IMG/VR virus record: IMGVR_UViG_3300010388_000214
Location: 31,626-95,625 of that record
DNA: 64,000 nucleotides
Reading direction: 5' to 3' (one strand)
Source: a virus
Shown in pieces: positions 1 to 64,000 of this stretch; positions within the stretch are counted from its first letter, which is position 1; every line of letters begins with the position of its first letter. The position numbers were made by a program, and so were the translations under genes. The notes beneath the pieces are model-generated. The model ran no database searches. It saw only the letters and a program-made list of their open reading frames with translations, and had not been told where the DNA came from.

Positions 1-42
1 ATAATCAAAGTATAATTCAAGACTCTCTAAGTCATCACGCAT
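1..42 (-). CDS. Partial small protein, runs off window start
   Basis: An ATG at 42 opens a frame beginning MRDDLESLELYF that is still open at the window edge. It overlaps the last codons of the Cys-rich gene ending at 35, as is usual for the coupled small genes of this arm. Only 14 residues are visible, so no function can be given. Confidence 0.4.
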   Translation of the reverse strand, partial: MRDDLESLELYFDY

Positions 43-127
43 TGTTATCATATTCTTGCTCTCCCTCGCATAGTGGACAAAAGGGGGTACAGTCAAAGCT
101 ACCCTCATGGTTAGGACATTCAATCAT
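35..127 (-). CDS. Tiny Cys-rich putative zinc-binding protein (30 aa)
   Basis: The 30-residue product has a CPNH motif near the N-terminus and a CTPFCPLC cluster, consistent with one bound zinc. The frame can be extended upstream to 238, but that stretch is occupied by another gene in a different frame. The ATG at 127 sits 1 nt past that gene's TAA, which suggests translational coupling. I do not recognise a family. The role is probably regulatory or host-directed, by analogy with other phage micro-zinc proteins (inference). Confidence 0.5.
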   Translation of the reverse strand: MIECPNHEGSFDCTPFCPLCEGEQEYDNNA

Positions 128-128
128 G

Positions 129-296
129 TTAACCAGTATATCTTGAATCAATGGATAAAGCAACATCGACACGGTCAAGGTCATAAGCTTCTTCAAGCTC
201 TTCCCAATCGGCAGCAGTCCAATGGCTAGTCTTAACAATAACTACCTTATCAGCACTACCGTAGTTACCGTCGCTAGCAAAGTAATGACTACTCAT
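129..296 (-). CDS. Small acidic protein, unknown (55 aa)
   Basis: The frame starts at ATG 296 and reads MSSHYFASDGNYGS, with an acidic helix-like middle part (WEELEEAYDLDRVD). It is just under the usual ORF size cut-off. It overlaps the end of the upstream 59-aa gene by 8 bp and is coupled downstream to the Cys-rich gene. No domain recognised. It is the third gene of the short unit driven by the promoter at 582-610. Confidence 0.55.
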   Translation of the reverse strand: MSSHYFASDGNYGSADKVVIVKTSHWTAADWEELEEAYDLDRVDVALSIDSRYTG

Positions 297-468
297 CTTC
301 TTCTTCATCCTCTAGATATTGGTCAACCTCAATAGAGTAGACACCGTCATATGACGTGCCGTCTTCCTGATAGTCATACTCCCAAGCCAAAGCTTCTGCT
401 TCTTCGGGGGTATCAGCTTCAACATCAAAAGAGTAATCAACTCTCATATTAACTAAGAACTTAGCCAT
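289..468 (-). CDS. Small acidic protein, V-x-A-x-T-x-E-E-A type (59 aa)
   Basis: The sequence begins MAKFLVNMRVDYSFDVEA, continues with TPEEAEALAWEY and ends in an acidic tail. A beta-hairpin followed by a helix starting T/S-x-E-E-A is common in small phage proteins, and the genes at 2183-2380 and 8111-8254 look similar. The start at 468 has the SD GAAAGGA and overlaps the TAA of the preceding gene as TAATG. Function unknown. Confidence 0.65.
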   Translation of the reverse strand: MAKFLVNMRVDYSFDVEADTPEEAEALAWEYDYQEDGTSYDGVYSIEVDQYLEDEEEDE

Positions 469-575
469 TAGTATCCTTTCAATATGTCTGACAGTTGGTC
501 TAACTGTTCTGGGGTTAGTCTTCCGATTACACTTGTGTCGATTGCGTTAGCAAACATATCCTGTATTTCGTTCAT
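468..575 (-). CDS. Very small protein, unknown (35 aa)
   Basis: The frame MNEIQDMFANAIDTSVIGRL ends in a predicted helix (TPEQLDQLSDIL). It is the first gene after the promoter at 582-610. The -10 box lies about 7 nt from the ATG, so the message is nearly or fully leaderless. It is coupled by TAATG to the 59-aa gene. Confidence 0.5.
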   Translation of the reverse strand: MNEIQDMFANAIDTSVIGRLTPEQLDQLSDILKGY

Positions 576-581
576 ATAATA

Positions 582-610
582 AGTATGACTTAGATAAAAT
601 GGTTTGTCAA
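582..610 (-). promoter_or_regulatory. Promoter, class I (TTGACA-17-CATACT)
   Basis: On the minus strand TTGACA (605-610) and CATACT (582-587) are separated by exactly 17 bp. The same pair, with TCATACTTA around the -10, recurs at 1799-1827, 2410-2439 and 3421-3449. It drives the four-gene unit ending at the window edge. Confidence 0.8.
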
Positions 611-679
611 TATTTCTGGGCGTTTTGTTACCCTATCGTAATCATTGCACAATGACTATATATATAGTTATAAACATTG

Positions 680-724
680 GCGGCCCCCGATCCTGGTGGG
701 GTAGGCAGTTTATTCTCATGCCTA
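680..724 (-). repeat. Inter-unit element: GCGGCCCCC block and hairpin
   Basis: A GCGGCCCCC block (680-688) is followed by an inverted repeat TAGGCA/TGCCTA (702-724) just past the DUF932 stop. The hairpin loop on the minus strand ends AATAAAC, as in the related hairpins at 1898-1921, 2521-2550 and 2556-2575. There is no U-tract, so this is not a classic terminator. Confidence 0.5.
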
Positions 725-735
725 GGAGTGTCCGC

Positions 736-1755
736 CTATGCGGTAGCTAGTTGAACAACCTTGAGCAAACGGTTCTTCTCTGCGTTGATAGCAGGGTCAA
801 AGCCAGATGCGGAAGCCAAGACTGATTCGTTGTTACCCTTGCGACCAGAACGGTACCAGTCGAGACGCTCAGTCATTGCGTTGAACGCACCCCAAGCGGT
901 TCCACTAATCATGTGGTTGAACTCACCCTGATAGATGTCCTCAATCAGTTCCAGCTTGGTCTGCCACTTGGACAGAGAACCCTTAGAGTCTTTCTCTGGC
1001 ATGGGGTAAGCAAGAGCAACGATTTCGTCAAACTTAGCCTTAGAGATTTCAGTCTCAATCATAGCCTTTGCCATGATGTCGAATTCATCCATGTATGCGT
1101 TAGCAAGTCCCAAAGCCTCACGAGCTGCGATAACTTTACCCTCAGCGGTCTGAGTGTGACGAATCTTGAACGACTGCTTGATGTTACGGTTGCGACCTAC
1201 ACCACCACCGATAGCAAGGTTCAGAGTGTTAGCACAGACAACACGCACAGGGGTGATGCTTGCCTGAATCGCTACAGAACCGTCATGAGATGTGTTGACG
1301 AGGAGGTAGGTGTTTACCTTGTCACCAACACCGTTAGGGTCTAGGACAGTCTCACGCTCAAGAGCAATGGAACCAAACACCTGACGACCACCCTTGATAG
1401 AACCAGCAGTCTCCCAGCGACCACCACCGTCTAGGATGTTGTCACCAAATGAGAACAGGTCTTCATTCTGGAGGGTACGGTAACGCTCACCAACAACGCC
1501 AAGCACGTCAGTCTGCTTCTTGTCGAATGGGTTAGAGCGAGCAACAAAATAGTTAGTCTTGTCTGAGGTAAAGTTCTCAGGCATAGGGATTTCTTCAAGA
1601 CGAACATTCCAGTTGTCCAAGTGTGCCAACTCTAGCATCTTGGTTGTGTTTACTTCTTCCTCGAACACAGTACCCAAACCATGCCAAGCTGGTTCACGGA
1701 AAGAGGCAAAGGTAGTCTTGCCAGTTACTGAGTCGATTTCTAGTTCGTGTGCCAT
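736..1755 (-). CDS. DUF932 phage/plasmid-like protein (339 aa)
   Basis: The product matches the DUF932 / phage-plasmid-like (TIGR03299) family in length and signature, opening with MAHELEIDSVTGKTTFASF and the family's AWHGLGT motif. A central block carries the family-typical VCANTL and KIRHT motifs. Members are common in phages and plasmids and their biochemical role is not established. It is the largest gene of the left arm and stands alone behind its own class I promoter at 1799-1827. A purine-rich stretch (AAAGAAG) precedes the ATG. Confidence 0.9.
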   Translation of the reverse strand: MAHELEIDSVTGKTTFASFREPAWHGLGTVFEEEVNTTKMLELAHLDNWNVRLEEIPMPENFTSDKTNYFVARSNPFDKKQTDVLGVVGERYRTLQNEDLFSFGDNILDGGGRWETAGSIKGGRQVFGSIALERETVLDPNGVGDKVNTYLLVNTSHDGSVAIQASITPVRVVCANTLNLAIGGGVGRNRNIKQSFKIRHTQTAEGKVIAAREALGLANAYMDEFDIMAKAMIETEISKAKFDEIVALAYPMPEKDSKGSLSKWQTKLELIEDIYQGEFNHMISGTAWGAFNAMTERLDWYRSGRKGNNESVLASASGFDPAINAEKNRLLKVVQLATA

Positions 1756-1798
1756 GTGGCTACTTCTTTCTTTAGGGGATGAATTGCTTACTTATATA

Positions 1799-1827
1799 AG
1801 TATGACAGTGTTTAGCTATCTTGTCAA
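1799..1827 (-). promoter_or_regulatory. Promoter, class I, for the DUF932 gene
   Basis: TTGACA at 1822-1827 and CATACT at 1799-1804 (minus) are spaced by 17 bp. GTAA and GTTAC half-sites and a GGGGGGCCGC block (1875-1884) lie just upstream. Confidence 0.8.
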
Positions 1828-1897
1828 CCATCTGGGGGGTATTTTCTTACCTTCGTAATTAAACTGTTACATTCGGGGGGCCGCAGGGTATTTAGAG

Positions 1898-1963
1898 TGA
1901 GCAGTTTCAGATCAATGCTCAGGACCTGGCCTAGGGGAAAGAAAGGAATAAGAACCCTAGGCC
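1898..1963 (-). repeat. Tandem hairpins after the 64-aa gene
   Basis: Two inverted repeats follow the gene ending at 1989. A 9-bp stem GGCCTAGGG/CCCTAGGCC spans 1928-1963, and a 6-bp stem TGAGCA/TGCTCA spans 1898-1921 with a loop ending GAAAC. They probably mark the 3' end of the transcript. Neither has a clear U-tract. Confidence 0.5.
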
Positions 1964-1988
1964 ATCATCGGTAACCCCTTACCGAGAA

Positions 1989-2183
1989 TTAAAACAAACG
2001 TTGCTTGTGGTCCAGAAAGGTACCAGTAATGAATGCACGTACATGTGCGTAAGCTTCTGCACGTCCTTCTTCATATGCAGCTTCGAAAGGACATCCGTCG
2101 GTCTCTTGTTCATTCATCGACTCAACAGCTTCGTCTTCCTTCTTGTGGAAGTACTGCAGCAGCTCAGATACTAGTTCATCCAT
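1989..2183 (-). CDS. Acidic helical small protein, unknown (64 aa)
   Basis: The protein (MDELVSELLQYFHKKEDEA...) is predicted mostly alpha-helical, with the segment FEAAYEEGRAEAYAHVRAF. The gene starts on the A of the upstream TAA (TAATG) and so is the second cistron of the 2410-2439 promoter. No family recognised. Confidence 0.7.
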   Translation of the reverse strand: MDELVSELLQYFHKKEDEAVESMNEQETDGCPFEAAYEEGRAEAYAHVRAFITGTFLDHKQRLF

Positions 2184-2380
2184 TAGTTGCCTACGAATTC
2201 AACTACAGTGTCAGCTTCTTGGTACTCGACCATGTCAAGCTTTTCTTCAGTGATATCAAACTCAGGCCAGTAATCAGCATCCTCGTTACCCTGCGAGACG
2301 TGAAAGATTGCAAGAGCTTCGTCTTCACTGTCCGCCTGCACGGAATAGGTATTGCCAGATGTTATAAAGTATGTAGCCAT
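2183..2380 (-). CDS. Small acidic protein, V-x-A-x-S-x-D-E-A type (65 aa)
   Basis: The frame can open at 2410, but that ATG lies at the promoter's -10 box. The internal ATG at 2380 has a good SD (AGAAGG) and gives MATYFITSGNTYSVQADS followed by EDEALAIF. This is a beta-hairpin/helix small-protein pattern resembling the gene at 289-468. The C-terminal half is acidic. Function unknown. Confidence 0.7.
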   Translation of the reverse strand: MATYFITSGNTYSVQADSEDEALAIFHVSQGNEDADYWPEFDITEEKLDMVEYQEADTVVEFVGN

Positions 2381-2409
2381 GTTGGCCTTCTTTCTTTGTC
2401 GGTAATACA

Positions 2410-2439
2410 AGTATGACAGCTGTGGGGGGTATTTGTCAA
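2410..2439 (-). promoter_or_regulatory. Promoter, class I
   Basis: TTGACA (2434-2439) and CATACT (2410-2415) on the minus strand are separated by 18 bp. The transcription start would be near 2403, which fixes the next gene's start at 2380. A GTAAC/GTTAC inverted pair and a GGGGCCGC block (2469-2476) lie upstream. Confidence 0.8.
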
Positions 2440-2520
2440 CCTTCGTAACCTAAACGTTACATTTGCGAGGGGCCGCCCAAATCCCCTAGCCATCACGACA
2501 AACGATCAACTAGGGGTGGG

Positions 2521-2575
2521 TGAGCAGTTTTTATTCCACCAGCATACTCAGGCTAATGAGGCAGTTTTATCTCAT
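2521..2575 (-). repeat. Two adjacent hairpins with a shared AAAACTGC loop
   Basis: Stems TGAGTA/TGCTCA (2521-2550, one G-U pair) and ATGAG/CTCAT (2556-2575) follow the 147-aa gene. On the minus strand both contain AAAACTGC next to the stem, as do the elements at 702-724 (AAACTGC) and 1898-1921 (AAACTGC). Confidence 0.5.
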
Positions 2576-2590
2576 ACCCAGGAGTAATTA

Positions 2591-3034
2591 CTAGAGTAGG
2601 TCAATCACCGTGTTGTAGGTAGTTGCCGAGACTTCCTCCTGAGAGGTCATCTTCAGTACCTTTAGGTTACGCTCTAGCAGGGACTTGCGTGTCGTATACT
2701 CACGACCAAAGTGCTGTGACTCATTTGGCTTGCTTGGTTCTTTGGGTGCTTCTGGCAAACCAAGCAGGTCAGAGTTCACGCTAACACGAACAGAGTTACC
2801 GTATTCATTTGATACACGGATAGGCGAGTCATACTCGTTGCCAATTAGTTCTGGCTTACCAAGTGCTTTGATAACAGCCTCAACAACTGCTTTCTGGTGG
2901 TCTGCCTTAGCCTTGCGGTACTCCTCCATTTGAGCAGGGTACACAGCCAAGTCAGCCTCAATCTTAGCAAGAGATGCCTCAATGTCAGCAATGAGAGATG
3001 CGGTAGGGATTTTCACAGAGAGTGAACGAGCCAT
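2591..3034 (-). CDS. Coiled-coil protein of unknown function (147 aa)
   Basis: Residues about 15-55 form a charged heptad-like helix (ASLAKIEADLAVYPAQ onward). A beta-rich middle part follows (SPIRVSNEYGNSVRVSV), then a basic helical C-terminus. No family recognised. The gene is preceded by the structured region at 3074-3194, which would be its 5' UTR, and is probably expressed from the promoter at 3421-3449 by read-through of the 48-aa gene. Two hairpins lie just past its stop. Confidence 0.8.
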   Translation of the reverse strand: MARSLSVKIPTASLIADIEASLAKIEADLAVYPAQMEEYRKAKADHQKAVVEAVIKALGKPELIGNEYDSPIRVSNEYGNSVRVSVNSDLLGLPEAPKEPSKPNESQHFGREYTTRKSLLERNLKVLKMTSQEEVSATTYNTVIDLL

Positions 3035-3073
3035 AATTGTTTATCTACTTTCTTATTTACTAGGGGTTAGTGT

Positions 3074-3194
3074 CTGGGTAGTTTAGACAGACATACCCAG
3101 GTCTGTTTTCCTTTTGGAAAGTGTGTAGGTGGGGGTCTGGCTAGACACGGCTACCTCTCGGAAACCAGACATTACGGGTAGCGAACCCACCTAC
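3074..3194 (-). ncRNA. Structured leader RNA with potential pseudoknot
   Basis: Read on the minus strand there is a 9-bp closing stem (3186-3194 with 3125-3133). It encloses a 6-bp stem GTCTGG/CCAGAC (3165-3170 with 3135-3140). The loop bases GGTAGC of that stem (3150-3155) are the exact complement of GCTACC (3177-3182), which lies between the two stems, so an H-type pseudoknot can form. Two simple hairpins follow: TTTCC/GGAAA at 3107-3120 and CTGGGTA/TACCCAG at 3074-3100. The region lies between the genes at 3202 and 3034, so it may control the latter. No known riboswitch class was recognised. Confidence 0.5.
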
Positions 3195-3201
3195 GGTTAG
3201 A

Positions 3202-3348
3202 CTACTTTACGGTAGTCCAGCGAGTGTCACCGTTTGCGAGGGTGAGACGAACACGGCTTGAGCCAGTTGCGTTCTTCACGATTTCCTCAACGATACCCGA
3301 TACACCAGATGCCTGAGTGGTAAAGGTTTCTCCGATTACTGCGTTCAT
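3202..3348 (-). CDS. Small protein, unknown (48 aa)
   Basis: ATG 3348 follows the SD AAGGAAG and opens MNAVIGETFTTQASGVSG. The rest is beta-rich (SSRVRLTLANGDTRWTTV), suggesting a small SH3-like or OB-like barrel, though that is only a guess. It is the first gene after promoter 3421-3449. Confidence 0.65.
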   Translation of the reverse strand: MNAVIGETFTTQASGVSGIVEEIVKNATGSSRVRLTLANGDTRWTTVK

Positions 3349-3420
3349 TTTATTACTGCTTCCTTGTAGTGAGCCAACTTTGACTGATTTGTTTTACCAA
3401 GTCGTTTACTTGATATATCT

Positions 3421-3449
3421 AGTATGACATCAAATCTGGGGGGTGTCAA
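3421..3449 (-). promoter_or_regulatory. Promoter, class I, with phased TAAC sites
   Basis: TTGACA (3444-3449) and CATACT (3421-3426) are spaced 17 bp on the minus strand. TAAC half-sites follow at 3459, 3471 and 3482 (steps of 12 and 11 bp), then a GGGGGCCGA block at 3490-3498. Confidence 0.8.
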
Positions 3450-3515
3450 GCCTTATCGTAACCTTTTTTATAACAGGTTGGTAACGGTCGGGGGCCGATC
3501 CCCGTTGGGGGTAGC

Positions 3516-4076
3516 CTATGAAGCACTACCCCGAACGATGACCCAGATAAGAGCTTGAGCAGTACGAGGTGTCAGACCAAACTCTCCTGCAACTTTACGC
3601 ACAGCACGAGACAGTTCTACATACTGAGACTGAGAGGGGGAGTCAGTTCCCAGGTTAGCTGCACGACACATCCAAATGTCAATAACTACAGCGTCTTTGT
3701 CACCTGCAATAGCACGAGCGAATGCATTAGTCTTTGGACCTTTGAGAGCGTCAAACCCTAAGTCAATGCTAGTCTGTGCCATTTTGTAGTTGTTAGGCAA
3801 ACCCTTTACCTCATGACCAAGCGAGAATGCAATAGCCTTAGAGATATTACTAGCCCAACGCTCACGAGGTGAGAATGCAGAGACAACGCTTGCACCAACT
3901 TCAAGTGTGGTGTTTAGGTTGCGAGCAACTTCTTCTGCAACTTCTTCTGCATCCCGATACCAGACACTAGCCTCTTCGACCTGACCGAGAGTAGCATTCA
4001 TGAGTAGGTTGCGATACATGCCAGTGTAGTTCTTGATACGGGTGGTTACTTCTGGCTTTACGATTGTGGTTGTCAT
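3516..4076 (-). CDS. HhH DNA-glycosylase-like phage protein (186 aa)
   Basis: The region SAFSPRERWASNISKAIAF, then KTNAFARAIAGDKDAVVIDIW, resembles the core of helix-hairpin-helix glycosylase-fold proteins: a short HhH-like segment followed by a GD-x-x-A-V-x-x-D strand-helix. Similar phage proteins are annotated as DUF7178-like. Whether it cuts bases is unknown. The usual catalytic Lys of bifunctional glycosylases cannot be placed with confidence, while an Asp in the VIDIW motif is present. It stands alone behind the class II promoter at 4103-4131. Confidence 0.65.
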   Translation of the reverse strand: MTTTIVKPEVTTRIKNYTGMYRNLLMNATLGQVEEASVWYRDAEEVAEEVARNLNTTLEVGASVVSAFSPRERWASNISKAIAFSLGHEVKGLPNNYKMAQTSIDLGFDALKGPKTNAFARAIAGDKDAVVIDIWMCRAANLGTDSPSQSQYVELSRAVRKVAGEFGLTPRTAQALIWVIVRGSAS

Positions 4077-4102
4077 GGGGTGTTCCTTTCCTTATATAAA
4101 TA

Positions 4103-4131
4103 ACTATACAGTTACCCACGGACATTTGCAA
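4103..4131 (-). promoter_or_regulatory. Promoter, class II (spacer motif), site 1
   Basis: Minus strand: -35 TTGCAA (4126-4131), spacer motif ATGTCCGTGGGT (4114-4125), 5 nt, -10 TATAGT (4103-4108). TAAC half-sites at 4141, 4153 and 4164 and a GCGGCCCCC block at 4174-4182 lie upstream. Confidence 0.8.
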
Positions 4132-4219
4132 GGGTATTCTTAACTATCTTAATAACGAATAGGTAACGGATCAGCGGCCCCCGTGGGGGTAGAGAAGTCA
4201 ATCCCCACCCCCAATGGTA

Positions 4220-4702
4220 TTACCAAGAAGCCTGATATATAAATGAAATATCGCTTGTGATAGTTTTGTCTAGCAGAGTCTTCAACTCTTTCTTAGTACG
4301 CTTGAGGTCTTCCCAGTACCACTTGTCTATTTCAGTAGAACCAAAGAAGAAACCAGAAACAGGCTCTAACTCAGACGTATCTTTAGTTGCGATAACATCT
4401 GTAACAGTAAACAGCAACTCTTCCAACCTCTCACGGCTAACATAAACAGGCTGGCACTCGTCTACACCGTTAGCACAGTTAGTGATAAACCAGTTATGGA
4501 TTTGGTTAGACTTACGCCAATAGATAGCAGTCTCAGTTACAGACAGGCCAACGCTTTCGTCTGAGGCTAGGCTGTTGAGGTTTGAGGCGGTAAGAACTTC
4601 GAGATAGTCTCGGTTCTTCTCACGCTGATAGTCACCATCTACAACCTTGTAGTTGTTAGCAGGAATAAACTTACGGACTTCCAGGTACATATCGAGACCC
4701 AT
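4220..4702 (-). CDS. Conserved MGLDMYL-type phage protein (160 aa)
   Basis: The product begins MGLDMYLEVRKF and has the YWRKSNQIHNWF motif, both hallmarks of a widespread phage hypothetical family. No activity is known. The C-terminal half contains KWYWEDLKRTKKELKTLLD, a likely helical hairpin. It is monocistronic, behind the class II promoter at 4734-4763. Confidence 0.8.
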   Translation of the reverse strand: MGLDMYLEVRKFIPANNYKVVDGDYQREKNRDYLEVLTASNLNSLASDESVGLSVTETAIYWRKSNQIHNWFITNCANGVDECQPVYVSRERLEELLFTVTDVIATKDTSELEPVSGFFFGSTEIDKWYWEDLKRTKKELKTLLDKTITSDISFIYQASW

Positions 4703-4733
4703 TAGGGACTCCTTTCTTTTGAGGTTTGGTTAC

Positions 4734-4763
4734 AGTTTAGCAGTACCCACGGACATTAGTCAA
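4734..4763 (-). promoter_or_regulatory. Promoter, class II, site 2
   Basis: Minus strand: TTGACT (4758-4763), motif ATGTCCGTGGGT (4745-4756), 5 nt, TAAACT (4734-4739), with an 18-bp spacer. The -35 box lies inside the last codons of the 54-aa gene, so the element overlaps coding sequence. Confidence 0.75.
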
Positions 4764-4920
4764 GGTCATCTACTAAAATAATTTCTTTGTTGAACTGGAT
4801 TGCTTCCTCTAGCATATGGAGCATACCCAATTCTTTTGAGGTCAGGTTGTGGGTGGTGAACAGGTCTGTGGGGGTACCAGTCTCAGTGTCCACTACTCGG
4901 ATAAATAGGTCTAGTGCCAT
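4756..4920 (-). CDS. Small protein, unknown (54 aa)
   Basis: The frame MALDLFIRVVDTETGTPTD ends with an acidic stretch (IILVDDLD). It starts on the TAATG that ends the gene at 4920-5123. Its 3' end is overlapped by promoter site 2. No family recognised. Confidence 0.6.
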   Translation of the reverse strand: MALDLFIRVVDTETGTPTDLFTTHNLTSKELGMLHMLEEAIQFNKEIILVDDLD

Positions 4921-5123
4921 TAGTTCTTATACTCCCTAATTGTAAATTCTTCTGTACCGTTTTCTAGTGCATCTTCATATTCTTCGACAGTACTGAAATA
5001 ATAAAACACACCGTCGTCATTTACTTCTGAGTAATCAGTAATAAAGTCATCAGAGATAACGACATAAGTAAAAAACTCGTCTCGTGGGTCATCTCGCCAA
5101 GTGACTAGGACTTCCTTTTCCAT
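4920..5123 (-). CDS. Acidic small protein, unknown (67 aa)
   Basis: The protein is very acidic (for example VEEYEDALENGTEEF) and rich in aromatic residues (VFYYFS). It is coupled by TAATG to genes on both sides. The family is unknown. Small acidic phage proteins sometimes mimic DNA or inhibit host enzymes, which is only speculation here. Confidence 0.7.
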   Translation of the reverse strand: MEKEVLVTWRDDPRDEFFTYVVISDDFITDYSEVNDDGVFYYFSTVEEYEDALENGTEEFTIREYKN

Positions 5124-5284
5124 TATGCATACTCCTTGATTGCTCGGTTCTTTACAGTGCTACGGGTTCGCAGTCTGTTTGGTCGGTTGTCATGTGTGCC
5201 AGAGGCATTGGACTTACGCAGTTCACGCATACCAATAATGTATGCCGTGTTCTGAATTTTCTGGGGTGGTTTCGCTTTCTTCAT
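5123..5284 (-). CDS. Basic small protein, unknown (53 aa)
   Basis: The product, starting MKKAKPPQKIQNTAYIIG, is strongly basic (RLRTRSTVKNRAIKEY at the C-terminus), which suggests nucleic-acid binding. It is the first gene of the three-gene unit behind promoter site 3. ATG 5284 lies about 6 nt from that promoter's -10 box, so the message may be leaderless. Confidence 0.6.
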   Translation of the reverse strand: MKKAKPPQKIQNTAYIIGMRELRKSNASGTHDNRPNRLRTRSTVKNRAIKEYA

Positions 5285-5290
5285 AAACTA

Positions 5291-5319
5291 ATTATGACAT
5301 GACCCACTGACATTCCCGA
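5291..5319 (-). promoter_or_regulatory. Promoter, class II, site 3
   Basis: Minus strand: motif ATGTCAGTGGGT (5302-5313), 5 nt, -10 CATAAT (5291-5296). The -35 position reads TCGGGA, a poor match, while the spacer motif is kept. A GGGGGGCCGC block lies at 5324-5333. Confidence 0.65.
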
Positions 5320-5346
5320 TTTTGGGGGGCCGCCCGAAGGCCCATT

Positions 5347-5469
5347 CTAGATGAATTCGAATGGGTCTCGGTCTTGGAAGATATCCTCGAAGTCCTGCAT
5401 GGTATATGCTCCAGGGTTAGCCATGTAGTCTCGGTAGTCTGCCATGATCTCTTCTGCTTGCTCGTCCAT
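5347..5469 (-). CDS. Very small acidic protein (40 aa)
   Basis: The frame MDEQAEEIMADYRDYMANPG ends DRDPFEFI. It has a strong SD (AGGAGAGG) 5 nt from ATG 5469, located in the last codons of the preceding gene. Its 3' end contains a CCCATTC/GAATGGG inverted repeat that may form the transcript end. Function unknown. Confidence 0.6.
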   Translation of the reverse strand: MDEQAEEIMADYRDYMANPGAYTMQDFEDIFQDRDPFEFI

Positions 5470-5470
5470 A

Positions 5471-5659
5471 TTATCCTCTCCTAGGTTTTGCTTTTAGTTC
5501 TCCACGGTGGAATCTAGTTACAAACTCTCTCGCTGCTGGCCAGTACTCTAGGTTGAATGCTCGCTCATTATGCATCTCAACCATATCCAAGGCTAGCTGT
5601 TCGATTAGCTTGCGGTCAGTAATGATTACTGGCTTTATGTATGTCTCACGCTTAGTCAT
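5471..5659 (-). CDS. Small basic protein, unknown (62 aa)
   Basis: The sequence MTKRETYIKPVIITDRKLIE leads into a helical part and a basic C-terminus (KAKPRRG). The gene starts on the TAATG of the 93-aa gene. No domain recognised. Confidence 0.7.
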   Translation of the reverse strand: MTKRETYIKPVIITDRKLIEQLALDMVEMHNERAFNLEYWPAAREFVTRFHRGELKAKPRRG

Positions 5660-5940
5660 TAGTCTAACTCACTCTCGATAATCCACATACCCAAGCGGTA
5701 TGACTCAACGATATCCCAAGCCTTGACCCACTCACTGCCACGGAATGTAACACCCTCTGGCAACTTGATTTTGAGGTGACCCTCTCCGTCATTCACGGTG
5801 TCAATAGCCTCGACTGCTGTATCAACCATCTGCTGAGGAATTGGAGGATAGCAATTCGTCTGGAAGTGTAGGCTAATTTGCTGTTCAAGTGTGAAGCCTA
5901 GTTCGTCATCTTGAAGTGCTAGTGCTGATAAGTTTCCCAT
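5659..5940 (-). CDS. Small acidic protein, unknown (93 aa)
   Basis: First gene of the unit behind promoter site 4. The product (MGNLSALALQDDELGFTLEQ...) mixes a helical N-terminus with a beta segment (HLKIKLPEGVTFRGSEW). It is coupled by TAATG to the 62-aa gene. No family recognised. Confidence 0.75.
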   Translation of the reverse strand: MGNLSALALQDDELGFTLEQQISLHFQTNCYPPIPQQMVDTAVEAIDTVNDGEGHLKIKLPEGVTFRGSEWVKAWDIVESYRLGMWIIESELD

Positions 5941-5967
5941 TAGTTTTCCTTTTCTTTTGATACTATA

Positions 5968-5996
5968 AACCTATCACAAGCCACGGACATTATCAA
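5968..5996 (-). promoter_or_regulatory. Promoter, class II, site 4
   Basis: Minus strand: TTGATA (5991-5996), motif ATGTCCGTGGCT (5979-5990), 5 nt, TAGGTT (5968-5973), with a 17-bp spacer. TAAC half-sites lie at 6018 and 6029 (11 bp apart) and a GGGCCGC block at 6036-6042. Confidence 0.75.
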
Positions 5997-6053
5997 CGTA
6001 ATCGTAAGATCTTTTGGTAACAGTTAGATAACGAAGGGCCGCCTCGCACTCCC

Positions 6054-6179
6054 CTAGAAGGGGAGCTTGAGGTTTTTGTTTGCTTCTTTTAGTTCGTTTA
6101 TCTCATTACGCTGAGCAACGATAATGATACCAGCAATGATTAGGCTGAACCACATACCCCAGAACAATAGGTCTAGCAT
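6054..6179 (-). CDS. Single-pass membrane microprotein (41 aa)
   Basis: Residues 3-22 (LLFWGMWFSLIIAGIIIVAQ) form one membrane segment, followed by a charged helical tail (RNEINELKEANKNLKL). It starts on the TAATG of the upstream gene. A CTCCCC/GGGGAG hairpin overlaps its stop. Function unknown. Confidence 0.6.
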   Translation of the reverse strand: MLDLLFWGMWFSLIIAGIIIVAQRNEINELKEANKNLKLPF

Positions 6180-6367
6180 TAGTTTACCTCCACCTTGTAG
6201 CAAGCGTCTACAAACTTTACAGCCAAGAAACGGTCATTGTCCTCAGCAAACATAGCACAGAAGTCGTTCACCATATTGTCAAACTTTTCTTCCAAGCCAA
6301 TAGACATTTCCTGGTAGAAGTCGTTCAGGATTTCAGCGGTAGCAACGTAGTCTTTACGTGTCATCAT
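6179..6367 (-). CDS. Small acidic helical protein, unknown (62 aa)
   Basis: The product (MMTRKDYVATAEILNDFYQE...) is acidic and predicted helical, with a single Cys-Tyr near the end. The start may be either of two adjacent ATGs (6367 or 6364). It is the middle gene of the unit from promoter site 5. No family recognised. Confidence 0.7.
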   Translation of the reverse strand: MMTRKDYVATAEILNDFYQEMSIGLEEKFDNMVNDFCAMFAEDNDRFLAVKFVDACYKVEVN

Positions 6368-6385
6368 TTTATTTATTTCCTATTC

Positions 6386-6541
6386 TTAGTTAGCGAATGT
6401 GTCGAGAATGTTTTTGTAGGCGTCACGCTTACCGATAAAGTAAGACTTAGAGAGTTCCGAGGCGTAAGGGTCTGCGATGAAGTCATCAGCAATTTTGATT
6501 AGTTCGTTCAGAACCTTTACGGAGAGTGTTACAGTTGTCAT
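6386..6541 (-). CDS. Small protein, unknown (51 aa)
   Basis: The frame MTTVTLSVKVLNELIKIADD ends GKRDAYKNILDTFAN. The pattern (a short strand then two helices) resembles small phage host-takeover proteins, but no family is recognised. An SD-like GAAAGGA lies before ATG 6541. First gene after promoter site 5. Confidence 0.65.
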   Translation of the reverse strand: MTTVTLSVKVLNELIKIADDFIADPYASELSKSYFIGKRDAYKNILDTFAN

Positions 6542-6565
6542 TAGTTTTCCTTTCGTTATGTCTAA

Positions 6566-6594
6566 AGTCTATACCCACCCACTGACATTCTCAA
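6566..6594 (-). promoter_or_regulatory. Promoter, class II, site 5
   Basis: Minus strand: TTGAGA (6589-6594), motif ATGTCAGTGGGT (6577-6588), 5 nt, TAGACT (6566-6571). A GACACGCCGT element lies at 6599-6608 and a GGGGGCCGC block at 6644-6652. Confidence 0.75.
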
Positions 6595-6655
6595 CCCCGA
6601 CACGCCGTGTTTCTTAAACTTTCTTAAAACTTTTTTGGCGATCGGGGGCCGCTTC

Positions 6656-6904
6656 CTAGTAGTCGTCTCCATAGAAGCCACCATCGTTTGCTCCACCGTA
6701 GTCCTCGTCGTCACCCCAGCCAGCAGAGGCAAGAGCATCGGCATCCATCCAGGACTCGTCAGACCAGTCGTCTGCGGAGTCAGCGAAGAGGTCTTCCTCA
6801 CGCTGGTCCTCGTCGGTCAGGAAGATAAGTTCGTTGTCCTCCCCGAGGATTGCGTCTGCCAAGACAGAGGTGTCGAACTCTTCGATTGCGAGAATGTTGG
6901 TCAT
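6656..6904 (-). CDS. Very acidic protein, unknown (82 aa)
   Basis: The protein (MTNILAIEEFDTSVLADAIL...) turns into a highly acidic, Gly/Tyr-rich low-complexity C-terminus (DDEDYGGANDGGFYGDDY). It has a net charge far below zero and probably an unstructured tail. Acidic, disordered phage proteins can act as DNA mimics (inference only). It is monocistronic from promoter site 6, with an SD of AAAGGA. Confidence 0.75.
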   Translation of the reverse strand: MTNILAIEEFDTSVLADAILGEDNELIFLTDEDQREEDLFADSADDWSDESWMDADALASAGWGDDEDYGGANDGGFYGDDY

Positions 6905-6928
6905 GAGTTTTCCTTTCGTTGTAAAACA

Positions 6929-6957
6929 AATCTAACACAAACCACAGACATTTTCAA
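6929..6957 (-). promoter_or_regulatory. Promoter, class II, site 6
   Basis: Minus strand: TTGAAA (6952-6957), motif ATGTCTGTGGTT (6940-6951), 5 nt, TAGATT (6929-6934). TAAC half-sites at 6982, 6990 and 7001 and a GGGGGGCCGC block at 7008-7017 lie upstream. Confidence 0.75.
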
Positions 6958-7018
6958 GCGGTTTGCAGCGTTTATCTTAATTAACTTAATAACTTTTTGG
7001 TAACGACGGGGGGCCGCC

Positions 7019-7037
7019 TGTGTATAACTTATCCACA
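7019..7037. promoter_or_regulatory. Inverted DnaA-box-like pair
   Basis: TTATACACA on the minus strand (7019-7027) faces TTATCCACA on the plus strand (7029-7037). Together they form a near-perfect palindrome bounded by CCTG/CAGG, just past the stop of the gene ending at 7040. It could also act as a transcript-ending hairpin. Confidence 0.55.
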
Positions 7038-7039
7038 GG

Positions 7040-7207
7040 TTAACATTCGGGGTACATTCCATAAATTACCTGTGGGAATACCCCAGGAATATCCCTAGAG
7101 TTGTCGATAATTATCTGAGCTTCCTCACGGGTAAAGACAATCTGTGACATTATGTCTTGGAATGTCTTTTCATCTCTTAGAGTTATTTCATAGCCTAGCT
7201 TTTCCAT
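7040..7207 (-). CDS. Small protein, unknown (55 aa)
   Basis: The frame MEKLGYEITLRDEKTFQDIM ends GVFPQVIYGMYPEC. It has a beta strand and a helix of the type seen in several left-arm proteins. It starts on the TAATG of the zinc-ribbon gene and ends next to the DnaA-box-like palindrome. Function unknown. Confidence 0.6.
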   Translation of the reverse strand: MEKLGYEITLRDEKTFQDIMSQIVFTREEAQIIIDNSRDIPGVFPQVIYGMYPEC

Positions 7208-7344
7208 TACTTGAGACCCTTTCCTGCTGGGTGGAGAGCAATAGCACGCTCTAACTCACGGTGCTTTCGCAACTCAGCAAGTGAGGTGTTGTAGTGAGCA
7301 AATTTAGTCTTGAAGCCACATTCTGGGCAAGTGTACTGAGTCAT
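7207..7344 (-). CDS. Small zinc-finger-like protein (45 aa)
   Basis: A CPECGF knuckle at residues 6-11 is followed by a His-containing helix (AHYNTSLAELRKHRELERA), as in half zinc-ribbons or C2H2-like fingers. A DNA- or protein-binding role is likely but unproven. The SD AAAGGAA precedes ATG 7344. First gene after promoter site 7. Confidence 0.65.
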   Translation of the reverse strand: MTQYTCPECGFKTKFAHYNTSLAELRKHRELERAIALHPAGKGLK

Positions 7345-7371
7345 TTCAATTTCCTTTTCTTTGTTATCTAA

Positions 7372-7400
7372 AGTCTAGCGGTACCCACGGACATTATGCC
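7372..7400 (-). promoter_or_regulatory. Promoter, class II, site 7
   Basis: Minus strand: motif ATGTCCGTGGGT (7383-7394), 5 nt, TAGACT (7372-7377). The -35 position reads GGCATA, a poor match, and overlaps the end of the 48-aa gene. Confidence 0.65.
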
Positions 7401-7540
7401 TTGAAGGCAGACATTGCCACAATTTTAGTTGTGTACATTTTCTTGGCAATTGCCTGAGCGTGCCAAGTGTTGGAAGCCATAGCGAATACGGTGAAACGCT
7501 CACCTGTTGCTAACTTACCTGAGACTTTGTATTCAATCAT
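7394..7540 (-). CDS. Small basic protein, unknown (48 aa)
   Basis: The frame MIEYKVSGKLATGERFTVFA continues into AIAKKMYTTKIVAMSAF, a beta-beta-alpha-beta pattern seen in several tiny genes here. ATG 7540 is the only gene behind promoter site 8. Its stop codon is overlapped by promoter site 7. Confidence 0.6.
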   Translation of the reverse strand: MIEYKVSGKLATGERFTVFAMASNTWHAQAIAKKMYTTKIVAMSAFKA

Positions 7541-7575
7541 TTTTATTTCCTAACTCTTAGTTTCTTTATATCTAA

Positions 7576-7604
7576 ACTCTACACCCACCCACGGACATTC
7601 TAAC
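7576..7604 (-). promoter_or_regulatory. Promoter, class II, site 8
   Basis: Minus strand: motif ATGTCCGTGGGT (7587-7598), 5 nt, TAGAGT (7576-7581). The -35 position reads GTTAGA. The element overlaps the end of the gene at 7600. Confidence 0.65.
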
Positions 7605-7746
7605 TGTTGTAGTCGAAACATACATTCTGGTTAGGATATTCCAATTCGAATTCTTTACGCTTAGCGTCTACGGTATCGCGATCGCGACCCCAGAATTCGT
7701 TTAGCAACTTTCCAGTTCCTCTTTCAATTACTTGTACAATCCACAT
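7600..7746 (-). CDS. Small protein, unknown (48 aa)
   Basis: The frame opens at 7809, but the promoter at 7797-7825 lies there. The ATG at 7746, with SD AAAGGAA, is preferred and gives MWIVQVIERGTGKLLNEFW. A strand-strand-helix pattern follows (DTVDAKRKEFELEYP). No family recognised. Confidence 0.65.
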   Translation of the reverse strand: MWIVQVIERGTGKLLNEFWGRDRDTVDAKRKEFELEYPNQNVCFDYNS

Positions 7747-7796
7747 ATTTGGATTCCTTTCTCTTAGATTCTTTTTCTTACTTTCTTTATATCTAA

Positions 7797-7825
7797 AGTC
7801 TATACCCACCCACTGACATTTTGGG
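7797..7825 (-). promoter_or_regulatory. Promoter, class II, site 9
   Basis: Minus strand: motif ATGTCAGTGGGT (7808-7819), 5 nt, TAGACT (7797-7802). The -35 position reads CCCAAA, so recognition probably depends on the motif. GACACGCCGT (7830-7839) follows upstream. Confidence 0.65.
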
Positions 7826-7854
7826 GTGCGACACGCCGTAACGTAAGAAAAAAC

Positions 7855-7884
7855 TTATCCACAAAGTTATCCACAGGGGGCCGC
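7855..7884 (+). promoter_or_regulatory. Tandem DnaA-box-like pair and GGGGGCCGC block
   Basis: TTATCCACA at 7855-7863 and 7867-7875 are exact copies of the classical DnaA box with starts 12 bp apart, directly followed by GGGGGCCGC at 7876-7884. The same arrangement recurs at 8390-8419 and, with a reversed GC block, at 8963-8992. Confidence 0.6.
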
Positions 7885-7914
7885 CAAATCGGCGGTATGT
7901 CAAGTGACACGCCG

Positions 7915-8094
7915 TTAGTCACCAATCATTTTACGATAGGCGTTGAAGACATCCTTGTCAGTGTACTGACTCTGTGCCGATAGCAATTCGTCATACTTAG
8001 CCTGACTTGCTTTCCAGATACGACCGTCATCTGACATAGCATCTTCAAAAGCACGCATCTTTGCCGATAGTAGGCTTTTCATTAGTTCATCCAT
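7915..8094 (-). CDS. Small helical protein, unknown (59 aa)
   Basis: The ATG at 8094, with SD AAAGGATT, is chosen over upstream in-frame codons that run through the neighbouring gene. The product (MDELMKSLLSAKMRAFEDAM...) is all-helical by appearance. Its stop lies in a GACACGCCGT element. Function unknown. Confidence 0.65.
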   Translation of the reverse strand: MDELMKSLLSAKMRAFEDAMSDDGRIWKASQAKYDELLSAQSQYTDKDVFNAYRKMIGD

Positions 8095-8110
8095 TTTGGA
8101 ATCCTTTCTT

Positions 8111-8254
8111 TTAGTTACGAACACGGCTAATTGAAACCGAGTAAAAGTCATCACGAGCATAAGCCCGTTCGATGGCTTCGGCTTCATTGAAACCTACGAA
8201 CATAGTTTCGTGAACGAAACCACCATCTTTTTCTTTGATAATTACTTTGAACAT
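8111..8254 (-). CDS. Small protein, N-x-A-E-A-I type (47 aa)
   Basis: The ATG at 8254 has a strong SD (AAAGGAGA). Upstream in-frame codons lie at or before the promoter's -10 box. MFKVIIKEKDGGFVHETMFV is followed by FNEAEAIERAYARDD, a beta-hairpin/helix layout also seen at 289-468 and 2183-2380. Function unknown. Confidence 0.7.
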   Translation of the reverse strand: MFKVIIKEKDGGFVHETMFVGFNEAEAIERAYARDDFYSVSISRVRN

Positions 8255-8320
8255 TTTAGTTCTCCTTTCTAAGAGACTTTCTTTTTTATTTCCATATTTA
8301 GTTTTTCTTTCTATATTTAC

Positions 8321-8349
8321 ATAGTAACAGTACCCACTGACATTTTGGG
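8321..8349 (-). promoter_or_regulatory. Promoter, class II, site 10
   Basis: Minus strand: motif ATGTCAGTGGGT (8332-8343), 5 nt, TACTAT (8321-8326). The -35 position reads CCCAAA. TAAC half-sites lie at 8371 and 8382 (11 bp apart). Confidence 0.65.
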
Positions 8350-8389
8350 GCATTTTCGGGGGGTTTTTGGTAACGGAATTATAACGAAG

Positions 8390-8419
8390 TTATACACAGA
8401 GTTATCCACAGGGGGCCGC
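8390..8419 (+). promoter_or_regulatory. Tandem DnaA-box-like pair and GGGGGCCGC block
   Basis: TTATACACA (8390-8398) and TTATCCACA (8402-8410) have starts 12 bp apart and abut GGGGGCCGC (8411-8419). Next comes a GGCGGTATGTCAAG...GACACGCC segment (to 8452) that can fold into a hairpin. Confidence 0.6.
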
Positions 8420-8451
8420 CAATTTTGGCGGTATGTCAAGTCGACACGCCG

Positions 8452-8553
8452 TTAGTCCCAATAACTACTATTGGATCGACCATATGAGTTAGTCCACCAG
8501 GTAGGCACACTGTATTCGTTATCGATTGATTCTGTAGTTGTTTCATTATCCAT
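8452..8553 (-). CDS. Tiny Ser/Trp-rich protein (33 aa)
   Basis: The frame MDNETTTESIDNEYSVPTWW ends SYGRSNSSYWD. It is short and looks disordered. It is kept because it sits tightly between the 35-aa gene and the inter-unit element. Function unknown, existence uncertain. Confidence 0.4.
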   Translation of the reverse strand: MDNETTTESIDNEYSVPTWWTNSYGRSNSSYWD

Positions 8554-8554
8554 A

Positions 8555-8662
8555 TTAGTTATCTTCTTTCATTAGTTCTACTTGTACGCCTAGCAGTTCT
8601 TCTGCTGACATATCCTCTATATCGATTACACCTTCTGGTGTGAGTATCTTGAAGAATCCCAT
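8555..8662 (-). CDS. Tiny acidic protein (35 aa)
   Basis: The frame MGFFKILTPEGVIDIEDMSA continues AEELLGVQVELMKEDN. It starts on the TAATG of the upstream Cys-rich gene, which supports its reality. No family recognised. Confidence 0.5.
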   Translation of the reverse strand: MGFFKILTPEGVIDIEDMSAEELLGVQVELMKEDN

Positions 8663-8793
8663 TAGAATTCGCAACCATATGCGTCTAGGCATATCTTGCA
8701 GGATTCTTCCTGACATTCATTACAGAATACTGATTCTGTATAGTTATCACAGATATCGCAAAACGCTAATCCAATTTCATTTAGTAAGTTCAT
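8662..8793 (-). CDS. Cys-rich zinc-binding-like microprotein (43 aa)
   Basis: Four cysteine pairs or singles (CDIC, CNEC, CKIC and a final C) suggest one or two bound zinc ions, as in RING- or B-box-like micro-domains. ATG 8793 has a strong SD (AAAGGAG). It heads the unit 8793-8452. No recognisable -35/-10 pair was found directly upstream, and the AT-rich stretch 8800-8900 probably holds its promoter. Confidence 0.6.
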   Translation of the reverse strand: MNLLNEIGLAFCDICDNYTESVFCNECQEESCKICLDAYGCEF

Positions 8794-8962
8794 TATGAAC
8801 TCCTTTCTTTAGTGAGAATCTTATTTGCTTATTTCTAAGGCTCATATTCTCTATTTATTTTTTCTTTCTTTCTTTATATTATCAGTCTATACCCTATCCC
8901 AGAAAAAGCAAGCCCAAAAGCCACAAAATTTCAGCCTATTTTTTGTAGGCTACTTACAAGAG

Positions 8963-8992
8963 TTATCCACATAGTTATCCACAGGCGGCCCC
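8963..8992 (+). promoter_or_regulatory. Tandem DnaA-box-like pair and GC block
   Basis: TTATCCACA at 8963-8971 and 8975-8983 (starts 12 bp apart) are followed by GCGGCCCC at 8985-8992. This is the third such tandem pair of the arm. Confidence 0.6.
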
Positions 8993-9009
8993 TCATTTGC
9001 CAGGGTATG

Positions 9010-9126
9010 TCAAGGCAACACGCCGATGATGATAAGAATAGTATTGATCAGTAGCAAGGCTATACATACCCACCCTGCTACCCCACCTACCCTATCCAAG
9101 AGACCACACACCCAAGATGAATGCAT
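9010..9126 (-). CDS. Overlapping membrane microprotein (38 aa)
   Basis: The frame from ATG 9126 reads MHSSWVCGLLDRVGGVAGWV, then a strongly hydrophobic stretch (CIALLLINTILIIIGVLP), a clear single membrane segment. It overlaps the end of the 41-aa membrane protein by 35 bp in another frame. The start context is weak, so the evidence is mainly the hydrophobic pattern and tight packing. Confidence 0.4.
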   Translation of the reverse strand: MHSSWVCGLLDRVGGVAGWVCIALLLINTILIIIGVLP

Positions 9127-9217
9127 AGAAGCCTAGCATTATCAAGAACATCATTCCTGTATAGACAATGCCACGAACAAATCCACGTACGAGATAGTAT
9201 AGCTTAGAGTGTTCCAT
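9092..9217 (-). CDS. Single-pass membrane microprotein (41 aa)
   Basis: The product (MEHSKLYYLVRGFVRGIVYT...) contains one membrane helix (GMMFLIMLGFYAFILGVWSL). It starts on the TAATG of the 70-aa membrane protein, so two or three small membrane proteins are co-expressed. Roles such as superinfection exclusion are possible but unproven. Confidence 0.6.
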   Translation of the reverse strand: MEHSKLYYLVRGFVRGIVYTGMMFLIMLGFYAFILGVWSLG

Positions 9218-9429
9218 TAGAACTCCTTCGATTCAATGTGTTCCCATACTGCACCAACAAGACCACCAAGGCAAGAGACAGCAACTACACCAAGCATCCA
9301 AGTGATAGCAATCGGTGCCATACTCTGAGTGATAGGAGTGTAGTCAATGCTTGATGCCCAATCGAATGAGAAGGCAAAGCTTGTGATGAAGAGTGATGCT
9401 AGTACAATCATTAGTGCTACGAGTTTCAT
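9217..9429 (-). CDS. Two-helix membrane protein with signal-like start (70 aa)
   Basis: Residues 1-20 (MKLVALMIVLASLFITSFAF) look like a signal peptide or first membrane helix. A second helix spans about 38-62 (PIAITWMLGVVAVSCLGGLV). It could be a holin-like or exclusion protein, but it lies far from the lysis genes. The SD AAAGGA precedes ATG 9429, which follows promoter site 11. Confidence 0.7.
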   Translation of the reverse strand: MKLVALMIVLASLFITSFAFSFDWASSIDYTPITQSMAPIAITWMLGVVAVSCLGGLVGAVWEHIESKEF

Positions 9430-9460
9430 TTTCTGTCCTTTGTTATTTCCTGATATATAT

Positions 9461-9489
9461 ATTCAATCACGACCCACGGACAATGTCAA
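9461..9489 (-). promoter_or_regulatory. Promoter, class II, site 11
   Basis: Minus strand: TTGACA (9484-9489), motif TTGTCCGTGGGT (9472-9483), 5 nt, TTGAAT (9461-9466). A GACACGCCGT element (9492-9501) adjoins upstream. Confidence 0.7.
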
Positions 9490-9608
9490 GCGACACGCCG
9501 TGTGCTCACTAAAAAGTACCCCCCACCCAGTACTCAAATCATGTATCGTACATCTTTAAAAATTATTCAGATTTTCTGTAATTCTGATTTTCAAAATTTT
9601 TCAGATTT

Positions 9609-10352
9609 TTACTCAACAACGTTTTTACGGATCTCAGACAGAACCATCTCTGGCATCATAGACTGCTCTGAGTGCTGGTAGCGATAATCCAAAGTCTTGT
9701 TGCGGCCATAGATGTTTGGTGAGTTACTAGTCTCCTTAGTCAGAGCAAGTAGATTCTCGTTAAACATGTAACGCTTAAACACAACCTTCTTGTCAGTCAT
9801 GATCTCAAGGAAGAACAGTGGGTCATCCTCTTTGACTGAAAACTTTCGGGTAGTCTTAGGAATGTGGTAATCCAAGTTCCAAGAGCGATACCACTTACCA
9901 ATATTAAACTCTCCTGGTGACATACGTGCACCTTCCATTGGTGATACAGCAGGAAAGTATGGAGCTGTAAATCTAGCTACGACTGGTTCTGATGAAAAGA
10001 ACAACCATGATAGATTATAGATAACATCAATTTGGTCGGGGAAGCTAGAAGGTCTCTCATGATACATTCCTGCAATAGACTTTACATTCATACGAGGACT
10101 CTTTGCTGGGTCTGGTTCGTTCTCAAAGTAATAGTCTGGAATTTCAAATTCGTCATCGATAGCTGATCTAAATACAAACACATTGTCTAATGTATTTCGT
10201 GCAGCAGGACATTGCGACATAAGAGATCCAGGAATCTTCTCACGATGAAGGTTTGTATAAACATTCTCTGGTTTGCGATACAGCATAGCCATAGACTCTG
10301 TGCTTGGCATGTAGTTTGCTGGTGCCCAGTAGATCGTAATTTCTTCTGACAT
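9609..10352 (-). CDS. Conserved-looking phage protein, unknown (247 aa)
   Basis: The protein (MSEEITIYWAPANYMPSTES...) has no recognisable domain. It is rich in aromatic residues and prolines, with a central WLFFSSEPVVARFTAPYFPA segment and a Lys/Glu-rich C-terminus. Its start directly abuts the stop of the HTH gene, so the two are probably co-translated. An AT-rich 3' flank (9540-9608) contains three CAGATTTT-like repeats and no gene. Confidence 0.75.
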   Translation of the reverse strand: MSEEITIYWAPANYMPSTESMAMLYRKPENVYTNLHREKIPGSLMSQCPAARNTLDNVFVFRSAIDDEFEIPDYYFENEPDPAKSPRMNVKSIAGMYHERPSSFPDQIDVIYNLSWLFFSSEPVVARFTAPYFPAVSPMEGARMSPGEFNIGKWYRSWNLDYHIPKTTRKFSVKEDDPLFFLEIMTDKKVVFKRYMFNENLLALTKETSNSPNIYGRNKTLDYRYQHSEQSMMPEMVLSEIRKNVVE

Positions 10353-10535
10353 TTATGGTAGCTTCAACTCGGGGGTAGACTTAATCAAGTTATAAGTCAA
10401 AGCCCATTTATTTATAAGCTTATAAGACACATGTAGATCCTTAGCGATCTGTCGAACTGTCTTGGTTTGTAGCTGTTCAGCTAGCCAGGTCTTATCCTGA
10501 TAGTATTTGACGTATCCGTCTTTCATTGTTTCCAT
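10353..10535 (-). CDS. Small helix-turn-helix DNA-binding protein (60 aa)
   Basis: Residues about 27-48 (KTVRQIAKDLHVSYKLINKW) fit a helix-turn-helix with a turn at H-V-S. Such minimal HTH proteins are frequent in phages. ATG 10535 is 5 nt after the SD AAGGAG and follows a consensus promoter. It may regulate the left arm, whose promoters share repeated sites (inference). Confidence 0.7.
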   Translation of the reverse strand: METMKDGYVKYYQDKTWLAEQLQTKTVRQIAKDLHVSYKLINKWALTYNLIKSTPELKLP

Positions 10536-10563
10536 ATTCTCTCCTTTATGGTTTGGTATCTAA

Positions 10564-10592
10564 ATTTTATCAGACACTATTTCTTTTTGCAA
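10564..10592 (-). promoter_or_regulatory. Promoter TTGCAA-17-TAAAAT
   Basis: Minus strand: TTGCAA (10587-10592) and TAAAAT (10564-10569) are separated by 17 bp. It lacks the class II spacer motif. It drives the HTH gene and the 247-aa gene. Confidence 0.75.
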
Positions 10593-10617
10593 GTACAGGT
10601 ATCTCCACACATAAACG

Positions 10618-10818
10618 TCACCACTTCCCCATAGGGCATACGGCCTTCTCTAACGTTGTTTTGAGCTTCATGTAACATCCACACTTACGACATTTTGTTA
10701 GACGCTTATCTAGCCACTCACAGCCTTTACAAATTTCTAAACGCTGCTCAATGAGTTCTCTATCTGATCTCGGTTGTGATGGATCAAACAGATCTGTAAA
10801 CTTTACGTCTTTGGCCAT
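10618..10818 (-). CDS. Zinc-ribbon-type small protein (66 aa)
   Basis: The C-terminal half carries the pattern C-K-G-C, C-R-K-C-G-C and a final C-P (ICKGCEWLDK, TKCRKCGCYMK), typical of a phage zinc-ribbon family adjacent to structural or replication genes. A TAAAAT box ends 6 nt before ATG 10818, so the message is probably leaderless. The box lies within the last bases of the preceding gene. Confidence 0.7.
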   Translation of the reverse strand: MAKDVKFTDLFDPSQPRSDRELIEQRLEICKGCEWLDKRLTKCRKCGCYMKLKTTLEKAVCPMGKW

Positions 10819-10830
10819 ACATCTATTTTA

Positions 10831-10989
10831 TCACGTCTTAAGCATTGAGTTCAGATAATTCATTTCGTGCTCTGCACTAACAAAGCCAGTGCCTTCAGTG
10901 GTCTTACAGTCTACACAAAATTTAATAATCATGTATCCGCCATTGTGGCTATCGGTTTGACCTATTTTCCAATTATGTTTACAATCCAT
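10831..10989 (-). CDS. Small Cys/His protein, unknown (52 aa)
   Basis: MDCKHNWKIGQTDSHNGGYM continues with a CVDC pair, giving a C-x2-H and C-x2-C zinc-binding pattern. TATAGT ends 5 nt before ATG 10989, consistent with leaderless translation. The frame ends overlapping the next gene's -10 box. Confidence 0.6.
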   Translation of the reverse strand: MDCKHNWKIGQTDSHNGGYMIIKFCVDCKTTEGTGFVSAEHEMNYLNSMLKT

Positions 10990-11021
10990 AATCTACTATA
11001 TCAAATTTTCGACGGTATCAA

Positions 11022-11166
11022 TCAGCTTGTCTGATTCCGAAGGAGGCATTGTCCACAAAAGGATAACTCCCCATAATCGGTCATAGTATTAAACCAATAT
11101 ATATCTGATCTATGCCGTATGAGGAGCTATAGATATATTGTACACCCATTTGAAAAGGTTTGTCAA
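11022..11166 (-). promoter_or_regulatory. Promoter TTGACA-18-TACAAT with short downstream region
   Basis: Minus strand: TTGACA (11161-11166) and TACAAT (11137-11142) are spaced 18 bp. Downstream is a possible 20-aa frame (11022-11084, MTDYGELSFCGQCLLRNQTS) of doubtful reality. A TTGTCCACA sequence, the actinobacterial DnaA-box consensus, lies at 11049-11057 (plus strand). Confidence 0.6.
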
Positions 11167-11171
11167 GGTTT

Positions 11172-11222
11172 GAAAGAAAAACCCCTAGCCGTAAATTAGA
11201 ATGTGAGATCTACGGTTAGGGG
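11172..11222 (-). terminator. Rho-independent terminator, leftward
   Basis: A 12-bp stem (11211-11222 with 11182-11193, one G-U pair) is followed on the minus strand by TTTTTCTTTC. It ends the third transcript of the RNA array. Confidence 0.85.
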
Positions 11223-11243
11223 AGCTTGGTTTTCTTGACTGGG
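11173..11243 (-). ncRNA. Putative short RNA (~70 nt), third array unit
   Basis: A TATAAT box (11250-11255, minus) lies directly inside the U-tract of the preceding terminator and is followed about 70 nt later by the terminator at 11172-11222. The -35 match is poor (GCAGGT). There is no ORF of note. Function unknown. Confidence 0.45.
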
Positions 11244-11255
11244 ACTTCTATTATA

Positions 11256-11298
11256 TCAAAAGAAAATCCCCCACCTGCCGCAGCCTCCGATGGGGGAT
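11256..11298 (-). terminator. Rho-independent terminator, leftward
   Basis: An 8-bp stem ATCCCCCA/TGGGGGAT (11266-11273 with 11291-11298) is followed on the minus strand by TTTTCTTTT. It ends the second transcript and overlaps the next -10 box. Confidence 0.8.
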
Positions 11299-11412
11299 CC
11301 AATAGGTCGTCGGCTTTCGCAGAGGTCTCTATTGTTACTCTTTGTGGGAAGGACTTCCTTCACCATGATGTGGCCTAGTAAACTACGCCGAGAAGGACCT
11401 TGTCTTCTCATT
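11256..11412 (-). ncRNA. Putative structured small RNA (~155 nt), second array unit
   Basis: A consensus promoter (TTGCAA 11442-11447, 17 bp, TATAAT 11419-11424, minus) starts transcription near 11412, and the terminator at 11256-11298 ends it. Hairpins GAGAAG/CTTCTC (11390-11409) and GAAGG/CCTTC (11348-11361) lie between. A 51-aa frame (MRRQGPSRRSLLGHIMVKEV...) begins 7 nt past the -10 box and could be a leaderless gene, but it runs through the terminator stem, so an RNA is preferred. Confidence 0.55.
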
Positions 11413-11418
11413 AATACG

Positions 11419-11461
11419 ATTATAGCAAAGAAAATCTCCCCTTGCAAGCAGAGGGGGAGAT
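11419..11461 (-). terminator. Terminator after tRNA-Trp, overlapping the next promoter
   Basis: The stem ATCTCCCC/GGGGAGAT (11434-11441 with 11454-11461) is followed on the minus strand by TTTTCTTTG. The TTGCAA (11442-11447) of the next unit is in its loop and the TATAAT (11419-11424) just after its U-tract, so terminator and promoter are superimposed. Confidence 0.75.
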
Positions 11462-11480
11462 CGAGACAATTCTATTGTAG

Positions 11481-11551
11481 CACCCCACCGAGGAATTGAA
11501 CCCCGTCCAACAGGTTTGGAATCTGTCATGCTGCCGTAACACTTGTGAGAT
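11481..11551 (-). tRNA. tRNA-Trp (anticodon CCA)
   Basis: The minus strand folds as a 71-nt cloverleaf. The 7-bp acceptor stem is ATCTCAC/GTGGGGT, with two G-U pairs. The D-arm GTGT/GCAT has a TACGGCA loop. The anticodon arm ACAGA/CCTGT has loop TTCCAAA (CCA at 34-36) and one A-C mismatch at its base. The variable loop is 4 nt, and the T-arm CGGGG/CCTCG has loop TTCAATT. CCA is not encoded. It is transcribed from the consensus promoter at 11611-11639. Confidence 0.8.
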
Positions 11552-11610
11552 AGACAACCTAGCCACCGTAGATCCTAAGATTTCCTGCGTAGCTAGGTCT
11601 TAACATATTA

Positions 11611-11639
11611 ATTATAGCAAATATTTTTACACATTGCAA
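11611..11639 (-). promoter_or_regulatory. Promoter for the tRNA (TTGCAA-17-TATAAT)
   Basis: Minus strand: TTGCAA (11634-11639) and TATAAT (11611-11616) are spaced 17 bp, with TTTGC directly before the -10. The second array unit shares this TTTGC-TATAAT context. A TGTAAAG/CTTTACA inverted repeat lies upstream. Confidence 0.8.
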
Positions 11640-11950
11640 TAACATGTAAAGAAAATCGCAAAAACTTTACATATCGCCTAACATGTCTTATGTCAAATGA
11701 AAGACAACTTTACTTTGTAGAAAACAAATGAAAGCTAAATGAGGTTTACTTTCATTTAATGCCTTATATAGTCGTCATAAAGTTGGTTAATGCCTGTTAT
11801 ATTCGTCATTATTCAACTATTCGGGATTTCCGAACAGTTCACTTATTCGGTTTTTCCGAACAACTCAAATCAGTACGTACCTTCCGAAAACCAGGAAAAG
11901 TTGGTGTCAAACCACAATAATTGGTTTAAATCGGAACGAACATTCTTATC
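11640..11950. promoter_or_regulatory. Divergent control region with inverted repeats
   Basis: This stretch holds no convincing gene. It contains TGTAAAG/CTTTACA, repeated CAAATGAAAG with an inverted CTTTCATTT, and two 15-bp inverted repeats TTCGGGATTTCCGAA (11820-11834) and TTCGGTTTTTCCGAA (11846-11860). Further TTCCGAA and TCGGAA half-sites lie near 11883 and 11933. It separates leftward from rightward transcription and probably binds one or more regulators. Confidence 0.6.
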
Positions 11951-11990
11951 TGTTACCATTTCGTTATCATTCTGTTACATATCTGTAACA
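11951..11990 (+). repeat. Iteron-like array, four GTTAC-type half-sites at 11-bp pitch
   Basis: TGTTACC (11951), CGTTATC (11962), TGTTACA (11973) and TGTAACA (11984) start exactly 11 bp apart. The last two form an inverted repeat. The same TAAC/GTTA half-sites at 11-12-bp steps precede several leftward promoters. Confidence 0.65.
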
Positions 11991-12101
11991 TTTACCCATA
12001 TTCAAACCATATCTCGGATTCTGGGAGGTTAAGGTTTGAGGTTTGGGTATGTAATTCTCACCGCGAACTTTACGCCGTCGAGCTTTGCGATGCTTATTCA
12101 T
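11967..12101 (-). CDS. Possible small basic protein (44 aa)
   Basis: The minus-strand frame from ATG 12101 starts MNKHRKARRRKVRGENYIPK, with eight Arg/Lys in the first 12 residues, and ends KCYRYVTE. Such a start resembles nucleic-acid-binding or ribosomal-type microproteins. Its 3' end runs through the iteron block and no clear SD is seen, so its reality is uncertain. Confidence 0.35.
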   Translation of the reverse strand: MNKHRKARRRKVRGENYIPKPQTLTSQNPRYGLNMGKCYRYVTE

Positions 12102-12106
12102 CTTAG

Positions 12107-12127
12107 TTATCAACATGTTGTGGATAA
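12107..12127. promoter_or_regulatory. Inverted DnaA-box-like pair at the rightward promoter
   Basis: TTATCAACA (12107-12115, plus, one mismatch) and TTATCCACA (12119-12127, minus) face each other. The second overlaps the -35 region of the promoter for the 104-aa membrane protein, so binding there would affect that promoter. Confidence 0.55.
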
Positions 12128-12149
12128 CTTTTAAAAAGGACACTATAAT
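12121..12149 (+). promoter_or_regulatory. Rightward promoter (TGGATA-17-TATAAT)
   Basis: TATAAT (12144-12149) lies 9 nt before ATG 12159. The -35 position reads TGGATA (12121-12126), inside the DnaA-box-like site. Confidence 0.65.
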
Positions 12150-12158
12150 AGTAATATC

Positions 12159-12473
12159 ATGACAATTTCGGAATGGCAGGGGATTCTAGGTTTAATCATA
12201 GCAATATCAGCTGTAGCAGGAATTGTCTTTGCTATTCTCCGTTTCTATATCAGAGCATTTGCTAAACAAGAATTAGAAGACATCAGACACGAACTTAAGC
12301 CTAATAGTGGATCGTCTATGAAAGATCAGGTAACACGGCTAGAAGCAAATCAGAAAGTGATTACGGAAACTCAGAAAACAGACAGTGAAAGATTTGATCA
12401 CAAACTAGACAAGCTGGAAGATAAGGTCGACAAGATGTTCGAAATAATCCTTAAGCACTTTGGTAACAACTAA
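12159..12473 (+). CDS. DUF2746-like membrane/coiled-coil protein, possible lysis accessory (104 aa)
   Basis: One membrane helix (about residues 8-33, ILGLIIAISAVAGIVFAILR) is followed by a long charged helix or coiled coil (LEANQKVITETQ, KLDKLEDKVDKMFEII). This layout matches DUF2746-type proteins found beside lysis genes in actinobacteriophages. A holin or spanin-like accessory role is possible. It is the first rightward gene and appears almost leaderless. Confidence 0.65.
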   Translation: MTISEWQGILGLIIAISAVAGIVFAILRFYIRAFAKQELEDIRHELKPNSGSSMKDQVTRLEANQKVITETQKTDSERFDHKLDKLEDKVDKMFEIILKHFGNN

Positions 12474-12600
12474 TCCCTTATATATTAATATATATATACT
12501 AGATATCTTAGCTAGCTGTTATAGTTCTCTTATCAATTATTACAATTATACACACAAGTTCCTATGTCTTGATACCAAAACCTCATATTCTTTGATAACA

Positions 12601-12691
12601 TTTTGATAACGTTATGATTATGTTATAATTTTATATAGCTACTACTTAGGTTTTCTCTCTCATACCCACTTACCTAGGTAGTAGCTTTTTT
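12601..12691 (+). ncRNA. Promoter firing directly into a strong terminator
   Basis: TATAAT (12624-12629), with TTTGATAACG repeats at the -35 region, would start transcription near 12636. A 14-bp stem (12637-12650 with 12673-12686, one G-U pair) and a T6 tail follow at once. The RNA would be about 55 nt and consist only of the hairpin. Alternatively the hairpin simply ends the 104-aa gene's transcript. The remaining 12474-12600 is AT-rich and shows no gene. Confidence 0.55.
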
Positions 12692-12722
12692 AATGCCCTC
12701 CTGATTTCTTATTATTTAATGG

Positions 12723-12765
12723 TATAATTAAACTGATCTTGTTAAAGATCTAAGGAGAGTTTATT
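12723..12765 (+). promoter_or_regulatory. Promoter and leader for the endolysin
   Basis: TATAAT (12723-12728) lacks a good -35. The roughly 30-nt leader has a GATCTT/AAGATC hairpin followed by the SD AAGGAGAG 6-8 nt before ATG 12766. Confidence 0.6.
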
Positions 12766-13560
12766 ATGAGTCAATTTCAAAACTGGCTAAATAGTGTTAA
12801 CGGTAAAGCCATTGAGATGGATAAGTCGTACGGAGCACAATGCTGGGACCTATGGTCACACTATGGAGTCAACATGCTTGGCGTTACATTCTGGAAAACA
12901 GGAACAAACGCTGGTGGGGGATGCCCACAACACTCAGGCTTCACATGTGGCCTGTGGAAGACATTTGATCGTTCAGGTCTAGGCGAATGGCTGACCCCTG
13001 TACAAGGTCCACCTCAGCGTGGAGACGTAGCTATTTGGGAGTGGGGTTCCCCTGCAGGTCCTAACAGCCACGTTGCCATTGTTGTAGAAGACCGTGGAAG
13101 CAACGTATACTGCATGACACAGAATCCTGGTGCTGCACACTACGCAAACCTTTCAAAGGCTGGTATTCTCGGATACCTTCGCCCAGACAACCAGTCCTTC
13201 TTTGATGGTCCTGGTGCTGGTTCAACTCCTGCTGCAACTGGAACAATTGCTGAACTAGCAGCTGCGGTTATCCGTGGTGAGTTTGGTAACGGTCCAGACC
13301 GTGTAGCAGCTCTTGGTGCAAACTATGATGCTGTTCAGGCAGAGGTTAACCGTATTCTAGGTGGTGGCTCAGCAGCTCCTGCTCCTGCACCAGTATCTAG
13401 CGGTACACAGCACGTCGTAGTTCCAGGTGATACACTCTGGGATTTGAGTGCTGCATACCTCGGAGATCCAACTAGATACATGGAGATCTTCAATGCGTCA
13501 AACTTTAGTTCTGGAAATCCAAGCTTGATTTATCCAGGAGAAATCGCTATTATTCCTTAA
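12766..13560 (+). CDS. Endolysin: CHAP + CW_7 + LysM (264 aa)
   Basis: The N-terminal CHAP domain (about 5-140) carries the catalytic Cys26 (GAQCWDLW) and His102 (NSHVAIV) and should cleave peptidoglycan amide bonds. Residues 161-198 (VIRGEFGNGPDRVAAL, then YDAVQAEVNRIL) match one CW_7/Cpl-7 wall-binding motif. Residues 215-263 (VVPGDTLWDLSAAYLGD... YPGEIAIIP) are a LysM domain. Having two different wall-binding modules is notable. It is followed 16 nt later by the holin gene with a GGAGGAG SD, giving a lysis cassette. Confidence 0.93.
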   Translation: MSQFQNWLNSVNGKAIEMDKSYGAQCWDLWSHYGVNMLGVTFWKTGTNAGGGCPQHSGFTCGLWKTFDRSGLGEWLTPVQGPPQRGDVAIWEWGSPAGPNSHVAIVVEDRGSNVYCMTQNPGAAHYANLSKAGILGYLRPDNQSFFDGPGAGSTPAATGTIAELAAAVIRGEFGNGPDRVAALGANYDAVQAEVNRILGGGSAAPAPAPVSSGTQHVVVPGDTLWDLSAAYLGDPTRYMEIFNASNFSSGNPSLIYPGEIAIIP

Positions 13561-13576
13561 GGAGGAGAGAAAACAT

Positions 13577-14083
13577 ATGGAAAAGACACACTTCGTTAAG
13601 CAGGTATTTGACTACCTGTACCCGAGTAAAAACCGTGTAATCGCAGCTGTTGCGTTTGTTCGCACATTCAAGCAGGCAATTACTGGTACATCTGTAGTTG
13701 GTGGATCTGGATTGATCGCTATCAACGCAGGAGACATTGCAAACCTTAACTGGGAAGTTGTTATGTACACAGCAATTGCTGTAGTTCTAACAGCTATCAT
13801 TGCAGGTGCATCAGCTTTTGATGACGTATCTCGCAATGGTCTAAACAGCAAGTACATGGATGCGGCAACAACTCCAGAGCCTTCTGTTATTGTAGACCCA
13901 GCAGTGGTCAAGCAGTTATTGCGTCCAGCATCTTTTGTTCCTGCACCTGCAGAAGCACCAAAGGCTGCAGCTAAGCCAGCTACCCGTAAAAAGGCAACAC
14001 CAAAGGCTACAGCAGCAGCTAACAAGGTTGTAGAGAACACCTTGAAGGCTGACCAGGCTCCAGCAGTTGAAGAGCCAATGTAA
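13577..14083 (+). CDS. r1t-type holin with long Ala/Lys/Pro tail (168 aa)
   Basis: Two membrane segments (about 22-50 and 58-80) match r1t-like holins, including the NRVIAAVAFVRTFKQAITG start and a conserved acidic segment (FDDVSRN). Holins form the membrane lesions that release the endolysin. The tail of about 80 residues, rich in Ala, Pro and Lys (EAPKAAAKPATRKKATPK), is longer than usual and probably lies in the cytoplasm. A terminator follows. Confidence 0.85.
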   Translation: MEKTHFVKQVFDYLYPSKNRVIAAVAFVRTFKQAITGTSVVGGSGLIAINAGDIANLNWEVVMYTAIAVVLTAIIAGASAFDDVSRNGLNSKYMDAATTPEPSVIVDPAVVKQLLRPASFVPAPAEAPKAAAKPATRKKATPKATAAANKVVENTLKADQAPAVEEPM

Positions 14084-14098
14084 TAACATTACAAGCGG

Positions 14099-14134
14099 AT
14101 ACCCCTCGACTAATACTCGGGGGGTATTCTTTTT
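14099..14134 (+). terminator. Rho-independent terminator after the lysis genes
   Basis: An 11-bp stem (14099-14109 with 14117-14127, one G-U pair) is followed by TCTTTTT. A TATACT box for the next gene begins 3 nt later. Confidence 0.88.
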
Positions 14135-14148
14135 GCTATACTTAGGTT

Positions 14149-14886
14149 ATGAATAGAAAATTAGACTGGATTCCCAGATTTGACGAAAGGTCAAAGAACT
14201 TTCCCGTAAGAGGGATTTTAAAGAAACGTGTAGCACGTAAAAATGTTTTGTGGGTAGCAGGTCCAATCCTGGATCAGAAATCAGAAGGTGCCTGTGTAGG
14301 ATTTGGGTGGACAGCACAAGCACTTGCCACTCCATTTGTTGTGAATCTTAAGACGCTTCCAGGAAAAGCACCAAAGACGCCACAACCTTTTGCTCGTTAT
14401 GTATATACAAGTGCACAAAAGGTAGACGAGTATCCAGGAGAGTCTTACGAAGGAACTTCTGTTCTAGCTGGAGCAAAGGTTATGGAAAAGCATTTAGCTA
14501 TAGCTTCATATTCTTGGGCATTCAACATTGATGACATCATTGATGCACTAATTCAAAAAGGACCAGTTGTGCTTGGTATTAACTGGTATGACGGAATGTA
14601 CGAGGCACCAAATGGTGTGCTTTCTGTAACTGGAGATCATGTTGGCGGACACTGTCTTCTAGCTATTGGTTATACTGTTTCTTCTCCTAAGTTTGGTGGC
14701 AACCCTACTGTTACCCTGCAAAATTCTTGGGGTAAAAAATGGGGTATCAATGGATTGGCAGAGATATCTGTACAAGATCTAAGAAAGCTAATGATGGAAC
14801 AAGGAGAAGCTTGTATTCCATCCAAAACAGCATACGTAAAAAAAGCATCAATGGTTGACGCTATCAAGGGCATTTTCTCTAGGTAG
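14149..14886 (+). CDS. Papain-like (C1 family) cysteine protease (245 aa)
   Basis: The catalytic layout of peptidase C1 is visible: Cys49 in SEGACVGFGW, His168 in VGGHCLLAIGY, Asn192 in QNSWGKKWG. There is no signal peptide or propeptide. Papain-fold proteases are known in some phages and may process virion proteins or act on host surfaces. Its place between lysis and fibre genes fits a virion-associated enzyme, though this is inference. TATACT (14137-14142) ends 6 nt before the ATG, so it is probably leaderless. Confidence 0.85.
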   Translation: MNRKLDWIPRFDERSKNFPVRGILKKRVARKNVLWVAGPILDQKSEGACVGFGWTAQALATPFVVNLKTLPGKAPKTPQPFARYVYTSAQKVDEYPGESYEGTSVLAGAKVMEKHLAIASYSWAFNIDDIIDALIQKGPVVLGINWYDGMYEAPNGVLSVTGDHVGGHCLLAIGYTVSSPKFGGNPTVTLQNSWGKKWGINGLAEISVQDLRKLMMEQGEACIPSKTAYVKKASMVDAIKGIFSR

Positions 14887-14968
14887 CCTCTTTAAAAATG
14901 CCAATGGTGTATAATGTAATTACTTAAACTTTTATTTAGTTGAGAATTTCTTGGAGGCCCAATTTTAG

Positions 14969-17709
<2,741 letters not shown>

Positions 17710-17710
<1 letters not shown>

Positions 17711-18225
17711 TGAGTCAGCTAAGAGTAAATAGCATTGGAAACCTAGATGGGTCTAAAATAGATTCTACTAGCGATATTGTTGATGTTGCCTTACGTAATG
17801 ATGTTGCTTATGCACAAATTAATAAAATTGCCCTAACAAGTTTTGGATCTGGACATCAAAATATTTTATGGGATGAAGTTGCCATTAGTAAAAATATCAG
17901 TCTTTTATCAAATCAAATTTATTTTTCATTACCTGGCGTATATCAAATTACAGTGGGTATGAGAATTGGAAATACTGCTTCAGATTCTTGGACAGGTATT
18001 AACGTTTTCTATCCTGCTACTAGCACTATTATTGCACGAAGCTATGGAACTGGTAACGTTGCAAATGATCCAGGACCATTTCAGTTTACTTTGCTAGCAG
18101 AAATTACCCAAGTAAATGTACCATATCAAGTTAGACTGTATAGAGCAGGCGGAAGCTTGGTTCAAAGTACCCCAGATACAGAAGCAGGTAGAGCTATAGT
18201 TATGAATATTGTGAAGGTGAGCTAA
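17710..18225 (+). CDS. Tail-fibre-associated protein with C1q-like fold (171 aa)
   Basis: The frame opens slightly upstream, but ATG 17710 on the TAATG of the fibre gene is chosen. After a short N-terminus (MSQLRVNSIGNLDGSKID), the C-terminal 120 residues (IYFSLPGVYQITVGMRIG) look like the F-x-x-P-G-x-Y beta-sandwich of C1q/TNF-type phage receptor-binding heads. It is probably an accessory adhesin. Confidence 0.75.
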
Positions 18226-19199
18226 TGAGTACTTTAAAAACAAACAAGGTTGAAAACGTTGCTGGAGATGTGGGAATTCAGTTTGATCCAGTATCTAAGC
18301 GTATTGAGCTTCTTAGTCATGGTTTTGTTTTAAATTTTGATGGTGTCAACATTGTTCCACAGGATAAGAGCAGATCACAATTTACTTTTTCTGCTTCAGA
18401 TCAAAGCTGGGTGGTGCCAGTGGGTGTAACAAAAATTTATGTTAAGTTATGGGCAGCAGGAGGAGCAGGTGGAGGACCTGGATGGTCAACAGGCGGTTTT
18501 GGTGGCGGTGCAGGGCATACTCGTGGAATTATTCCAGTAACCCCAGGCGAAACATTAACTATTCGTGTACCACGTGGTGGATACGCAAATCCAGGAGCAA
18601 CAAACGCACCATTTGGTGGTGGGTCTTCTACAGGTGGTGGTGATAATCAGTACGCTGGAGGTGGTGGAGGATATTGTGGAATATTCCGTGGAACAACACC
18701 TTTGCTAATTGCTGGTGCTGGTGGTGGCGGCGGCTGTCAAACTGGAAGTTACGGACAGAACCACGGTGGTGCTGGCGGAGGCCTAACTGGTCGTAGAGGT
18801 GAGTGTGGAAGAAATAACGTTGGATATACTGGCGGTGGTGGAACTCAAACTGCAGGTGGAACTGGAGGTAACGGTGGCAACTCTACTGGAAATTCTGGGT
18901 CATATCTTCAAGGTGGATCAGTAAACGGAAACGTCTACGGCGGTGGTGGCGGCGGTGGCTACTATGGTGGTGGCTCAGGATCTTACGGTGCATCGGACAT
19001 GGCTGGCGGTGGCGGCGGATCTGGATATGTTGCTCCGTCAGTAATTATGGGGTCAACATATTCGGGTACTGGAAGATATCCAGCAGGAACAGACGACATT
19101 GATTACCCTGCAAGCACTACGTCAAACTACACATCTATTGGTTTTGGTGGGGTTCAGCAGTCGCATGGTGGAGACGGATTTTTGGTAATATATTACTAG
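18225..19199 (+). CDS. Glycine-rich receptor-binding protein (324 aa)
   Basis: An N-terminal motif shared with the neighbours (MSTLKTNKVENVAGDVGIQF) is followed by FSASDQSWVVPVGVTKIYVK and then about 200 residues of Gly-rich runs, similar to Gly-rich adhesin domains (T-even gp38-like polyglycine sandwich). It is a likely tip adhesin whose loops could vary. It starts on the TAATG of the C1q-like gene. Confidence 0.8.
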   Translation: MSTLKTNKVENVAGDVGIQFDPVSKRIELLSHGFVLNFDGVNIVPQDKSRSQFTFSASDQSWVVPVGVTKIYVKLWAAGGAGGGPGWSTGGFGGGAGHTRGIIPVTPGETLTIRVPRGGYANPGATNAPFGGGSSTGGGDNQYAGGGGGYCGIFRGTTPLLIAGAGGGGGCQTGSYGQNHGGAGGGLTGRRGECGRNNVGYTGGGGTQTAGGTGGNGGNSTGNSGSYLQGGSVNGNVYGGGGGGGYYGGGSGSYGASDMAGGGGGSGYVAPSVIMGSTYSGTGRYPAGTDDIDYPASTTSNYTSIGFGGVQQSHGGDGFLVIYY

Positions 19200-19209
19200 G
19201 AGATAAATT

Positions 19210-19809
19210 ATGGCATCAACAATTAAAGTAGACAATATTCAAAACTCGTCAAGTCAAGACCTATTTGTCAATGGGTATCCAAGGCAGCCTGGTTCTGTAA
19301 TTGAGTACCTAACTGGTCCTTGTGATGGATTAACCGCAACTGTTGGATCTGGAACATACACATTTCAAAACGTAACCGCCACACAAGATTTTTCTACAAC
19401 TTATTTAGATATTACTGGTAGCACTATTGCCTATACTCCACCTCCAGGAACCTCTCGGGTAATTTATAGATTTGACTTTTCTTATGGTTGGCGTGATACA
19501 GCTCACTCAATTCAGCATTACAAATTTTTTATTGACGGCACAGAAGTTGTTTATGCAAGACATAGCAAGTCAGCACAGTATCTTGAAAATAAGTCAACGT
19601 TTGAGTGGACAATCCCTATTGGCGGATCTCCCAATACAAATACTGGTCGACAGTCTGGATGGACAACTCCAAAAACACTAAAGCTTCAGGCAAGACGTTA
19701 CGCTAACGTATCTAATGGTGGAGTAATCCACGGTTCCTACTATTGGGACGGTGGCGGTTTGTCGAACCAGTTTTGTATGCCAACACTGAGCATTATCGCT
19801 ATTGCTTAG
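19210..19809 (+). CDS. Tail fibre/adhesin protein (199 aa)
   Basis: MASTIKVDNIQNSSSQDLFV is the N-terminal attachment motif of many phage fibre proteins and resembles the starts at 17710 and 18225. The rest is a beta-rich domain (SRVIYRFDFSYGWRD) ending in PTLSIIAIA, as in jelly-roll receptor-binding heads. An AGGAG SD precedes ATG 19210. Confidence 0.75.
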   Translation: MASTIKVDNIQNSSSQDLFVNGYPRQPGSVIEYLTGPCDGLTATVGSGTYTFQNVTATQDFSTTYLDITGSTIAYTPPPGTSRVIYRFDFSYGWRDTAHSIQHYKFFIDGTEVVYARHSKSAQYLENKSTFEWTIPIGGSPNTNTGRQSGWTTPKTLKLQARRYANVSNGGVIHGSYYWDGGGLSNQFCMPTLSIIAIA

Positions 19810-19823
19810 GATATAATTATATA

Positions 19824-20633
19824 ATGGCTGAAATAGACTTTCCAGATACACCATCTGACGGTGACGAATATGCTAACTATGTTTATAGTTCCTCTTCTGG
19901 GTGGAACAAAAAACCACCTGCACATCTTTACGATCTTGACGACGTAAGTATGGCTGGATCTCCAACTCACGGTACTACTCTTGAGTACGACATCGTTAGA
20001 GGTTGGGGAGCAGGAGTTGGATTAGTATTCCCAGTTGGAGGAATTAGTGTATTTGCTGGAGCCACCCCTCCGTCAAACTATTTGCTTTGTGATGGATCTG
20101 TGGTTGCAAGATCTTTATACCCCAAACTTTTTCAAATCATTGGAACTACGTATAACACTGGAGCAGAAGCATCTACAGACTTTAGGCTTCCAAACCTTAA
20201 TGGTCGTGTAGCAGCAGGTGCAGATAGCTTTGACACAAATTTCGGGTATCTGGGAAGAGTCGGTGGATCTAAGACTCACACTCTTACAGTTAACGAAATG
20301 CCTTCTCATACCCATATTCAAGACGCACATACGCACACTCAAAACTCACACTCACACACACAGGATTCACACAATCATGGTATGACGATTGGTTTTCAGC
20401 CAAACAGCTGGGAAGCAGCAAACTTTGGGCTAGGGTACTTTGGTAGCTTGCAAAATGCCTGTGCCGTTACTGGTGGTTGGGACATTGGAACTACAGGTAC
20501 TGCACCAAATATCGCAAATACAACAGCAGTAAACCTAGAAAATACAGCCACAAATCAAAATACTGGTGGAGGACTTTCTCACACAAATCTTCAGCCATAC
20601 ATTTCTATGAAATATATAATTAGATTTGAATAA
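19824..20633 (+). CDS. Tail-collar fibre protein, paralog A (269 aa)
   Basis: Paralog of the next two genes. It starts MAEIDFPDTPSDGDEYANYV and has a collar domain (about 73-135, NYLLCDGSVVARSLYPKLF). A His-rich stretch (TQNSHSHTQDSHNHG) and a closing TNLQPYISMKYIIRFE follow. The HxH repeats could hold metal ions along a fibre, as in T4 gp12 (analogy). TATAAT (19812-19817) ends 6 nt before ATG 19824, so this start, not one upstream, is used. Confidence 0.85.
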   Translation: MAEIDFPDTPSDGDEYANYVYSSSSGWNKKPPAHLYDLDDVSMAGSPTHGTTLEYDIVRGWGAGVGLVFPVGGISVFAGATPPSNYLLCDGSVVARSLYPKLFQIIGTTYNTGAEASTDFRLPNLNGRVAAGADSFDTNFGYLGRVGGSKTHTLTVNEMPSHTHIQDAHTHTQNSHSHTQDSHNHGMTIGFQPNSWEAANFGLGYFGSLQNACAVTGGWDIGTTGTAPNIANTTAVNLENTATNQNTGGGLSHTNLQPYISMKYIIRFE

Positions 20634-20648
20634 GGTATAATTAGTTTT

Positions 20649-21449
20649 ATGGCAGATCTAAACTTTCCCACTTCACCGCTAGATGGCGATACTTATGGTG
20701 ACTACGTTTATGATTCTGCAACTGAAAGTTGGATTCTCAATTCAGATATTCTTCTTAGTAACGCTAAAGACGTAGACTTTTCTGGATTAGCTGATGGTGA
20801 CACAATATCTTACTCTACAGCTACTAGCAAATGGGTAGCTAATTCTGGTAGAAGAATACCTGTCGGTGCACTCTTCCCTTATCCGTCACTTTTGGCTCCA
20901 GAGGGCTACATTTCTTGTCAGGGACAAATACTCTCTCAAACAGAATATGCAGACCTCTACTCTGTCGTTGGCTCTTTGTATAATATTGGAGGAGAGCCAT
21001 CTGGATCATTTAGAATCCCAAACTTGACCTCAAGAGTTCCAGTTGGGTATAGTTCTGGGGTATCCGAGTTTGATCCAGTAGGAAAGTACTCTGGAGGAAA
21101 TACTCATAGGCTAACCATTAGCGAATTGCCATCACATACACACACTCAGGATGCACACAGTCACAGCCAAAACGCACACAACCATACACAAGATTCTCAC
21201 AGCCATAGTGCAACAACTTCTTTCTACAACTATGGTGGCAACTTTGGTTATGGATATTTTGGTTCGTTTAGAAACCGTGTAGGCGTTACTGGTGGTTGGG
21301 GTCTAGGTACGACATCTGCCCAGCCCACCATCAACGGAACGGCAGCTGTTAATCAAAATGCCACCGCTCAAAATATGAATACTGGTGGCGATGTTCCACA
21401 CAACAATACTCAGCCGTATCTAACGCTTAACTATGTAATAAAATATTAG
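20649..21449 (+). CDS. Tail-collar fibre protein, paralog B (266 aa)
   Basis: Same architecture as its neighbours: MADLNFPTSPLDGDTYGDYV start, collar domain around residues 80-140 (APEGYISCQGQILSQTEYADLY), HxH stretch (DAHSHSQNAHNHTQDSHSH) and a TQPYLTLNYVIKY end. TATAAT ends 7 nt before the ATG. The copies differ mainly in the variable C-terminal part, which suggests diversified receptor binding. Confidence 0.85.
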   Translation: MADLNFPTSPLDGDTYGDYVYDSATESWILNSDILLSNAKDVDFSGLADGDTISYSTATSKWVANSGRRIPVGALFPYPSLLAPEGYISCQGQILSQTEYADLYSVVGSLYNIGGEPSGSFRIPNLTSRVPVGYSSGVSEFDPVGKYSGGNTHRLTISELPSHTHTQDAHSHSQNAHNHTQDSHSHSATTSFYNYGGNFGYGYFGSFRNRVGVTGGWGLGTTSAQPTINGTAAVNQNATAQNMNTGGDVPHNNTQPYLTLNYVIKY

Positions 21450-21473
21450 TCGTTAAGGTATAATTAAATTATA

Positions 21474-22283
21474 ATGACTATTAATTTTCCCAACTCTCCT
21501 ACAGATGGCGACAGGTATGATGGATTTATTTATACTTCCGCTACAGATACCTGGGACATTATTGCTATTGATTCCATTACTGATGCTGGAGACGTAAGCA
21601 TACCTTCTACACCAGCAAATAACGCATCTTTTGGTTTTGATCATGACTCTCAACAATGGGAAGCAATGGCTCCAGCTGTATCCGTTGGACAGGTATTTGC
21701 ATATTCTGGAACAACAGCACCAGAAGGATACCTTATTTGTAATGGGCAAGAGGTTAGCCAAACCACATATTCAGATCTATTTTCCGTATGCTCTACTTCT
21801 TATAATACTGGTGAAGAATCTTCTGGAAATTTTAGAGTGCCAGACTTAAAAACAAGAATTCCAGTTCAGGTAGATGCTTCAGACTCCAGTTTTAATCTTC
21901 TGGGTAAGACTGGTGGCAGCAAGAATGTAACTTTGGATACTACCCAAATACCATCTCACACACACACACAACTTCCACATAATCATATTCAAAATGCCCA
22001 CAACCATACTCAGGCATCACATAGTCACACTTTGGGTGTTCCCTTCTACCCATCTGGTTGGGAAGCTGGTGGCTATGGAACAGGGTATTATGGATCATTC
22101 CGAAACCGTGTAATTATTTCTGGTGGTGGTACAGGTATTGGTAGTGATGGTCGTGCTCCTGCAATTCAAAACCAGACAGCCACAAACCAAAACACCACAG
22201 CAGTAAACCAAAATACTGGTGGTGGTCAAGCACACAATAATTTACAATCTTACGTTGTGGTACAATATATTATTAAGACTTAA
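21474..22283 (+). CDS. Tail-collar fibre protein, paralog C (269 aa)
   Basis: Third tandem copy: MTINFPNSPTDGDRYDGFIY start, collar domain (GYLICNGQEVSQTTYSDLF), HxH stretch (LPHNHIQNAHNHTQASHSH) and an LQSYVVVQYIIKT end. TATAAT (21459-21464) lies 9 nt before ATG 21474. Confidence 0.85.
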   Translation: MTINFPNSPTDGDRYDGFIYTSATDTWDIIAIDSITDAGDVSIPSTPANNASFGFDHDSQQWEAMAPAVSVGQVFAYSGTTAPEGYLICNGQEVSQTTYSDLFSVCSTSYNTGEESSGNFRVPDLKTRIPVQVDASDSSFNLLGKTGGSKNVTLDTTQIPSHTHTQLPHNHIQNAHNHTQASHSHTLGVPFYPSGWEAGGYGTGYYGSFRNRVIISGGGTGIGSDGRAPAIQNQTATNQNTTAVNQNTGGGQAHNNLQSYVVVQYIIKT

Positions 22284-22293
22284 TGGAGGAACT

Positions 22294-22545
22294 ATGCTGG
22301 TACCTAGTAATGCTACAGCTGAGGCTATCGAAAAGATGCAACAGCAAAATTTTAGCTACCAAAATCAGCTAGATACTCTGACTGCACTAATGGCAGATAA
22401 TGAAAGATTGATTCAAGAGCTTTTGCCTGCTGGCACATGGGAAGAGGTTGAGGATCCAGACACAACCGACACCCCAGACGGAGAGGGACTGTTGCCAACG
22501 CCATTCCCACCACCAACTAATCCAGAATTGGATACAACAAGCTAG
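22294..22545 (+). CDS. Small helical protein with Pro-rich tail (83 aa)
   Basis: ATG 22294 has a GGAGGA SD. An upstream extension overlaps paralog C. The N-terminal helix (NATAEAIEKMQQQNFSYQ... ALMADNERLIQELL) is followed by a Pro/Asp-rich tail (PTPFPPPTNPEL). It may be a chaperone or assembly factor for the fibres (inference from position). Confidence 0.7.
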   Translation: MLVPSNATAEAIEKMQQQNFSYQNQLDTLTALMADNERLIQELLPAGTWEEVEDPDTTDTPDGEGLLPTPFPPPTNPELDTTS

Positions 22546-22557
22546 TAGGAAATAATC

Positions 22558-22845
22558 ATGCCAGTAAACTTTCCTACCAGTCCAGCTCTCAACGACACGT
22601 ATACCTACTCTGGTCGTGTCTGGAAGTGGAATGGAAAAGCATGGGAGTCTATCAGCTCTAGCTATGGACCAACTGGACCTCAAGGTCTGTCTGCGTATGA
22701 AGTAGCAGTCGATAACGGTTTCATTGGAACAGAATCCGAATGGCTAGCTGCATCTCTAAACACAATAGAGGGCAATAATATTAAAGTTACAGTAGCTGAG
22801 AATGCACCAACAAGTCCCGATACTGGCGACTTGTGGTTTTGGTAG
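22558..22845 (+). CDS. Short fibre protein with collagen-type linker (95 aa)
   Basis: The start MPVNFPTSPALNDTYTYSGR matches the N-terminal motif of the collar paralogs. YGPTGPQGLSAYEVAVDNGF and the GTESEWLAASL motif are common in phage fibre linkers. The end (SPDTGDLWFW) resembles that of the 171-aa protein at 25052 (VAVGDIWMW). It probably acts as an attachment or linker subunit. Confidence 0.75.
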   Translation: MPVNFPTSPALNDTYTYSGRVWKWNGKAWESISSSYGPTGPQGLSAYEVAVDNGFIGTESEWLAASLNTIEGNNIKVTVAENAPTSPDTGDLWFW

Positions 22846-22856
22846 GTGATTAGCTA

Positions 22857-23951
22857 ATGCCAAGAACCCAGGGTAATGGTGTAACAATTGGTTCCAGCGT
22901 CAATAATAACTATTTCTTTATTGACTGGTCAGAAACCGTAAACTATAGTGCAAACACTTCAACCATTAGCTGGTCGGCATATTTTCACTACACATCTTCT
23001 GACGCACAGCTGGACGATGGAGATGCAAGTATTGGTGGAAATCTTGTTTGGGATGTTCCAGGCAGAGTTAAAAACTATGCAGGCACATTCACCACAAGAG
23101 ACCATTTTTTGGCTTCTGGATCAATTACTTTAGGTCATACCAATGATGGTGGTGGTACCTTTAACGTATCTGGTAGCGTTTTTGGTTCTCTTTCAGCTAG
23201 ATCTTCCGCTTCCGCAAACTATAGCTTTACAGCAATTGATAGAACCCCAACTACTCCATCAATTAGTGGTGGGCTTAGGGCTACAGATGGACTAAGCTTT
23301 TCTGCAGTCGCAACTGGTGGGGTGAATAACTCTGGACCCACTGTAACCTTTACGCTGCAAAGATCTACAAACAATGTAGACTTTACCGATATATCTTCTA
23401 CAACAACATCTGGTGCCACGCTTACAGCTTCAGGACTTACTGGAAGCACAGTTTATTACTTTAGAATTAAGGCGTCAAACTCTGTTAGTACAAAGTATTC
23501 GTCATCCATTACTTCTAACGGCGTACCAACCGCACCAGCATCGCTAACATACGTAAAGACTGGAAGAAATGTCGCCCTTACAGCAACCGCATCTTCATCT
23601 GCTGGCGGAGGAACAATCTCCTCTTATTCCGTACAATACAGAACTAGTTCGGATGGCGGTTCTAGCTGGGGTAGCTGGGGAAATACTCAGACTATGACAT
23701 CTCTGCAATATACATACTCGCTATTGCCACCAGCATTAACCTATGACTTTAGAGTATACTCTACAAACGAAGTTGGAAACAGTCCTACAACATCTATTGC
23801 TACACCATTCTTTGTCGCAGCTGGTGGAAAGAGGTGGAATGGCACAGCGTTTGTCGCAACCCAGACCGCCAAGAGGTGGAATGGGACATCCTGGATAGAT
23901 CTAACAACTGCTAAAAGGTGGAATGGGTCATCGTGGGTAGATCTTTCTTGA
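22857..23951 (+). CDS. FnIII-containing virion protein (364 aa)
   Basis: A beta-rich N-terminal domain (about 1-120) is followed by two fibronectin type III repeats (about 123-215 and 216-315, with TVYYFRIKASNSVS and LTYDFRVYSTNEVG). Three short repeats of AKRWNGTSW type close the protein. FnIII domains decorate phage tails and may bind carbohydrate. It probably works with the neighbouring 95-aa linker protein. Confidence 0.85.
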   Translation: MPRTQGNGVTIGSSVNNNYFFIDWSETVNYSANTSTISWSAYFHYTSSDAQLDDGDASIGGNLVWDVPGRVKNYAGTFTTRDHFLASGSITLGHTNDGGGTFNVSGSVFGSLSARSSASANYSFTAIDRTPTTPSISGGLRATDGLSFSAVATGGVNNSGPTVTFTLQRSTNNVDFTDISSTTTSGATLTASGLTGSTVYYFRIKASNSVSTKYSSSITSNGVPTAPASLTYVKTGRNVALTATASSSAGGGTISSYSVQYRTSSDGGSSWGSWGNTQTMTSLQYTYSLLPPALTYDFRVYSTNEVGNSPTTSIATPFFVAAGGKRWNGTAFVATQTAKRWNGTSWIDLTTAKRWNGSSWVDLS

Positions 23952-23980
23952 TGTATAATATTATTAACAGATAGGAAAGT

Positions 23981-25033
23981 ATGAGAGTAGCAGTTTACAC
24001 AATTGCATTAAATGAAGAACAGTTTGTGCAGCCATGGTATGAGTCTGCAAAAGAAGCAGACTACCTACTTATTGCAGATACTGGATCTACCGATGAAACA
24101 GTGCAGCGTGCACTTGAGCTTGACATTGACGTTGCTCATATATCAGTTAAACCGTGGAGGTTTGACGATGCCCGTAACGCATCCTTGGCTGCCTTGCCAG
24201 ATGATATAGATATCTGCATCGCACTAGATATGGACGAAGTGCTTTTGCCAGGGTGGAGAGAAGAGCTTGAAAAGGCTTATGCTCAGCAAGCTACTAGGCC
24301 AAGATACAAATATACCTGGAACTGGAAAGAGGACGGCTCTCCAGGACTTCAGTATGGCGGAGACAAGATTCACGCACGTCATGGCTATAGGTGGAAGCAT
24401 CCAGTACACGAAGTGATAGTGGCCGATCGCATACAGGAAAAACAGGTTTGGTGTAATTTAGAAATTCACCATCACGCAGACAATTCAAAGTCAAGATCTT
24501 CCTACCTGCCATTATTAGAGCTTTCGGTAACGGAAGATCCATTCAATGATCGTAATGCATTTTACTACGCCAGAGAGCTGACATTTTATGGACAGACAGA
24601 TAAGGCAATTAAAGAACTTAACCGATACCTGTCACTACCAACCGCAACCTGGGGTGCTGAAAGAGCCAGGGCACACAGGTATTTAGCACAGTACGACACT
24701 GACAATACAGAGATTCATCTCAAGAATGCAATTAGTGAAGATGCTGGTAGACGAGAGCCAATCGTAGACTTGGCAATGATGTATTACAAAAAGGGTGAGT
24801 GGAGAAGCTGCTATAGAGCAGCCTTAGACGCTTTGCAAATAAGGGAAAAGCCTCTAGACTATCTCTGCGAAGAGTTTGCCTGGGGAGATGCTCCGTACGA
24901 TTTAGCCGCTATATCTGCATACCATCTAGGCCTAACGCCAACAGCCATTAAGTATGGCAAAAAGGCTGTAGCCCTGAACCCAAACGATGAAAGACTGAAG
25001 GCCAACCTGAAGTTTTATTTAAACAAAGACTAG
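23981..25033 (+). CDS. GT2-family glycosyltransferase (350 aa)
   Basis: The GT-A fold N-terminal half has the nucleotide-sugar signature (IADTGSTDET, 33-40) and a DMDE motif at 83-86 acting as DXD. The C-terminal 150 residues look like TPR-type helical repeats (AAISAYHLGLTPTAIKYGKK). It is likely to transfer sugar onto virion proteins or host structures. Its place among fibre genes suggests fibre glycosylation (inference). SD AGGAAAG; TATAAT lies about 20 nt upstream. Confidence 0.88.
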   Translation: MRVAVYTIALNEEQFVQPWYESAKEADYLLIADTGSTDETVQRALELDIDVAHISVKPWRFDDARNASLAALPDDIDICIALDMDEVLLPGWREELEKAYAQQATRPRYKYTWNWKEDGSPGLQYGGDKIHARHGYRWKHPVHEVIVADRIQEKQVWCNLEIHHHADNSKSRSSYLPLLELSVTEDPFNDRNAFYYARELTFYGQTDKAIKELNRYLSLPTATWGAERARAHRYLAQYDTDNTEIHLKNAISEDAGRREPIVDLAMMYYKKGEWRSCYRAALDALQIREKPLDYLCEEFAWGDAPYDLAAISAYHLGLTPTAIKYGKKAVALNPNDERLKANLKFYLNKD

Positions 25034-25051
25034 TTATGTTATAATTGGGAT

Positions 25052-25567
25052 ATGGCTAATATTGGATCCTCAACATTTGACTCGCTGATTCCTGACATCA
25101 CCGACATTGCCGATATTCAAAAAGCTTTCAAGCTTTATCACTTTGGAAATACTGAGCTAACATCAACTTCTGGTCAGGGTATTTGGGGACACCTAACCTC
25201 TATTAGTTCTGCTGTTGCCACTAAAGCAAATATTGCTAGCCCCACATTTACTGGTACAGTCACGATGCCAGCTGGAACAATTTCTTCTGTAGCACTAAAG
25301 CTGGTTGCAGGCACAAACCTAACAACTCCAGTAGCAGGTGCTGTAGAGTTTGACGGAACAAACTTATACTTTACCCCATCTTCTAGCAGAAAAACTGTAG
25401 CTTTTACTGATTCGAACATTACTGGTACTGCCGCAGCTGCACAGTCTGTTTTATATTATGGAGGATCTTCTGGATCCATGAATTATTCAGCACCCAACAA
25501 GAAAATCTTTACTGGATCGACTCCACCATCATCTGGTGTAGCAGTTGGCGATATTTGGATGTGGTAG
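25052..25567 (+). CDS. Fibre/linker protein, unknown (171 aa)
   Basis: The protein (MANIGSSTFDSLIPDITDIA...) ends with GSSGSMNYSAPNKKIFTGST and VAVGDIWMW, like the 95-aa linker. A TFTGTVTMPAG segment is typical of phage tail proteins. TATAAT (25040-25045) ends 6 nt before the ATG, so it is probably leaderless. It is probably the stem partner of the following FnIII protein. Confidence 0.75.
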   Translation: MANIGSSTFDSLIPDITDIADIQKAFKLYHFGNTELTSTSGQGIWGHLTSISSAVATKANIASPTFTGTVTMPAGTISSVALKLVAGTNLTTPVAGAVEFDGTNLYFTPSSSRKTVAFTDSNITGTAAAAQSVLYYGGSSGSMNYSAPNKKIFTGSTPPSSGVAVGDIWMW

Positions 25568-25570
25568 TCA

Positions 25571-27019
25571 ATGGCTTCGGGTACAGGTTCTTCCGATAGA
25601 GGCTATTATCTAAGAGCCAATATTACGCAGGGTCAGCAAGACTCTACTAATAACAGAACCTATTGCTATGCATCAATCGAGCTTGTAGCGACAAACCAGT
25701 ATTTCTCTAACTGGACTGGCGAAGGAAACTTCCAGGTAAACGGAGGCGTAGTCCAATACTACGGCGGTAAGTACTACATGACTGGTACATATACATCGAT
25801 TACTATTGGTTCTTGGGAAGGATGGGTTGGACATAATAGTGTTGGTGAAGCAACTCTAAGTGTCTACTCTCTGTTCAATATTCCAAACGGAGCAAGTTAT
25901 ACTCCAAGAAATATTTCCGTATCATATCAGGAAACTCTGCCAAACTATACCAGATTACCAAGCAAGCCAAGCATCACTCTAGACTCTAGAGATCGTGGAA
26001 CTATTAACATGACTGCTAGTTCTTCGGTACCTTCTGGTGCACCAGCAATTACATCTTATACGTGGGAATACAGCACAAATGGGTCTAGCTGGACAAGTAT
26101 TGCTGGACAGACCACCTCTACACTTAACTGGACTGGTGCTACTGCAACCACCCAATACTATATAAGAGTTTATGCAACAAACACTGAAGGAAACAGCTAT
26201 TCTGACTCAAGTGCATTAATTTCTGCAGCACCAAGTCAGCCAATAGCAGCTACGCTATCAAGAGACGGAACATCAATCTCTGCAGTACTATCCACCCCAG
26301 CAGCCAATGGTAGCAGTCTAACAACCTTTACAGTTCAAGTAGATACAGTTTCTTCCTTTGACTCATTAGGACTTTCCACAACTAGTGGTATTTTAGCAAG
26401 CCCGTTTGCAATCCCAGAACTTTCACCAGATACTACCTACTATTTGAGATACAAGGTTGGATCTACCAACAGAGGAGACTCTGACTATTCCGCATCTTCA
26501 AATGTAACCATTCCTCCAGTTCCTTCGGGACCCACAATTACAACAGCACTAACAAAACAAGTTAGAAAGGTAACCATTGACTGGAATGCCCCATCTGTTT
26601 CTGGTGGAACTACAATTCTGGGGTACCAGGTAGAAGCCAGGTATAGCGAAGATGGTGGATCTACCTGGGTAAATAGTTTTGAACAAATAGCTACTCCTGC
26701 AGCTGGAACTACCATTTTAGAAACTGCAGATTTAAATATTGCAAAAACTTATCAATTTAGAGTACGGGCAGTAACAGATGTAGGGCTGACAGCCTACTCT
26801 TCCACGGCTTCTCTGACGGAATACAATAGTATTTTTATTTCTGCATATGGCTATCGTCACGACGGAACAAACTTCAATACTGCAATTCAGTTTGCTGCAA
26901 GATATACTGGAAGTTCTGGAGATTCCATTGTTGTAAATGGAACAACCTACACTGGCTGGAAAACAATAGAAAACGTAAAACGCTATACTGGCTCAGAATT
27001 TATATCTTTGACTCAATAG
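25571..27019 (+). CDS. Multi-FnIII tail protein (482 aa)
   Basis: An N-terminal beta domain (about 1-135) is similar in layout to the 364-aa protein. Three fibronectin type III repeats follow (about 137-225, 226-318 and 319-420, with YYIRVYATNTEG, YYLRYKVGSTN and YQFRVRAVTDVG). The C-terminus ends KTIENVKRYTGSEFISL, like the KRWNG repeats of the other FnIII gene. It is a paralogous adhesin or decoration protein. Confidence 0.85.
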   Translation: MASGTGSSDRGYYLRANITQGQQDSTNNRTYCYASIELVATNQYFSNWTGEGNFQVNGGVVQYYGGKYYMTGTYTSITIGSWEGWVGHNSVGEATLSVYSLFNIPNGASYTPRNISVSYQETLPNYTRLPSKPSITLDSRDRGTINMTASSSVPSGAPAITSYTWEYSTNGSSWTSIAGQTTSTLNWTGATATTQYYIRVYATNTEGNSYSDSSALISAAPSQPIAATLSRDGTSISAVLSTPAANGSSLTTFTVQVDTVSSFDSLGLSTTSGILASPFAIPELSPDTTYYLRYKVGSTNRGDSDYSASSNVTIPPVPSGPTITTALTKQVRKVTIDWNAPSVSGGTTILGYQVEARYSEDGGSTWVNSFEQIATPAAGTTILETADLNIAKTYQFRVRAVTDVGLTAYSSTASLTEYNSIFISAYGYRHDGTNFNTAIQFAARYTGSSGDSIVVNGTTYTGWKTIENVKRYTGSEFISLTQ

Positions 27020-27066
27020 ATAAATAATTAAAACCTAGTATGGTAAGATTGTTTTAGGTGAATTAA

Positions 27067-30000
27067 TTGTCAACTCCATCAAATCTTTATGCAGAAAAGG
27101 TGTTTTCGGAACATCCAATTGCACTGTGGGCACTTGACGATAAATGTGACTACATCAGTTATGTCAGCGAATCAAACAGAAGATTCTATGACTACACAAC
27201 TCAGTGGTTGTATACTGGCATGACGCCATCTTCTGGGGAGAGTGGAACGGTTGTAGAGTTTTCTGCAACTTCTGCTATCGTGGACGAAAAATTTGTTTTT
27301 CAAGATTCTGCGGTAACGAAGATTACACCTCCAGCACTCACAGTAGGTCAAACAGGAACTTTTACAATAAGTAGCAGGTTTACAATTGATGTAGTTAGTA
27401 GATCCTTTTCTGTCGCACTCTATCAATACTCTGACGTAGCACTAACTAGCGTAGAGATTTCTGCTACGGCAACTGGATACTCTCAGACCGAAACTTTCTC
27501 CAGTCTTCAGGCAAACAAGCAAAACCATCTCTGTGCAACTTTTAGTACAACAGAAGAAGTCAATGACATAACTATTTCAATTGAGATTACCTATCCATAC
27601 TCTGCAACAGCTACAGAAATATACTTAAACGGATTTTCTATTGGATCTTTTAGTGAAGAGTTTTCTGCAACTTCTTTGGGAATTGACTATCAGCAACAGC
27701 TTCCTACAGACATTGCACTATCACAGCGTAATGGAGTAAAGGCGTTGGCCTATGGGTCAGAACAGGACTACGGATACTACCTTTTATCTGACACAACACT
27801 ACTTGCAAAAAACTCAAGTATCCCCATGGTTTACGGTGCATCAAACTCCACTATTCTTCACGAGGCAAATCAGACAGAACCACACATGATCCTTCCAGGA
27901 AAAGGCTTTATGAATGAAAAGGGGAAGACTAATACCCTAACTCTAGAGGCATGGCTGAGAATTAATTCAAACAATGCATCTGAAAGAATTATTGGGCCAA
28001 TTGCATCAGAGGACGGACTTTACGTAGACGGGCCATTCCTGGTTCTTAGAATTGATGACAAGACATGCTCTCACTTTGTCGGGGAATGGTTTAGGCCAAT
28101 GCTAGTAGACGTTATTGTTAGCAAGTCTACAGCATCCCTAATGGTAAATGGAGAATCTGTTGCATCAATAGATCTTTCGGACTCAACCCATAACTACGCT
28201 TCGCCAGAAGATTCAAGTGGAAAAAGTCAGGACTGGATTGGGTTTTACTGTTATGGAAATGTGACTTCTGTAGAGGTAGACTGTGTTGCCATTTATCCAT
28301 ATGAAGTTAGTGAAGTGTTGGCTAAGAAGAGATTTGTTTCTGGCCAAGGAGTGGTGTATCCACAAGACATTAACGTAGCCTATTCTGGTGAATCTATTTT
28401 TATCGACTACATATATTCGAACTATGCAAAAAATTATGAGTTTCCAACAATATCTAGCTGGCAGCAAGGCTTCTTTGATAACTTGGATGTTTCTTCAAAA
28501 AAACTGTCATCGCCAACATATCAGCTACCTAGCGTTTCGTCTAGTGGCGGATCTGCATACACCATATCTAAGCTACAAAAAGATCTAAATCCAACCCACG
28601 GTGCAATTTCACTAAAAGAGCCATCAGACTGGTCTGACAAGAACTCTTACCTTTATTTTCCATCACTCAACATCTTGCAAACCACAGTTTCTGCCATCTT
28701 GGGAATTTTTTATAAATCAGAAACTGATTCTTCCACAAATAGGCAGACGTTAATTAAAATTGTTAATACGTTAAATGATAGCTATGTTCGAATTTCGTTG
28801 GAAGATGAAACTCTTAGATATTCTTACAAGGTGATGGGTCAAGCAGAACTAACTTTAGATTATAGTGATGAAAACGAAACAGTAGACATTACAAAGGGAG
28901 ATCTATTCTCGGCAGGAATCAATATTTCAAAAATTTCTGAAAAATATCCAGAGCTAAAGGAATTTTTCTCAAACAGAAGTTCTCTATCCGTAATGATTGC
29001 AGGCGACTACTCTGGAACAGACTCTTCGCTAGATACAACATTTAGTGGAAGAATGTCTAGCATTAGTTTTTGTACTGAAAAAAATGTACAAGAGTTTGAC
29101 CTATTCTTTAGTGCGGACGGCATCTTGGATACTACCGAAACAACACTTCCTGCAGCAAGTTATAGCCTAGTTCTTAGCGATGTTTCTGGGGTATCGAAAA
29201 TAGAGGTTAGTACAAAGTCTTACTGGCAATCACATGTTCCACTTTCTTCTCTCTCAAAACTACAAACTAGCTCTACTGGGGTAGTTAGTGACGGAATTGA
29301 CTTTGTTCAGATTAATCTTGACTACCCACAAACTAGGCCAACAGCTACCGCAGAACTAGATCCAAGACTGGATGATGTAAAAACATTTGTAACCTTTCAA
29401 TATATTTCTGATGGGGCAAATAAAGATCTATCTGAATTTACATCGCTAACATTTGATTCAGAAAAGGTGTTTTTGGTAGAACCAGGATCAAGCTCAGAAG
29501 ACTGGACGGAAACAAAGTATCAGGTTATTGACGGAACGATTGTTTATCCACCAGAACTGCAAGACGGAGAGTCCTATGTAGACATAGCACTTTGCATTCA
29601 TATGGAAATTGTTGCGAACAATTCTTTAAGTAATAAATTGGTTACCAGATTCCTAAAACTTGGATCTCAAAGCTTGTCTAATAATGCCTCTGTAGCGTCT
29701 TCGCCAATAAACAAGATTGGAACAAAGTTTGGCAAGGGGCTTTATCCATATAAAGAAAATGCTACTAATGGATTCCCTGGAAACATTTCCTATAAAGCTA
29801 AAAACCCATTTAGAATATTTAGAGGTTCTGGACCTCACCTTTACTTAACTCATAATTCTGGAATCTCTGTTGCTGGAGAGTATGATAGTAATGTAAATAG
29901 GGGTCTGTTTGCAAGACTAAACAGAGATGCTTTTGCTAATACAAACATCAGCTCTCTGCAAATGTCGGTCCTCTGGAATAATAAATTATTTCCAGAGACT

Positions 30001-30612
30001 CCACAAAAGATTTTTGAAATTGATGCATCTACTGGTGTTTACAACTTCTACGTGGAGGCCGTAGACGGGTTACGCAGACGTGGAAAAATTACTGTAACTC
30101 TTACGTCTGGTACCGTTGAGTCTGGAACCAACACAGTATTCTTCTATTGGAACGGTAACGTTGTTACCAATCCCGTTATGACACTGGGAGAGTGGGGAAT
30201 GCTCGGCATCGTATTTAAGCCATACCTGGTGTTTAATAACTCTGTCGGGTATATTAAATTTACTTCGCCAATGATAGTCAACAACCTTTCTACATATCAG
30301 TTAGACTCTTCATCTCAAGCTCAGCAGATCGTTTACAAGACCTGGCAAGATATTGAAGACAACCCATCCGAAGACGAATGGGACGAATGGTATGTGGAGG
30401 GCGGAACCTCAAAAACATGGGAAGATGCGTTTTATAAAGTCGCAACATTCAACCCATCTATTGATCCTGCAGAAATTTACAAGACATATATTGGTACAAA
30501 CAAGATTATTGCAGATAGTTCTTCGCAGTCTGGTCAGGTTAGGTTAAATAAGTATGAGTATGTAACATATGGTGGCGTACAGCGTGACAGTTATCCAGTC
30601 GGTCTCTTATAA
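27067..30612 (+). CDS. Very large virion protein, LamG-like segments (1,181 aa)
   Basis: A TTG start with an AGGTGA SD is used. The sequence opens MSTPSNLYAEKVFSEHPIAL, then ALWALDDKCDYISY, which recalls concanavalin/LamG-like starts. Segments such as LTLEAWLRINSNN with LMVNGESVASIDLS fit LamG sandwich strands. Most of the rest is beta-rich without a known domain. It is probably a tail-tip or side-fibre protein that binds a glycan. Confidence 0.75.
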   Translation: MSTPSNLYAEKVFSEHPIALWALDDKCDYISYVSESNRRFYDYTTQWLYTGMTPSSGESGTVVEFSATSAIVDEKFVFQDSAVTKITPPALTVGQTGTFTISSRFTIDVVSRSFSVALYQYSDVALTSVEISATATGYSQTETFSSLQANKQNHLCATFSTTEEVNDITISIEITYPYSATATEIYLNGFSIGSFSEEFSATSLGIDYQQQLPTDIALSQRNGVKALAYGSEQDYGYYLLSDTTLLAKNSSIPMVYGASNSTILHEANQTEPHMILPGKGFMNEKGKTNTLTLEAWLRINSNNASERIIGPIASEDGLYVDGPFLVLRIDDKTCSHFVGEWFRPMLVDVIVSKSTASLMVNGESVASIDLSDSTHNYASPEDSSGKSQDWIGFYCYGNVTSVEVDCVAIYPYEVSEVLAKKRFVSGQGVVYPQDINVAYSGESIFIDYIYSNYAKNYEFPTISSWQQGFFDNLDVSSKKLSSPTYQLPSVSSSGGSAYTISKLQKDLNPTHGAISLKEPSDWSDKNSYLYFPSLNILQTTVSAILGIFYKSETDSSTNRQTLIKIVNTLNDSYVRISLEDETLRYSYKVMGQAELTLDYSDENETVDITKGDLFSAGINISKISEKYPELKEFFSNRSSLSVMIAGDYSGTDSSLDTTFSGRMSSISFCTEKNVQEFDLFFSADGILDTTETTLPAASYSLVLSDVSGVSKIEVSTKSYWQSHVPLSSLSKLQTSSTGVVSDGIDFVQINLDYPQTRPTATAELDPRLDDVKTFVTFQYISDGANKDLSEFTSLTFDSEKVFLVEPGSSSEDWTETKYQVIDGTIVYPPELQDGESYVDIALCIHMEIVANNSLSNKLVTRFLKLGSQSLSNNASVASSPINKIGTKFGKGLYPYKENATNGFPGNISYKAKNPFRIFRGSGPHLYLTHNSGISVAGEYDSNVNRGLFARLNRDAFANTNISSLQMSVLWNNKLFPETPQKIFEIDASTGVYNFYVEAVDGLRRRGKITVTLTSGTVESGTNTVFFYWNGNVVTNPVMTLGEWGMLGIVFKPYLVFNNSVGYIKFTSPMIVNNLSTYQLDSSSQAQQIVYKTWQDIEDNPSEDEWDEWYVEGGTSKTWEDAFYKVATFNPSIDPAEIYKTYIGTNKIIADSSSQSGQVRLNKYEYVTYGGVQRDSYPVGLL

Positions 30613-30630
30613 TATGGTATACTTGTAATC

Positions 30631-31002
30631 ATGGAAAAGATTATGAAGGGTCAGATTGGTAAGACCAAGATCCAGGTTATTGAAGAGCCATTCTCAAACG
30701 CAGGTGTATATGTTTGGAAAAAGGCTAGCGGCAAGTTTTTTACAGATGGGGAAGGCAACGTTCTTAACATTCCATCGATGCGTGGTGACGAAAGCAAGAT
30801 TCGAGAAATCTCTGATGCAGCTGCGTACCACGGTGAGCCAGACGGAGAAGCTATCTTCTTCCCCAACGTTGCCAGGGTATCTGACGAAGAGCACAGCGAA
30901 CAGCTTGATCGTATGAAGCAGGGACTAATCCCATCGATGAACGACCTTGGTGCATTGATTGCAGCCAAGAAGACACAGGAGATGTACGGTAACGATGACT
31001 AA
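30631..31002 (+). CDS. Small protein upstream of portal, unknown (123 aa)
   Basis: MEKIMKGQIGKTKIQVIEEP and a helical C-terminus (LGALIAAKKTQEMYG) show no known domain. It overlaps the portal start by 8 bp, so the two are co-translated. TATACT (30618-30623) ends 7 nt before the ATG, suggesting a leaderless first cistron of the head module. A structural or packaging-accessory role is possible. Confidence 0.7.
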   Translation: MEKIMKGQIGKTKIQVIEEPFSNAGVYVWKKASGKFFTDGEGNVLNIPSMRGDESKIREISDAAAYHGEPDGEAIFFPNVARVSDEEHSEQLDRMKQGLIPSMNDLGALIAAKKTQEMYGNDD

Positions 31003-32596
31003 CGAAGTAACTAGAATTCCTATTCCAATTAGAATAGAAGACGGATTTGAGGAAGTAAAGACTCCATCAAACGACCCATTCTTTAAGGCATGGGACGAGG
31101 TAAAGAACTATAACGGCATTGATGCAAACTTTAAGCGTCGTGCTTCTCGTATCTCTAAGGTAGAAATGTCTGAAGAGTACATGGACTCTGCTAACGCATA
31201 TGCAACTGGTAGAGATGACGCAAAGTCAAAGAAGCTCAACCCTGGTGTGGTTTATCGTAATGCTTACGGAATCTTTGACGTAATCACACCCCCATACGAC
31301 GTATACCAGCTTGCTGGATACTACGACACATCATTTGCAAACCACGCAGCCATTGACGCAAAGGTTGAAAACACCGTCGGTCTTGGCTACGACTTTATTG
31401 TTTCTGACAGAACCATGATGAAGCTTGAGATGACAGAAGACAAGGAAGCGGTTGGCAGAGCACGTAAGCGTATTGAGCGTGCAAAGGTTGACCTTCGTAG
31501 CTGGCTTGAAAGTCTTAACGAAGATGAAAGCTTTACAGAAACTCTAGAAAAGGTTTACACAGATGTTCACGCAACAGGAAACGGCTACATCGAAATCGGC
31601 AGAACCGTAAATGGCGAAATTGGTTATGTTGGCCACATCCCAACAACCACAATGCGTGTACGTCGACTACACGATGGTTTTGTTCAAATCATTGCAAACA
31701 AGGTTGTTTACTTCCGTAATTTTGGGGCAAAGAATCAGAACCCAATCACAACTGATCCACGTCCTAACGAGATTATTCACATCAAGGAGTACTCTCCGCT
31801 AAACACATTCTATGGTGTACCAGACACAATTGCAGCTATGGCATCCTTGCTTGGTGACGCATTTGCTTCTCAGTACAACATTGACTACTTCCAGAACAAG
31901 GCCGTGCCACGCTATGTGGTTACCCTAAAGGGTGCATCTCTTTCTACAGAGGCAGAGGACAAGTTGTTCAGATTCCTTCAGACTGGTCTTAAAGGGCAGA
32001 ACCACCGCACACTCTACATCCCTCTTCCAGGAGACTCTGACCAGAATAAGGTTGAGTTTAAGATGGAGCCAATTGAAAACGGTATTCAGGAAGGTTCTTT
32101 TAACCAGTACCGCAAGCAGGTAAGAGACGACATCCTCATTGCTCACCAGGTCCCACTATCCAAGCTTGGTGGCGGAGATAGCTCTAACGTTGCAGCTGCC
32201 CTGTCTCAGGATAGAACCTTTAAGGAGCAAGTTGCAAGACCTGCACAGCGTAACCTAGAAAAGGTTTTGAACAAGATTGTTCGTGAAAAGACCGATGTTC
32301 TAGAGTTTAAGTTTAACGAGCTAACTCTTACAGACGAGACAGCACAGTCTCAGATTCTTGAGCGTTACGTACGCAACCAGATTATGATGCCTAACGAAGC
32401 TCGTGAGATCATCAACCTTCCACAGATTCCTGGTGGAGACGAGCCATTCCAGATGACATCTAGATTAGCTGCTGATGCTAGAGCTAACCAGGGAAAGACT
32501 CGTGAGCGTGACGCAGAGCGTGTCAGTGGTCAGTCCGATGGAACTGCAACCACAACAGGCAGAAATCCAAAAGGGGAGGGTAGATCCACACAATAA
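30995..32596 (+). CDS. Portal protein (533 aa)
   Basis: The sequence has the layout of the HK97/PBSX-type portal: a helical N-terminal region, a central part with DVHATGNGYIEIGRTV and PTTTMRVRR, then VAAALSQDRTFKEQVARPAQ and a helical C-terminus. It forms the 12-mer ring at the capsid vertex for DNA packaging. ATG 30995 overlaps the preceding gene. The upstream frame is open but lacks a start context. Confidence 0.9.
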   Translation: MTNEVTRIPIPIRIEDGFEEVKTPSNDPFFKAWDEVKNYNGIDANFKRRASRISKVEMSEEYMDSANAYATGRDDAKSKKLNPGVVYRNAYGIFDVITPPYDVYQLAGYYDTSFANHAAIDAKVENTVGLGYDFIVSDRTMMKLEMTEDKEAVGRARKRIERAKVDLRSWLESLNEDESFTETLEKVYTDVHATGNGYIEIGRTVNGEIGYVGHIPTTTMRVRRLHDGFVQIIANKVVYFRNFGAKNQNPITTDPRPNEIIHIKEYSPLNTFYGVPDTIAAMASLLGDAFASQYNIDYFQNKAVPRYVVTLKGASLSTEAEDKLFRFLQTGLKGQNHRTLYIPLPGDSDQNKVEFKMEPIENGIQEGSFNQYRKQVRDDILIAHQVPLSKLGGGDSSNVAAALSQDRTFKEQVARPAQRNLEKVLNKIVREKTDVLEFKFNELTLTDETAQSQILERYVRNQIMMPNEAREIINLPQIPGGDEPFQMTSRLAADARANQGKTRERDAERVSGQSDGTATTTGRNPKGEGRSTQ

Positions 32597-32662
32597 CTAA
32601 AAATGTTGTATAATAACATATAAGTAACATTTTTAGAAAAAAGGGTCTATAATTAGATTAGT

Positions 32663-33934
32663 ATGACTATTCAAAAAGCACACTGGGCCACCGAAGGCGA
32701 GAACGTTCGCCTTTCTATGCCTATTAACAAGGTTGATCAGGAGAGACGTATTGTCTCTGGTTTTGCTACCCTCGACAACATTGATCGTCAGCAGGACATC
32801 GTAACTACCGAAGCAAGCCTTAAGGCATTCGAGAAGTTCCGTGGCAACATCCGTGAGATGCACCAGCCACTAGCTGTTGGCAAGATGGTCTCCTTCAAGG
32901 AAGACAAGTATTTTGATCCAGAGACAAAGAAGTTCTATTCTGGAGTTTATGTTTCTGCATACGTTTCTAAGGGTGCACAGGACACTTGGGAAAAGGTTCT
33001 AGACGGAACTCTTTCTGGTTTTTCTATCGGCGGTAGAATGAACAAGTGGGACGATGCCTATGACGAGAAGTCAGACTCTGCTATTCGTGTTATTAAGGAA
33101 TACGATCTAGTTGAGCTATCTCTAGTAGATACACCTGCAAACCAGTTTGCAAACATCCTTTCTGTAGAGAAGGTAGATGGCGTAGATGTAGTAAAGGGTG
33201 TCGACTCTGACACCGTACTTGAAAATGTTTTTTGGGATAAGGAGTCTGGATTGGTTATGGTTTCAGAAAATGAATCTGAAGTCAGCCCCACCTCTGGTAC
33301 TCCCATGAAAAATATTGGTTTTGTCGAAAAGTCAGACAGTGACAAAAACGATATGATTAAATTCTTGGTTGATAGTGCTAAAGGCATTAATACAATTGAG
33401 ATTAACAAGGAGGATAACATGACAGAAGAAGTTACAAACGAAGCTGCTGCAGAAGATGTAGTAGTTGACGAAACTGTTGAGATCGCTCCAGAGGCAGATG
33501 CCGCAGTTGAGGCTGAAGCTGAAGATGTAGACAAGGCTGACAAGCCTGAAGTTGAAATCTCAGTTGAGACCGAAGACGAAGAGGACGAAGAGTCCGAAGA
33601 AGAGGTATCGAAGTCAGATAACGAGGAAGTTGCAGTTGATGCAATTACTGAACTTAAAGATGCCGTTACATCAGCCTTTAGCGAAATCACCGCAGTAGTC
33701 AAATCACTTAGTGAAGAGATTTCTGCACTTAAGAAGTCCAATGAGGTCACAGCTGCTAAACTTGCAGATGCTGAGCAGGACTTCGCTAATCTTGGAAAGT
33801 CAATTGACGCTCTCGAAGCTGATACCGCTTTCCGCAAGTCTGGCGATCTGGGCGAGATCGTACAGGAACCAGCAATGGTTGAAAAATCAGTATGGGGCGG
33901 TCGTTTCCTCACAAATGCCGATCTACTGAAATAA
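32663..33934 (+). CDS. Prohead protease fused to scaffold (423 aa)
   Basis: Residues 1-175 resemble XkdF/S78-type head maturation proteases: a QERRIVSGFATL start, His67 (REMHQP) and a Ser in GTLSGFSIGG (118 or 121) as probable catalytic residues, and LVELSLVDTPAN near the end. Residues about 245-423 are an acidic, coiled-coil scaffold (DEEDEESEEE, LKDAVTSAFSEITAVVKSL). Fusion of protease and scaffold is known in related phages. A nested start inside it is listed separately. TATAAT boxes lie at 32609 and 32648. Confidence 0.9.
   Translation: MTIQKAHWATEGENVRLSMPINKVDQERRIVSGFATLDNIDRQQDIVTTEASLKAFEKFRGNIREMHQPLAVGKMVSFKEDKYFDPETKKFYSGVYVSAYVSKGAQDTWEKVLDGTLSGFSIGGRMNKWDDAYDEKSDSAIRVIKEYDLVELSLVDTPANQFANILSVEKVDGVDVVKGVDSDTVLENVFWDKESGLVMVSENESEVSPTSGTPMKNIGFVEKSDSDKNDMIKFLVDSAKGINTIEINKEDNMTEEVTNEAAAEDVVVDETVEIAPEADAAVEAEAEDVDKADKPEVEISVETEDEEDEESEEEVSKSDNEEVAVDAITELKDAVTSAFSEITAVVKSLSEEISALKKSNEVTAAKLADAEQDFANLGKSIDALEADTAFRKSGDLGEIVQEPAMVEKSVWGGRFLTNADLLK
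33419..33934 (+). CDS. Nested scaffold protein from internal start (171 aa)
   Basis: An ATG at codon 253 of the protease-scaffold gene is preceded 5 nt upstream by a full AAGGAGG (33407-33413) and is in frame. It would make the acidic coiled-coil scaffold alone (MTEEVTNEAAAEDVVVDETV...), as in lambda C/Nu3. A canonical SD inside a gene rarely arises by chance, so this start is probably used. Confidence 0.65.
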   Translation: MTEEVTNEAAAEDVVVDETVEIAPEADAAVEAEAEDVDKADKPEVEISVETEDEEDEESEEEVSKSDNEEVAVDAITELKDAVTSAFSEITAVVKSLSEEISALKKSNEVTAAKLADAEQDFANLGKSIDALEADTAFRKSGDLGEIVQEPAMVEKSVWGGRFLTNADLLK

Positions 33935-33965
33935 AAATACAAAATATCACTGGGAGGTGAAATAT

Positions 33966-35072
33966 ATGTCGGAAGAAATTATTAAAAACAACCCTTCAAA
34001 TGCAACTTATCCTAACGCGGATGGTTCAGCATTTGCAGGTGGTATTGGTGGTGTTACAGACCCTGCCTTTGCATACCTCGGTAACACCGAAGGTGATGCA
34101 GAACTCGGACTCACAACTGGTCCTAACGCAGTCAACCCATCCTCTACCGCAAACCCCCGTTACGAAGGTGCTGGTATCCTGCGTCCCGAACAGGCTCGTC
34201 GATTCATCGATTACGTCTGGGACGCTACCACTCTTGCCAACGACGGTCGCCGCGTGACTATGCGTGCTAACACTATGGAACTTGAAAAGGTTAACGTAGG
34301 TGAGCGTGTTGTTCGTGCTGCAAACCAGGGTGACGCTAGCTTTACAAACGCTGGTGCCACCTTCTCTAAGGTTGAACTAACCACCAAGAAACTACGTCTT
34401 GACTGGGAAGTTTCAGCTGAAGCACTCGAAGACAATATTGAAGGAGGTGCTCTTGAGGACCACTTGGTTCGTCTCATGACCACCGCTTTCGGTAACGACA
34501 TCGAGGACCTAGCAATTAACGGTGACACCGCACAGTCTGGTGACGCATTCCTCGGCATTATGGACGGCTTTATTGCCCGTGCAGATGGCGATGGCTTTGC
34601 TCACGAGGCAGTCGTAAGTCAGGTTGACGCAAACTGGACTGTCGATGATATGCAGAAGCTTATCCTCGCACTTCCACGTAAGTACCGTGCACTCCAGACA
34701 GGACTCAAGTTCTATGCTGGTACCGATACTTTTGCAAACATCGTTAAGAACAATGGTACCGTATTCGACAGCATCGGTTCAACCGAGTCTGCTCGTGGTT
34801 CCTACTTCGGCGGTGTCGACCAGACCATCGGTGGTGCACGTCAGACTCGTGTACTTGGTGTTCCAGTCCTCGAAGTTCCTTACTACCCTGCAGAGTATGT
34901 AGACCTTACATTCCCTCAGAACCGTATTTGGGGCTTCCAGCGTGACATCACAGTTAACCGTTTCTACGTTCCTAAGAAGGACACAATCGAGTACACCGTA
35001 TTCGTTCGATTCGGAATTAACTGGGAAGAGCAGGACGCTGTAGCTTACGCAACTAAGCCAGTAGCATCCTAA
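33966..35072 (+). CDS. Major capsid protein, HK97 fold (368 aa)
   Basis: The gene follows the protease-scaffold gene by 31 nt, with SD GGGAGGTGA before ATG 33966. The product has HK97-type features: an N-terminal segment that may be cleaved, an E-loop-like region, ATFSKVELTTKKLRLDWEVS, and a C-terminal beta domain (VFVRFGINWEEQDAV). Codon usage is richer in C-ending codons than in the flanking genes, as for a highly expressed protein. A strong terminator follows. Confidence 0.92.
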   Translation: MSEEIIKNNPSNATYPNADGSAFAGGIGGVTDPAFAYLGNTEGDAELGLTTGPNAVNPSSTANPRYEGAGILRPEQARRFIDYVWDATTLANDGRRVTMRANTMELEKVNVGERVVRAANQGDASFTNAGATFSKVELTTKKLRLDWEVSAEALEDNIEGGALEDHLVRLMTTAFGNDIEDLAINGDTAQSGDAFLGIMDGFIARADGDGFAHEAVVSQVDANWTVDDMQKLILALPRKYRALQTGLKFYAGTDTFANIVKNNGTVFDSIGSTESARGSYFGGVDQTIGGARQTRVLGVPVLEVPYYPAEYVDLTFPQNRIWGFQRDITVNRFYVPKKDTIEYTVFVRFGINWEEQDAVAYATKPVAS

Positions 35073-35092
35073 TCTTTTAGGTTACACCCATT

Positions 35093-35135
35093 AGAGGGGG
35101 GTAGGAGTTAACGCTCCTGCCCCTCTTTTTAATTA
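35093..35135 (+). terminator. Rho-independent terminator after capsid gene
   Basis: A GC-rich stem (AGAGGGGGGTAGGAG with CTCCTGCCCCTCT) is followed by TTTTTAA. The next unit begins with TATAAT at 35142-35147. Confidence 0.88.
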
Positions 35136-35173
35136 TCCTGGTATAATAAAAAGAGTAGTTCAAGGAGGCAATC

Positions 35174-35356
35174 ATGTCGGACGAAAAATACGACAAGGTA
35201 GCAGTATATTCTTCCAGAAACGTTTTTTGGCAGGGTATAGGAAAAATTTCTAAAGGCTATAACATAATGACCAAGGACAAGGCAGACCAGTGGCTCACCA
35301 GAGATCACACCAGGCTTGCTACGCCAGAAGAGGTCGCTAAGGAGTATGGAATTTAA
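35174..35356 (+). CDS. Small protein after capsid, unknown (60 aa)
   Basis: MSDEKYDKVAVYSSRNVFWQ continues GKISKGYNIMTKDKADQWL and ends TRLATPEEVAKEYG. This pattern belongs to a small conserved family next to capsid genes in actinophages. It might be a decoration or connector accessory. SD AAGGAGG. Confidence 0.75.
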   Translation: MSDEKYDKVAVYSSRNVFWQGIGKISKGYNIMTKDKADQWLTRDHTRLATPEEVAKEYGI

Positions 35357-36273
35357 TGGAGATCTTAAGAGTCCCACCCTATCCCATCACTGCTACCTGG
35401 GATGTCCCAGAAGCAAATACAGACTACGTAATTTACCTTGAAGATTTGGTAGATCACTCATTCGAAAATATTGAAATTACATCAAACGCAGATTCTCAAA
35501 TTGAATACGAGATGCCAAGAGCAAAGCTCCAGTTTGATAGAGACTTTCTGTTTAGAGTTTACGACACATTAGGCGAAATTGTAATTGATTCAAACCTTAC
35601 GGTTTACAGACCATATGTTGACCCAAACACTCTTGGAACAACTCCAACAGAAGTAGCAGAATATAAAGAGCTTGAGATTGTTGCTAGAAGCATTATTGAC
35701 TCATATCTAGGGACTTCTGGTGGTTTTTATAATCACAAACTGGTGATGCAGCAGGTTGGTCAAGGAACAGATTACTTCCCAGTTTGGCACGATGCAAACC
35801 GAGTACTAAAGGTTTACGAAAACAACGTTCTGGTTTATGACTACGAAGATACAGAAACAACCTGGGACTTCGTATATACCATGACATTAGATAATTCTGC
35901 AATCATCAAGGTTGTTGCAGACGCATATAATAGATTTGAAGCCAAGCCAATCTCTGCAAGCTATGCAGGTGGAGACCTTGGGTTCCCCTGGGCAGGAAAC
36001 GGTGTAGCGTTCCCAAGAGGATACGACTATATATTTGTTTTGGATGCTGGATTTAAAGCTATTCCGCCAGAGATTGAACTTGCAACAAAGTATTTAATTG
36101 AAGATATTAAGTGCGGAAACAACGACTATTACAAGAGATTCGTTACTCAGTACAGCACAGATCAGTTTGATATTAAGTTTGCTCCACAATTCTTGGAGGG
36201 TACTGGCAACATTATCGTTGATAAGATTCTTAGCAACTATAAGGGCATGAACCTAAAGCCAGGAATACTATGA
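35356..36273 (+). CDS. Head-tail connector (adaptor) protein (305 aa)
   Basis: It starts on the TAATG after the 60-aa gene. The N-terminal domain is beta-rich. The C-terminal half (PPEIELATKYLIEDIKCGNN onward) has the helical pattern of gp6/HCP-type adaptors that dock on the portal. It is first in the usual order of adaptor, stopper, gp10-like and terminator proteins. Confidence 0.75.
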   Translation: MEILRVPPYPITATWDVPEANTDYVIYLEDLVDHSFENIEITSNADSQIEYEMPRAKLQFDRDFLFRVYDTLGEIVIDSNLTVYRPYVDPNTLGTTPTEVAEYKELEIVARSIIDSYLGTSGGFYNHKLVMQQVGQGTDYFPVWHDANRVLKVYENNVLVYDYEDTETTWDFVYTMTLDNSAIIKVVADAYNRFEAKPISASYAGGDLGFPWAGNGVAFPRGYDYIFVLDAGFKAIPPEIELATKYLIEDIKCGNNDYYKRFVTQYSTDQFDIKFAPQFLEGTGNIIVDKILSNYKGMNLKPGIL

Positions 36274-36740
36274 TCAATTGTTGTGATGGAGACGCTACCA
36301 GTATTATCTACCCAATGACGGCAGATATTTGCTACCCCGTAGTTTCTCAAAGCCCATATGGAAACGTATCAAAGGCATGGACCCTTGACGATACCATTGT
36401 GTGCTCATTCACAATTGCAGGATCTAAGAACAAGCAGGATGTTGTTCCCAATCCACTAATCACCATTGACAACTTCTTGATTGGAAGAACAAAGAGAGAT
36501 ATCAGAACATCCGTTCTTGGACTAGATTATGCAATCACAAACATTCTGGTTACAAACATTAGGGACAGAGAGGGAAATGTTATTTATAAAGAAACCTCTG
36601 GCCCACGTGCAGGTCTTCCCACAATTTTTGAAGTTGCCACAAACGATCCAGTTGTTGGTCCATTTGGCAAGATAGAGTTTTTTAAGGTTGTTATTCGTAG
36701 ATCTGAAAACCAGGCGGTGATCTATGAGAGTGAAAGTTAA
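36270..36740 (+). CDS. Head-tail connector (stopper-like) (156 aa)
   Basis: It overlaps the previous stop by 4 bp (ATGA). The beta-rich core (GPFGKIEFFKVVIRRSEN) and size fit head-closure/stopper proteins of the SPP1 gp16 type. Identity rests mainly on order and size. Confidence 0.65.
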   Translation: MINCCDGDATSIIYPMTADICYPVVSQSPYGNVSKAWTLDDTIVCSFTIAGSKNKQDVVPNPLITIDNFLIGRTKRDIRTSVLGLDYAITNILVTNIRDREGNVIYKETSGPRAGLPTIFEVATNDPVVGPFGKIEFFKVVIRRSENQAVIYESES

Positions 36741-37392
36741 TGATAATCAACTTATCAAAGATCTAAACAACATTGTTCAATACTCTATTGGCTTTCTGGA
36801 CGGAACTAAGGCAGGCAAAAAGATTATGTTGGCAAACCTTGGCGATCAGCTTCAAGAGCTGGTTGGAGAGTTTATTGACGCAAATGCCAGGGTAGACCCA
36901 CAAAAGCTTCACCACGTGTACGAGTGGTACAGAACAGGAAGTCCTGCAGCAAGATTATTCGACATTGACTACAATGTGACCAATGGAGGACTATCTATTG
37001 ACGGAACACTAACTCAGTCAAGATCTAACCCAAAGGGTTCTAATACGCCATTTTACAATAAGGCAAAGGTCATGGAGTCTGGCTCACCAGTAACAATCTC
37101 TCCAAAGAATGCAAAGGTTTTGAGGTTTGAGCAAGATGGAAAAGAAGTCTTTGTTTCTGGATCTGTTAGAGTTGACAACCCAGGTGGAGAAGAGGTAGCT
37201 GGAAGCTTTGAGGAAACATTTAGAATGTTTTTTATGACGTATGCATCTCAGGCACTATTCTCTATCAGCGGACTAGCTGACCACCTTAAGAATCCAGTAG
37301 AGTTTAAAAAGAATTTTGCTGCAGGAGCTAGAGGCGGCAAGGCTGTCGGATACTCCGCAGGTATCAAATTTATTTCTGGAGGTAAATACTAA
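36724..37392 (+). CDS. HK97 gp10-like neck/tail protein (222 aa)
   Basis: It begins MRVKVNDNQLIKDLNNIVQY and carries a helix-then-beta layout plus a GSPAARLFDIDYNV segment, like minor head-tail proteins of the HK97-gp10 type. It overlaps the stopper gene by 17 bp. Confidence 0.65.
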   Translation: MRVKVNDNQLIKDLNNIVQYSIGFLDGTKAGKKIMLANLGDQLQELVGEFIDANARVDPQKLHHVYEWYRTGSPAARLFDIDYNVTNGGLSIDGTLTQSRSNPKGSNTPFYNKAKVMESGSPVTISPKNAKVLRFEQDGKEVFVSGSVRVDNPGGEEVAGSFEETFRMFFMTYASQALFSISGLADHLKNPVEFKKNFAAGARGGKAVGYSAGIKFISGGKY

Positions 37393-37946
37393 TGGCAACT
37401 AACCCAATCACATATCCACCCGTAATCATCAATGAATATTTGTCCGAGAAAATAGGACAGGTTCTTCCTGACAGATTTGCAGGATCTCTAAGATTCTTCC
37501 CCACCCTTCCAACAGACCTAGACGCTTTGACAGAAGGTTTTCCAGAAGCGTCAGAAGACGTTTTTGCGGTATACGACAGAATGTTTAAAATGCGTCGCAA
37601 GCCTTTTCCACACATTAAGTGTGAACAGCTACTTTACTATTTCTACAAAACAGCAGGAGACCCAGAAGCCCTAATTGAGACCTCTCAGGTTGTTCAAGAT
37701 CTCCTTGACCGAGGAGACGAGTCTGCAGAAGAAATCAATAAATGGATAGCTTCAAAAGCAGTAGATGGAATTTTGACATTTGGAACTGGACCTCTAGCAA
37801 GAGAATTTAAGCCAGTGAGATTCCATGAGTTTAAGATTTTTCAATTAGAAGAAACTAGAGATATTGTAGACTTTGGAACAGCCAGAACATATGCTGGTAA
37901 CAAGATAATTATTGACTACGAATACCACACCCAAGATTATTCATAA
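37392..37946 (+). CDS. Tail terminator-like protein (184 aa)
   Basis: It starts 1 nt inside the previous stop (TAATG). The mixed alpha/beta sequence (EQLLYYFYKTAGDPEALIET) lies directly before the tail tube gene, the usual place of the terminator or completion protein. No diagnostic motif is visible. Confidence 0.6.
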   Translation: MATNPITYPPVIINEYLSEKIGQVLPDRFAGSLRFFPTLPTDLDALTEGFPEASEDVFAVYDRMFKMRRKPFPHIKCEQLLYYFYKTAGDPEALIETSQVVQDLLDRGDESAEEINKWIASKAVDGILTFGTGPLAREFKPVRFHEFKIFQLEETRDIVDFGTARTYAGNKIIIDYEYHTQDYS

Positions 37947-37954
37947 ACGGCGTA

Positions 37955-38011
37955 TATACTTGTAATGAGGAAACACGCCCACTATTCTATAGAAATAAGA
38001 GGTGAATAAAT
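37955..38011 (+). promoter_or_regulatory. Promoter and leader of the tail tube gene
   Basis: TATACT (37955-37960) precedes a leader of about 50 nt with the SD AAGAGGTGA. A 14-aa frame (37965-38009, MRKHAHYSIEIRGE) begins 4 nt after the box and stops 2 nt before ATG 38012, so a leader peptide is possible. Confidence 0.5.
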
Positions 38012-38662
38012 ATGGCATATACAAGAGGAAACTCTGCACAGATCATCGTCGGTGCAGCTGCTCTTTTCACGTATGAATCAGGTCCACTCGCACCAGCGAG
38101 CATCCCAACTCAGGTTGAGGATGTATCCTACCGCGAAACTCTCTCGGACAACAATGCATTCCGCAACGTTGGTTACACATCAAATGGTCTCGAACTTCAG
38201 TTCCAGCCCGACTTTGGTGAGGTACAGGTAGACCAGATTCTAGACGTAGCTAAACTCTACAAGCAGGGAATGACTGTTAACCTTAACACTACATTCGCTG
38301 AAGCAACTCTGGAGAACCTACTCTTCGCTATCGCAGGCAAGGATGACACACTAGCAACTGGTGCTGTCGGATCTGCTTTTGCTAGCCAGAGCGTTCTCGA
38401 CCTCGCGTCAGGTGACCTCGGTGAGTGTCCCGTTGAGCGTGGTTTGATTGCTGTCGGTCCTGGTACAGGCGACTGTGCTCAGGGTGACGCTATTGAGCGT
38501 ATCTACGTTGCATACCGTGCACTTTCAATTGAAAGCGTTACAGTATCAGCTAAGCGTGATGAAGCTACCATGTTTGAGGTTTCTTTCCGCCTTCTTCCCG
38601 TTGAGGACGCAACCGCATCCTACGGTAAGATCGTTGATCGTACAATCTCACTAACATCATAA
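38012..38662 (+). CDS. Major tail tube protein (216 aa)
   Basis: Size, position (after the neck genes, before the chaperones) and composition fit a siphovirus tube protein. The beta-rich sequence contains TSNGLELQFQPDFGEVQVDQ and a C-terminal sandwich (EATMFEVSFRLLPVEDATAS). Like the capsid gene it uses C-ending codons more often than neighbours, consistent with high expression. A terminator follows. Confidence 0.85.
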   Translation: MAYTRGNSAQIIVGAAALFTYESGPLAPASIPTQVEDVSYRETLSDNNAFRNVGYTSNGLELQFQPDFGEVQVDQILDVAKLYKQGMTVNLNTTFAEATLENLLFAIAGKDDTLATGAVGSAFASQSVLDLASGDLGECPVERGLIAVGPGTGDCAQGDAIERIYVAYRALSIESVTVSAKRDEATMFEVSFRLLPVEDATASYGKIVDRTISLTS

Positions 38663-38678
38663 TTAAATAATAAGGATT

Positions 38679-38710
38679 GGCCCAGGTTTAATGCCTGGGC
38701 CTTTCTTTTT
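38679..38710 (+). terminator. Rho-independent terminator after tail tube gene
   Basis: An 8-bp GGCCCAGG/CCTGGGCC stem is followed by TTTCTTTTT. The next promoter (TACAAT, 38713-38718) starts right after it. Confidence 0.92.
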
Positions 38711-38724
38711 GGTACAATAGAATG

Positions 38725-39414
38725 ATGGCAACAAAAATATATGAGACAGAAGTTATAACTCTTATAGATGGCAAAAGAGTTAGGCTGTATCCGTTAAAGC
38801 TTAGATACCTAAGAGAATTCATGGATCAGTTTTCTGCAATCAAAAAAGCCTCCACAGACTACGAGGCTATTGCTGAGTTGTCAAAATGTGCAGCTATCGC
38901 TATGAGACAATTCTGTCCTGAGCTAGAGACTCTAGAAGATTTTGAAGACAGTGTAGACCTTGACGCTATTTATACCATTTTGCGTGTTTCCGCAGGTATC
39001 AAGATTAACCCAGAAGAAGATACAGAAGTAAAAGAACAGGCAGAGTCAAGTGGATCTACATGGGAAGATCTCGACCTAGCCAAGATTGAGGCAGAGGTAT
39101 TTTTGCTGGGTATATGGAAAGACTATGAAGAACTAGAGTCGTCCATGTCTATGCCAGAGATACTAAGCACCCTTGGCTCTAAGAGAGAGCTAGACTTTGA
39201 AGAAAAGAAGTTCTTAGCTTCTATTCAGGGAATCGATATTAGTGGTGAAGACAAAGAGCCAGAGGTTGACGCATGGGAAGCAATGAAGGCAAGAGTATTC
39301 AGTGGTGGACAGACTGGAGACCCCAATGACATTATTGCGTACCAAGGACACACAGCAAACAAGGCTGGCTTCGGTATTGGAATGGGTCTTGACTATGAGG
39401 ACAACAGAAAATAG
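38725..39414 (+). CDS. Tail assembly chaperone, long form (229 aa)
   Basis: ATG 38725 lies 6 nt past TACAAT (38713-38718). The ATG at 38722 would be only 3 nt away, so the second is chosen. The N-terminal domain (ITLIDGKRVRLYPLKLRYL... FCPELETLEDFEDSVDL) is homologous to that of the next gene. The C-terminal half is acidic and extended. It corresponds to a G-T-like chaperone made without frameshifting. Confidence 0.75.
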   Translation: MATKIYETEVITLIDGKRVRLYPLKLRYLREFMDQFSAIKKASTDYEAIAELSKCAAIAMRQFCPELETLEDFEDSVDLDAIYTILRVSAGIKINPEEDTEVKEQAESSGSTWEDLDLAKIEAEVFLLGIWKDYEELESSMSMPEILSTLGSKRELDFEEKKFLASIQGIDISGEDKEPEVDAWEAMKARVFSGGQTGDPNDIIAYQGHTANKAGFGIGMGLDYEDNRK

Positions 39415-39427
39415 TAAATCATTGTGA

Positions 39428-39453
39428 TATAATTTAATAGACCCTAAAGGAGG
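39428..39453 (+). promoter_or_regulatory. Promoter and SD of the short chaperone gene
   Basis: TATAAT (39428-39433) lies 14 nt before a strong SD AAGGAGG (39447-39453). ATG 39463 follows 9 nt later. The two chaperone genes thus have separate starts. Confidence 0.6.
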
Positions 39454-39462
39454 ACATAAACA

Positions 39463-39774
39463 ATGTCTACAACTATTAACGAAGACAAGAAGATTACGCT
39501 TGTTGACGGACGAGAGTTATCTGTAAGACCACTACGTATTTCACTACTTAAGCCTTTTATGAAGAAGTTTGATGAAATCCAGGCAGTAGCTTCGGACAAC
39601 GAAAAGTCTATGGATATCTTGCTTGATTGCGTGGATATTGCTATGCAGCAGTATGCTCCAGATCTAGCAGGGAATAGAGAGAATCTGGAAGATCTACTAG
39701 ATCTACCAACGGTGTACAAGATTGTTGAAGAGGCTTCTGGTTTGAAGCTTTCTGACGTAGCTGGCATCGCATAA
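39463..39774 (+). CDS. Tail assembly chaperone, short form (103 aa)
   Basis: KITLVDGRELSVRPLRISLL... CVDIAMQQYAPDL parallels the N-terminal half of the previous gene (ITLIDGKRVRLYPLKLRYL... CAAIAMRQFCPEL). It therefore looks like a G-only chaperone. No slippery heptamer precedes its stop, and a run of A followed by GGG comes only after it. It is followed 23 nt later by the tape measure gene. Confidence 0.75.
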   Translation: MSTTINEDKKITLVDGRELSVRPLRISLLKPFMKKFDEIQAVASDNEKSMDILLDCVDIAMQQYAPDLAGNRENLEDLLDLPTVYKIVEEASGLKLSDVAGIA

Positions 39775-39797
39775 TCTAAAAAGGGAAGTGCAAATGA

Positions 39798-42700
39798 ATG
39801 GCTGATGTCGAATCCAATATCAATATTGATATTAATACATCCGATGCTTTAGCCAGCCTACGCACCCTTCAGAGAGAAATCTCTAACTTCCACCAGGTCA
39901 TGTCCAAGACTGGTGCAGTCTCTAACTCAAAGCTTGCAGACATGCAGCAGAATCTCATTAATGGGATTAACTCTACTGGCAAGTTTACAGCAACTCTACA
40001 AAGAGTTACCACTACGACGGAATCCTTCACAAATGCTCTTGAGAAGAATAAGCTCTCAATGGGGCAATACTTCAGGTATGCTGCTGGTTCTACCAAGACA
40101 TTTGGAAGGCTTTTCCGTACCGAGTTTGACACCATCGACAAGGTGGCTCGTGAAAGAGTAAAGACTCTACAAACTCAATACATCAAGCTTGGCCGTGACG
40201 CAAGTGGTGCTATGAAGGCAATCGCTGTTCGTCCACAAGTTCTTGACATGGAAGATCTTGGTACAAAGACTGCCATTGCTGCTCAAAAGGCTCAGCTATT
40301 CAATCAGCTTATGAAGCAGGGTTCTACAGACCTTCTCAACTTTGGTAAGAACACTCAGTGGGCTGGTCGTCAGCTCATGGTTGGTTTTACCATTCCACTT
40401 GGAATTATGGGTGCTGCCGCTGCCAAGGAGTTTAAGGCAATTGAAGAGCAGGTTCTTAGACTTGAGCGTGTTTATGGTGACTTCACCACCACAATGGCTG
40501 ACACAGAAAAAATCACAGAACAGGTTAAGACTCTGGCTGGTGAGTTTACAAAGTATGGCGTCTCCGTCGCTAAGACAATGGGTCTAGCTGCAGATGCAGC
40601 AGCAATGGGTAAGACTGGTGCAGACCTTATTGCTCAGGTATCAGAAGCTAATAGACTTGCCGTTCTGGGTGGGGTAAGTCAAGAGCAATCTCTAGAGACC
40701 ACCATCTCCCTGACTAACTCTTTTGGTATTGCCGCAGACAAACTTTCTGGTAAGATCAACTTCCTTAACGCAGTTGAAAACCAAACCGTAACATCTATTG
40801 AAGACCTGACAGAGGCAATCCCCAAGGCTGGTCCCGTTGTTCAGCAATTAGGTGGTACAGTAGAAGACCTTACATTCTTCCTTACAGCTATGAAGGAAGG
40901 TGGCATTGACGCATCCGAAGGTGCTAACGCACTCAAGTCTGGTTTGGCATCTCTTATTAACCCAACTGGCGAAGCTGTCGATATGCTCAATCAGTTTGGA
41001 ATTAACATTGAGGCTATTCGTGACAAGAATGCTGGAGACGTTACTGGCATGGTTCTTGAGTTTGCACATGCCCTCGAAACACTAGATCCTCTGCAAAAGG
41101 CACAAGCCATTGAAACAATGTTTGGTAAATTCCAGTTTGCACGTATGTCGACACTGTTCCAAAACGTTATTGCCGAGGGTAGCCAAGCAAGCAGAGTACT
41201 AGACCTAACTAAGCAAAGTGCAGCAGAGCTAGCAGTACTATCTCAACGAGAGCTTAGCCGTATTTCAGCTTCCCCACTCTACCAGTTCCAGGGAGCCATC
41301 GAAGACTTTAAGGCAGCACTTGCTCCAGTGGGAGAAACCTTTATGCAGGTTGTTACTCCTATTATTAAGTTTGGTACTGATATTCTAAATAAGTTTAACG
41401 AAATGGATAGCGGAGCAAAGCAGTTCCTGTTAACCATTGTTGGTGCGGTAGCAGGTATTGGTCCTGTACTTCTTATGACCTTCGGTCTGGTTGCTAACGG
41501 TGTAGCTAACCTTATCAAGGGCTTCATGCTTGTAAAGAATGTCTTTACTGGTACGGGAAGTGCTAGCAGTTTGCTTGCTGAGCAAACCCAATACATGACC
41601 AATGAGCAGCTTGAGGCCGCAGCTGTAGCTTCTTCTCTTGGACAGGTACACACTAAGCTTACCCAAACATTTAATGCAGAGACAGCAGCAGTAAGAGAGC
41701 TTGCAGCAGCTTATGGATCTGCGGTTGCACAACAGGGTGCATTCATGGGACCAATCACTACTCGTGGTGGTGGAACAAAGAAGGCAAAGGGCTTTGCTTC
41801 TGGCGGAATCTTTAGTGGCCCAGGTACTGGAACCTCAGACTCTATCATTGCTAGAGTTTCTAATGGAGAGGCTATCATTCCAGCAGCTACAGTCAAGAAA
41901 TTCCCAGATCTTGTTAATGGTTTGATCTCTGGAAACATTCCTGGTTTTGCTAAGGGCGACATCATTAACGAGCTTAGAAGAAAGAACCGTGGAGCACCAC
42001 AAGCAATCATTGACTCAATTTCCCCAGAAGACTATATGTTTGAATCTCTTACAGAAGAAGAGGACGCATTCATTGCAGCACTTAGACGAGAGGGTGCAGC
42101 TGAGGGACTAAGTCAGGCAGAGATTGATAAGCAGATTGAAAACTTAACTGGAAGAATTACAGGAAAGCAAAGACTTGATCGCTCTCACATTGGAAAGACA
42201 ACAACAGAGTACAACGTTGGTGGAAGTCCTATGGCAATGAAAGACTGGAGAACTCAGGATATACAGGTTGACCAGCGTGGCGTTAACCAAATCTTAGCCA
42301 ACCTTCAGGAAATGACTTCTGAGCCAGGTGCTGGAAAGGGGTCGTACCTGAAGAGTCTAGATCCAAAGGTATTAGCAGGAATTGCTGGCGTAGACCCCAA
42401 GAATCAAAAAGCAATGAAGGAATTTACAGCGGCTGTTGAAGATCTAGCTAATGGGGGACACCCAACATCACGTGCTGGATACCAGGCATATCAGGCAATG
42501 ACTCAATATACTGCAGAGAACACTACAGGAAACTCAAAGCAGGCAAGAGGCAGAAGAGTTAGAATGAAGGCAGCCTCTGAGCACGCAAGGTTTAGACTTG
42601 CCGATACTGGTCCAGGATCATACATTGCAGAGCTTGAAGCTGGAAGAATGTCTCCAAAGGCTGACCAAGCAGCAAATGAAAAGGCTAGACAACAGCAGGA

Positions 42701-45700
42701 AGCAGCGGTCACAAATGCTAATGCTAGAATTGCAGCGGAAAAGGGCGAACAGGCAAAGGTAGAGAAGAAGACTACAAAGACAGCAAAGAAGCGTCAGAAG
42801 GCTGAAGAGGTTGTTGCTAAGAGTGAGTCTGAAAAGGCGAAGGCAGCAACAGCAGCAAAACGTGACCCACGCCAAGCATTTGAGGTAATGGAAAACGGTA
42901 GATACCGTGACCCAATTACTAATAGATTTATTAGTACCGAAGAAGGAAAGCGTAGAGAGAAGAATAAGGCTCGTAGAGACGCCAGAGCCGCAGCTAAGGC
43001 TGCTGGGCCACAGACTGCTGCTCAACCCAGTAAGTCTGCAAGAGGTAGCCGAGCAGCTGGATTCGTAGGTAAGGCTGGTATCGGAGGCATGGTTGCTTCT
43101 GGTGCACTGCAAGGTGCCTCTATGATGGGTGGACCACTTGGAGATGTGGCTGGATCTATTGCAGGACCATTGTTTGCTGTATCTGGAATTGTTCAGGTTC
43201 TTCAGATGTTCCCTGGCGTGCTCGCAGCTATGACTGGTCCTATTGGCCTAGTGGTTGCTGGTGTAGCAGCTCTCGGTATTGGCCTGTATGCAATGCACGA
43301 TCAGCTACAAAAAACTCGTGAATCGGCAAGAGAAGCTGCTGGAGCAGTTAGTGTAGGCAACACAGCTATGCAAAAGTTTGCAGAAGCTACTGGTCGTGTT
43401 TCTGCAACCGAGCAGCTACAGCAACGCAGACAGTCCGCTATTGCTCCAACAGAGGGTGGATCTAACGAGTTCGGAACAGCTTACCTAGAGTCTGAAGCAG
43501 GCAAGGCCATGAAGAGTGGTATGCAGGCAGCTATTAAGGATCTAGGTACAAGCGAAGCATCAAAGCAATTTGGACTACAACTTGGAACTGCGGTAGCATC
43601 AAACATTCTTACTGCTGACGAGGCAACGCAAATTGCAGCGGTATTGGGAGAACAATTAGGAAACGAAAGCATTACAATTGGACTTGTTGGACAACTGGAA
43701 AGCATCATTGGTCCTAATGGTCAAGACCTAAAGAATAGCCCAATGGATGTTAAAACTAATTTAATTGCTCAAACATCAAAGTCAGCCATGGGAACTCTTG
43801 CAGACATCGCAGATACTGGAATGGCAGCATGGGGCAGTGAAGATTGGAACGACATGGTTGCCGCTGAGCAGCGAGCAGGTATGGAACTAGGGGCAATGCG
43901 TGAGCAAGGCCAGCTACTTATTGATGATCTACAGCTACAGCATGAAGCGAGACTTGACAATCTTAAGGCTGCTGGAGACCTCCTGGGTATCGAAAAAGAA
44001 AATAAGACTTATGCAGAAGACCGCAAGAAGCTAGAAGATGAAACACGCAAGGCATCAGCGGCTTGGCTAAAAGAATTTAAAAAGGCACCAATGGCAAACC
44101 AGAATGCTATTATCGCCTCAGCCGCAAAGTCTGTAGAAGAGACATATGCAGGAACCGATAGTGAGGCAGCATCTAAGGATGCAATGAAAGCACTTGAGTC
44201 AAAGAAAACTGTTACATCACGTGGTGGCTCCGTTACTAAGAATGATTTCGATAATGAAACAAGAATGATTTTGACTACCGACATCCAGGCAGGTAATATT
44301 TCTCCAGAACAATTTGTAGAGTTGACAAAGTTTATGGATCCCGAAAAGAACGCTGGGTCATACAAAAAGCTTGCAACAATTTCAACAGAGCTTGGTGGTC
44401 CTGCAGCAGGTGTAATGGCAAAGCTTCTTCCACAGCTCGGAGACGAAGCAACAGCAAAGAAGGTTATTGCCTCTATTGATACAGAGAACCCAGAAGAAGC
44501 AAACAAGCTTATCAATACATACGACAGACTACAAACGCTGGCAGGCCAGGACGGTCTTGATCTAATTGTTAAATCTACCACAGACCCAAATGCAGCAGCA
44601 ACACTTGATAGGCTTGGATCTTCCTATGCTGCAATTGACCAACTTGTTGATGGTGCAGGCCCAATTACATTCCAAGCAATTACAGACTTAGACCTTCCTG
44701 GATTTAGTCAGCTTGCTGGAATGGAAGAGTACTTTGCAGGACTTGATCCAATGTCTACAAAGACATTCCTGAATAAATATGTAACCATGTACGAAACGGT
44801 TACAGATAAAGATGTGACTGCTTGGTACGCTAAGCAAAAGGGACTAACTGGAAACGGTGGCGTCACGTCAATTCGACAAGCGGAAAGAACTATGGGTAAG
44901 GTTACTCTTGCTACCATGAGAGCAGAGTATGCTAAGTGGGCTGGACAAAATGCGGTTACAGCATTCCAGGGACTAAACAATACCCCACCCCCACCACCAG
45001 CATCATCTGCTTTCTCTGGAGGCGGAGGAGGATCTCAGCCAGATTTGCCAACAGAAGCAGAAAGATATAACGCAGCTCTCGCATTGATCTCCGACCAAGA
45101 AGATGAAATCAATAAAAAGTACAATGCCAGACTTGAAGCACTTGCAGAGATTGAGAAGGCAGAGCAGGCTATTGCTGAGCAACAGAGAGACCAATTAGAT
45201 CTTGCCGATGCACTCACACGAGGAGACATCTCAGCAGCTGCACGTGCAATGCAAACAATGCGTGCAAACGAAGCTAAGAGAGCTAGAGAACAGCAGAAGG
45301 AAGCTCTTGAAAAGGCAAGAGAGGCAGAGCTTGCCAAGGCATCTTACGGTGGCTACACACGTGGCTGGTACGAGGCTCAGATTCAAAGAATTGAGAATGC
45401 AGAAAATGCAAGGGTAGCAGCTGGACAAGCAAGAGCTAACGGTGGATACATCTCTGGCCCTGGTACTGGTACATCTGATAGTATTCCTGCAATGCTTTCC
45501 AACGGAGAGTACGTAATTAGAGCAGCAGCGGTAAGAGCTTTTGGAATTGACAATCTTAATGCAATCAACGGAATGAACATCGGTGCTTTTGCAAAGGGTG
45601 GTTTGGCTGCTTCTCAAGCAAGAGCAAGAGCAAACAAGATGGCTGCAATGGTTTCAGCTGCAAGAGAAAGAGCACGATTTGCGTCCAGCCCAGCTGCACC

Positions 45701-45935
45701 AGCCTTCGGTTCTATGCCAGCATCAAGAACTCCTGCTCCAAGAGATATGGTTACTCAGGCACCGGCAAGAGCTGCGTCGCCAACAGCTTCTAACCAGAGC
45801 AATTCAGTGTATAATTATAGTGTTAATGTTAATTCAGGCTCGGGTACAAACCCCAACCAGATTGCAGCAGCAGTCATGAAACAGATTAGAAACCTGGAAG
45901 CTAGTAAGGTAAGGAGGAACTACATAAGTGGCTAG
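39798..45935 (+). CDS. Tape measure protein (2,045 aa)
   Basis: A TP901-type core (about 180-390, with LEDLTEAIPKAGPVVQQLGG-like wording) is followed by hydrophobic segments near 545-580 and 1090-1165 and long coiled coils. The motif GPGTGTSDSI with SNGE, then an AFAKG-like end, occurs near residues 673 and 1887, as is common in such proteins. At about 0.15 nm per residue it predicts a tail near 300 nm. It starts at ATG 39798 with SD AAGGGAAG. Confidence 0.95.
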   Translation: MADVESNINIDINTSDALASLRTLQREISNFHQVMSKTGAVSNSKLADMQQNLINGINSTGKFTATLQRVTTTTESFTNALEKNKLSMGQYFRYAAGSTKTFGRLFRTEFDTIDKVARERVKTLQTQYIKLGRDASGAMKAIAVRPQVLDMEDLGTKTAIAAQKAQLFNQLMKQGSTDLLNFGKNTQWAGRQLMVGFTIPLGIMGAAAAKEFKAIEEQVLRLERVYGDFTTTMADTEKITEQVKTLAGEFTKYGVSVAKTMGLAADAAAMGKTGADLIAQVSEANRLAVLGGVSQEQSLETTISLTNSFGIAADKLSGKINFLNAVENQTVTSIEDLTEAIPKAGPVVQQLGGTVEDLTFFLTAMKEGGIDASEGANALKSGLASLINPTGEAVDMLNQFGINIEAIRDKNAGDVTGMVLEFAHALETLDPLQKAQAIETMFGKFQFARMSTLFQNVIAEGSQASRVLDLTKQSAAELAVLSQRELSRISASPLYQFQGAIEDFKAALAPVGETFMQVVTPIIKFGTDILNKFNEMDSGAKQFLLTIVGAVAGIGPVLLMTFGLVANGVANLIKGFMLVKNVFTGTGSASSLLAEQTQYMTNEQLEAAAVASSLGQVHTKLTQTFNAETAAVRELAAAYGSAVAQQGAFMGPITTRGGGTKKAKGFASGGIFSGPGTGTSDSIIARVSNGEAIIPAATVKKFPDLVNGLISGNIPGFAKGDIINELRRKNRGAPQAIIDSISPEDYMFESLTEEEDAFIAALRREGAAEGLSQAEIDKQIENLTGRITGKQRLDRSHIGKTTTEYNVGGSPMAMKDWRTQDIQVDQRGVNQILANLQEMTSEPGAGKGSYLKSLDPKVLAGIAGVDPKNQKAMKEFTAAVEDLANGGHPTSRAGYQAYQAMTQYTAENTTGNSKQARGRRVRMKAASEHARFRLADTGPGSYIAELEAGRMSPKADQAANEKARQQQEAAVTNANARIAAEKGEQAKVEKKTTKTAKKRQKAEEVVAKSESEKAKAATAAKRDPRQAFEVMENGRYRDPITNRFISTEEGKRREKNKARRDARAAAKAAGPQTAAQPSKSARGSRAAGFVGKAGIGGMVASGALQGASMMGGPLGDVAGSIAGPLFAVSGIVQVLQMFPGVLAAMTGPIGLVVAGVAALGIGLYAMHDQLQKTRESAREAAGAVSVGNTAMQKFAEATGRVSATEQLQQRRQSAIAPTEGGSNEFGTAYLESEAGKAMKSGMQAAIKDLGTSEASKQFGLQLGTAVASNILTADEATQIAAVLGEQLGNESITIGLVGQLESIIGPNGQDLKNSPMDVKTNLIAQTSKSAMGTLADIADTGMAAWGSEDWNDMVAAEQRAGMELGAMREQGQLLIDDLQLQHEARLDNLKAAGDLLGIEKENKTYAEDRKKLEDETRKASAAWLKEFKKAPMANQNAIIASAAKSVEETYAGTDSEAASKDAMKALESKKTVTSRGGSVTKNDFDNETRMILTTDIQAGNISPEQFVELTKFMDPEKNAGSYKKLATISTELGGPAAGVMAKLLPQLGDEATAKKVIASIDTENPEEANKLINTYDRLQTLAGQDGLDLIVKSTTDPNAAATLDRLGSSYAAIDQLVDGAGPITFQAITDLDLPGFSQLAGMEEYFAGLDPMSTKTFLNKYVTMYETVTDKDVTAWYAKQKGLTGNGGVTSIRQAERTMGKVTLATMRAEYAKWAGQNAVTAFQGLNNTPPPPPASSAFSGGGGGSQPDLPTEAERYNAALALISDQEDEINKKYNARLEALAEIEKAEQAIAEQQRDQLDLADALTRGDISAAARAMQTMRANEAKRAREQQKEALEKAREAELAKASYGGYTRGWYEAQIQRIENAENARVAAGQARANGGYISGPGTGTSDSIPAMLSNGEYVIRAAAVRAFGIDNLNAINGMNIGAFAKGGLAASQARARANKMAAMVSAARERARFASSPAAPAFGSMPASRTPAPRDMVTQAPARAASPTASNQSNSVYNYSVNVNSGSGTNPNQIAAAVMKQIRNLEASKVRRNYISG

Positions 45936-46536
45936 TCAAACCTACATGCAGAACAGAGTTCAGTATAGTCGTCCCCAAGGTATGCTTTGGTCTAAGAACC
46001 CAGGCACACTTGTAGACGGAGTTTATCTTCCTAGCAACTCAGAGTACGGCTCAAGAAGCGGTACTGAAGAATTCCTCATTCTATCTGATCACAATAGAGG
46101 ACCAATAGACTTTGGAATTACACGTATTGAAACCAGACAAAGAATGGTTAACGGAAGAATGCGTTCATACCATGTTGCAGACAAGGTTACAATCGATGTT
46201 AGCTGGAACATGCTTCCATCAAGAGCCTTTAACATTAGACCTGGTTTTAGCACAGACGGAGAAACCCTTACTGGTGTAGTCGCTAACACAGCAGATGGTG
46301 GTGCAGGTGGAGAAGAAATGCTTGCCTGGTATGAAAACAACACTGAACCAATCTGGGTATTCTTGGCATACGACAAGTATCAAAACTTTGGTACAGACAA
46401 CGATGCCTACACACACTTGGGTCAATACAATCAAATTATTGAGATGTACATTACAAGCTTTGACTATACCGTTGTTAAGCGTGGAGGATCTAATCACGAT
46501 CTATGGAATGTTAGTGTCACTCTGGAAGAGGCATAA
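45928..46536 (+). CDS. Distal tail (Dit-like) minor tail protein (202 aa)
   Basis: A GTG start, with a full AAGGAGG 10 nt upstream, overlaps the tape measure stop by 8 bp. The product (MASQTYMQNRVQYSRPQGML...) is beta-rich. Its position between tape measure and hub gene is that of distal tail proteins. No diagnostic motif was recognised. Confidence 0.65.
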   Translation: MASQTYMQNRVQYSRPQGMLWSKNPGTLVDGVYLPSNSEYGSRSGTEEFLILSDHNRGPIDFGITRIETRQRMVNGRMRSYHVADKVTIDVSWNMLPSRAFNIRPGFSTDGETLTGVVANTADGGAGGEEMLAWYENNTEPIWVFLAYDKYQNFGTDNDAYTHLGQYNQIIEMYITSFDYTVVKRGGSNHDLWNVSVTLEEA

Positions 46537-49500
46537 TGTTTCAGAATACTACTATTGCCGAGAAGATTAAAGACTCGTCTACTCTACACACTCAGTCACA
46601 GGTAATTGCTGAGTGGAACCTGAACTCCTTCGAAAACATTAAAAAGGTTGGTAACTATAGATACCGCCCAACGGTGTCAAGTCCAACACAAGCAAACTTT
46701 GGTGTAATTGCTTCAACCTATGATGCTCTAGATTCTCTCAACGCATACACTGGTGCAACAGACTCTGACATTGTAGTAGATGGGGGATATAACGAAAACC
46801 ACATTCCCCAAATCTTTCTGTCTCAGGATGCAAAAAAGACAATTCTGTATTCGCTAGAAGATTGTTTCTTTAGGTTTAGACCAAGATCTGGTATTAACAA
46901 AATCCTTTATTTGCCAGGTAAAAAGATTAATAACTCTGGTAGAGATATGTTTAGAAGACCACGATACTATGCGTCGTCACCAGAAGACAAGTTTAAGTAT
47001 TGGACATCGTATCGCAAAGAGGCTGGAGAGACTCAGGAAAAATTTTTCATCTCAAAAATTAAGGTAGTCAACACTCCATCAGTAATTGCAACCTTTACAA
47101 CATCTGCCACACACTCTTTTGTTGTTGGTGACAAAGTAATGATTAAAGACGGAACCCTACAGGACTTTAAGTTTTTGCCAAAAACATACACAATTCTTTC
47201 GGTTCCAACATCCACAACGTTTACTGTGTCTGAATCAGCTGAAACGTACAGTGAACTTAGCGGAGACATCGTAGGTTCTGGTGGTTTAGCCATCACTGTT
47301 ACAAACAACGAAACCGCCGACACCGTTGCCTACATTACAAGATTTTCTTCAGAACGTGGAATTTCTTTTCCAGGTGTGGTCAGCTCTGTTGCAGCAAACT
47401 ATATTGATGACGCCGCACCGTTTGTGGTTTATGAAAATCAAATACCAGCTAACAGACTTGTTGTCAAAATGCAAACAAATGTTGGACAGGTAAACTACGG
47501 AACATTTAAAGATGGGGCAACATCTTACTCAGATCCATTCTTTGGAGACGCAAATAAGACTGTACCCAAAACCTGGAAAATTCAGTATCTAAACGGCTCA
47601 AACTCTTGGGTTGACCTCCAGGGCAATGGCTCTTCCTTGTCGCTTACAGAGGCATCTGTGGCTGCTGACGGCTATCTGCAACTCGCCTACGGACTAATTG
47701 TTCCATCACAGTATGTTTCGTCATTTATCTACGCAGGAAGGTTTGCATCTGAAGCAATGCTTCCATCTGCAGCACCAGAAGGTTACGCTTACCTTATTCA
47801 GTCTGGCACAGGTATCGGCACATTCCACATCATGGTTAGCGGAGACTGGGAAACATTTACTCCAGTATATGGCTGGCAACCAGAGAGCGATGCTCCCACA
47901 AGACTAACTAACTACATTACAGATCTAGTATCTCCAGACTCTTTTGTTAGCGAAAGTGCGACGGTATACCGAGAGCTTCAGTATATTAAGGGATTACGTG
48001 TAGTGGTTACATCAATGAATACTCCACAATCAACTTTCGACCTTATTGAGCTATCCCCTAGAATTGCTGTAGATCTTACAGACAAGACATCTGGCGTAGA
48101 TATCTCTAAGGGAAGCTCTGATATTGGAAGCAGCGGACTTCTTGTAAGTGGACTTGTGGTTTCAAGCGGTAGCTTAGACATCTTTGATTATGACAACGCA
48201 TTTGGAGAATACAACGACGAAAGCATTCTGAACATTAAAAACGATTCTGGTGTAATTCAGTACAGCGTTGCAACAAAGAACCTTCAAGTAAAGATCTTTG
48301 ACATCCTTTATGATGATGACGGAATTGGGTACCACATTCCAATTAAGACTATGTATGCCGATGGTTTTCCAGAAGCATCCACTAGAACAAGAGAGGTATC
48401 CATCACCCTGAGAGACGGATTCTTCTACTTTGAGTCTATGACAGCACCAGAACTGTTATTTTCTGCATCATCTCTTAGTTTTATTATCGCTAGTCTGATG
48501 GACTCTATTGGTTTTACTAACTATCAGTTTAAACGAATTGATAAAAAGAGTGACCCAATTATTCCGCATTTCTTTGTCAGACCAAACGTTACTATAGCAG
48601 AGGTGCTAGAGTCACTAGCTTTGTCGACTCAGACAGCTATCTTCTTTGATGAGTATAACAATCTAACTCTAATGTCAAAAGAATATTTGATGCCAGAGCC
48701 TGCAGATCGTTCAGTAGACTACGTCTTTTACGGATCAAAAGATTCTCAAAAATCTTCGGACGGCATCATAAAGAATCAGAGAAACTCAAATGAGCTAGCA
48801 AACATTGTAGAGATATCCGCTAAAGATGAAGAGATATACAACGATGGCAAGATCACTTACTCTACAAGAAGTGTTCTAAAGAACTATTCTTCTCTAAAGC
48901 AGGCAAACCTTTCTGACGCAGATAAGACTTGGAAGTACCAGGCAGCTCTTCTTTGGGAAGTTGCTCCAGAAGAAAAGACAAAGCCAATTAACGATGATGG
49001 CGGAAACTCCTCTGGCTACACACTATCGTCGATCCCATTATCAAGTCAGCTGACCAGCACATTGCCAACCACAGTTCTTGGAATAATTACTGCAGCAACG
49101 CTTTCTCAAACTACTAGAGAGATCTCATACACCTGCAACAATTCATTTGTTCCAGGAGACATTGTAACGGTAACAAACTTTACAAACAATATATTTAATG
49201 TTGAAGGATTTAGGGTTAAGAGATCAACCTCGACATCATTTGTTGTGGATAGCAGATACAAGGAATCTATGTCAGCAGATATTTCTGGGGTAGTAAGATC
49301 TGGAGTAACCTCCACTGCAATTTGCATTAAGAACAATATCCTTGACTTCGGAGAGTCTGTTGTTTGGATGGGAAGACACAAGGGCTACTTCTACGCTAAC
49401 GGTGAAATTATCAGATATGATGCAATAGAGTACTCAGTTTCTGGTATCGGACTAGTATGGGTTACAAGTCCAACAGAGTACAAAAACTATTTTGGCAAGA

Positions 49501-51440
49501 TGTCTTTCGGTGGAAGTATCTTCCCAACTGGTAGAGTAAGGATCTATTCAGAACCCAAGTATGAGAATGGTGAGATCAAGGCTGGTGCTGTAGCAAAGCA
49601 TGGACGTGGACAGTTTGGCACTGAGCCAAGAACACACGAGGCAGGACTATCTTCCTACTGGACATCTGCAAGCAATAAGGGTGCTTGCAAGATGGAGTCT
49701 TCATACCTGTTTAACCTTTCCACATCAATTCCAGTAACCTCTAAGACTGGTGCATCTGGCATTGTGGATTCCAAATACCACCCAGTTACCACGGGCATTA
49801 TTAAAAATAATATGTCGAGAAAAGATATATCTGAGAATGATCTTGGCGGAAACAGAATTATTGACGGTACAATTCAGTCGTCAGCTCTTATTCTTAACGG
49901 ACCAAGCTTTGAGGCATCTGAGAGTGCAATCAATTACTTATCTTATGTTCACAAGCCACTAGATAACAGATACAACCACTTTGGTAGCAGACTCAGAATT
50001 ATCGGCAAGCCAACTACATCGACTAACGGAAGTCAGCAACCAGTTGGTGCCATGACCTACCAGACAACCACAACAAAAGATTCATCAGACAAGCTTGCAG
50101 TTACTGGATCTTCTGGCGGTATTGCAATTATGCACGACAAGCTTACTAACCTTGGATACTACTTTGAAATAGTAGCATTAACAGAAAACAGTCTGACAGC
50201 ATACAACAATGCAAGCAGCAAGGTTTACAACATGTTTTTCTACAAGATTGAGCGTGGAGTAAAGGACCCAACAGACAACTTCCCATCTGGAGTTGAAGCA
50301 TTCCCAATCACACTCTGGGCAGGTCAAAGCTCAATCAATGTTGATGATGGTCAATTTGCTGGTCAATTTAAGAGAAGTGACGAAGACGTTCCAACCGTAT
50401 ACGACATTGGTGTTGAATATGTTCAAAAGCCAGACGGATCTCTTCAGTTCTACCTATTCTTGAACAACAAGGTAATCGCAAATATTACAGATACAAGCCC
50501 ACTCCCAGAACGAACAAGTGCTATGTCAGTATTCGTAAGAGGCAAGTCAAAGCTTATGTTTGAAAATGTTTATGCACTATCCCTAAAACAAACTTCTGAT
50601 AGTGTTCAGGCACTAGACTCTCCAGTAGAGTCTGTATTTGGATACGATAAGGAGCGTGCCAACGACTCTCTGTTTAAGTATTCAATTTCGGGTATGGTTA
50701 GAGACACGTACCTATCGGGTATAACCATGGCTGGTGATGTAAAGTACAATCTTTACTACGAAGAATTTGGAACAATTATGCGTGAGGTAGCCTACATGGA
50801 CGTTAAGTATGAAAAAGCATACCCTGCACTTTACGCAAAACTATTGCCAACATTTAGCTCTTACCAAAACTACGTTGTTTCTGGATTTATTGCAAGTCCT
50901 TACGGTGCCAAGTTCCTTATCTTCAACACCACCGATAGCGTTCTTGATCTTAACCTTGAATCGGGATCTGCTTATCTTAGAATTGGTGGAGTTGCCTTTA
51001 CAAGTCAGTCCGAGAATGTCCTGACTGTAGACGACTACTTTGCTAAGACAGCTAACCTGGCTGAGCAAGAGATTAACTCTAGCGGTGGTCTGCAAGCAAT
51101 AAAGAGTAAAGCAGACTATGCAAGTATTAGAAACAGTCGCTTGGTTTATGGCAAAAAAGAGTTTAATCTTAATGCAGCATACATCCAGAGCCAAGACGCA
51201 GCTGATGAAATGATGGGGTGGATGACCAGCAAGATGATGCAGCCAAGAAAGCTAATTGGCATCAAGGCATTCTCAAACCCAATGCTTCAGCTTGGAGATA
51301 TTGTTACAATTGATTATGTGGACGAAAGTGGAAACTACGCCGTGGCAAATCCTAGCGATAGATTTGTTGTTTACCACATTGACTATGCAAGAGAGACAAG
51401 CGGTCCAGAAATGAATGTTTACTTGAGTGAGGTGGTCTAG
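46536..51440 (+). CDS. Tail hub/baseplate protein (1,634 aa)
   Basis: It starts on the TAATG of the Dit-like gene. The protein is very long and beta-rich and includes repeats of the T-H-x-F-V-x-G-D-x-V pattern (ATHSFVVGDKVMIKDG, CNNSFVPGDIVTVTNF), a module that recurs in the next tail genes. Its C-terminal part (ADEMMGWMTSKMMQPRKLIG... VYLSEVV) resembles Tal/hub proteins. It probably forms the tail-tip hub. Confidence 0.8.
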   Translation: MFQNTTIAEKIKDSSTLHTQSQVIAEWNLNSFENIKKVGNYRYRPTVSSPTQANFGVIASTYDALDSLNAYTGATDSDIVVDGGYNENHIPQIFLSQDAKKTILYSLEDCFFRFRPRSGINKILYLPGKKINNSGRDMFRRPRYYASSPEDKFKYWTSYRKEAGETQEKFFISKIKVVNTPSVIATFTTSATHSFVVGDKVMIKDGTLQDFKFLPKTYTILSVPTSTTFTVSESAETYSELSGDIVGSGGLAITVTNNETADTVAYITRFSSERGISFPGVVSSVAANYIDDAAPFVVYENQIPANRLVVKMQTNVGQVNYGTFKDGATSYSDPFFGDANKTVPKTWKIQYLNGSNSWVDLQGNGSSLSLTEASVAADGYLQLAYGLIVPSQYVSSFIYAGRFASEAMLPSAAPEGYAYLIQSGTGIGTFHIMVSGDWETFTPVYGWQPESDAPTRLTNYITDLVSPDSFVSESATVYRELQYIKGLRVVVTSMNTPQSTFDLIELSPRIAVDLTDKTSGVDISKGSSDIGSSGLLVSGLVVSSGSLDIFDYDNAFGEYNDESILNIKNDSGVIQYSVATKNLQVKIFDILYDDDGIGYHIPIKTMYADGFPEASTRTREVSITLRDGFFYFESMTAPELLFSASSLSFIIASLMDSIGFTNYQFKRIDKKSDPIIPHFFVRPNVTIAEVLESLALSTQTAIFFDEYNNLTLMSKEYLMPEPADRSVDYVFYGSKDSQKSSDGIIKNQRNSNELANIVEISAKDEEIYNDGKITYSTRSVLKNYSSLKQANLSDADKTWKYQAALLWEVAPEEKTKPINDDGGNSSGYTLSSIPLSSQLTSTLPTTVLGIITAATLSQTTREISYTCNNSFVPGDIVTVTNFTNNIFNVEGFRVKRSTSTSFVVDSRYKESMSADISGVVRSGVTSTAICIKNNILDFGESVVWMGRHKGYFYANGEIIRYDAIEYSVSGIGLVWVTSPTEYKNYFGKMSFGGSIFPTGRVRIYSEPKYENGEIKAGAVAKHGRGQFGTEPRTHEAGLSSYWTSASNKGACKMESSYLFNLSTSIPVTSKTGASGIVDSKYHPVTTGIIKNNMSRKDISENDLGGNRIIDGTIQSSALILNGPSFEASESAINYLSYVHKPLDNRYNHFGSRLRIIGKPTTSTNGSQQPVGAMTYQTTTTKDSSDKLAVTGSSGGIAIMHDKLTNLGYYFEIVALTENSLTAYNNASSKVYNMFFYKIERGVKDPTDNFPSGVEAFPITLWAGQSSINVDDGQFAGQFKRSDEDVPTVYDIGVEYVQKPDGSLQFYLFLNNKVIANITDTSPLPERTSAMSVFVRGKSKLMFENVYALSLKQTSDSVQALDSPVESVFGYDKERANDSLFKYSISGMVRDTYLSGITMAGDVKYNLYYEEFGTIMREVAYMDVKYEKAYPALYAKLLPTFSSYQNYVVSGFIASPYGAKFLIFNTTDSVLDLNLESGSAYLRIGGVAFTSQSENVLTVDDYFAKTANLAEQEINSSGGLQAIKSKADYASIRNSRLVYGKKEFNLNAAYIQSQDAADEMMGWMTSKMMQPRKLIGIKAFSNPMLQLGDIVTIDYVDESGNYAVANPSDRFVVYHIDYARETSGPEMNVYLSEVV

Positions 51441-51442
51441 TC

Positions 51443-52303
51443 TTGGTTAAATCAATTAGACAAGCAGAAAACGATGCGGCGAAAAAGAAAGCCGCTCAAG
51501 CCCAGGCAGCAGCCAACGAACGTGCACTTCAAGAAAGAAACAGGGCGGCAGCAGCCGCAGCTGCAGCAGCAGCAGCAGAGCGTGCCGCACAGGCAAGAGC
51601 CAACGAACGTGCACTTCAAGAAAGAGCAAGAATTGCTGAGCAAGCCGCAGCAATGGAAAGAGCTAGAAAAGCTCAGTTAGCAGAAGATCGGGCAGCTCAC
51701 GCAAGACAGGAGGCACTAACAACTTCTCAACGAGCACCAGTTACAACCGTGTCTCCCCCAGCTCCAAAACCCACTCCTGCAGCAGCTCCTATTGCTCCTG
51801 CTCCACCGCCACCACCTCCACCGCCACCACCACCTCCAGTAAGTCCTGGAAACCAAAGCATTAAGATTGCTACGGCAGAACTGTTTATTAGTGGTGAAGA
51901 GACCGTAGATGGAGAGACCATGTTCGAGAGAACGTTCAGTGACATTGGTAGCTCAGAACTGCTGGAAATTACCAGAACAGATTCAATTGACGGTATTGAT
52001 CAGACATACCTGCCAATTACTGGTCTGGCAAACATGAACATGGAGTATCGTCCCGTGAAGATCATTGCCTTGCAGAACACTGACGCAGATTACTTTAAGC
52101 AGTTTTCTATTCCACTTAATAGGTACACACCTTCCGAGGGTACAGGACCAAACGGTGAAATTGTGTACATCGACACTAATCCTGCAAGTCCAACATACAA
52201 TGGTTTGGTTGTTAATACACTAAGCTTAAAGCCTCTAGAAAGGGTTGAGATCGAGTTTATCTCATTTGAAGAGATATTAAATGATACAATTATAGAGACA
52301 TGA
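51443..52303 (+). CDS. Ala-rich coiled-coil, polyproline minor tail protein (286 aa)
   Basis: It has a TTG start just after the hub gene. The N-terminus is a repetitive Ala/Arg/Glu coiled coil with a duplicated ANERALQER unit; the underlying 27-bp DNA repeat lies at about 51517 and 51601. A linker of PAP and twelve prolines follows. Residues 135-286 are a beta domain (ELFISGEETVDGETMFERTF). It is perhaps a rod-like stalk for a tail-tip part. Confidence 0.75.
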   Translation: MVKSIRQAENDAAKKKAAQAQAAANERALQERNRAAAAAAAAAAAERAAQARANERALQERARIAEQAAAMERARKAQLAEDRAAHARQEALTTSQRAPVTTVSPPAPKPTPAAAPIAPAPPPPPPPPPPPPVSPGNQSIKIATAELFISGEETVDGETMFERTFSDIGSSELLEITRTDSIDGIDQTYLPITGLANMNMEYRPVKIIALQNTDADYFKQFSIPLNRYTPSEGTGPNGEIVYIDTNPASPTYNGLVVNTLSLKPLERVEIEFISFEEILNDTIIET

Positions 52304-53952
52304 TTACTAACACTGGAAAATCTATCGTTATTAAATACCTGCTTGGTCAGGCACCATCTTATGCATCATATATTGCTGCAGGTTGTGGACCAAAACCAGT
52401 AGAGCAAATGAGCTTTACCGTTACAGCTAAGGCAATCGAGAGCAATATTGCACGACTTACTGTTTCTCCTCACAACATGCAGATAGGAGATTACATAACA
52501 GTTTCCGATGTAGACACAACTTTTAATGGCATTTACCAAATTTCTGCAAAAACTAGCACAACTGTGTCCTACTCTAAAACAGCAGCAAACGTTGGAACTT
52601 TTTCTAGCCCAATCTCTGTTTCTCCAAATGGAAAGGTTAGCAGAAATTATTCAAACAAACAGTCTCTTGACTTTGAAATGTTTAGAGTTCCTATTACATC
52701 ACGTGGATATGTACAGGAAGATGGAGTCTCTAAGGTTGTTCTTACGGCTAGCATCCCATCCTCCGATAGGTACGAAATCACAGAGCTAGGAATCTATTCT
52801 GCAGCATCCAACCCATCAGCACAGCTTTCAGATAGCAAGAACCTTTTTCTTTTTGTTAAGGGCGAAGGTTGGGAATACCACAATGAATCAGCATCGCTAG
52901 AAATTCCAACGGTAGTTAATAAGCTAGACCTTCAAACAGCAGGCTCTATCTACACAGGTACTGGCCTGGGTTCTGAGATCAATGGAACAGAAGGCACTCT
53001 GGCTCAGCTTGCAGCAAACTGCTTTGTTGCAGATGCGTCAAACAGCACATTTGATGCAGAGTTAAGAGTTGCAAGACAAGAGCGTAGCAGAAACCTGGGG
53101 CCAAGCATTTTTCTAAGGGGAAACTCTTCAGATCTAGTAAAAACAATAGCCATAGATTCAGTTTCCTATACTTCAACAACAGCAACATATACTACCGCTA
53201 AGACTCACGGATTGTTTGTTGGGGATGTAGTTACAACATCTGGTCTTTCTCCTTCTGGGTATAACGGAACCTTTACGGTAACTGGAGTAAATGCTGCCTC
53301 TAAAACTTTTACGGTTGCAAATACCACAAACGCATCAGTATCAGATGGCGTTGGAACAGTAGAGCTTCCAAGATTTTCTGCAGCTTCTGGTGCTCATATT
53401 CACGCAGCAAGCAATATTAATCTTACGCTAGATGAAAACTCCCCAACTGACGAATTGCACGCTGCCTTTTCTGTAGTGAGTGTAAGCTCAACATCAGATG
53501 GGGAATCTTTTGACGCTATTGGATCCGTTCGGGTAATGCTCAGATTTGCAAATAGTCACCAGACAGATCCAGCAATTACAGCGTTTGCACAGATGGATAT
53601 AGACTTGTCTTCAACTGATTACGATTTTGCAACCAATAGATATTTTGTAGCTACACAACAACTTCAAGACCTAAATCGTTACGGAAGCTTTACCTGGAGA
53701 GAAACATCTGTTGTCCTGGCCTATGCTTCTGTACTAGACACAAATGGTGATCCAATGGACGAGTATTATGTAGCTCTTGACGGACTTAGATTGGAAAACG
53801 TTTCATCATTTAATCCATTATATGGATTGACTGGGTACACTATTATTGAAAACTCTACTCAGGGAACGACTGGCACCTATCCAAAACCAATTATTAAGTT
53901 GCCAAACACTTCTAACTTTATTGAGTTTAGGTATTCTCTGGATGTGATCTAA
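52300..53952 (+). CDS. Minor tail protein (550 aa)
   Basis: It overlaps the previous gene by 4 bp (ATGA). It contains two modules of the H-N-x-Q-x-G-D-x-I-T type (PHNMQIGDYITVSDVDTTFN; KTHGLFVGDVVTTSGLSPSG) matching those in the neighbouring genes. The remainder is a beta-rich region ending in FIEFRYSLDVI. It is a probable tail-tip or baseplate protein. Confidence 0.75.
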   Translation: MITNTGKSIVIKYLLGQAPSYASYIAAGCGPKPVEQMSFTVTAKAIESNIARLTVSPHNMQIGDYITVSDVDTTFNGIYQISAKTSTTVSYSKTAANVGTFSSPISVSPNGKVSRNYSNKQSLDFEMFRVPITSRGYVQEDGVSKVVLTASIPSSDRYEITELGIYSAASNPSAQLSDSKNLFLFVKGEGWEYHNESASLEIPTVVNKLDLQTAGSIYTGTGLGSEINGTEGTLAQLAANCFVADASNSTFDAELRVARQERSRNLGPSIFLRGNSSDLVKTIAIDSVSYTSTTATYTTAKTHGLFVGDVVTTSGLSPSGYNGTFTVTGVNAASKTFTVANTTNASVSDGVGTVELPRFSAASGAHIHAASNINLTLDENSPTDELHAAFSVVSVSSTSDGESFDAIGSVRVMLRFANSHQTDPAITAFAQMDIDLSSTDYDFATNRYFVATQQLQDLNRYGSFTWRETSVVLAYASVLDTNGDPMDEYYVALDGLRLENVSSFNPLYGLTGYTIIENSTQGTTGTYPKPIIKLPNTSNFIEFRYSLDVI

Positions 53953-54737
53953 TGGCAATTCCTGACAACATTCAAAGTGTTACAATTCCTGCCAACAAGA
54001 TGCCGTACTCTACATCCGACGGTTTTTACTACGTAAGATATAGGGTTATTACAGAAAGCAAGGACATCTTTTCTACTTGGAGTCCAAAGTTTAAATTACC
54101 AGTGGTTCCAATTTCTTCAATTGTTGGAGAATCATATAGTCCAAACCTAAAGATTGTTACAGATACAAGCAACGTAAAACTTACGTGGGATTTACCAACA
54201 ACAATTAATTTGGAAAATTTTGACGTATACGTAAAGTGGTCAACTCAGGGTGCTGAGCCAACCCTTACTCAGTGGGGCAATATTGATTGGAAGTATGCAA
54301 CTGCGGTGCAAGGAAACAGTGTCTCAGTAAAGATTCCAGCTCAAACCAAAGAGTCTGTGATAACTGGAGTAACATATGACAGCACTACTGCCACCTACGA
54401 AACAACACAGTCACACAACCTTCAGCCAGGAGACAATGTAACCATTACTGGATTGTCTCCACACGGATATAATGGGGTATTTCAGGTAAGCACCGTGAAT
54501 GCTCCTGCTAAAAAGTTTACGGTTCTGAACGACACAAACGAAACGGTAACAGATAGTGGGGGCTTTGTGTCAATCAACACCAGATACTTTAGAATGTGGG
54601 TGCAGGTTCCAACTCAAAGCAAATTCCCAGGAACCGCAGCAAAACTTTTTGAAACAGACACCATCTTTATTAATCAGACAGACTCTATTGATGGTGGATC
54701 TCCAGAGCAACTAGTTATAGACGGCAATTTGCTGTGA
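53952..54737 (+). CDS. Minor tail protein with GD-type beta module (261 aa)
   Basis: It starts on the TAATG of the previous gene. One FnIII-like part (YVRYRVITESKD... LTWDLPTTINLENFDVYV) is followed by the SHNLQPGDNVTITGLSPHGY module, which is nearly the same as that of the 550-aa protein. Confidence 0.75.
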   Translation: MAIPDNIQSVTIPANKMPYSTSDGFYYVRYRVITESKDIFSTWSPKFKLPVVPISSIVGESYSPNLKIVTDTSNVKLTWDLPTTINLENFDVYVKWSTQGAEPTLTQWGNIDWKYATAVQGNSVSVKIPAQTKESVITGVTYDSTTATYETTQSHNLQPGDNVTITGLSPHGYNGVFQVSTVNAPAKKFTVLNDTNETVTDSGGFVSINTRYFRMWVQVPTQSKFPGTAAKLFETDTIFINQTDSIDGGSPEQLVIDGNLL

Positions 54738-54749
54738 TATAATTAGTCT

Positions 54750-55196
54750 ATGGCTATTCTACCTCTACCACAACGTGGTCAACCAATTGATTATGACTAC
54801 ATGTATCAGATCACAGAGGCCATTAACAAGGTCTCTACACAGCTTTCCGTTACCAATGCTGGTAACATTGTCGATATTGCTCCAGGTACACCAAGAAAGC
54901 AAGTACCAGTTGGGCAAACTATTATCGTTGCAAAAAAGCACAACCTAAACCTTACAACATCTTCTGCAGCCTCTGTGGACCGAGAGTTTGAGATCCTGTT
55001 TGATATGATGTTTGACTACCCCCCAGTAGTTACAGTAACTCCAAAGAGAAATGCAACAAGTAATGACAGTCAGGTTGACGTTCTAGTAATTACTTCTATC
55101 ACAACTACTGGCGTTAAGGGTGTAATTAACACAACTTCAACTGGTGTTCTTAACGTAGAGCTACAGATGATTGCTGTGGGAATCAAGAACTCCTAG
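54750..55196 (+). CDS. Small tail-region protein, unknown (148 aa)
   Basis: MAILPLPQRGQPIDYDYMYQ opens a mostly beta sequence (FDYPPVVTVTPKRNATSN). TATAAT (54738-54743) ends 6 nt before the ATG, so it is probably leaderless. It is the last structural gene before the replication module, perhaps a tail decoration protein. Confidence 0.7.
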   Translation: MAILPLPQRGQPIDYDYMYQITEAINKVSTQLSVTNAGNIVDIAPGTPRKQVPVGQTIIVAKKHNLNLTTSSAASVDREFEILFDMMFDYPPVVTVTPKRNATSNDSQVDVLVITSITTTGVKGVINTTSTGVLNVELQMIAVGIKNS

Positions 55197-55204
55197 GAGA
55201 CCAC

Positions 55205-55735
55205 GTGGCCTCATTTGATAGGGAAGCCTATAACTCTGCACCAGTAATTACTGGTAGCAAAAAGGTTTGGTTCTTAAACGGTGATCTAGTTAGATTGTAC
55301 CACCTGAATAGATCTAACGGCATTGTATCTGTTTACAATATTAATAAAGATAGAATCGAAAGCTGCCTTCTAGGAGACTTTAAAAAAACAAGAGAACGAG
55401 CATACACAGTTATGGAAACTTCTGTTTTGGTAAATAGACATAGAAAGCATATGCCACGACTTATGAAAGATGGAAAGATTCCGCTACCGACTGGGGCAGC
55501 GGTAGACAAAGAGCGTGGCTGGCAGATTAGATCTTACTACTCAGAATCGCAAGTTCACCAGATTCGTGATATACTTGCTACACACAACATTGGTAGACCA
55601 AGGAGAGACGGTCTCATCAATAATAATTCAACTCCCACTAAGCAGGAGTTGACAAGACGTATGGGAGATGGTATTCTTACATATACGAGGACTGAAGACG
55701 GACGGTTTGTCCCTATTTGGTCAGAATCTATCTAA
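55205..55735 (+). CDS. MerR-like DNA-binding protein (176 aa)
   Basis: A GTG start with SD TAGGAGA, 8 nt after the previous stop. The segment GWQIRSYYSESQVHQIRDIL, then IGRPRRDG, resembles the winged-helix part of MerR-type phage proteins, with a Lys/Arg-rich C-terminus (TPTKQELTRRMGDG). It probably acts as a regulator or DNA-binding accessory for replication or late transcription. Confidence 0.65.
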   Translation: MASFDREAYNSAPVITGSKKVWFLNGDLVRLYHLNRSNGIVSVYNINKDRIESCLLGDFKKTRERAYTVMETSVLVNRHRKHMPRLMKDGKIPLPTGAAVDKERGWQIRSYYSESQVHQIRDILATHNIGRPRRDGLINNNSTPTKQELTRRMGDGILTYTRTEDGRFVPIWSESI

Positions 55736-55752
55736 TGAGAGAGAGAAGCAAA

Positions 55753-55959
55753 ATGGAAAACGAACAGACTAAGGTGAACGTTACACTTGGTTATACACTT
55801 AACCTAGGTAACTTCCAGTCGCTTCGAATTGACCTGGGTGTAATTGACTCACGTCGTGATGGCGAAAGCATTGAGGATGCGTTTACTCGTGTCTATGGTT
55901 TCGTCGAGGGTAAACTAATTACCAAGATCAATGAAGCTAAAGCTGAAGTAGACGAGTAA
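55753..55959 (+). CDS. Small conserved protein near helicase (68 aa)
   Basis: The product (MENEQTKVNVTLGYTLNLGN... RVYGFVEGKLITKINEAKAE) matches a small family often next to phage helicase genes. No activity is known. ATG 55753 with a purine-rich leader is chosen. An alternative ATG at 55735 (TAATG overlap) would add six residues. Confidence 0.65.
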   Translation: MENEQTKVNVTLGYTLNLGNFQSLRIDLGVIDSRRDGESIEDAFTRVYGFVEGKLITKINEAKAEVDE

Positions 55960-56267
55960 TGGCTGAACGCAAAGACAGGATGGCTTTGCTCAGTAGATAC
56001 AGTAAGTTACATACTTTTCACTACGAAGAGAGGCCATCCTATAACATTAATGTTGAGCAGTGGGCAGCAGATGCCCTGATAGAGTCATACACTCTTCAGG
56101 GTTGTTATGACCTATTGTCTTACTATTTTGAGGCTAGCGAAAATCCTACATGGAAGTATTTCGCTAATTATGCAGATAAGATTATCGATGCTCGTGCACA
56201 GTATGAGAGAGACTTGCAGGAGCGAAAGGAACGTAGAAAATTGGCAAAGGAGTGGCTAAATGGCTAA
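55959..56267 (+). CDS. Helical protein upstream of helicase, unknown (102 aa)
   Basis: It starts on the TAATG of the previous gene. It is highly helical and basic at the end (QERKERRKLAKEWLNG), and it overlaps the helicase start by 8 bp. A helicase-loader role is suggested by position only. Confidence 0.6.
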   Translation: MAERKDRMALLSRYSKLHTFHYEERPSYNINVEQWAADALIESYTLQGCYDLLSYYFEASENPTWKYFANYADKIIDARAQYERDLQERKERRKLAKEWLNG

Positions 56268-57483
56268 TACAGAATCAAAATTAATTTCAGCGGTACTTGC
56301 CGACAAGCAGATTCACGTATTGCTACAAGCCAATGTGGATAAGATTTTAACTACCCACAATGATATTTGGACTTTTGTTCGTAACTATTTTGAGAACAAT
56401 GGAACCGTGCCACCTTCTGGTTTGGTTGTTGACAAGTTCCGTGACTTCGAGCCAGTAGCTGGGGTAGGTGCAACAAAGCACCACCTTGAAGAGCTGCAGG
56501 CAGAGTTCCTGAACGATAGTCTAAAAGATATTCTACGCAACGCCGCATCTGATGTTCAGGGTGGCAAGGGAGTGGAGGCACTAGAGGGTCTTATCTCAAA
56601 GACTTCTGAGCTTAAGAAAGATACTGCAATCATCCGTGATGTGGATGTGACGGACATTGAATCTGCAGTAGCTTACTATGAGAACGTGCAAAAGCAAAAT
56701 GCTCTAGGATCGATTGGTATCAAGACTGGCCTTCCAGGATTTGACAACTATCTTCCTGCTGGTATCATGCCAGGTCAGCTCGGTGTATTCCTAGCCTACC
56801 CAGGTATTGGTAAGTCATGGCTATCGCTTTACTTTGCGGTACAGGCATGGAAACAGGGCAAGTCACCACTCATTATCAGCCTTGAGATGTCGGAGACAGA
56901 GGTTCGTAACCGTGTATTCACAATCATGGGTGAAGGGCTTTGGTCACACCGCAACCTCAGTGCAGGAAACGTAGAGATAGACACTCTTCGTTCGTGGCAC
57001 AAGAAGCACGTTGAGGGAAAGCCAGAGTTCCACATTATCTCTAATGATAGTGGTGGAGAAGTTACCCCCTCAGTTATTCGTGGAAAGATTGATCAGTACA
57101 AGCCAGATCTAGTTATCGTAGACTACCTGCAGCTGATGTCACCAAACCAAAAGTCTGACAGCGAAGTTGTTCGTATGAAGAACTTGTCTCGTGAGTTAAA
57201 GCTTCTTGCTATCTCAGATGAAATTCCGATCATTGCAATTTCTTCTGCTACGCCAGATGACGTTAACAAGCTAGACACCGTTCCAACACTGGGGCAAACA
57301 TCCTGGTCACGCCAGATTGCATACGATGCTGACTGGGTAATGGCACTCGGTAGAGGCACAAATAGTGATATCATTGAATGTGTCTTTAGAAAGAACAGAA
57401 ACGGGTTCATGGGAGAGTTTTTAGTTCAGGCTGACTTTGATAAAGGTTACTACAAGTACAAGGACTATGAAGACAATAACTAG
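56260..57483 (+). CDS. dnaB: Replicative DnaB-type helicase (407 aa)
   Basis: RecA-fold helicase core: Walker A PGIGKS (residues 181-186) and Walker B LVIVDYLQL (Asp288), the typical DnaB Y-L-Q-L motif. The N-terminal 120 residues replace the usual longer DnaB N-domain. It unwinds the fork with the primase and polymerase encoded downstream. Confidence 0.93.
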   Translation: MANTESKLISAVLADKQIHVLLQANVDKILTTHNDIWTFVRNYFENNGTVPPSGLVVDKFRDFEPVAGVGATKHHLEELQAEFLNDSLKDILRNAASDVQGGKGVEALEGLISKTSELKKDTAIIRDVDVTDIESAVAYYENVQKQNALGSIGIKTGLPGFDNYLPAGIMPGQLGVFLAYPGIGKSWLSLYFAVQAWKQGKSPLIISLEMSETEVRNRVFTIMGEGLWSHRNLSAGNVEIDTLRSWHKKHVEGKPEFHIISNDSGGEVTPSVIRGKIDQYKPDLVIVDYLQLMSPNQKSDSEVVRMKNLSRELKLLAISDEIPIIAISSATPDDVNKLDTVPTLGQTSWSRQIAYDADWVMALGRGTNSDIIECVFRKNRNGFMGEFLVQADFDKGYYKYKDYEDNN

Positions 57484-57497
57484 TTATAATAGGTACT

Positions 57498-57824
57498 ATG
57501 AACAACATCCACCACAAGTCAATAAAAAGGTTCCATCTCGATGGTCACATCCTTGACGACTCTGCTTTTTGGAGACTAAAGGATCAGTATGTTCGGTTGC
57601 TCACAACCAATATGCGAATGTCGGGGTATGTACCAAGACTTGACATACAGCCAGATTTTACATTAGACTATAATCAGGAAAAGCAATATTTTGAATTTGA
57701 ACTATCATTATATGGAATATACTTAGGAAAGAAGCAAAGCCAATGGATCGACGGAGTAGAGGGAACACAAATAGTGTATACTCAGATGAACAAATCAAGA
57801 GAGTCCTCGCAGGTAGTGGAATAA
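57498..57824 (+). CDS. Small protein between helicase and primase, unknown (108 aa)
   Basis: It begins MNNIHHKSIKRFHLDGHILD. TATAAT (57485-57490) ends 7 nt before the ATG. Its last 82 bp overlap the primase frame, an unusually long overlap. No domain recognised. Confidence 0.6.
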   Translation: MNNIHHKSIKRFHLDGHILDDSAFWRLKDQYVRLLTTNMRMSGYVPRLDIQPDFTLDYNQEKQYFEFELSLYGIYLGKKQSQWIDGVEGTQIVYTQMNKSRESSQVVE

Positions 57825-58687
57825 ACATTGAGTCAGAAGTTACTTCGGACTACTTAATCTTCTGCCCATTTCATGGCAACCACAGAACCCCAGCTGGTGA
57901 AGTTGACAAGTCCAGCGGAATCTTCTTCTGCTTTTCCTGTCACAAGGCCTGTGATCTTATTGAATTAATTATGCACACCTCTGGTCGTACATATTTTGAG
58001 GCTGCTAGGTATATTAAGAGTAAAGAGTCTAATAGTACTATTGAGCAGGATATTGACAAGCAGCTCAATCAAGAGCCAGAGTTTGTAGAGTTTGACGAGT
58101 TCACGGTAAAGCGATTAAACAACGCAGCGTTGGAGTCTCCACGAGCAATTCGTTATTACCAGGGCAGATCAATTACAAAAGACTCTGTTCACAAGTTTCA
58201 GCTAGGGTACTCTGACAAGCGTGACATGATTACTATTCCAGTACACTCTCCAGATGGAATGTGTGTTGGCTTCGTAGGCCGTTCTGTGGAGGGTAAAGAG
58301 TTCAAGAATAGTCCTAAACTACCTAAAAGTAAAACACTATTCAATATTCACAGAGTAAAGACCTCTCGTCAGGTTTATGTCGTAGAGTCTTCGTTCGATG
58401 CAATTAGATTAGATCAGTGTGGTATGCCAGCAGTGGCTACCCTGGGTGCTAGTGTAAACAGCACACAAATAGACTTGCTTCAAAAGTACTTCAATGATAT
58501 TATTGTTATTGCTGACAACGATGAAGCTGGAAGTGGTATGAGAGACAGACTTGTAGAAAAGCTTGGACCTCGTGTTACCGTACTGCAACTAGATAAGCAG
58601 TACAAAGATATCGGTGACATGGATGATGAATCTATTAAGAACCTTCGGGTTGGATTTGACAACTCTATCGCCGCTATGCTAAACTAA
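57743..58687 (+). CDS. dnaG: DnaG-type primase, CHC2 zinc + Toprim (314 aa)
   Basis: Zinc finger CPFH (Cys41, His44) and CFSC (Cys63, Cys66). Toprim domain around 211-275, with Glu215 (VVESSFDA) and Asp258/Asp260 (ADNDEAGS). The central polymerase part is short (314 aa, against about 600 in bacterial DnaG). No in-frame ATG, GTG or TTG suitable for a later start was seen, so the 82-bp overlap is real or the initiation is unusual. Confidence 0.92.
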   Translation: MDRRSRGNTNSVYSDEQIKRVLAGSGINIESEVTSDYLIFCPFHGNHRTPAGEVDKSSGIFFCFSCHKACDLIELIMHTSGRTYFEAARYIKSKESNSTIEQDIDKQLNQEPEFVEFDEFTVKRLNNAALESPRAIRYYQGRSITKDSVHKFQLGYSDKRDMITIPVHSPDGMCVGFVGRSVEGKEFKNSPKLPKSKTLFNIHRVKTSRQVYVVESSFDAIRLDQCGMPAVATLGASVNSTQIDLLQKYFNDIIVIADNDEAGSGMRDRLVEKLGPRVTVLQLDKQYKDIGDMDDESIKNLRVGFDNSIAAMLN

Positions 58688-58723
58688 TATACCCACTAAG
58701 GGAAAATAACAAAGGAGAAACAA

Positions 58724-59377
58724 ATGAGTGTAATTAAAGGGCTAAAGAATATCAACGCACTACTTGATAAGCCAAAGTATGATGAAGATTCACCTCGTGT
58801 TCGCTGGCTCAAGCTAGCTGACGGACAGGCAGTAAAGATCCGTTTCGTTGAGGAACTGGATGAAGACTCTGCCAACTACTCGGAAGACCGTGGTCTTGCC
58901 CTTGTTGTCAAGGAGCACACTAATCCCAAGGACTACAAGCGTAAGGCTGTAGACACCATGGACACCGAAGGCCGTGACTGGGCTGAAGAGATGCACCGTA
59001 AGGACCCCAAGGCTGGTTGGCGTGCACGTCTTCGCTTCTACTGCAACGTCCTCGTTGACGACGGCATTGAAGAGCCATACGTGGCTATCTGGTCAATGGG
59101 TGTAAGCAAGCAGTCTGCATTCAACACTATTCGTGAGTATGCACTTGAGACTGGCAGCATCTCTAACCTGACCTGGAAGCTTAAGCGTAACGGCCAGGGT
59201 ACTGAGACCAGCTACACCCTCATTCCGTCTGCACCTGATGCAGAACCATACAAGTGGGAAGTACAGCCTTACCCACTGGAATCAGCTCTTAAGAAGATTC
59301 CATATGCTGAGCAGGAGGCATTCTACCTCGGGTTCGATAGCCCATCTGGATCAGCAACTTCCAATATCGAATGGTAA
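58724..59377 (+). CDS. Single-stranded DNA-binding protein, gp32-like (217 aa)
   Basis: MSVIKGLKNINALLDKPKYD is followed by RVRWLKLADGQAVKIRFVEE, the opening strand of the gp32-like OB fold in actinophages, with RARLRFYCNVLVDDG and SNIEW at the end. C-ending codons are frequent here, as in highly expressed genes. SD AAAGGAG. Confidence 0.8.
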   Translation: MSVIKGLKNINALLDKPKYDEDSPRVRWLKLADGQAVKIRFVEELDEDSANYSEDRGLALVVKEHTNPKDYKRKAVDTMDTEGRDWAEEMHRKDPKAGWRARLRFYCNVLVDDGIEEPYVAIWSMGVSKQSAFNTIREYALETGSISNLTWKLKRNGQGTETSYTLIPSAPDAEPYKWEVQPYPLESALKKIPYAEQEAFYLGFDSPSGSATSNIEW

Positions 59378-59383
59378 CAAACT

Positions 59384-59413
59384 GGGGGGTCAGCAGAACA
59401 CTGCTGGCCCTCC
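59384..59413 (+). terminator. GC-rich hairpin between ssb and dnaE
   Basis: A CAGCAG/CTGCTG stem extended by G-rich and C-rich arms (GGGGGGT, GCCCTCC) has no following U-tract. It could be an attenuator or RNA-stability element that lowers downstream expression. Confidence 0.4.
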
Positions 59414-59438
59414 TATCCTACAAAGAGAGAGAAACTAA

Positions 59439-62400
59439 ATGAGCTACGTTGGACTTCACGTTCACACTCACTATTCGTTGTTTGACGGTATCGCAACACC
59501 ACAGGAATATGTGGACCGAGCAGTAGAACTGGGTATGCCAGCTATTGCAATTACCGATCACGGTTCGCTTTCGGGTCACCGTGAAATGTATCGTACTGCC
59601 AAAGAGGCAGGTATCAAGCCTATCCTAGGTGTCGAAGGCTACATGGCTCAAGACCGATTCGACCACCGAGATGCATCAGAACGTGAGCACGTTCTAGACA
59701 TGGTGTACAACCACATTGTTATTCTCGCTAAGAACGAGAAGGGGTTGGAAAACCTTAACAAGCTTAACGAGATTGCTTGGACAGAAGGTTTCTTTAAGAA
59801 GCCACGTATTGACTTTGAGGTGCTGGAAAAGTACAGTGAGGGGCTTATTGTTACCTCAGCTTGCCCAAGTGGTATCGTAGCCAAGTCTATTGAGACTGGT
59901 GAACTTGCCGTGGCCAAGGAAAAGATTGAGTGGTTCCACCGTGTATTTGGTGACGACTATTACATCGAGGTCATGCCTCACAACGCTGCTGAGATTAACC
60001 ACACCCTACTGCAGTTTGCAGACGAGTACGGAATCAAGGCTGTAGTTACACCTGACTGCCACCACTCTGACCCTAGTCAAAAGGAAGTCCAGGAGCTAAA
60101 GCTTATTCTCAACACCTACTCAAACAAGATTGAGAAGGATGCTACATTCGAGAAGTCTCGTGACATGCCAAACCTTATGGAGCGTTTGGACTACCTGTAC
60201 GGTGCAGACCGTCAGATGTCATTTAACAAGTTTAACATTCACCTTCTCTCTTATGAGGAAATGAAGCGTGACATGGAGGCCCAGGGTATTGATCGAGAAG
60301 ACATCTACCAGCACTCACTAGAGATTGCTAATAAGGTAGAAGACTACAACATCAAGGACCACATGGACCTTCTTCCTGTACAGTACCCAAAGCCAGACGA
60401 AGAGCTTTACGCACTTGCTATTGCAGGTTTAAAGCAGCGTGGACTTGAGGGCAAGCAGGACTATCTAGATCGTCTAGATGAAGAGTTAAAGATTATTAAA
60501 GATAAGAACTTCGGACCGTACTTCCTTGTCGTTCGTAGTATGATTGCGTGGGCAAAGAAAGAAGGTATTCGTGTTGGTCCTGGTCGTGGTTCGGCTGCTG
60601 GTAGTCTTCTCTGTTATGCTCTTGGTATCACTGACATTGACCCAATTATTCATGGCCTTTTGTTCTTCCGTTTTATTAATCCAGAAAGAAATGACTTCCC
60701 AGATATTGATACTGATATTCAGGATTCTCGTCGAGACGAGGTAAAGGATTATCTAGTTAGACAGTATCGACACGTTGCATCTATTGCTACGTTCCTACAG
60801 TTTAAGGATAAGGGTGTGGTTCGAGACATCTCTCGTGTACTCCACATCCCACTGGTTGACGTTAACAAGGTGCTCAAGACTATTGACACTTGGGACGAGT
60901 ACTGCTCTTCCAAGACCACTGAGTGGTTCCGTGAGAAGTATCCAGAGGTAGAACAGTATGGAGAGCAGCTCCGTGGACGTATCCGTGGTACGGGTATTCA
61001 CGCTGCTGGTGTTGTTACTGCAAAGGAGCCTATCTTTAAGTATGCTCCAATGGAGACACGCACATCACCAGGAACCAAGGAACGCATTCCTGTAGTTGCT
61101 GTAGACATGGGTGAGGCAGAGCGTATTGGTTTGATTAAGCTTGATGCTCTTGGTCTCAAGACTTTGTCCGTACTTGACGACACTCTTAATATTATTAAAG
61201 AACGTCACGGTCAGGATATCGATCCACTTACCATTGACATGGATGACCGCAACGTATACGAGATGCTGTCAGCAGGTCACACCAAGGGTGTGTTCCAGTG
61301 TGAAGCTACACCATACACCAATCTGTTGGTAAAAATGGGGGTAAAGAACTTTGACGAACTAGCAGCATCTAACGCACTAGTACGTCCAGGTGCTATGAAC
61401 ACCATTGGTAAAGACTACATTGCACGCAAGCACGGTAAGCAGAATGTTGATTACAAGCACCTTGTAATGAAGGGGTTCACATCAGACACCTATGGTTGTA
61501 TCTTGTACCAGGAGCAGGTCATGCAGGCCTGTGTACAGCTTGGTGGAATGTCTATGGCAGAGGCTGACAAAGTTCGTAAGATCATCGGTAAGAAGAAGGA
61601 TGCTAAGGAGTTTGACCAGTTCCAAGACCAATTCGTTAAGGGTGCTTCGGCATACATTGGCGAAGAAGGTGCCAGGGATTTGTGGCATGACTTTGAGGCA
61701 CACGCTGGTTATTCGTTTAACAAGTCACACGCTGTGGCGTACTCAACTCTTTCTTACTGGACAGCATGGTTGAAGTACCACTACCCCATCGAGTTTATGT
61801 TTGCTCTTCTTAAGAATGAGAAGGACAAGGATACTCGTACGGAGTACCTCATTGAAGCAAAGCGTATGGATATCCCTATTCGACTTCCACACATCAACGA
61901 GTCCGACATGGACTTTAAGATTGAGGGCAAGGGTATCCGCTTTGGTCTGACTGGTATTAAGTTTATCTCTGATAACATTGCCAAGAAGTACATCGAGGCA
62001 CGCCCATTCAGGTCATACAAGGAGCTTGAGGAGTTTACGTTTGGCAAGGGTAACGGAGTCAACAGTCGTGCACTATCGTCTCTACGACTAATTGGTGCCG
62101 CTACATTCGAAGATAACCCACGCAACGAGCAAGAGGTTCGAGAGAATCTTTACGAGTACCTAAACCTACCAGAGTTTAACATCTCGGTTCCAGCACACTT
62201 CCACGCCTTTATTAATGAGGCAGAGGAGTACGAGGAAAAGGGTGCATTCATTCTTATGGGAATGGTTAAGAACATCAAGCGAGGCAAGGGTTGGTCACGA
62301 GTTGAGATCCTTGATAAGACTGGTGTTGTTGGTATCTTTGACGACGAGCAAACACTTATCGAGCCAGGACGTACATACATCATCTTGGCTAGCGATAACC

Positions 62401-62711
62401 GTGTGACATCGTTTGTCCCTGTAGACGAGGCAAAGGGTTCCGACAACGGAATCGTAAGGTTCCTTGGATACAAGCAGTTGCCATACACTGACGATGAAAT
62501 GTATGTTGTGTCATTCAAGCCACGAGTAACAAAGGCTGGAAAGAAGATGGCATACCTAGTACTCGCTGATACTTCTCGTGAGCTGCATTCTGTGACGGTA
62601 TTCCCAACACAGTTCCCCAAAGCTTATATGAAGATTAAAGAGGGTAACGCATACAAATTTGAATTTGGCAAGACCAAAGACGGCACTATTATTTTGAACG
62701 ACGTAGAATAA
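59439..62711 (+). CDS. dnaE: DNA polymerase III alpha subunit, DnaE type (1,090 aa)
   Basis: N-terminal PHP domain (HVHTHYSLFDG at 7-17, ITDHGS at 38-43). Palm active site PDIDTD (residues 421-426) and motifs such as GPGRGSAAGSLLCYALGI. Residues about 600-960 hold the fingers and (HhH)2 region. It is the replicative polymerase, near full bacterial length. It carries both PHP and palm, and has no separate proofreading gene in the window. It follows the ssb gene with an SD-like AGAGAGA. Confidence 0.95.
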   Translation: MSYVGLHVHTHYSLFDGIATPQEYVDRAVELGMPAIAITDHGSLSGHREMYRTAKEAGIKPILGVEGYMAQDRFDHRDASEREHVLDMVYNHIVILAKNEKGLENLNKLNEIAWTEGFFKKPRIDFEVLEKYSEGLIVTSACPSGIVAKSIETGELAVAKEKIEWFHRVFGDDYYIEVMPHNAAEINHTLLQFADEYGIKAVVTPDCHHSDPSQKEVQELKLILNTYSNKIEKDATFEKSRDMPNLMERLDYLYGADRQMSFNKFNIHLLSYEEMKRDMEAQGIDREDIYQHSLEIANKVEDYNIKDHMDLLPVQYPKPDEELYALAIAGLKQRGLEGKQDYLDRLDEELKIIKDKNFGPYFLVVRSMIAWAKKEGIRVGPGRGSAAGSLLCYALGITDIDPIIHGLLFFRFINPERNDFPDIDTDIQDSRRDEVKDYLVRQYRHVASIATFLQFKDKGVVRDISRVLHIPLVDVNKVLKTIDTWDEYCSSKTTEWFREKYPEVEQYGEQLRGRIRGTGIHAAGVVTAKEPIFKYAPMETRTSPGTKERIPVVAVDMGEAERIGLIKLDALGLKTLSVLDDTLNIIKERHGQDIDPLTIDMDDRNVYEMLSAGHTKGVFQCEATPYTNLLVKMGVKNFDELAASNALVRPGAMNTIGKDYIARKHGKQNVDYKHLVMKGFTSDTYGCILYQEQVMQACVQLGGMSMAEADKVRKIIGKKKDAKEFDQFQDQFVKGASAYIGEEGARDLWHDFEAHAGYSFNKSHAVAYSTLSYWTAWLKYHYPIEFMFALLKNEKDKDTRTEYLIEAKRMDIPIRLPHINESDMDFKIEGKGIRFGLTGIKFISDNIAKKYIEARPFRSYKELEEFTFGKGNGVNSRALSSLRLIGAATFEDNPRNEQEVRENLYEYLNLPEFNISVPAHFHAFINEAEEYEEKGAFILMGMVKNIKRGKGWSRVEILDKTGVVGIFDDEQTLIEPGRTYIILASDNRVTSFVPVDEAKGSDNGIVRFLGYKQLPYTDDEMYVVSFKPRVTKAGKKMAYLVLADTSRELHSVTVFPTQFPKAYMKIKEGNAYKFEFGKTKDGTIILNDVE

Positions 62712-62720
62712 GGAGAAAAA

Positions 62721-63038
62721 ATGTTCGATTCACTAGCAACAGAACTGCACGCAACCGCAGTAGATAAGGGCTTCTGGCCAGAGGATGTCGATGACATCTT
62801 TGTAACTAAGCAATTAATGATGATTGTCTCAGAGGCTGTAGAGGTCATGGAGGCTATCCGCAAAGACAAGGGTGAGGAAGAGATTGCAGACGAAATGGCA
62901 GACATTTTGATCCGTACACTTGATCTATACGCTGGTTTAGTAGAATTCGGGTATACCACAGTATCCCTTGATTACGCTTTCACGAAGAAGACACGCTTTA
63001 ACACATCACGACCAGAGAAGCACGGAGTACGATTCTAA
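62721..63038 (+). CDS. MazG-like nucleotide pyrophosphohydrolase (105 aa)
   Basis: A helical MazG fold with the metal-binding pattern E-A-V-E-V-M-E-A and E-E-I-A-D-E-M-A-D. It may clean nucleotide pools or alter (p)ppGpp signalling. SD AAGGAG, 9 nt after dnaE. Confidence 0.85.
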   Translation: MFDSLATELHATAVDKGFWPEDVDDIFVTKQLMMIVSEAVEVMEAIRKDKGEEEIADEMADILIRTLDLYAGLVEFGYTTVSLDYAFTKKTRFNTSRPEKHGVRF

Positions 63039-63259
63039 TGATTACAGTATACACAAAGCCAGCTTGCGTTCAGTGCGAGCAGACAAAGAAGCTTTTGACC
63101 AAGAATGGTTTGGAGTTTGAGACAATTGACATTACGCAGGATGAAGCAGCATACGACAAGATCGTTGGCATGGGATTCCTAGCAGCTCCAGTAGTTATTG
63201 CAGGAGAAGATAGCTGGGCAGGCTTCCAGCCAGAAAAGATTAATGGGTTGGTGGATTAA
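63038..63259 (+). CDS. nrdH: NrdH-like glutaredoxin/thioredoxin (73 aa)
   Basis: The active-site C-V-Q-C (10-13), the AAPVVIAG cis-Pro region and the end (AGFQPEKINGLVD) are NrdH hallmarks. It should supply electrons to a ribonucleotide reductase, which is not encoded in the window. It starts on the TAATG of the MazG gene and is followed by RecA with another TAATG. Confidence 0.88.
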   Translation: MITVYTKPACVQCEQTKKLLTKNGLEFETIDITQDEAAYDKIVGMGFLAAPVVIAGEDSWAGFQPEKINGLVD

Positions 63260-64000
63260 TGGCTGACATGACCGTAGACGATGTTCTGGCAGCACTTAAT
63301 CCTAAGTTGCGTAAGAATCTTTTTGTTGGAGACGAGATGCCAGAAACACTGCTCCAGCCCACACCTAGCTATGGCTTGAACAAAGCACTTGGTGGAGGCC
63401 TACCATACGGACGACAGGTACTGATTTGGGGAAGCAAGTCTTCTGCTAAGTCTTCTATGTGTCTCCAGATGATTGGACTGGCACAGAAAGAAGGTAAGAT
63501 CTGTGCTTGGATCGATGCCGAGATGTCGTTTGACAAGTCCTGGGCTGAGAAGCTCGGGGTAGACACGTCAAAGCTTATCTATTCACAGTGTCGTACAATC
63601 AATGAGATGGTAGACCTAGGCACTAACCTTATGAACGCAGGTGTAGACCTTATTGTTGTAGACAGTATTACATCACTGTTGCCTGCAATCTACTTTGAGA
63701 AGGACTCTGACGAGCTTAAGCAGCTTGAAAACACCAAGCAGATTGGTGCTGAGTCACGAGACTTCTCTAATGCGTGGAAGATGATTAACTATGCTAACAA
63801 CAAGCCTAAGCCTACATTGTTTGTGCTGATTTCTCAGTCACGAAACAATATCTCTGCTATGTATACCTCACAGCAGCCTACTGGTGGACAGGCAACCAAG
63901 TTCTATTCATCCACAGTCATTAAGCTGTTCTCGTCTGAGTCTGATAATCAGGCTATCAAGGGTAAGATTCCTGTTGGAGATAAGTTGATTGAAGAGAAGA
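63259..64000 (+). CDS. RecA-like recombinase, partial at window end
   Basis: Residues 40-240 show the RecA core: P-loop GSKSSAKS (58-65), Walker B LIVVDS (Asp135) and an L2-like stretch (SQSRNNISAMYTSQQPTGGQ). The normal P-loop is GPESSGKT, so the Gly before Lys is Ala and the Thr is Ser here. The frame is open at the window end (247 codons seen). It likely works with the SSB and polymerase in recombination-dependent replication. Confidence 0.88.
   Translation, partial: MADMTVDDVLAALNPKLRKNLFVGDEMPETLLQPTPSYGLNKALGGGLPYGRQVLIWGSKSSAKSSMCLQMIGLAQKEGKICAWIDAEMSFDKSWAEKLGVDTSKLIYSQCRTINEMVDLGTNLMNAGVDLIVVDSITSLLPAIYFEKDSDELKQLENTKQIGAESRDFSNAWKMINYANNKPKPTLFVLISQSRNNISAMYTSQQPTGGQATKFYSSTVIKLFSSESDNQAIKGKIPVGDKLIEEK

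Follow-up and report, generated by a model that had tools for sequence, protein, structure and literature searches.

In an uncultured actinophage, eleven leftward promoters share a conserved "spacer" that proves to be the -26 element of the RecA-NDp/P1 promoter known from actinobacteria. The eleven sites are probably PafBC-type promoters, at which the host PafBC, activated by single-stranded DNA (ssDNA), would drive these phage genes; both the PafBC dependence and the timing during infection are what we infer from the comparisons below. The viral arrays suggest that phage genes are wired to the damage alarm of the host. A search of open-access papers turned up no phage in which promoters of the PafBC type had been reported, and to our knowledge PafBC sigma adaptation has so far been described only for the damage regulons of bacteria.

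A phased motif before eleven leftward promoters

The window, a DNA stretch of 64,000 nucleotides, comprises bases 31626-95625 of a 95,625-base IMG/VR virus record. This virus encodes a portal, a head maturation protease, tail fibres and a CHAP/CW_7/LysM endolysin, as well as the large and small chains of ribonucleotide reductase, ThyX and WhiB, and most of its early genes are ORFans. Its closest relatives in culture belong to the Karimac and Annadreamy groups of Streptomyces phages, with proteins about 55% identical, and no DNA similarity to cultured phages was found for window positions 3500-12500. All eleven sites are confined to a leftward region of small ORFs at 4.1-9.5 kb, with an ORF start 6-66 nt downstream of each. 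They are given below together with the DUF7178 gene; the motif position that designates each site in the text is in parentheses.

3516..4076, minus strand: DUF7178 / phrog_3842 gene, 186 aa; homologues in cultured phages are annotated as DNA/N-glycosylase or endonuclease
4103..4125, minus strand (4114): candidate PafBC-type promoter, ATGTCCGTGGGT-aactg-TATAGT, before the DUF7178 gene; -35-like TTGNNA
4734..4756, minus strand (4745): candidate PafBC-type promoter, ATGTCCGTGGGT-actgc-TAAACT, ORF 4220-4702 downstream; TTGACT displaced by one base
5291..5313, minus strand (5302): candidate PafBC-type promoter, ATGTCAGTGGGT-catgt-CATAAT, ORF 5123-5284 downstream; no -35
5968..5990, minus strand (5979): candidate PafBC-type promoter, ATGTCCGTGGCT-tgtga-TAGGTT, ORF 5659-5940 downstream; -35-like TTGNNA
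6566..6588, minus strand (6577): candidate PafBC-type promoter, ATGTCAGTGGGT-gggta-TAGACT, ORF 6386-6541 downstream; -35-like TTGNNA
6929..6951, minus strand (6940): candidate PafBC-type promoter, ATGTCTGTGGTT-tgtgt-TAGATT, ORF 6656-6904 downstream; -35-like TTGNNA
7372..7394, minus strand (7383): candidate PafBC-type promoter, ATGTCCGTGGGT-accgc-TAGACT, ORF start at 7344 (45 aa); no -35
7576..7598, minus strand (7587): candidate PafBC-type promoter, ATGTCCGTGGGT-gggtg-TAGAGT, ORF start at 7540 (48 aa); no -35
7797..7819, minus strand (7808): candidate PafBC-type promoter, ATGTCAGTGGGT-gggta-TAGACT, ORF start at 7746 (48 aa); no -35
8321..8343, minus strand (8332): candidate PafBC-type promoter, ATGTCAGTGGGT-actgt-TACTAT, ORF start at 8254 (47 aa); no -35
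9461..9483, minus strand (9472): weakest candidate PafBC-type promoter, TTGTCCGTGGGT-cgtga-TTGAAT, ORF 9217-9429 downstream; 13.5 bits

A first-pass annotation had listed eleven minus-strand copies of the 12-mer ATGTCNGTGGNT with a constant 5-nt gap to the -10 box, and both observations were reproduced. The 12-mer was found at every position, ten times exactly and at 9472 with T as its first base; TGTCNGTGG is present in all eleven copies, each of which lies on the minus strand, and the distance to the -10 hexamer measured 5 nt throughout. Nine of the -10 hexamers are TANNNT, the exceptions being CATAAT (5302) and TTGAAT (9472). At 5302 the ATG lies only 6 nt past the -10, and the transcript from this promoter is therefore probably leaderless.

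The annotation had also placed the motif directly after a -35 hexamer, which held for part of the set. A -35-like TTGNNA abuts the motif at 4114, 5979, 6577, 6940 and 9472 only, the last with a consensus TTGACA immediately upstream, and at 4745 a TTGACT is displaced one base further upstream. The five sites described as having a poor -35 (5302, 7383, 7587, 7808 and 8332) indeed have no -35-like hexamer and still keep the motif.

In second-order Markov simulations of the window, the 12-mer alone was expected 0.27 times on average versus 11 observed, and the 12-mer followed by N5 and TANNNT 0.005 times versus 9 observed; the latter observed count rises from 9 to 11 when the first two -10 bases are relaxed. 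Across the whole 95.6-kb record, the 12-mer core occurs with TANNNT nine times at spacing 5, and no other spacing accounts for more than two occurrences. The loose core TGTCNG-N10-TANNNT occurs nine times in this virus genome versus up to eight for permuted cores, which is not clearly higher. The significance is carried by the longer 12-mer, the strand bias and an independent matrix. This matrix was trained on 503 sites of other viral contigs, with the window and its near-identical relative left out, and it ranked exactly the eleven sites top in the 95.6-kb virus (13.5-25 bits; next 9.8), with none before the structural or nucleotide-metabolism genes.

Match to the RecA-NDp/P1 promoter

The consensus of the RecA-independent DNA-damage promoter of mycobacteria is tTGTCRgtg-8 nt-TannnT (PMC5656591); consensus promoters of the RecA-NDp type are described as reaching other actinobacteria (PMC8223512) and were also found in Streptomyces (PMC5087735). 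The phage arrangement, TGTCNGTG followed by GGT, N5 and TANNNT, has the same layout as this published promoter. Counted from TGTC, the phage sites read TGTCNG-N10-TANNNT, equal to it in core and distance; the 8 nt between TGTCRGTG and the -10 is exact in 11 of 11 sites, and TANNNT fits in 9 of 11. The published consensus has R at the fifth core base, whereas the window sites have mostly C (C in seven, A in three and T in one); they thus conform to the core of the -26 element tTGTCRgtg with a relaxed fifth base. The -35 is dispensable here as well, five or six of the window sites having no such hexamer.

The same promoter was sought in 500-bp segments upstream of 30 RecA-family loci, sampled from the class of the Rhodoluna genome G001 (Actinomycetia). 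TGTCRG-N10-TANNNT occurred upstream of recA in 26 of the 30 loci; in the same segments, 29 permuted cores averaged 0 and spacings of 5-9 and 11-15 gave 0. The bases after TGTCRG at recA (TGGC.., ACCC.., AGGG.., CCCC..) show the same variation as in the viruses, and both phage flank "dialects" (TGG.. and ACCC..) are among them.

Distribution among viruses and hosts

The first-pass annotation had held that absence of the motif before the same genes in relatives would speak against it; relatives proved to keep the sites. The near-identical record G128 retains all eleven, with C/A swaps at the free position and an altered N5. Relatives with 67-72% identity in the DUF7178 protein have between 3 and 12 sites in each locus, predominantly on a single strand, and in six of these relatives (L012, L013, L014, L015, L017 and L018) a promoter lies directly before the DUF7178 gene. 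These relatives mostly have ACCC or TCCC after TGTCRG; since the flank differs among relatives and the sites remain, core and distance are conserved while the flank changes. Related arrays have mostly A or G at the fifth base of TGTCNG, and several ORFs in array loci start 6-7 nt past the -10, resembling leaderless mRNAs. No array was found in the most distant relative, L019 (44% identity).

An IMG/VR scan with a window-derived pattern returned 80 loci (793 kb) with 643 sites, where permuted cores predicted 16.5. At least 120 stretches matched a second pattern, TGTCAGTGGT-N6-TATAAT; among the matches listed were at least 76 new loci with 522 sites versus 14 expected, only 10 of them on the minor strand. 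Together, the two scans gave at least 156 loci (1.5 Mb) and 1165 sites versus about 30 expected, almost all one-stranded; one site per locus is preselected, because the seed patterns were derived from the window or from array loci. A scrambled control pattern returned 15 IMG/VR loci with 1 site in total and no array. Many of the array-bearing viruses presumably live in fresh water, and a literature search on freshwater actinophage promoters found nothing relevant.

No array was found in 21 cultured actinophages, with 0-4 matches per record, near the reversed control, nor in Streptomyces phages of the Karimac/Annadreamy kind; the array is thus not a general actinophage trait. Across eight small host genomes, the loose pattern was no commoner genome-wide than its reversed control, so that in hosts it is limited to specific genes such as recA.

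The reader of the -26 element

The annotation rightly expected a protein to read the conserved spacer and proposed a phage activator, repressor or sigma-like factor. Since PafBC promoters of the host carry this motif as their -26 element, a host activator is instead the likeliest reader. PafBC is a WYL-domain heterodimer that reads the -26 element by "sigma adaptation", with no -35 box; ssDNA activates it, and its subunits contact the -26 motif (PafB) and region 4 of sigma (PafC) (PMC11804915). WYL proteins were present in all 14 actinobacterial genomes sampled as stand-ins for the host, and in most of those of 1.2-1.7 Mb the WYL genes are adjacent and encode about 300-340 aa each. Compared by sequence with solved structures, the adjacent pair of one genome had as its best matches the PafB and PafC chains of PafBC complexes such as the initiation complex 7P5X; in another genome, PafB was matched by the leading gene of the pair.

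Under host PafBC control, ssDNA from phage replication (intermediates, ends or gaps) or from host damage would occupy the WYL domains of PafBC. PafB would then read the -26 element, PafC would hold SigA region 4, and RNA polymerase would start at the -10. Small early or middle genes would be expressed as separate units, keeping pace with replication or damage. Sites that retain a -35-like hexamer may show some basal activity with SigA, and some of them might function with SigA alone. We put forward more tentatively, as a possibility rather than an expectation, that host PafBC is the expression switch of a large group of uncultured actinobacterial viruses, in which replication ssDNA (or host damage) turns on ten to twenty promoters at once, with positive feedback, and draws the repair regulator off host genes.

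It is unlikely that a phage-encoded activator without sequence kinship to PafBC reads the -26 element, the phage having mimicked a host promoter. The phage has 11 copies in 5.4 kb, a far higher density than the 7-13 loose matches per 1.2-1.4 Mb of hosts, which are about control level; most early genes are ORFans; and MotA/AsiA of T4 show that a phage factor can take the place of the -35. However, the core, the spacing and the flank dialects of the motif are all those of the host recA promoter, and no candidate reader gene common to the array-bearing contigs was identified. Nor was any WYL protein above the family cut-off found in the virus and 32 further array-bearing records (33 in all), a weak partial match of 69 aa in G154 being below that cut-off; a phage-encoded WYL/PafBC protein was rejected accordingly.

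Very unlikely is the reading that these are ordinary SigA promoters, whose spacer motif is a strong or extended -10 context needing no activator. The TTGNNA hexamers of five window sites do stand at spacing 17, and at that spacing about one quarter of the sites pooled from viruses agree with TTGACA in at least four positions. Yet the motif is kept at the window sites that have no -35, TGTCNG and N10 stay while flanks diverge between relatives, and N10 is the only spacing that occurs at recA.

There is scarcely any likelihood that another regulator, either host ClgR or a WhiB protein (phage or host) on SigA region 4, reads the motif. WhiB, an actinobacterial marker, is encoded in 15 of the 18 array-bearing records tested, this virus included, but WhiB7-type activation requires a -35 and AT-rich DNA upstream of it, neither of which is conserved here. 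Work cited in PMC5656591 reports that ClgR of mycobacteria recognises this P1 motif too; against both regulators, PafBC has been mapped in vivo to RecA-NDp sites, and in the initiation complex it is PafB that sits on the -26 motif (PMC6789036, PMC11804915).

If host PafBC is indeed the reader, actinophages would use the ssDNA alarm of the host as an activator, where others use LexA or sigma-modifying proteins of their own. The signature marks candidate early promoters in more than 100 otherwise unannotated viral contigs, and the arrays offer a hypothesis for expression timing in these phages. Furthermore, they would constitute a natural set of PafBC-type promoters in both flank dialects, useful for probing what PafB reads.

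Among known systems, the L5-type operators to which the annotation had likened the motif are of little help. Both are repeated short sites in an actinophage, but L5-type stoperators are palindromes bound by a repressor, dispersed over short gaps between genes and not phased to a -10, whereas the present motif is asymmetric, directional and always N5 from the -10 (counted from the 12-mer); this assignment was rejected. Some phages are known to respond to host DNA damage by way of LexA, e.g. coliphage 186 tum and Bacillus phage GIL01, and they share with the present case a tie to the DNA-damage regulator of the host. They are derepressed at one or a few sites, whereas this virus would be activated, at eleven promoters. 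LexA/SOS-regulated promoters were rejected, as the strict LexA palindrome CGAAC-N4-GTTCG is absent from the 95.6-kb record (15 occur in 1.5 Mb of array loci). T4 middle promoters, with a MotA box at -30 and AsiA on sigma region 4 (sigma appropriation), are alike in that an activator site near -30 plus a -10 replaces the -35 across a repeated phage gene set; they differ in that MotA and AsiA are phage-made and the box is unrelated, whereas the present sites are probably read by a host protein, no clear WYL gene having been found in the phage. RecA-NDp/P1 and PafBC promoters share with the phage sites the TGTCRG core, N10, the TANNNT -10, the dispensable -35 and the single direction; host sites are sparse and stand before repair genes, whereas the phage has eleven of them arrayed in front of small ORFan genes.

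Repeated elements in the promoter-array region

Window 7029-8983, minus strand: DnaA-box-like TGTGGATAA, six exact copies
Window 6598, 7829, 7905, 8442, 9016 and 9491, minus strand: second repeated intergenic element, CGGCGTGTCG
Window 8885-8912, minus strand: promoter-like TTGCTT-N17-TAGACT

The six DnaA-box-like sites all fell in a 2-kb part of the promoter array, and the whole window contained eight copies versus 0.6 expected. Two pairs were spaced 12 bp apart, and GGCGGCCCCC-like runs preceded most of the sites. Similar repeats, TTATCCACA, occurred at 11214-11554 of the viral relative L017. These sites could represent an origin or DnaA control. The second element was found six times versus 0.7 copies expected, always within the promoter-array region, and four of these copies had CTTGACAT after them. 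The promoter-like sequence carried a degenerate -26 element (TTTCTG-N10-TAGACT) and is a possible twelfth PafBC-type site that was absent from the first-pass annotation.

PafBC-type matches in actinobacterial genomes

In small actinobacterial genomes, PafBC-type matches were grouped in a single stretch of approximately 40 kb (G032:C1:420001-460000; loci L306 and L307). One match lay upstream of a defence-like gene run whose products include a NERD/helicase protein as well as a large helicase, and another lay upstream of a LysM gene next to an SOS-like box.

Small early ORF and DUF7178 gene

Window 6179-6367, minus strand: small early ORF starting MMTRKDYV (also L163:4119-4310 and L187:1378-1569)
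Window 3516-4076, minus strand: DUF7178 protein gene

The MMTRKDYV-start ORF was common to distant array-bearing viruses, namely the window virus and those of L163 and L187, and no counterpart was found among cultured phages. DUF7178 protein homologues in cultured actinophages were annotated as DNA/N-glycosylase or endonuclease, and their genes were located near a genome end in most of the records examined.
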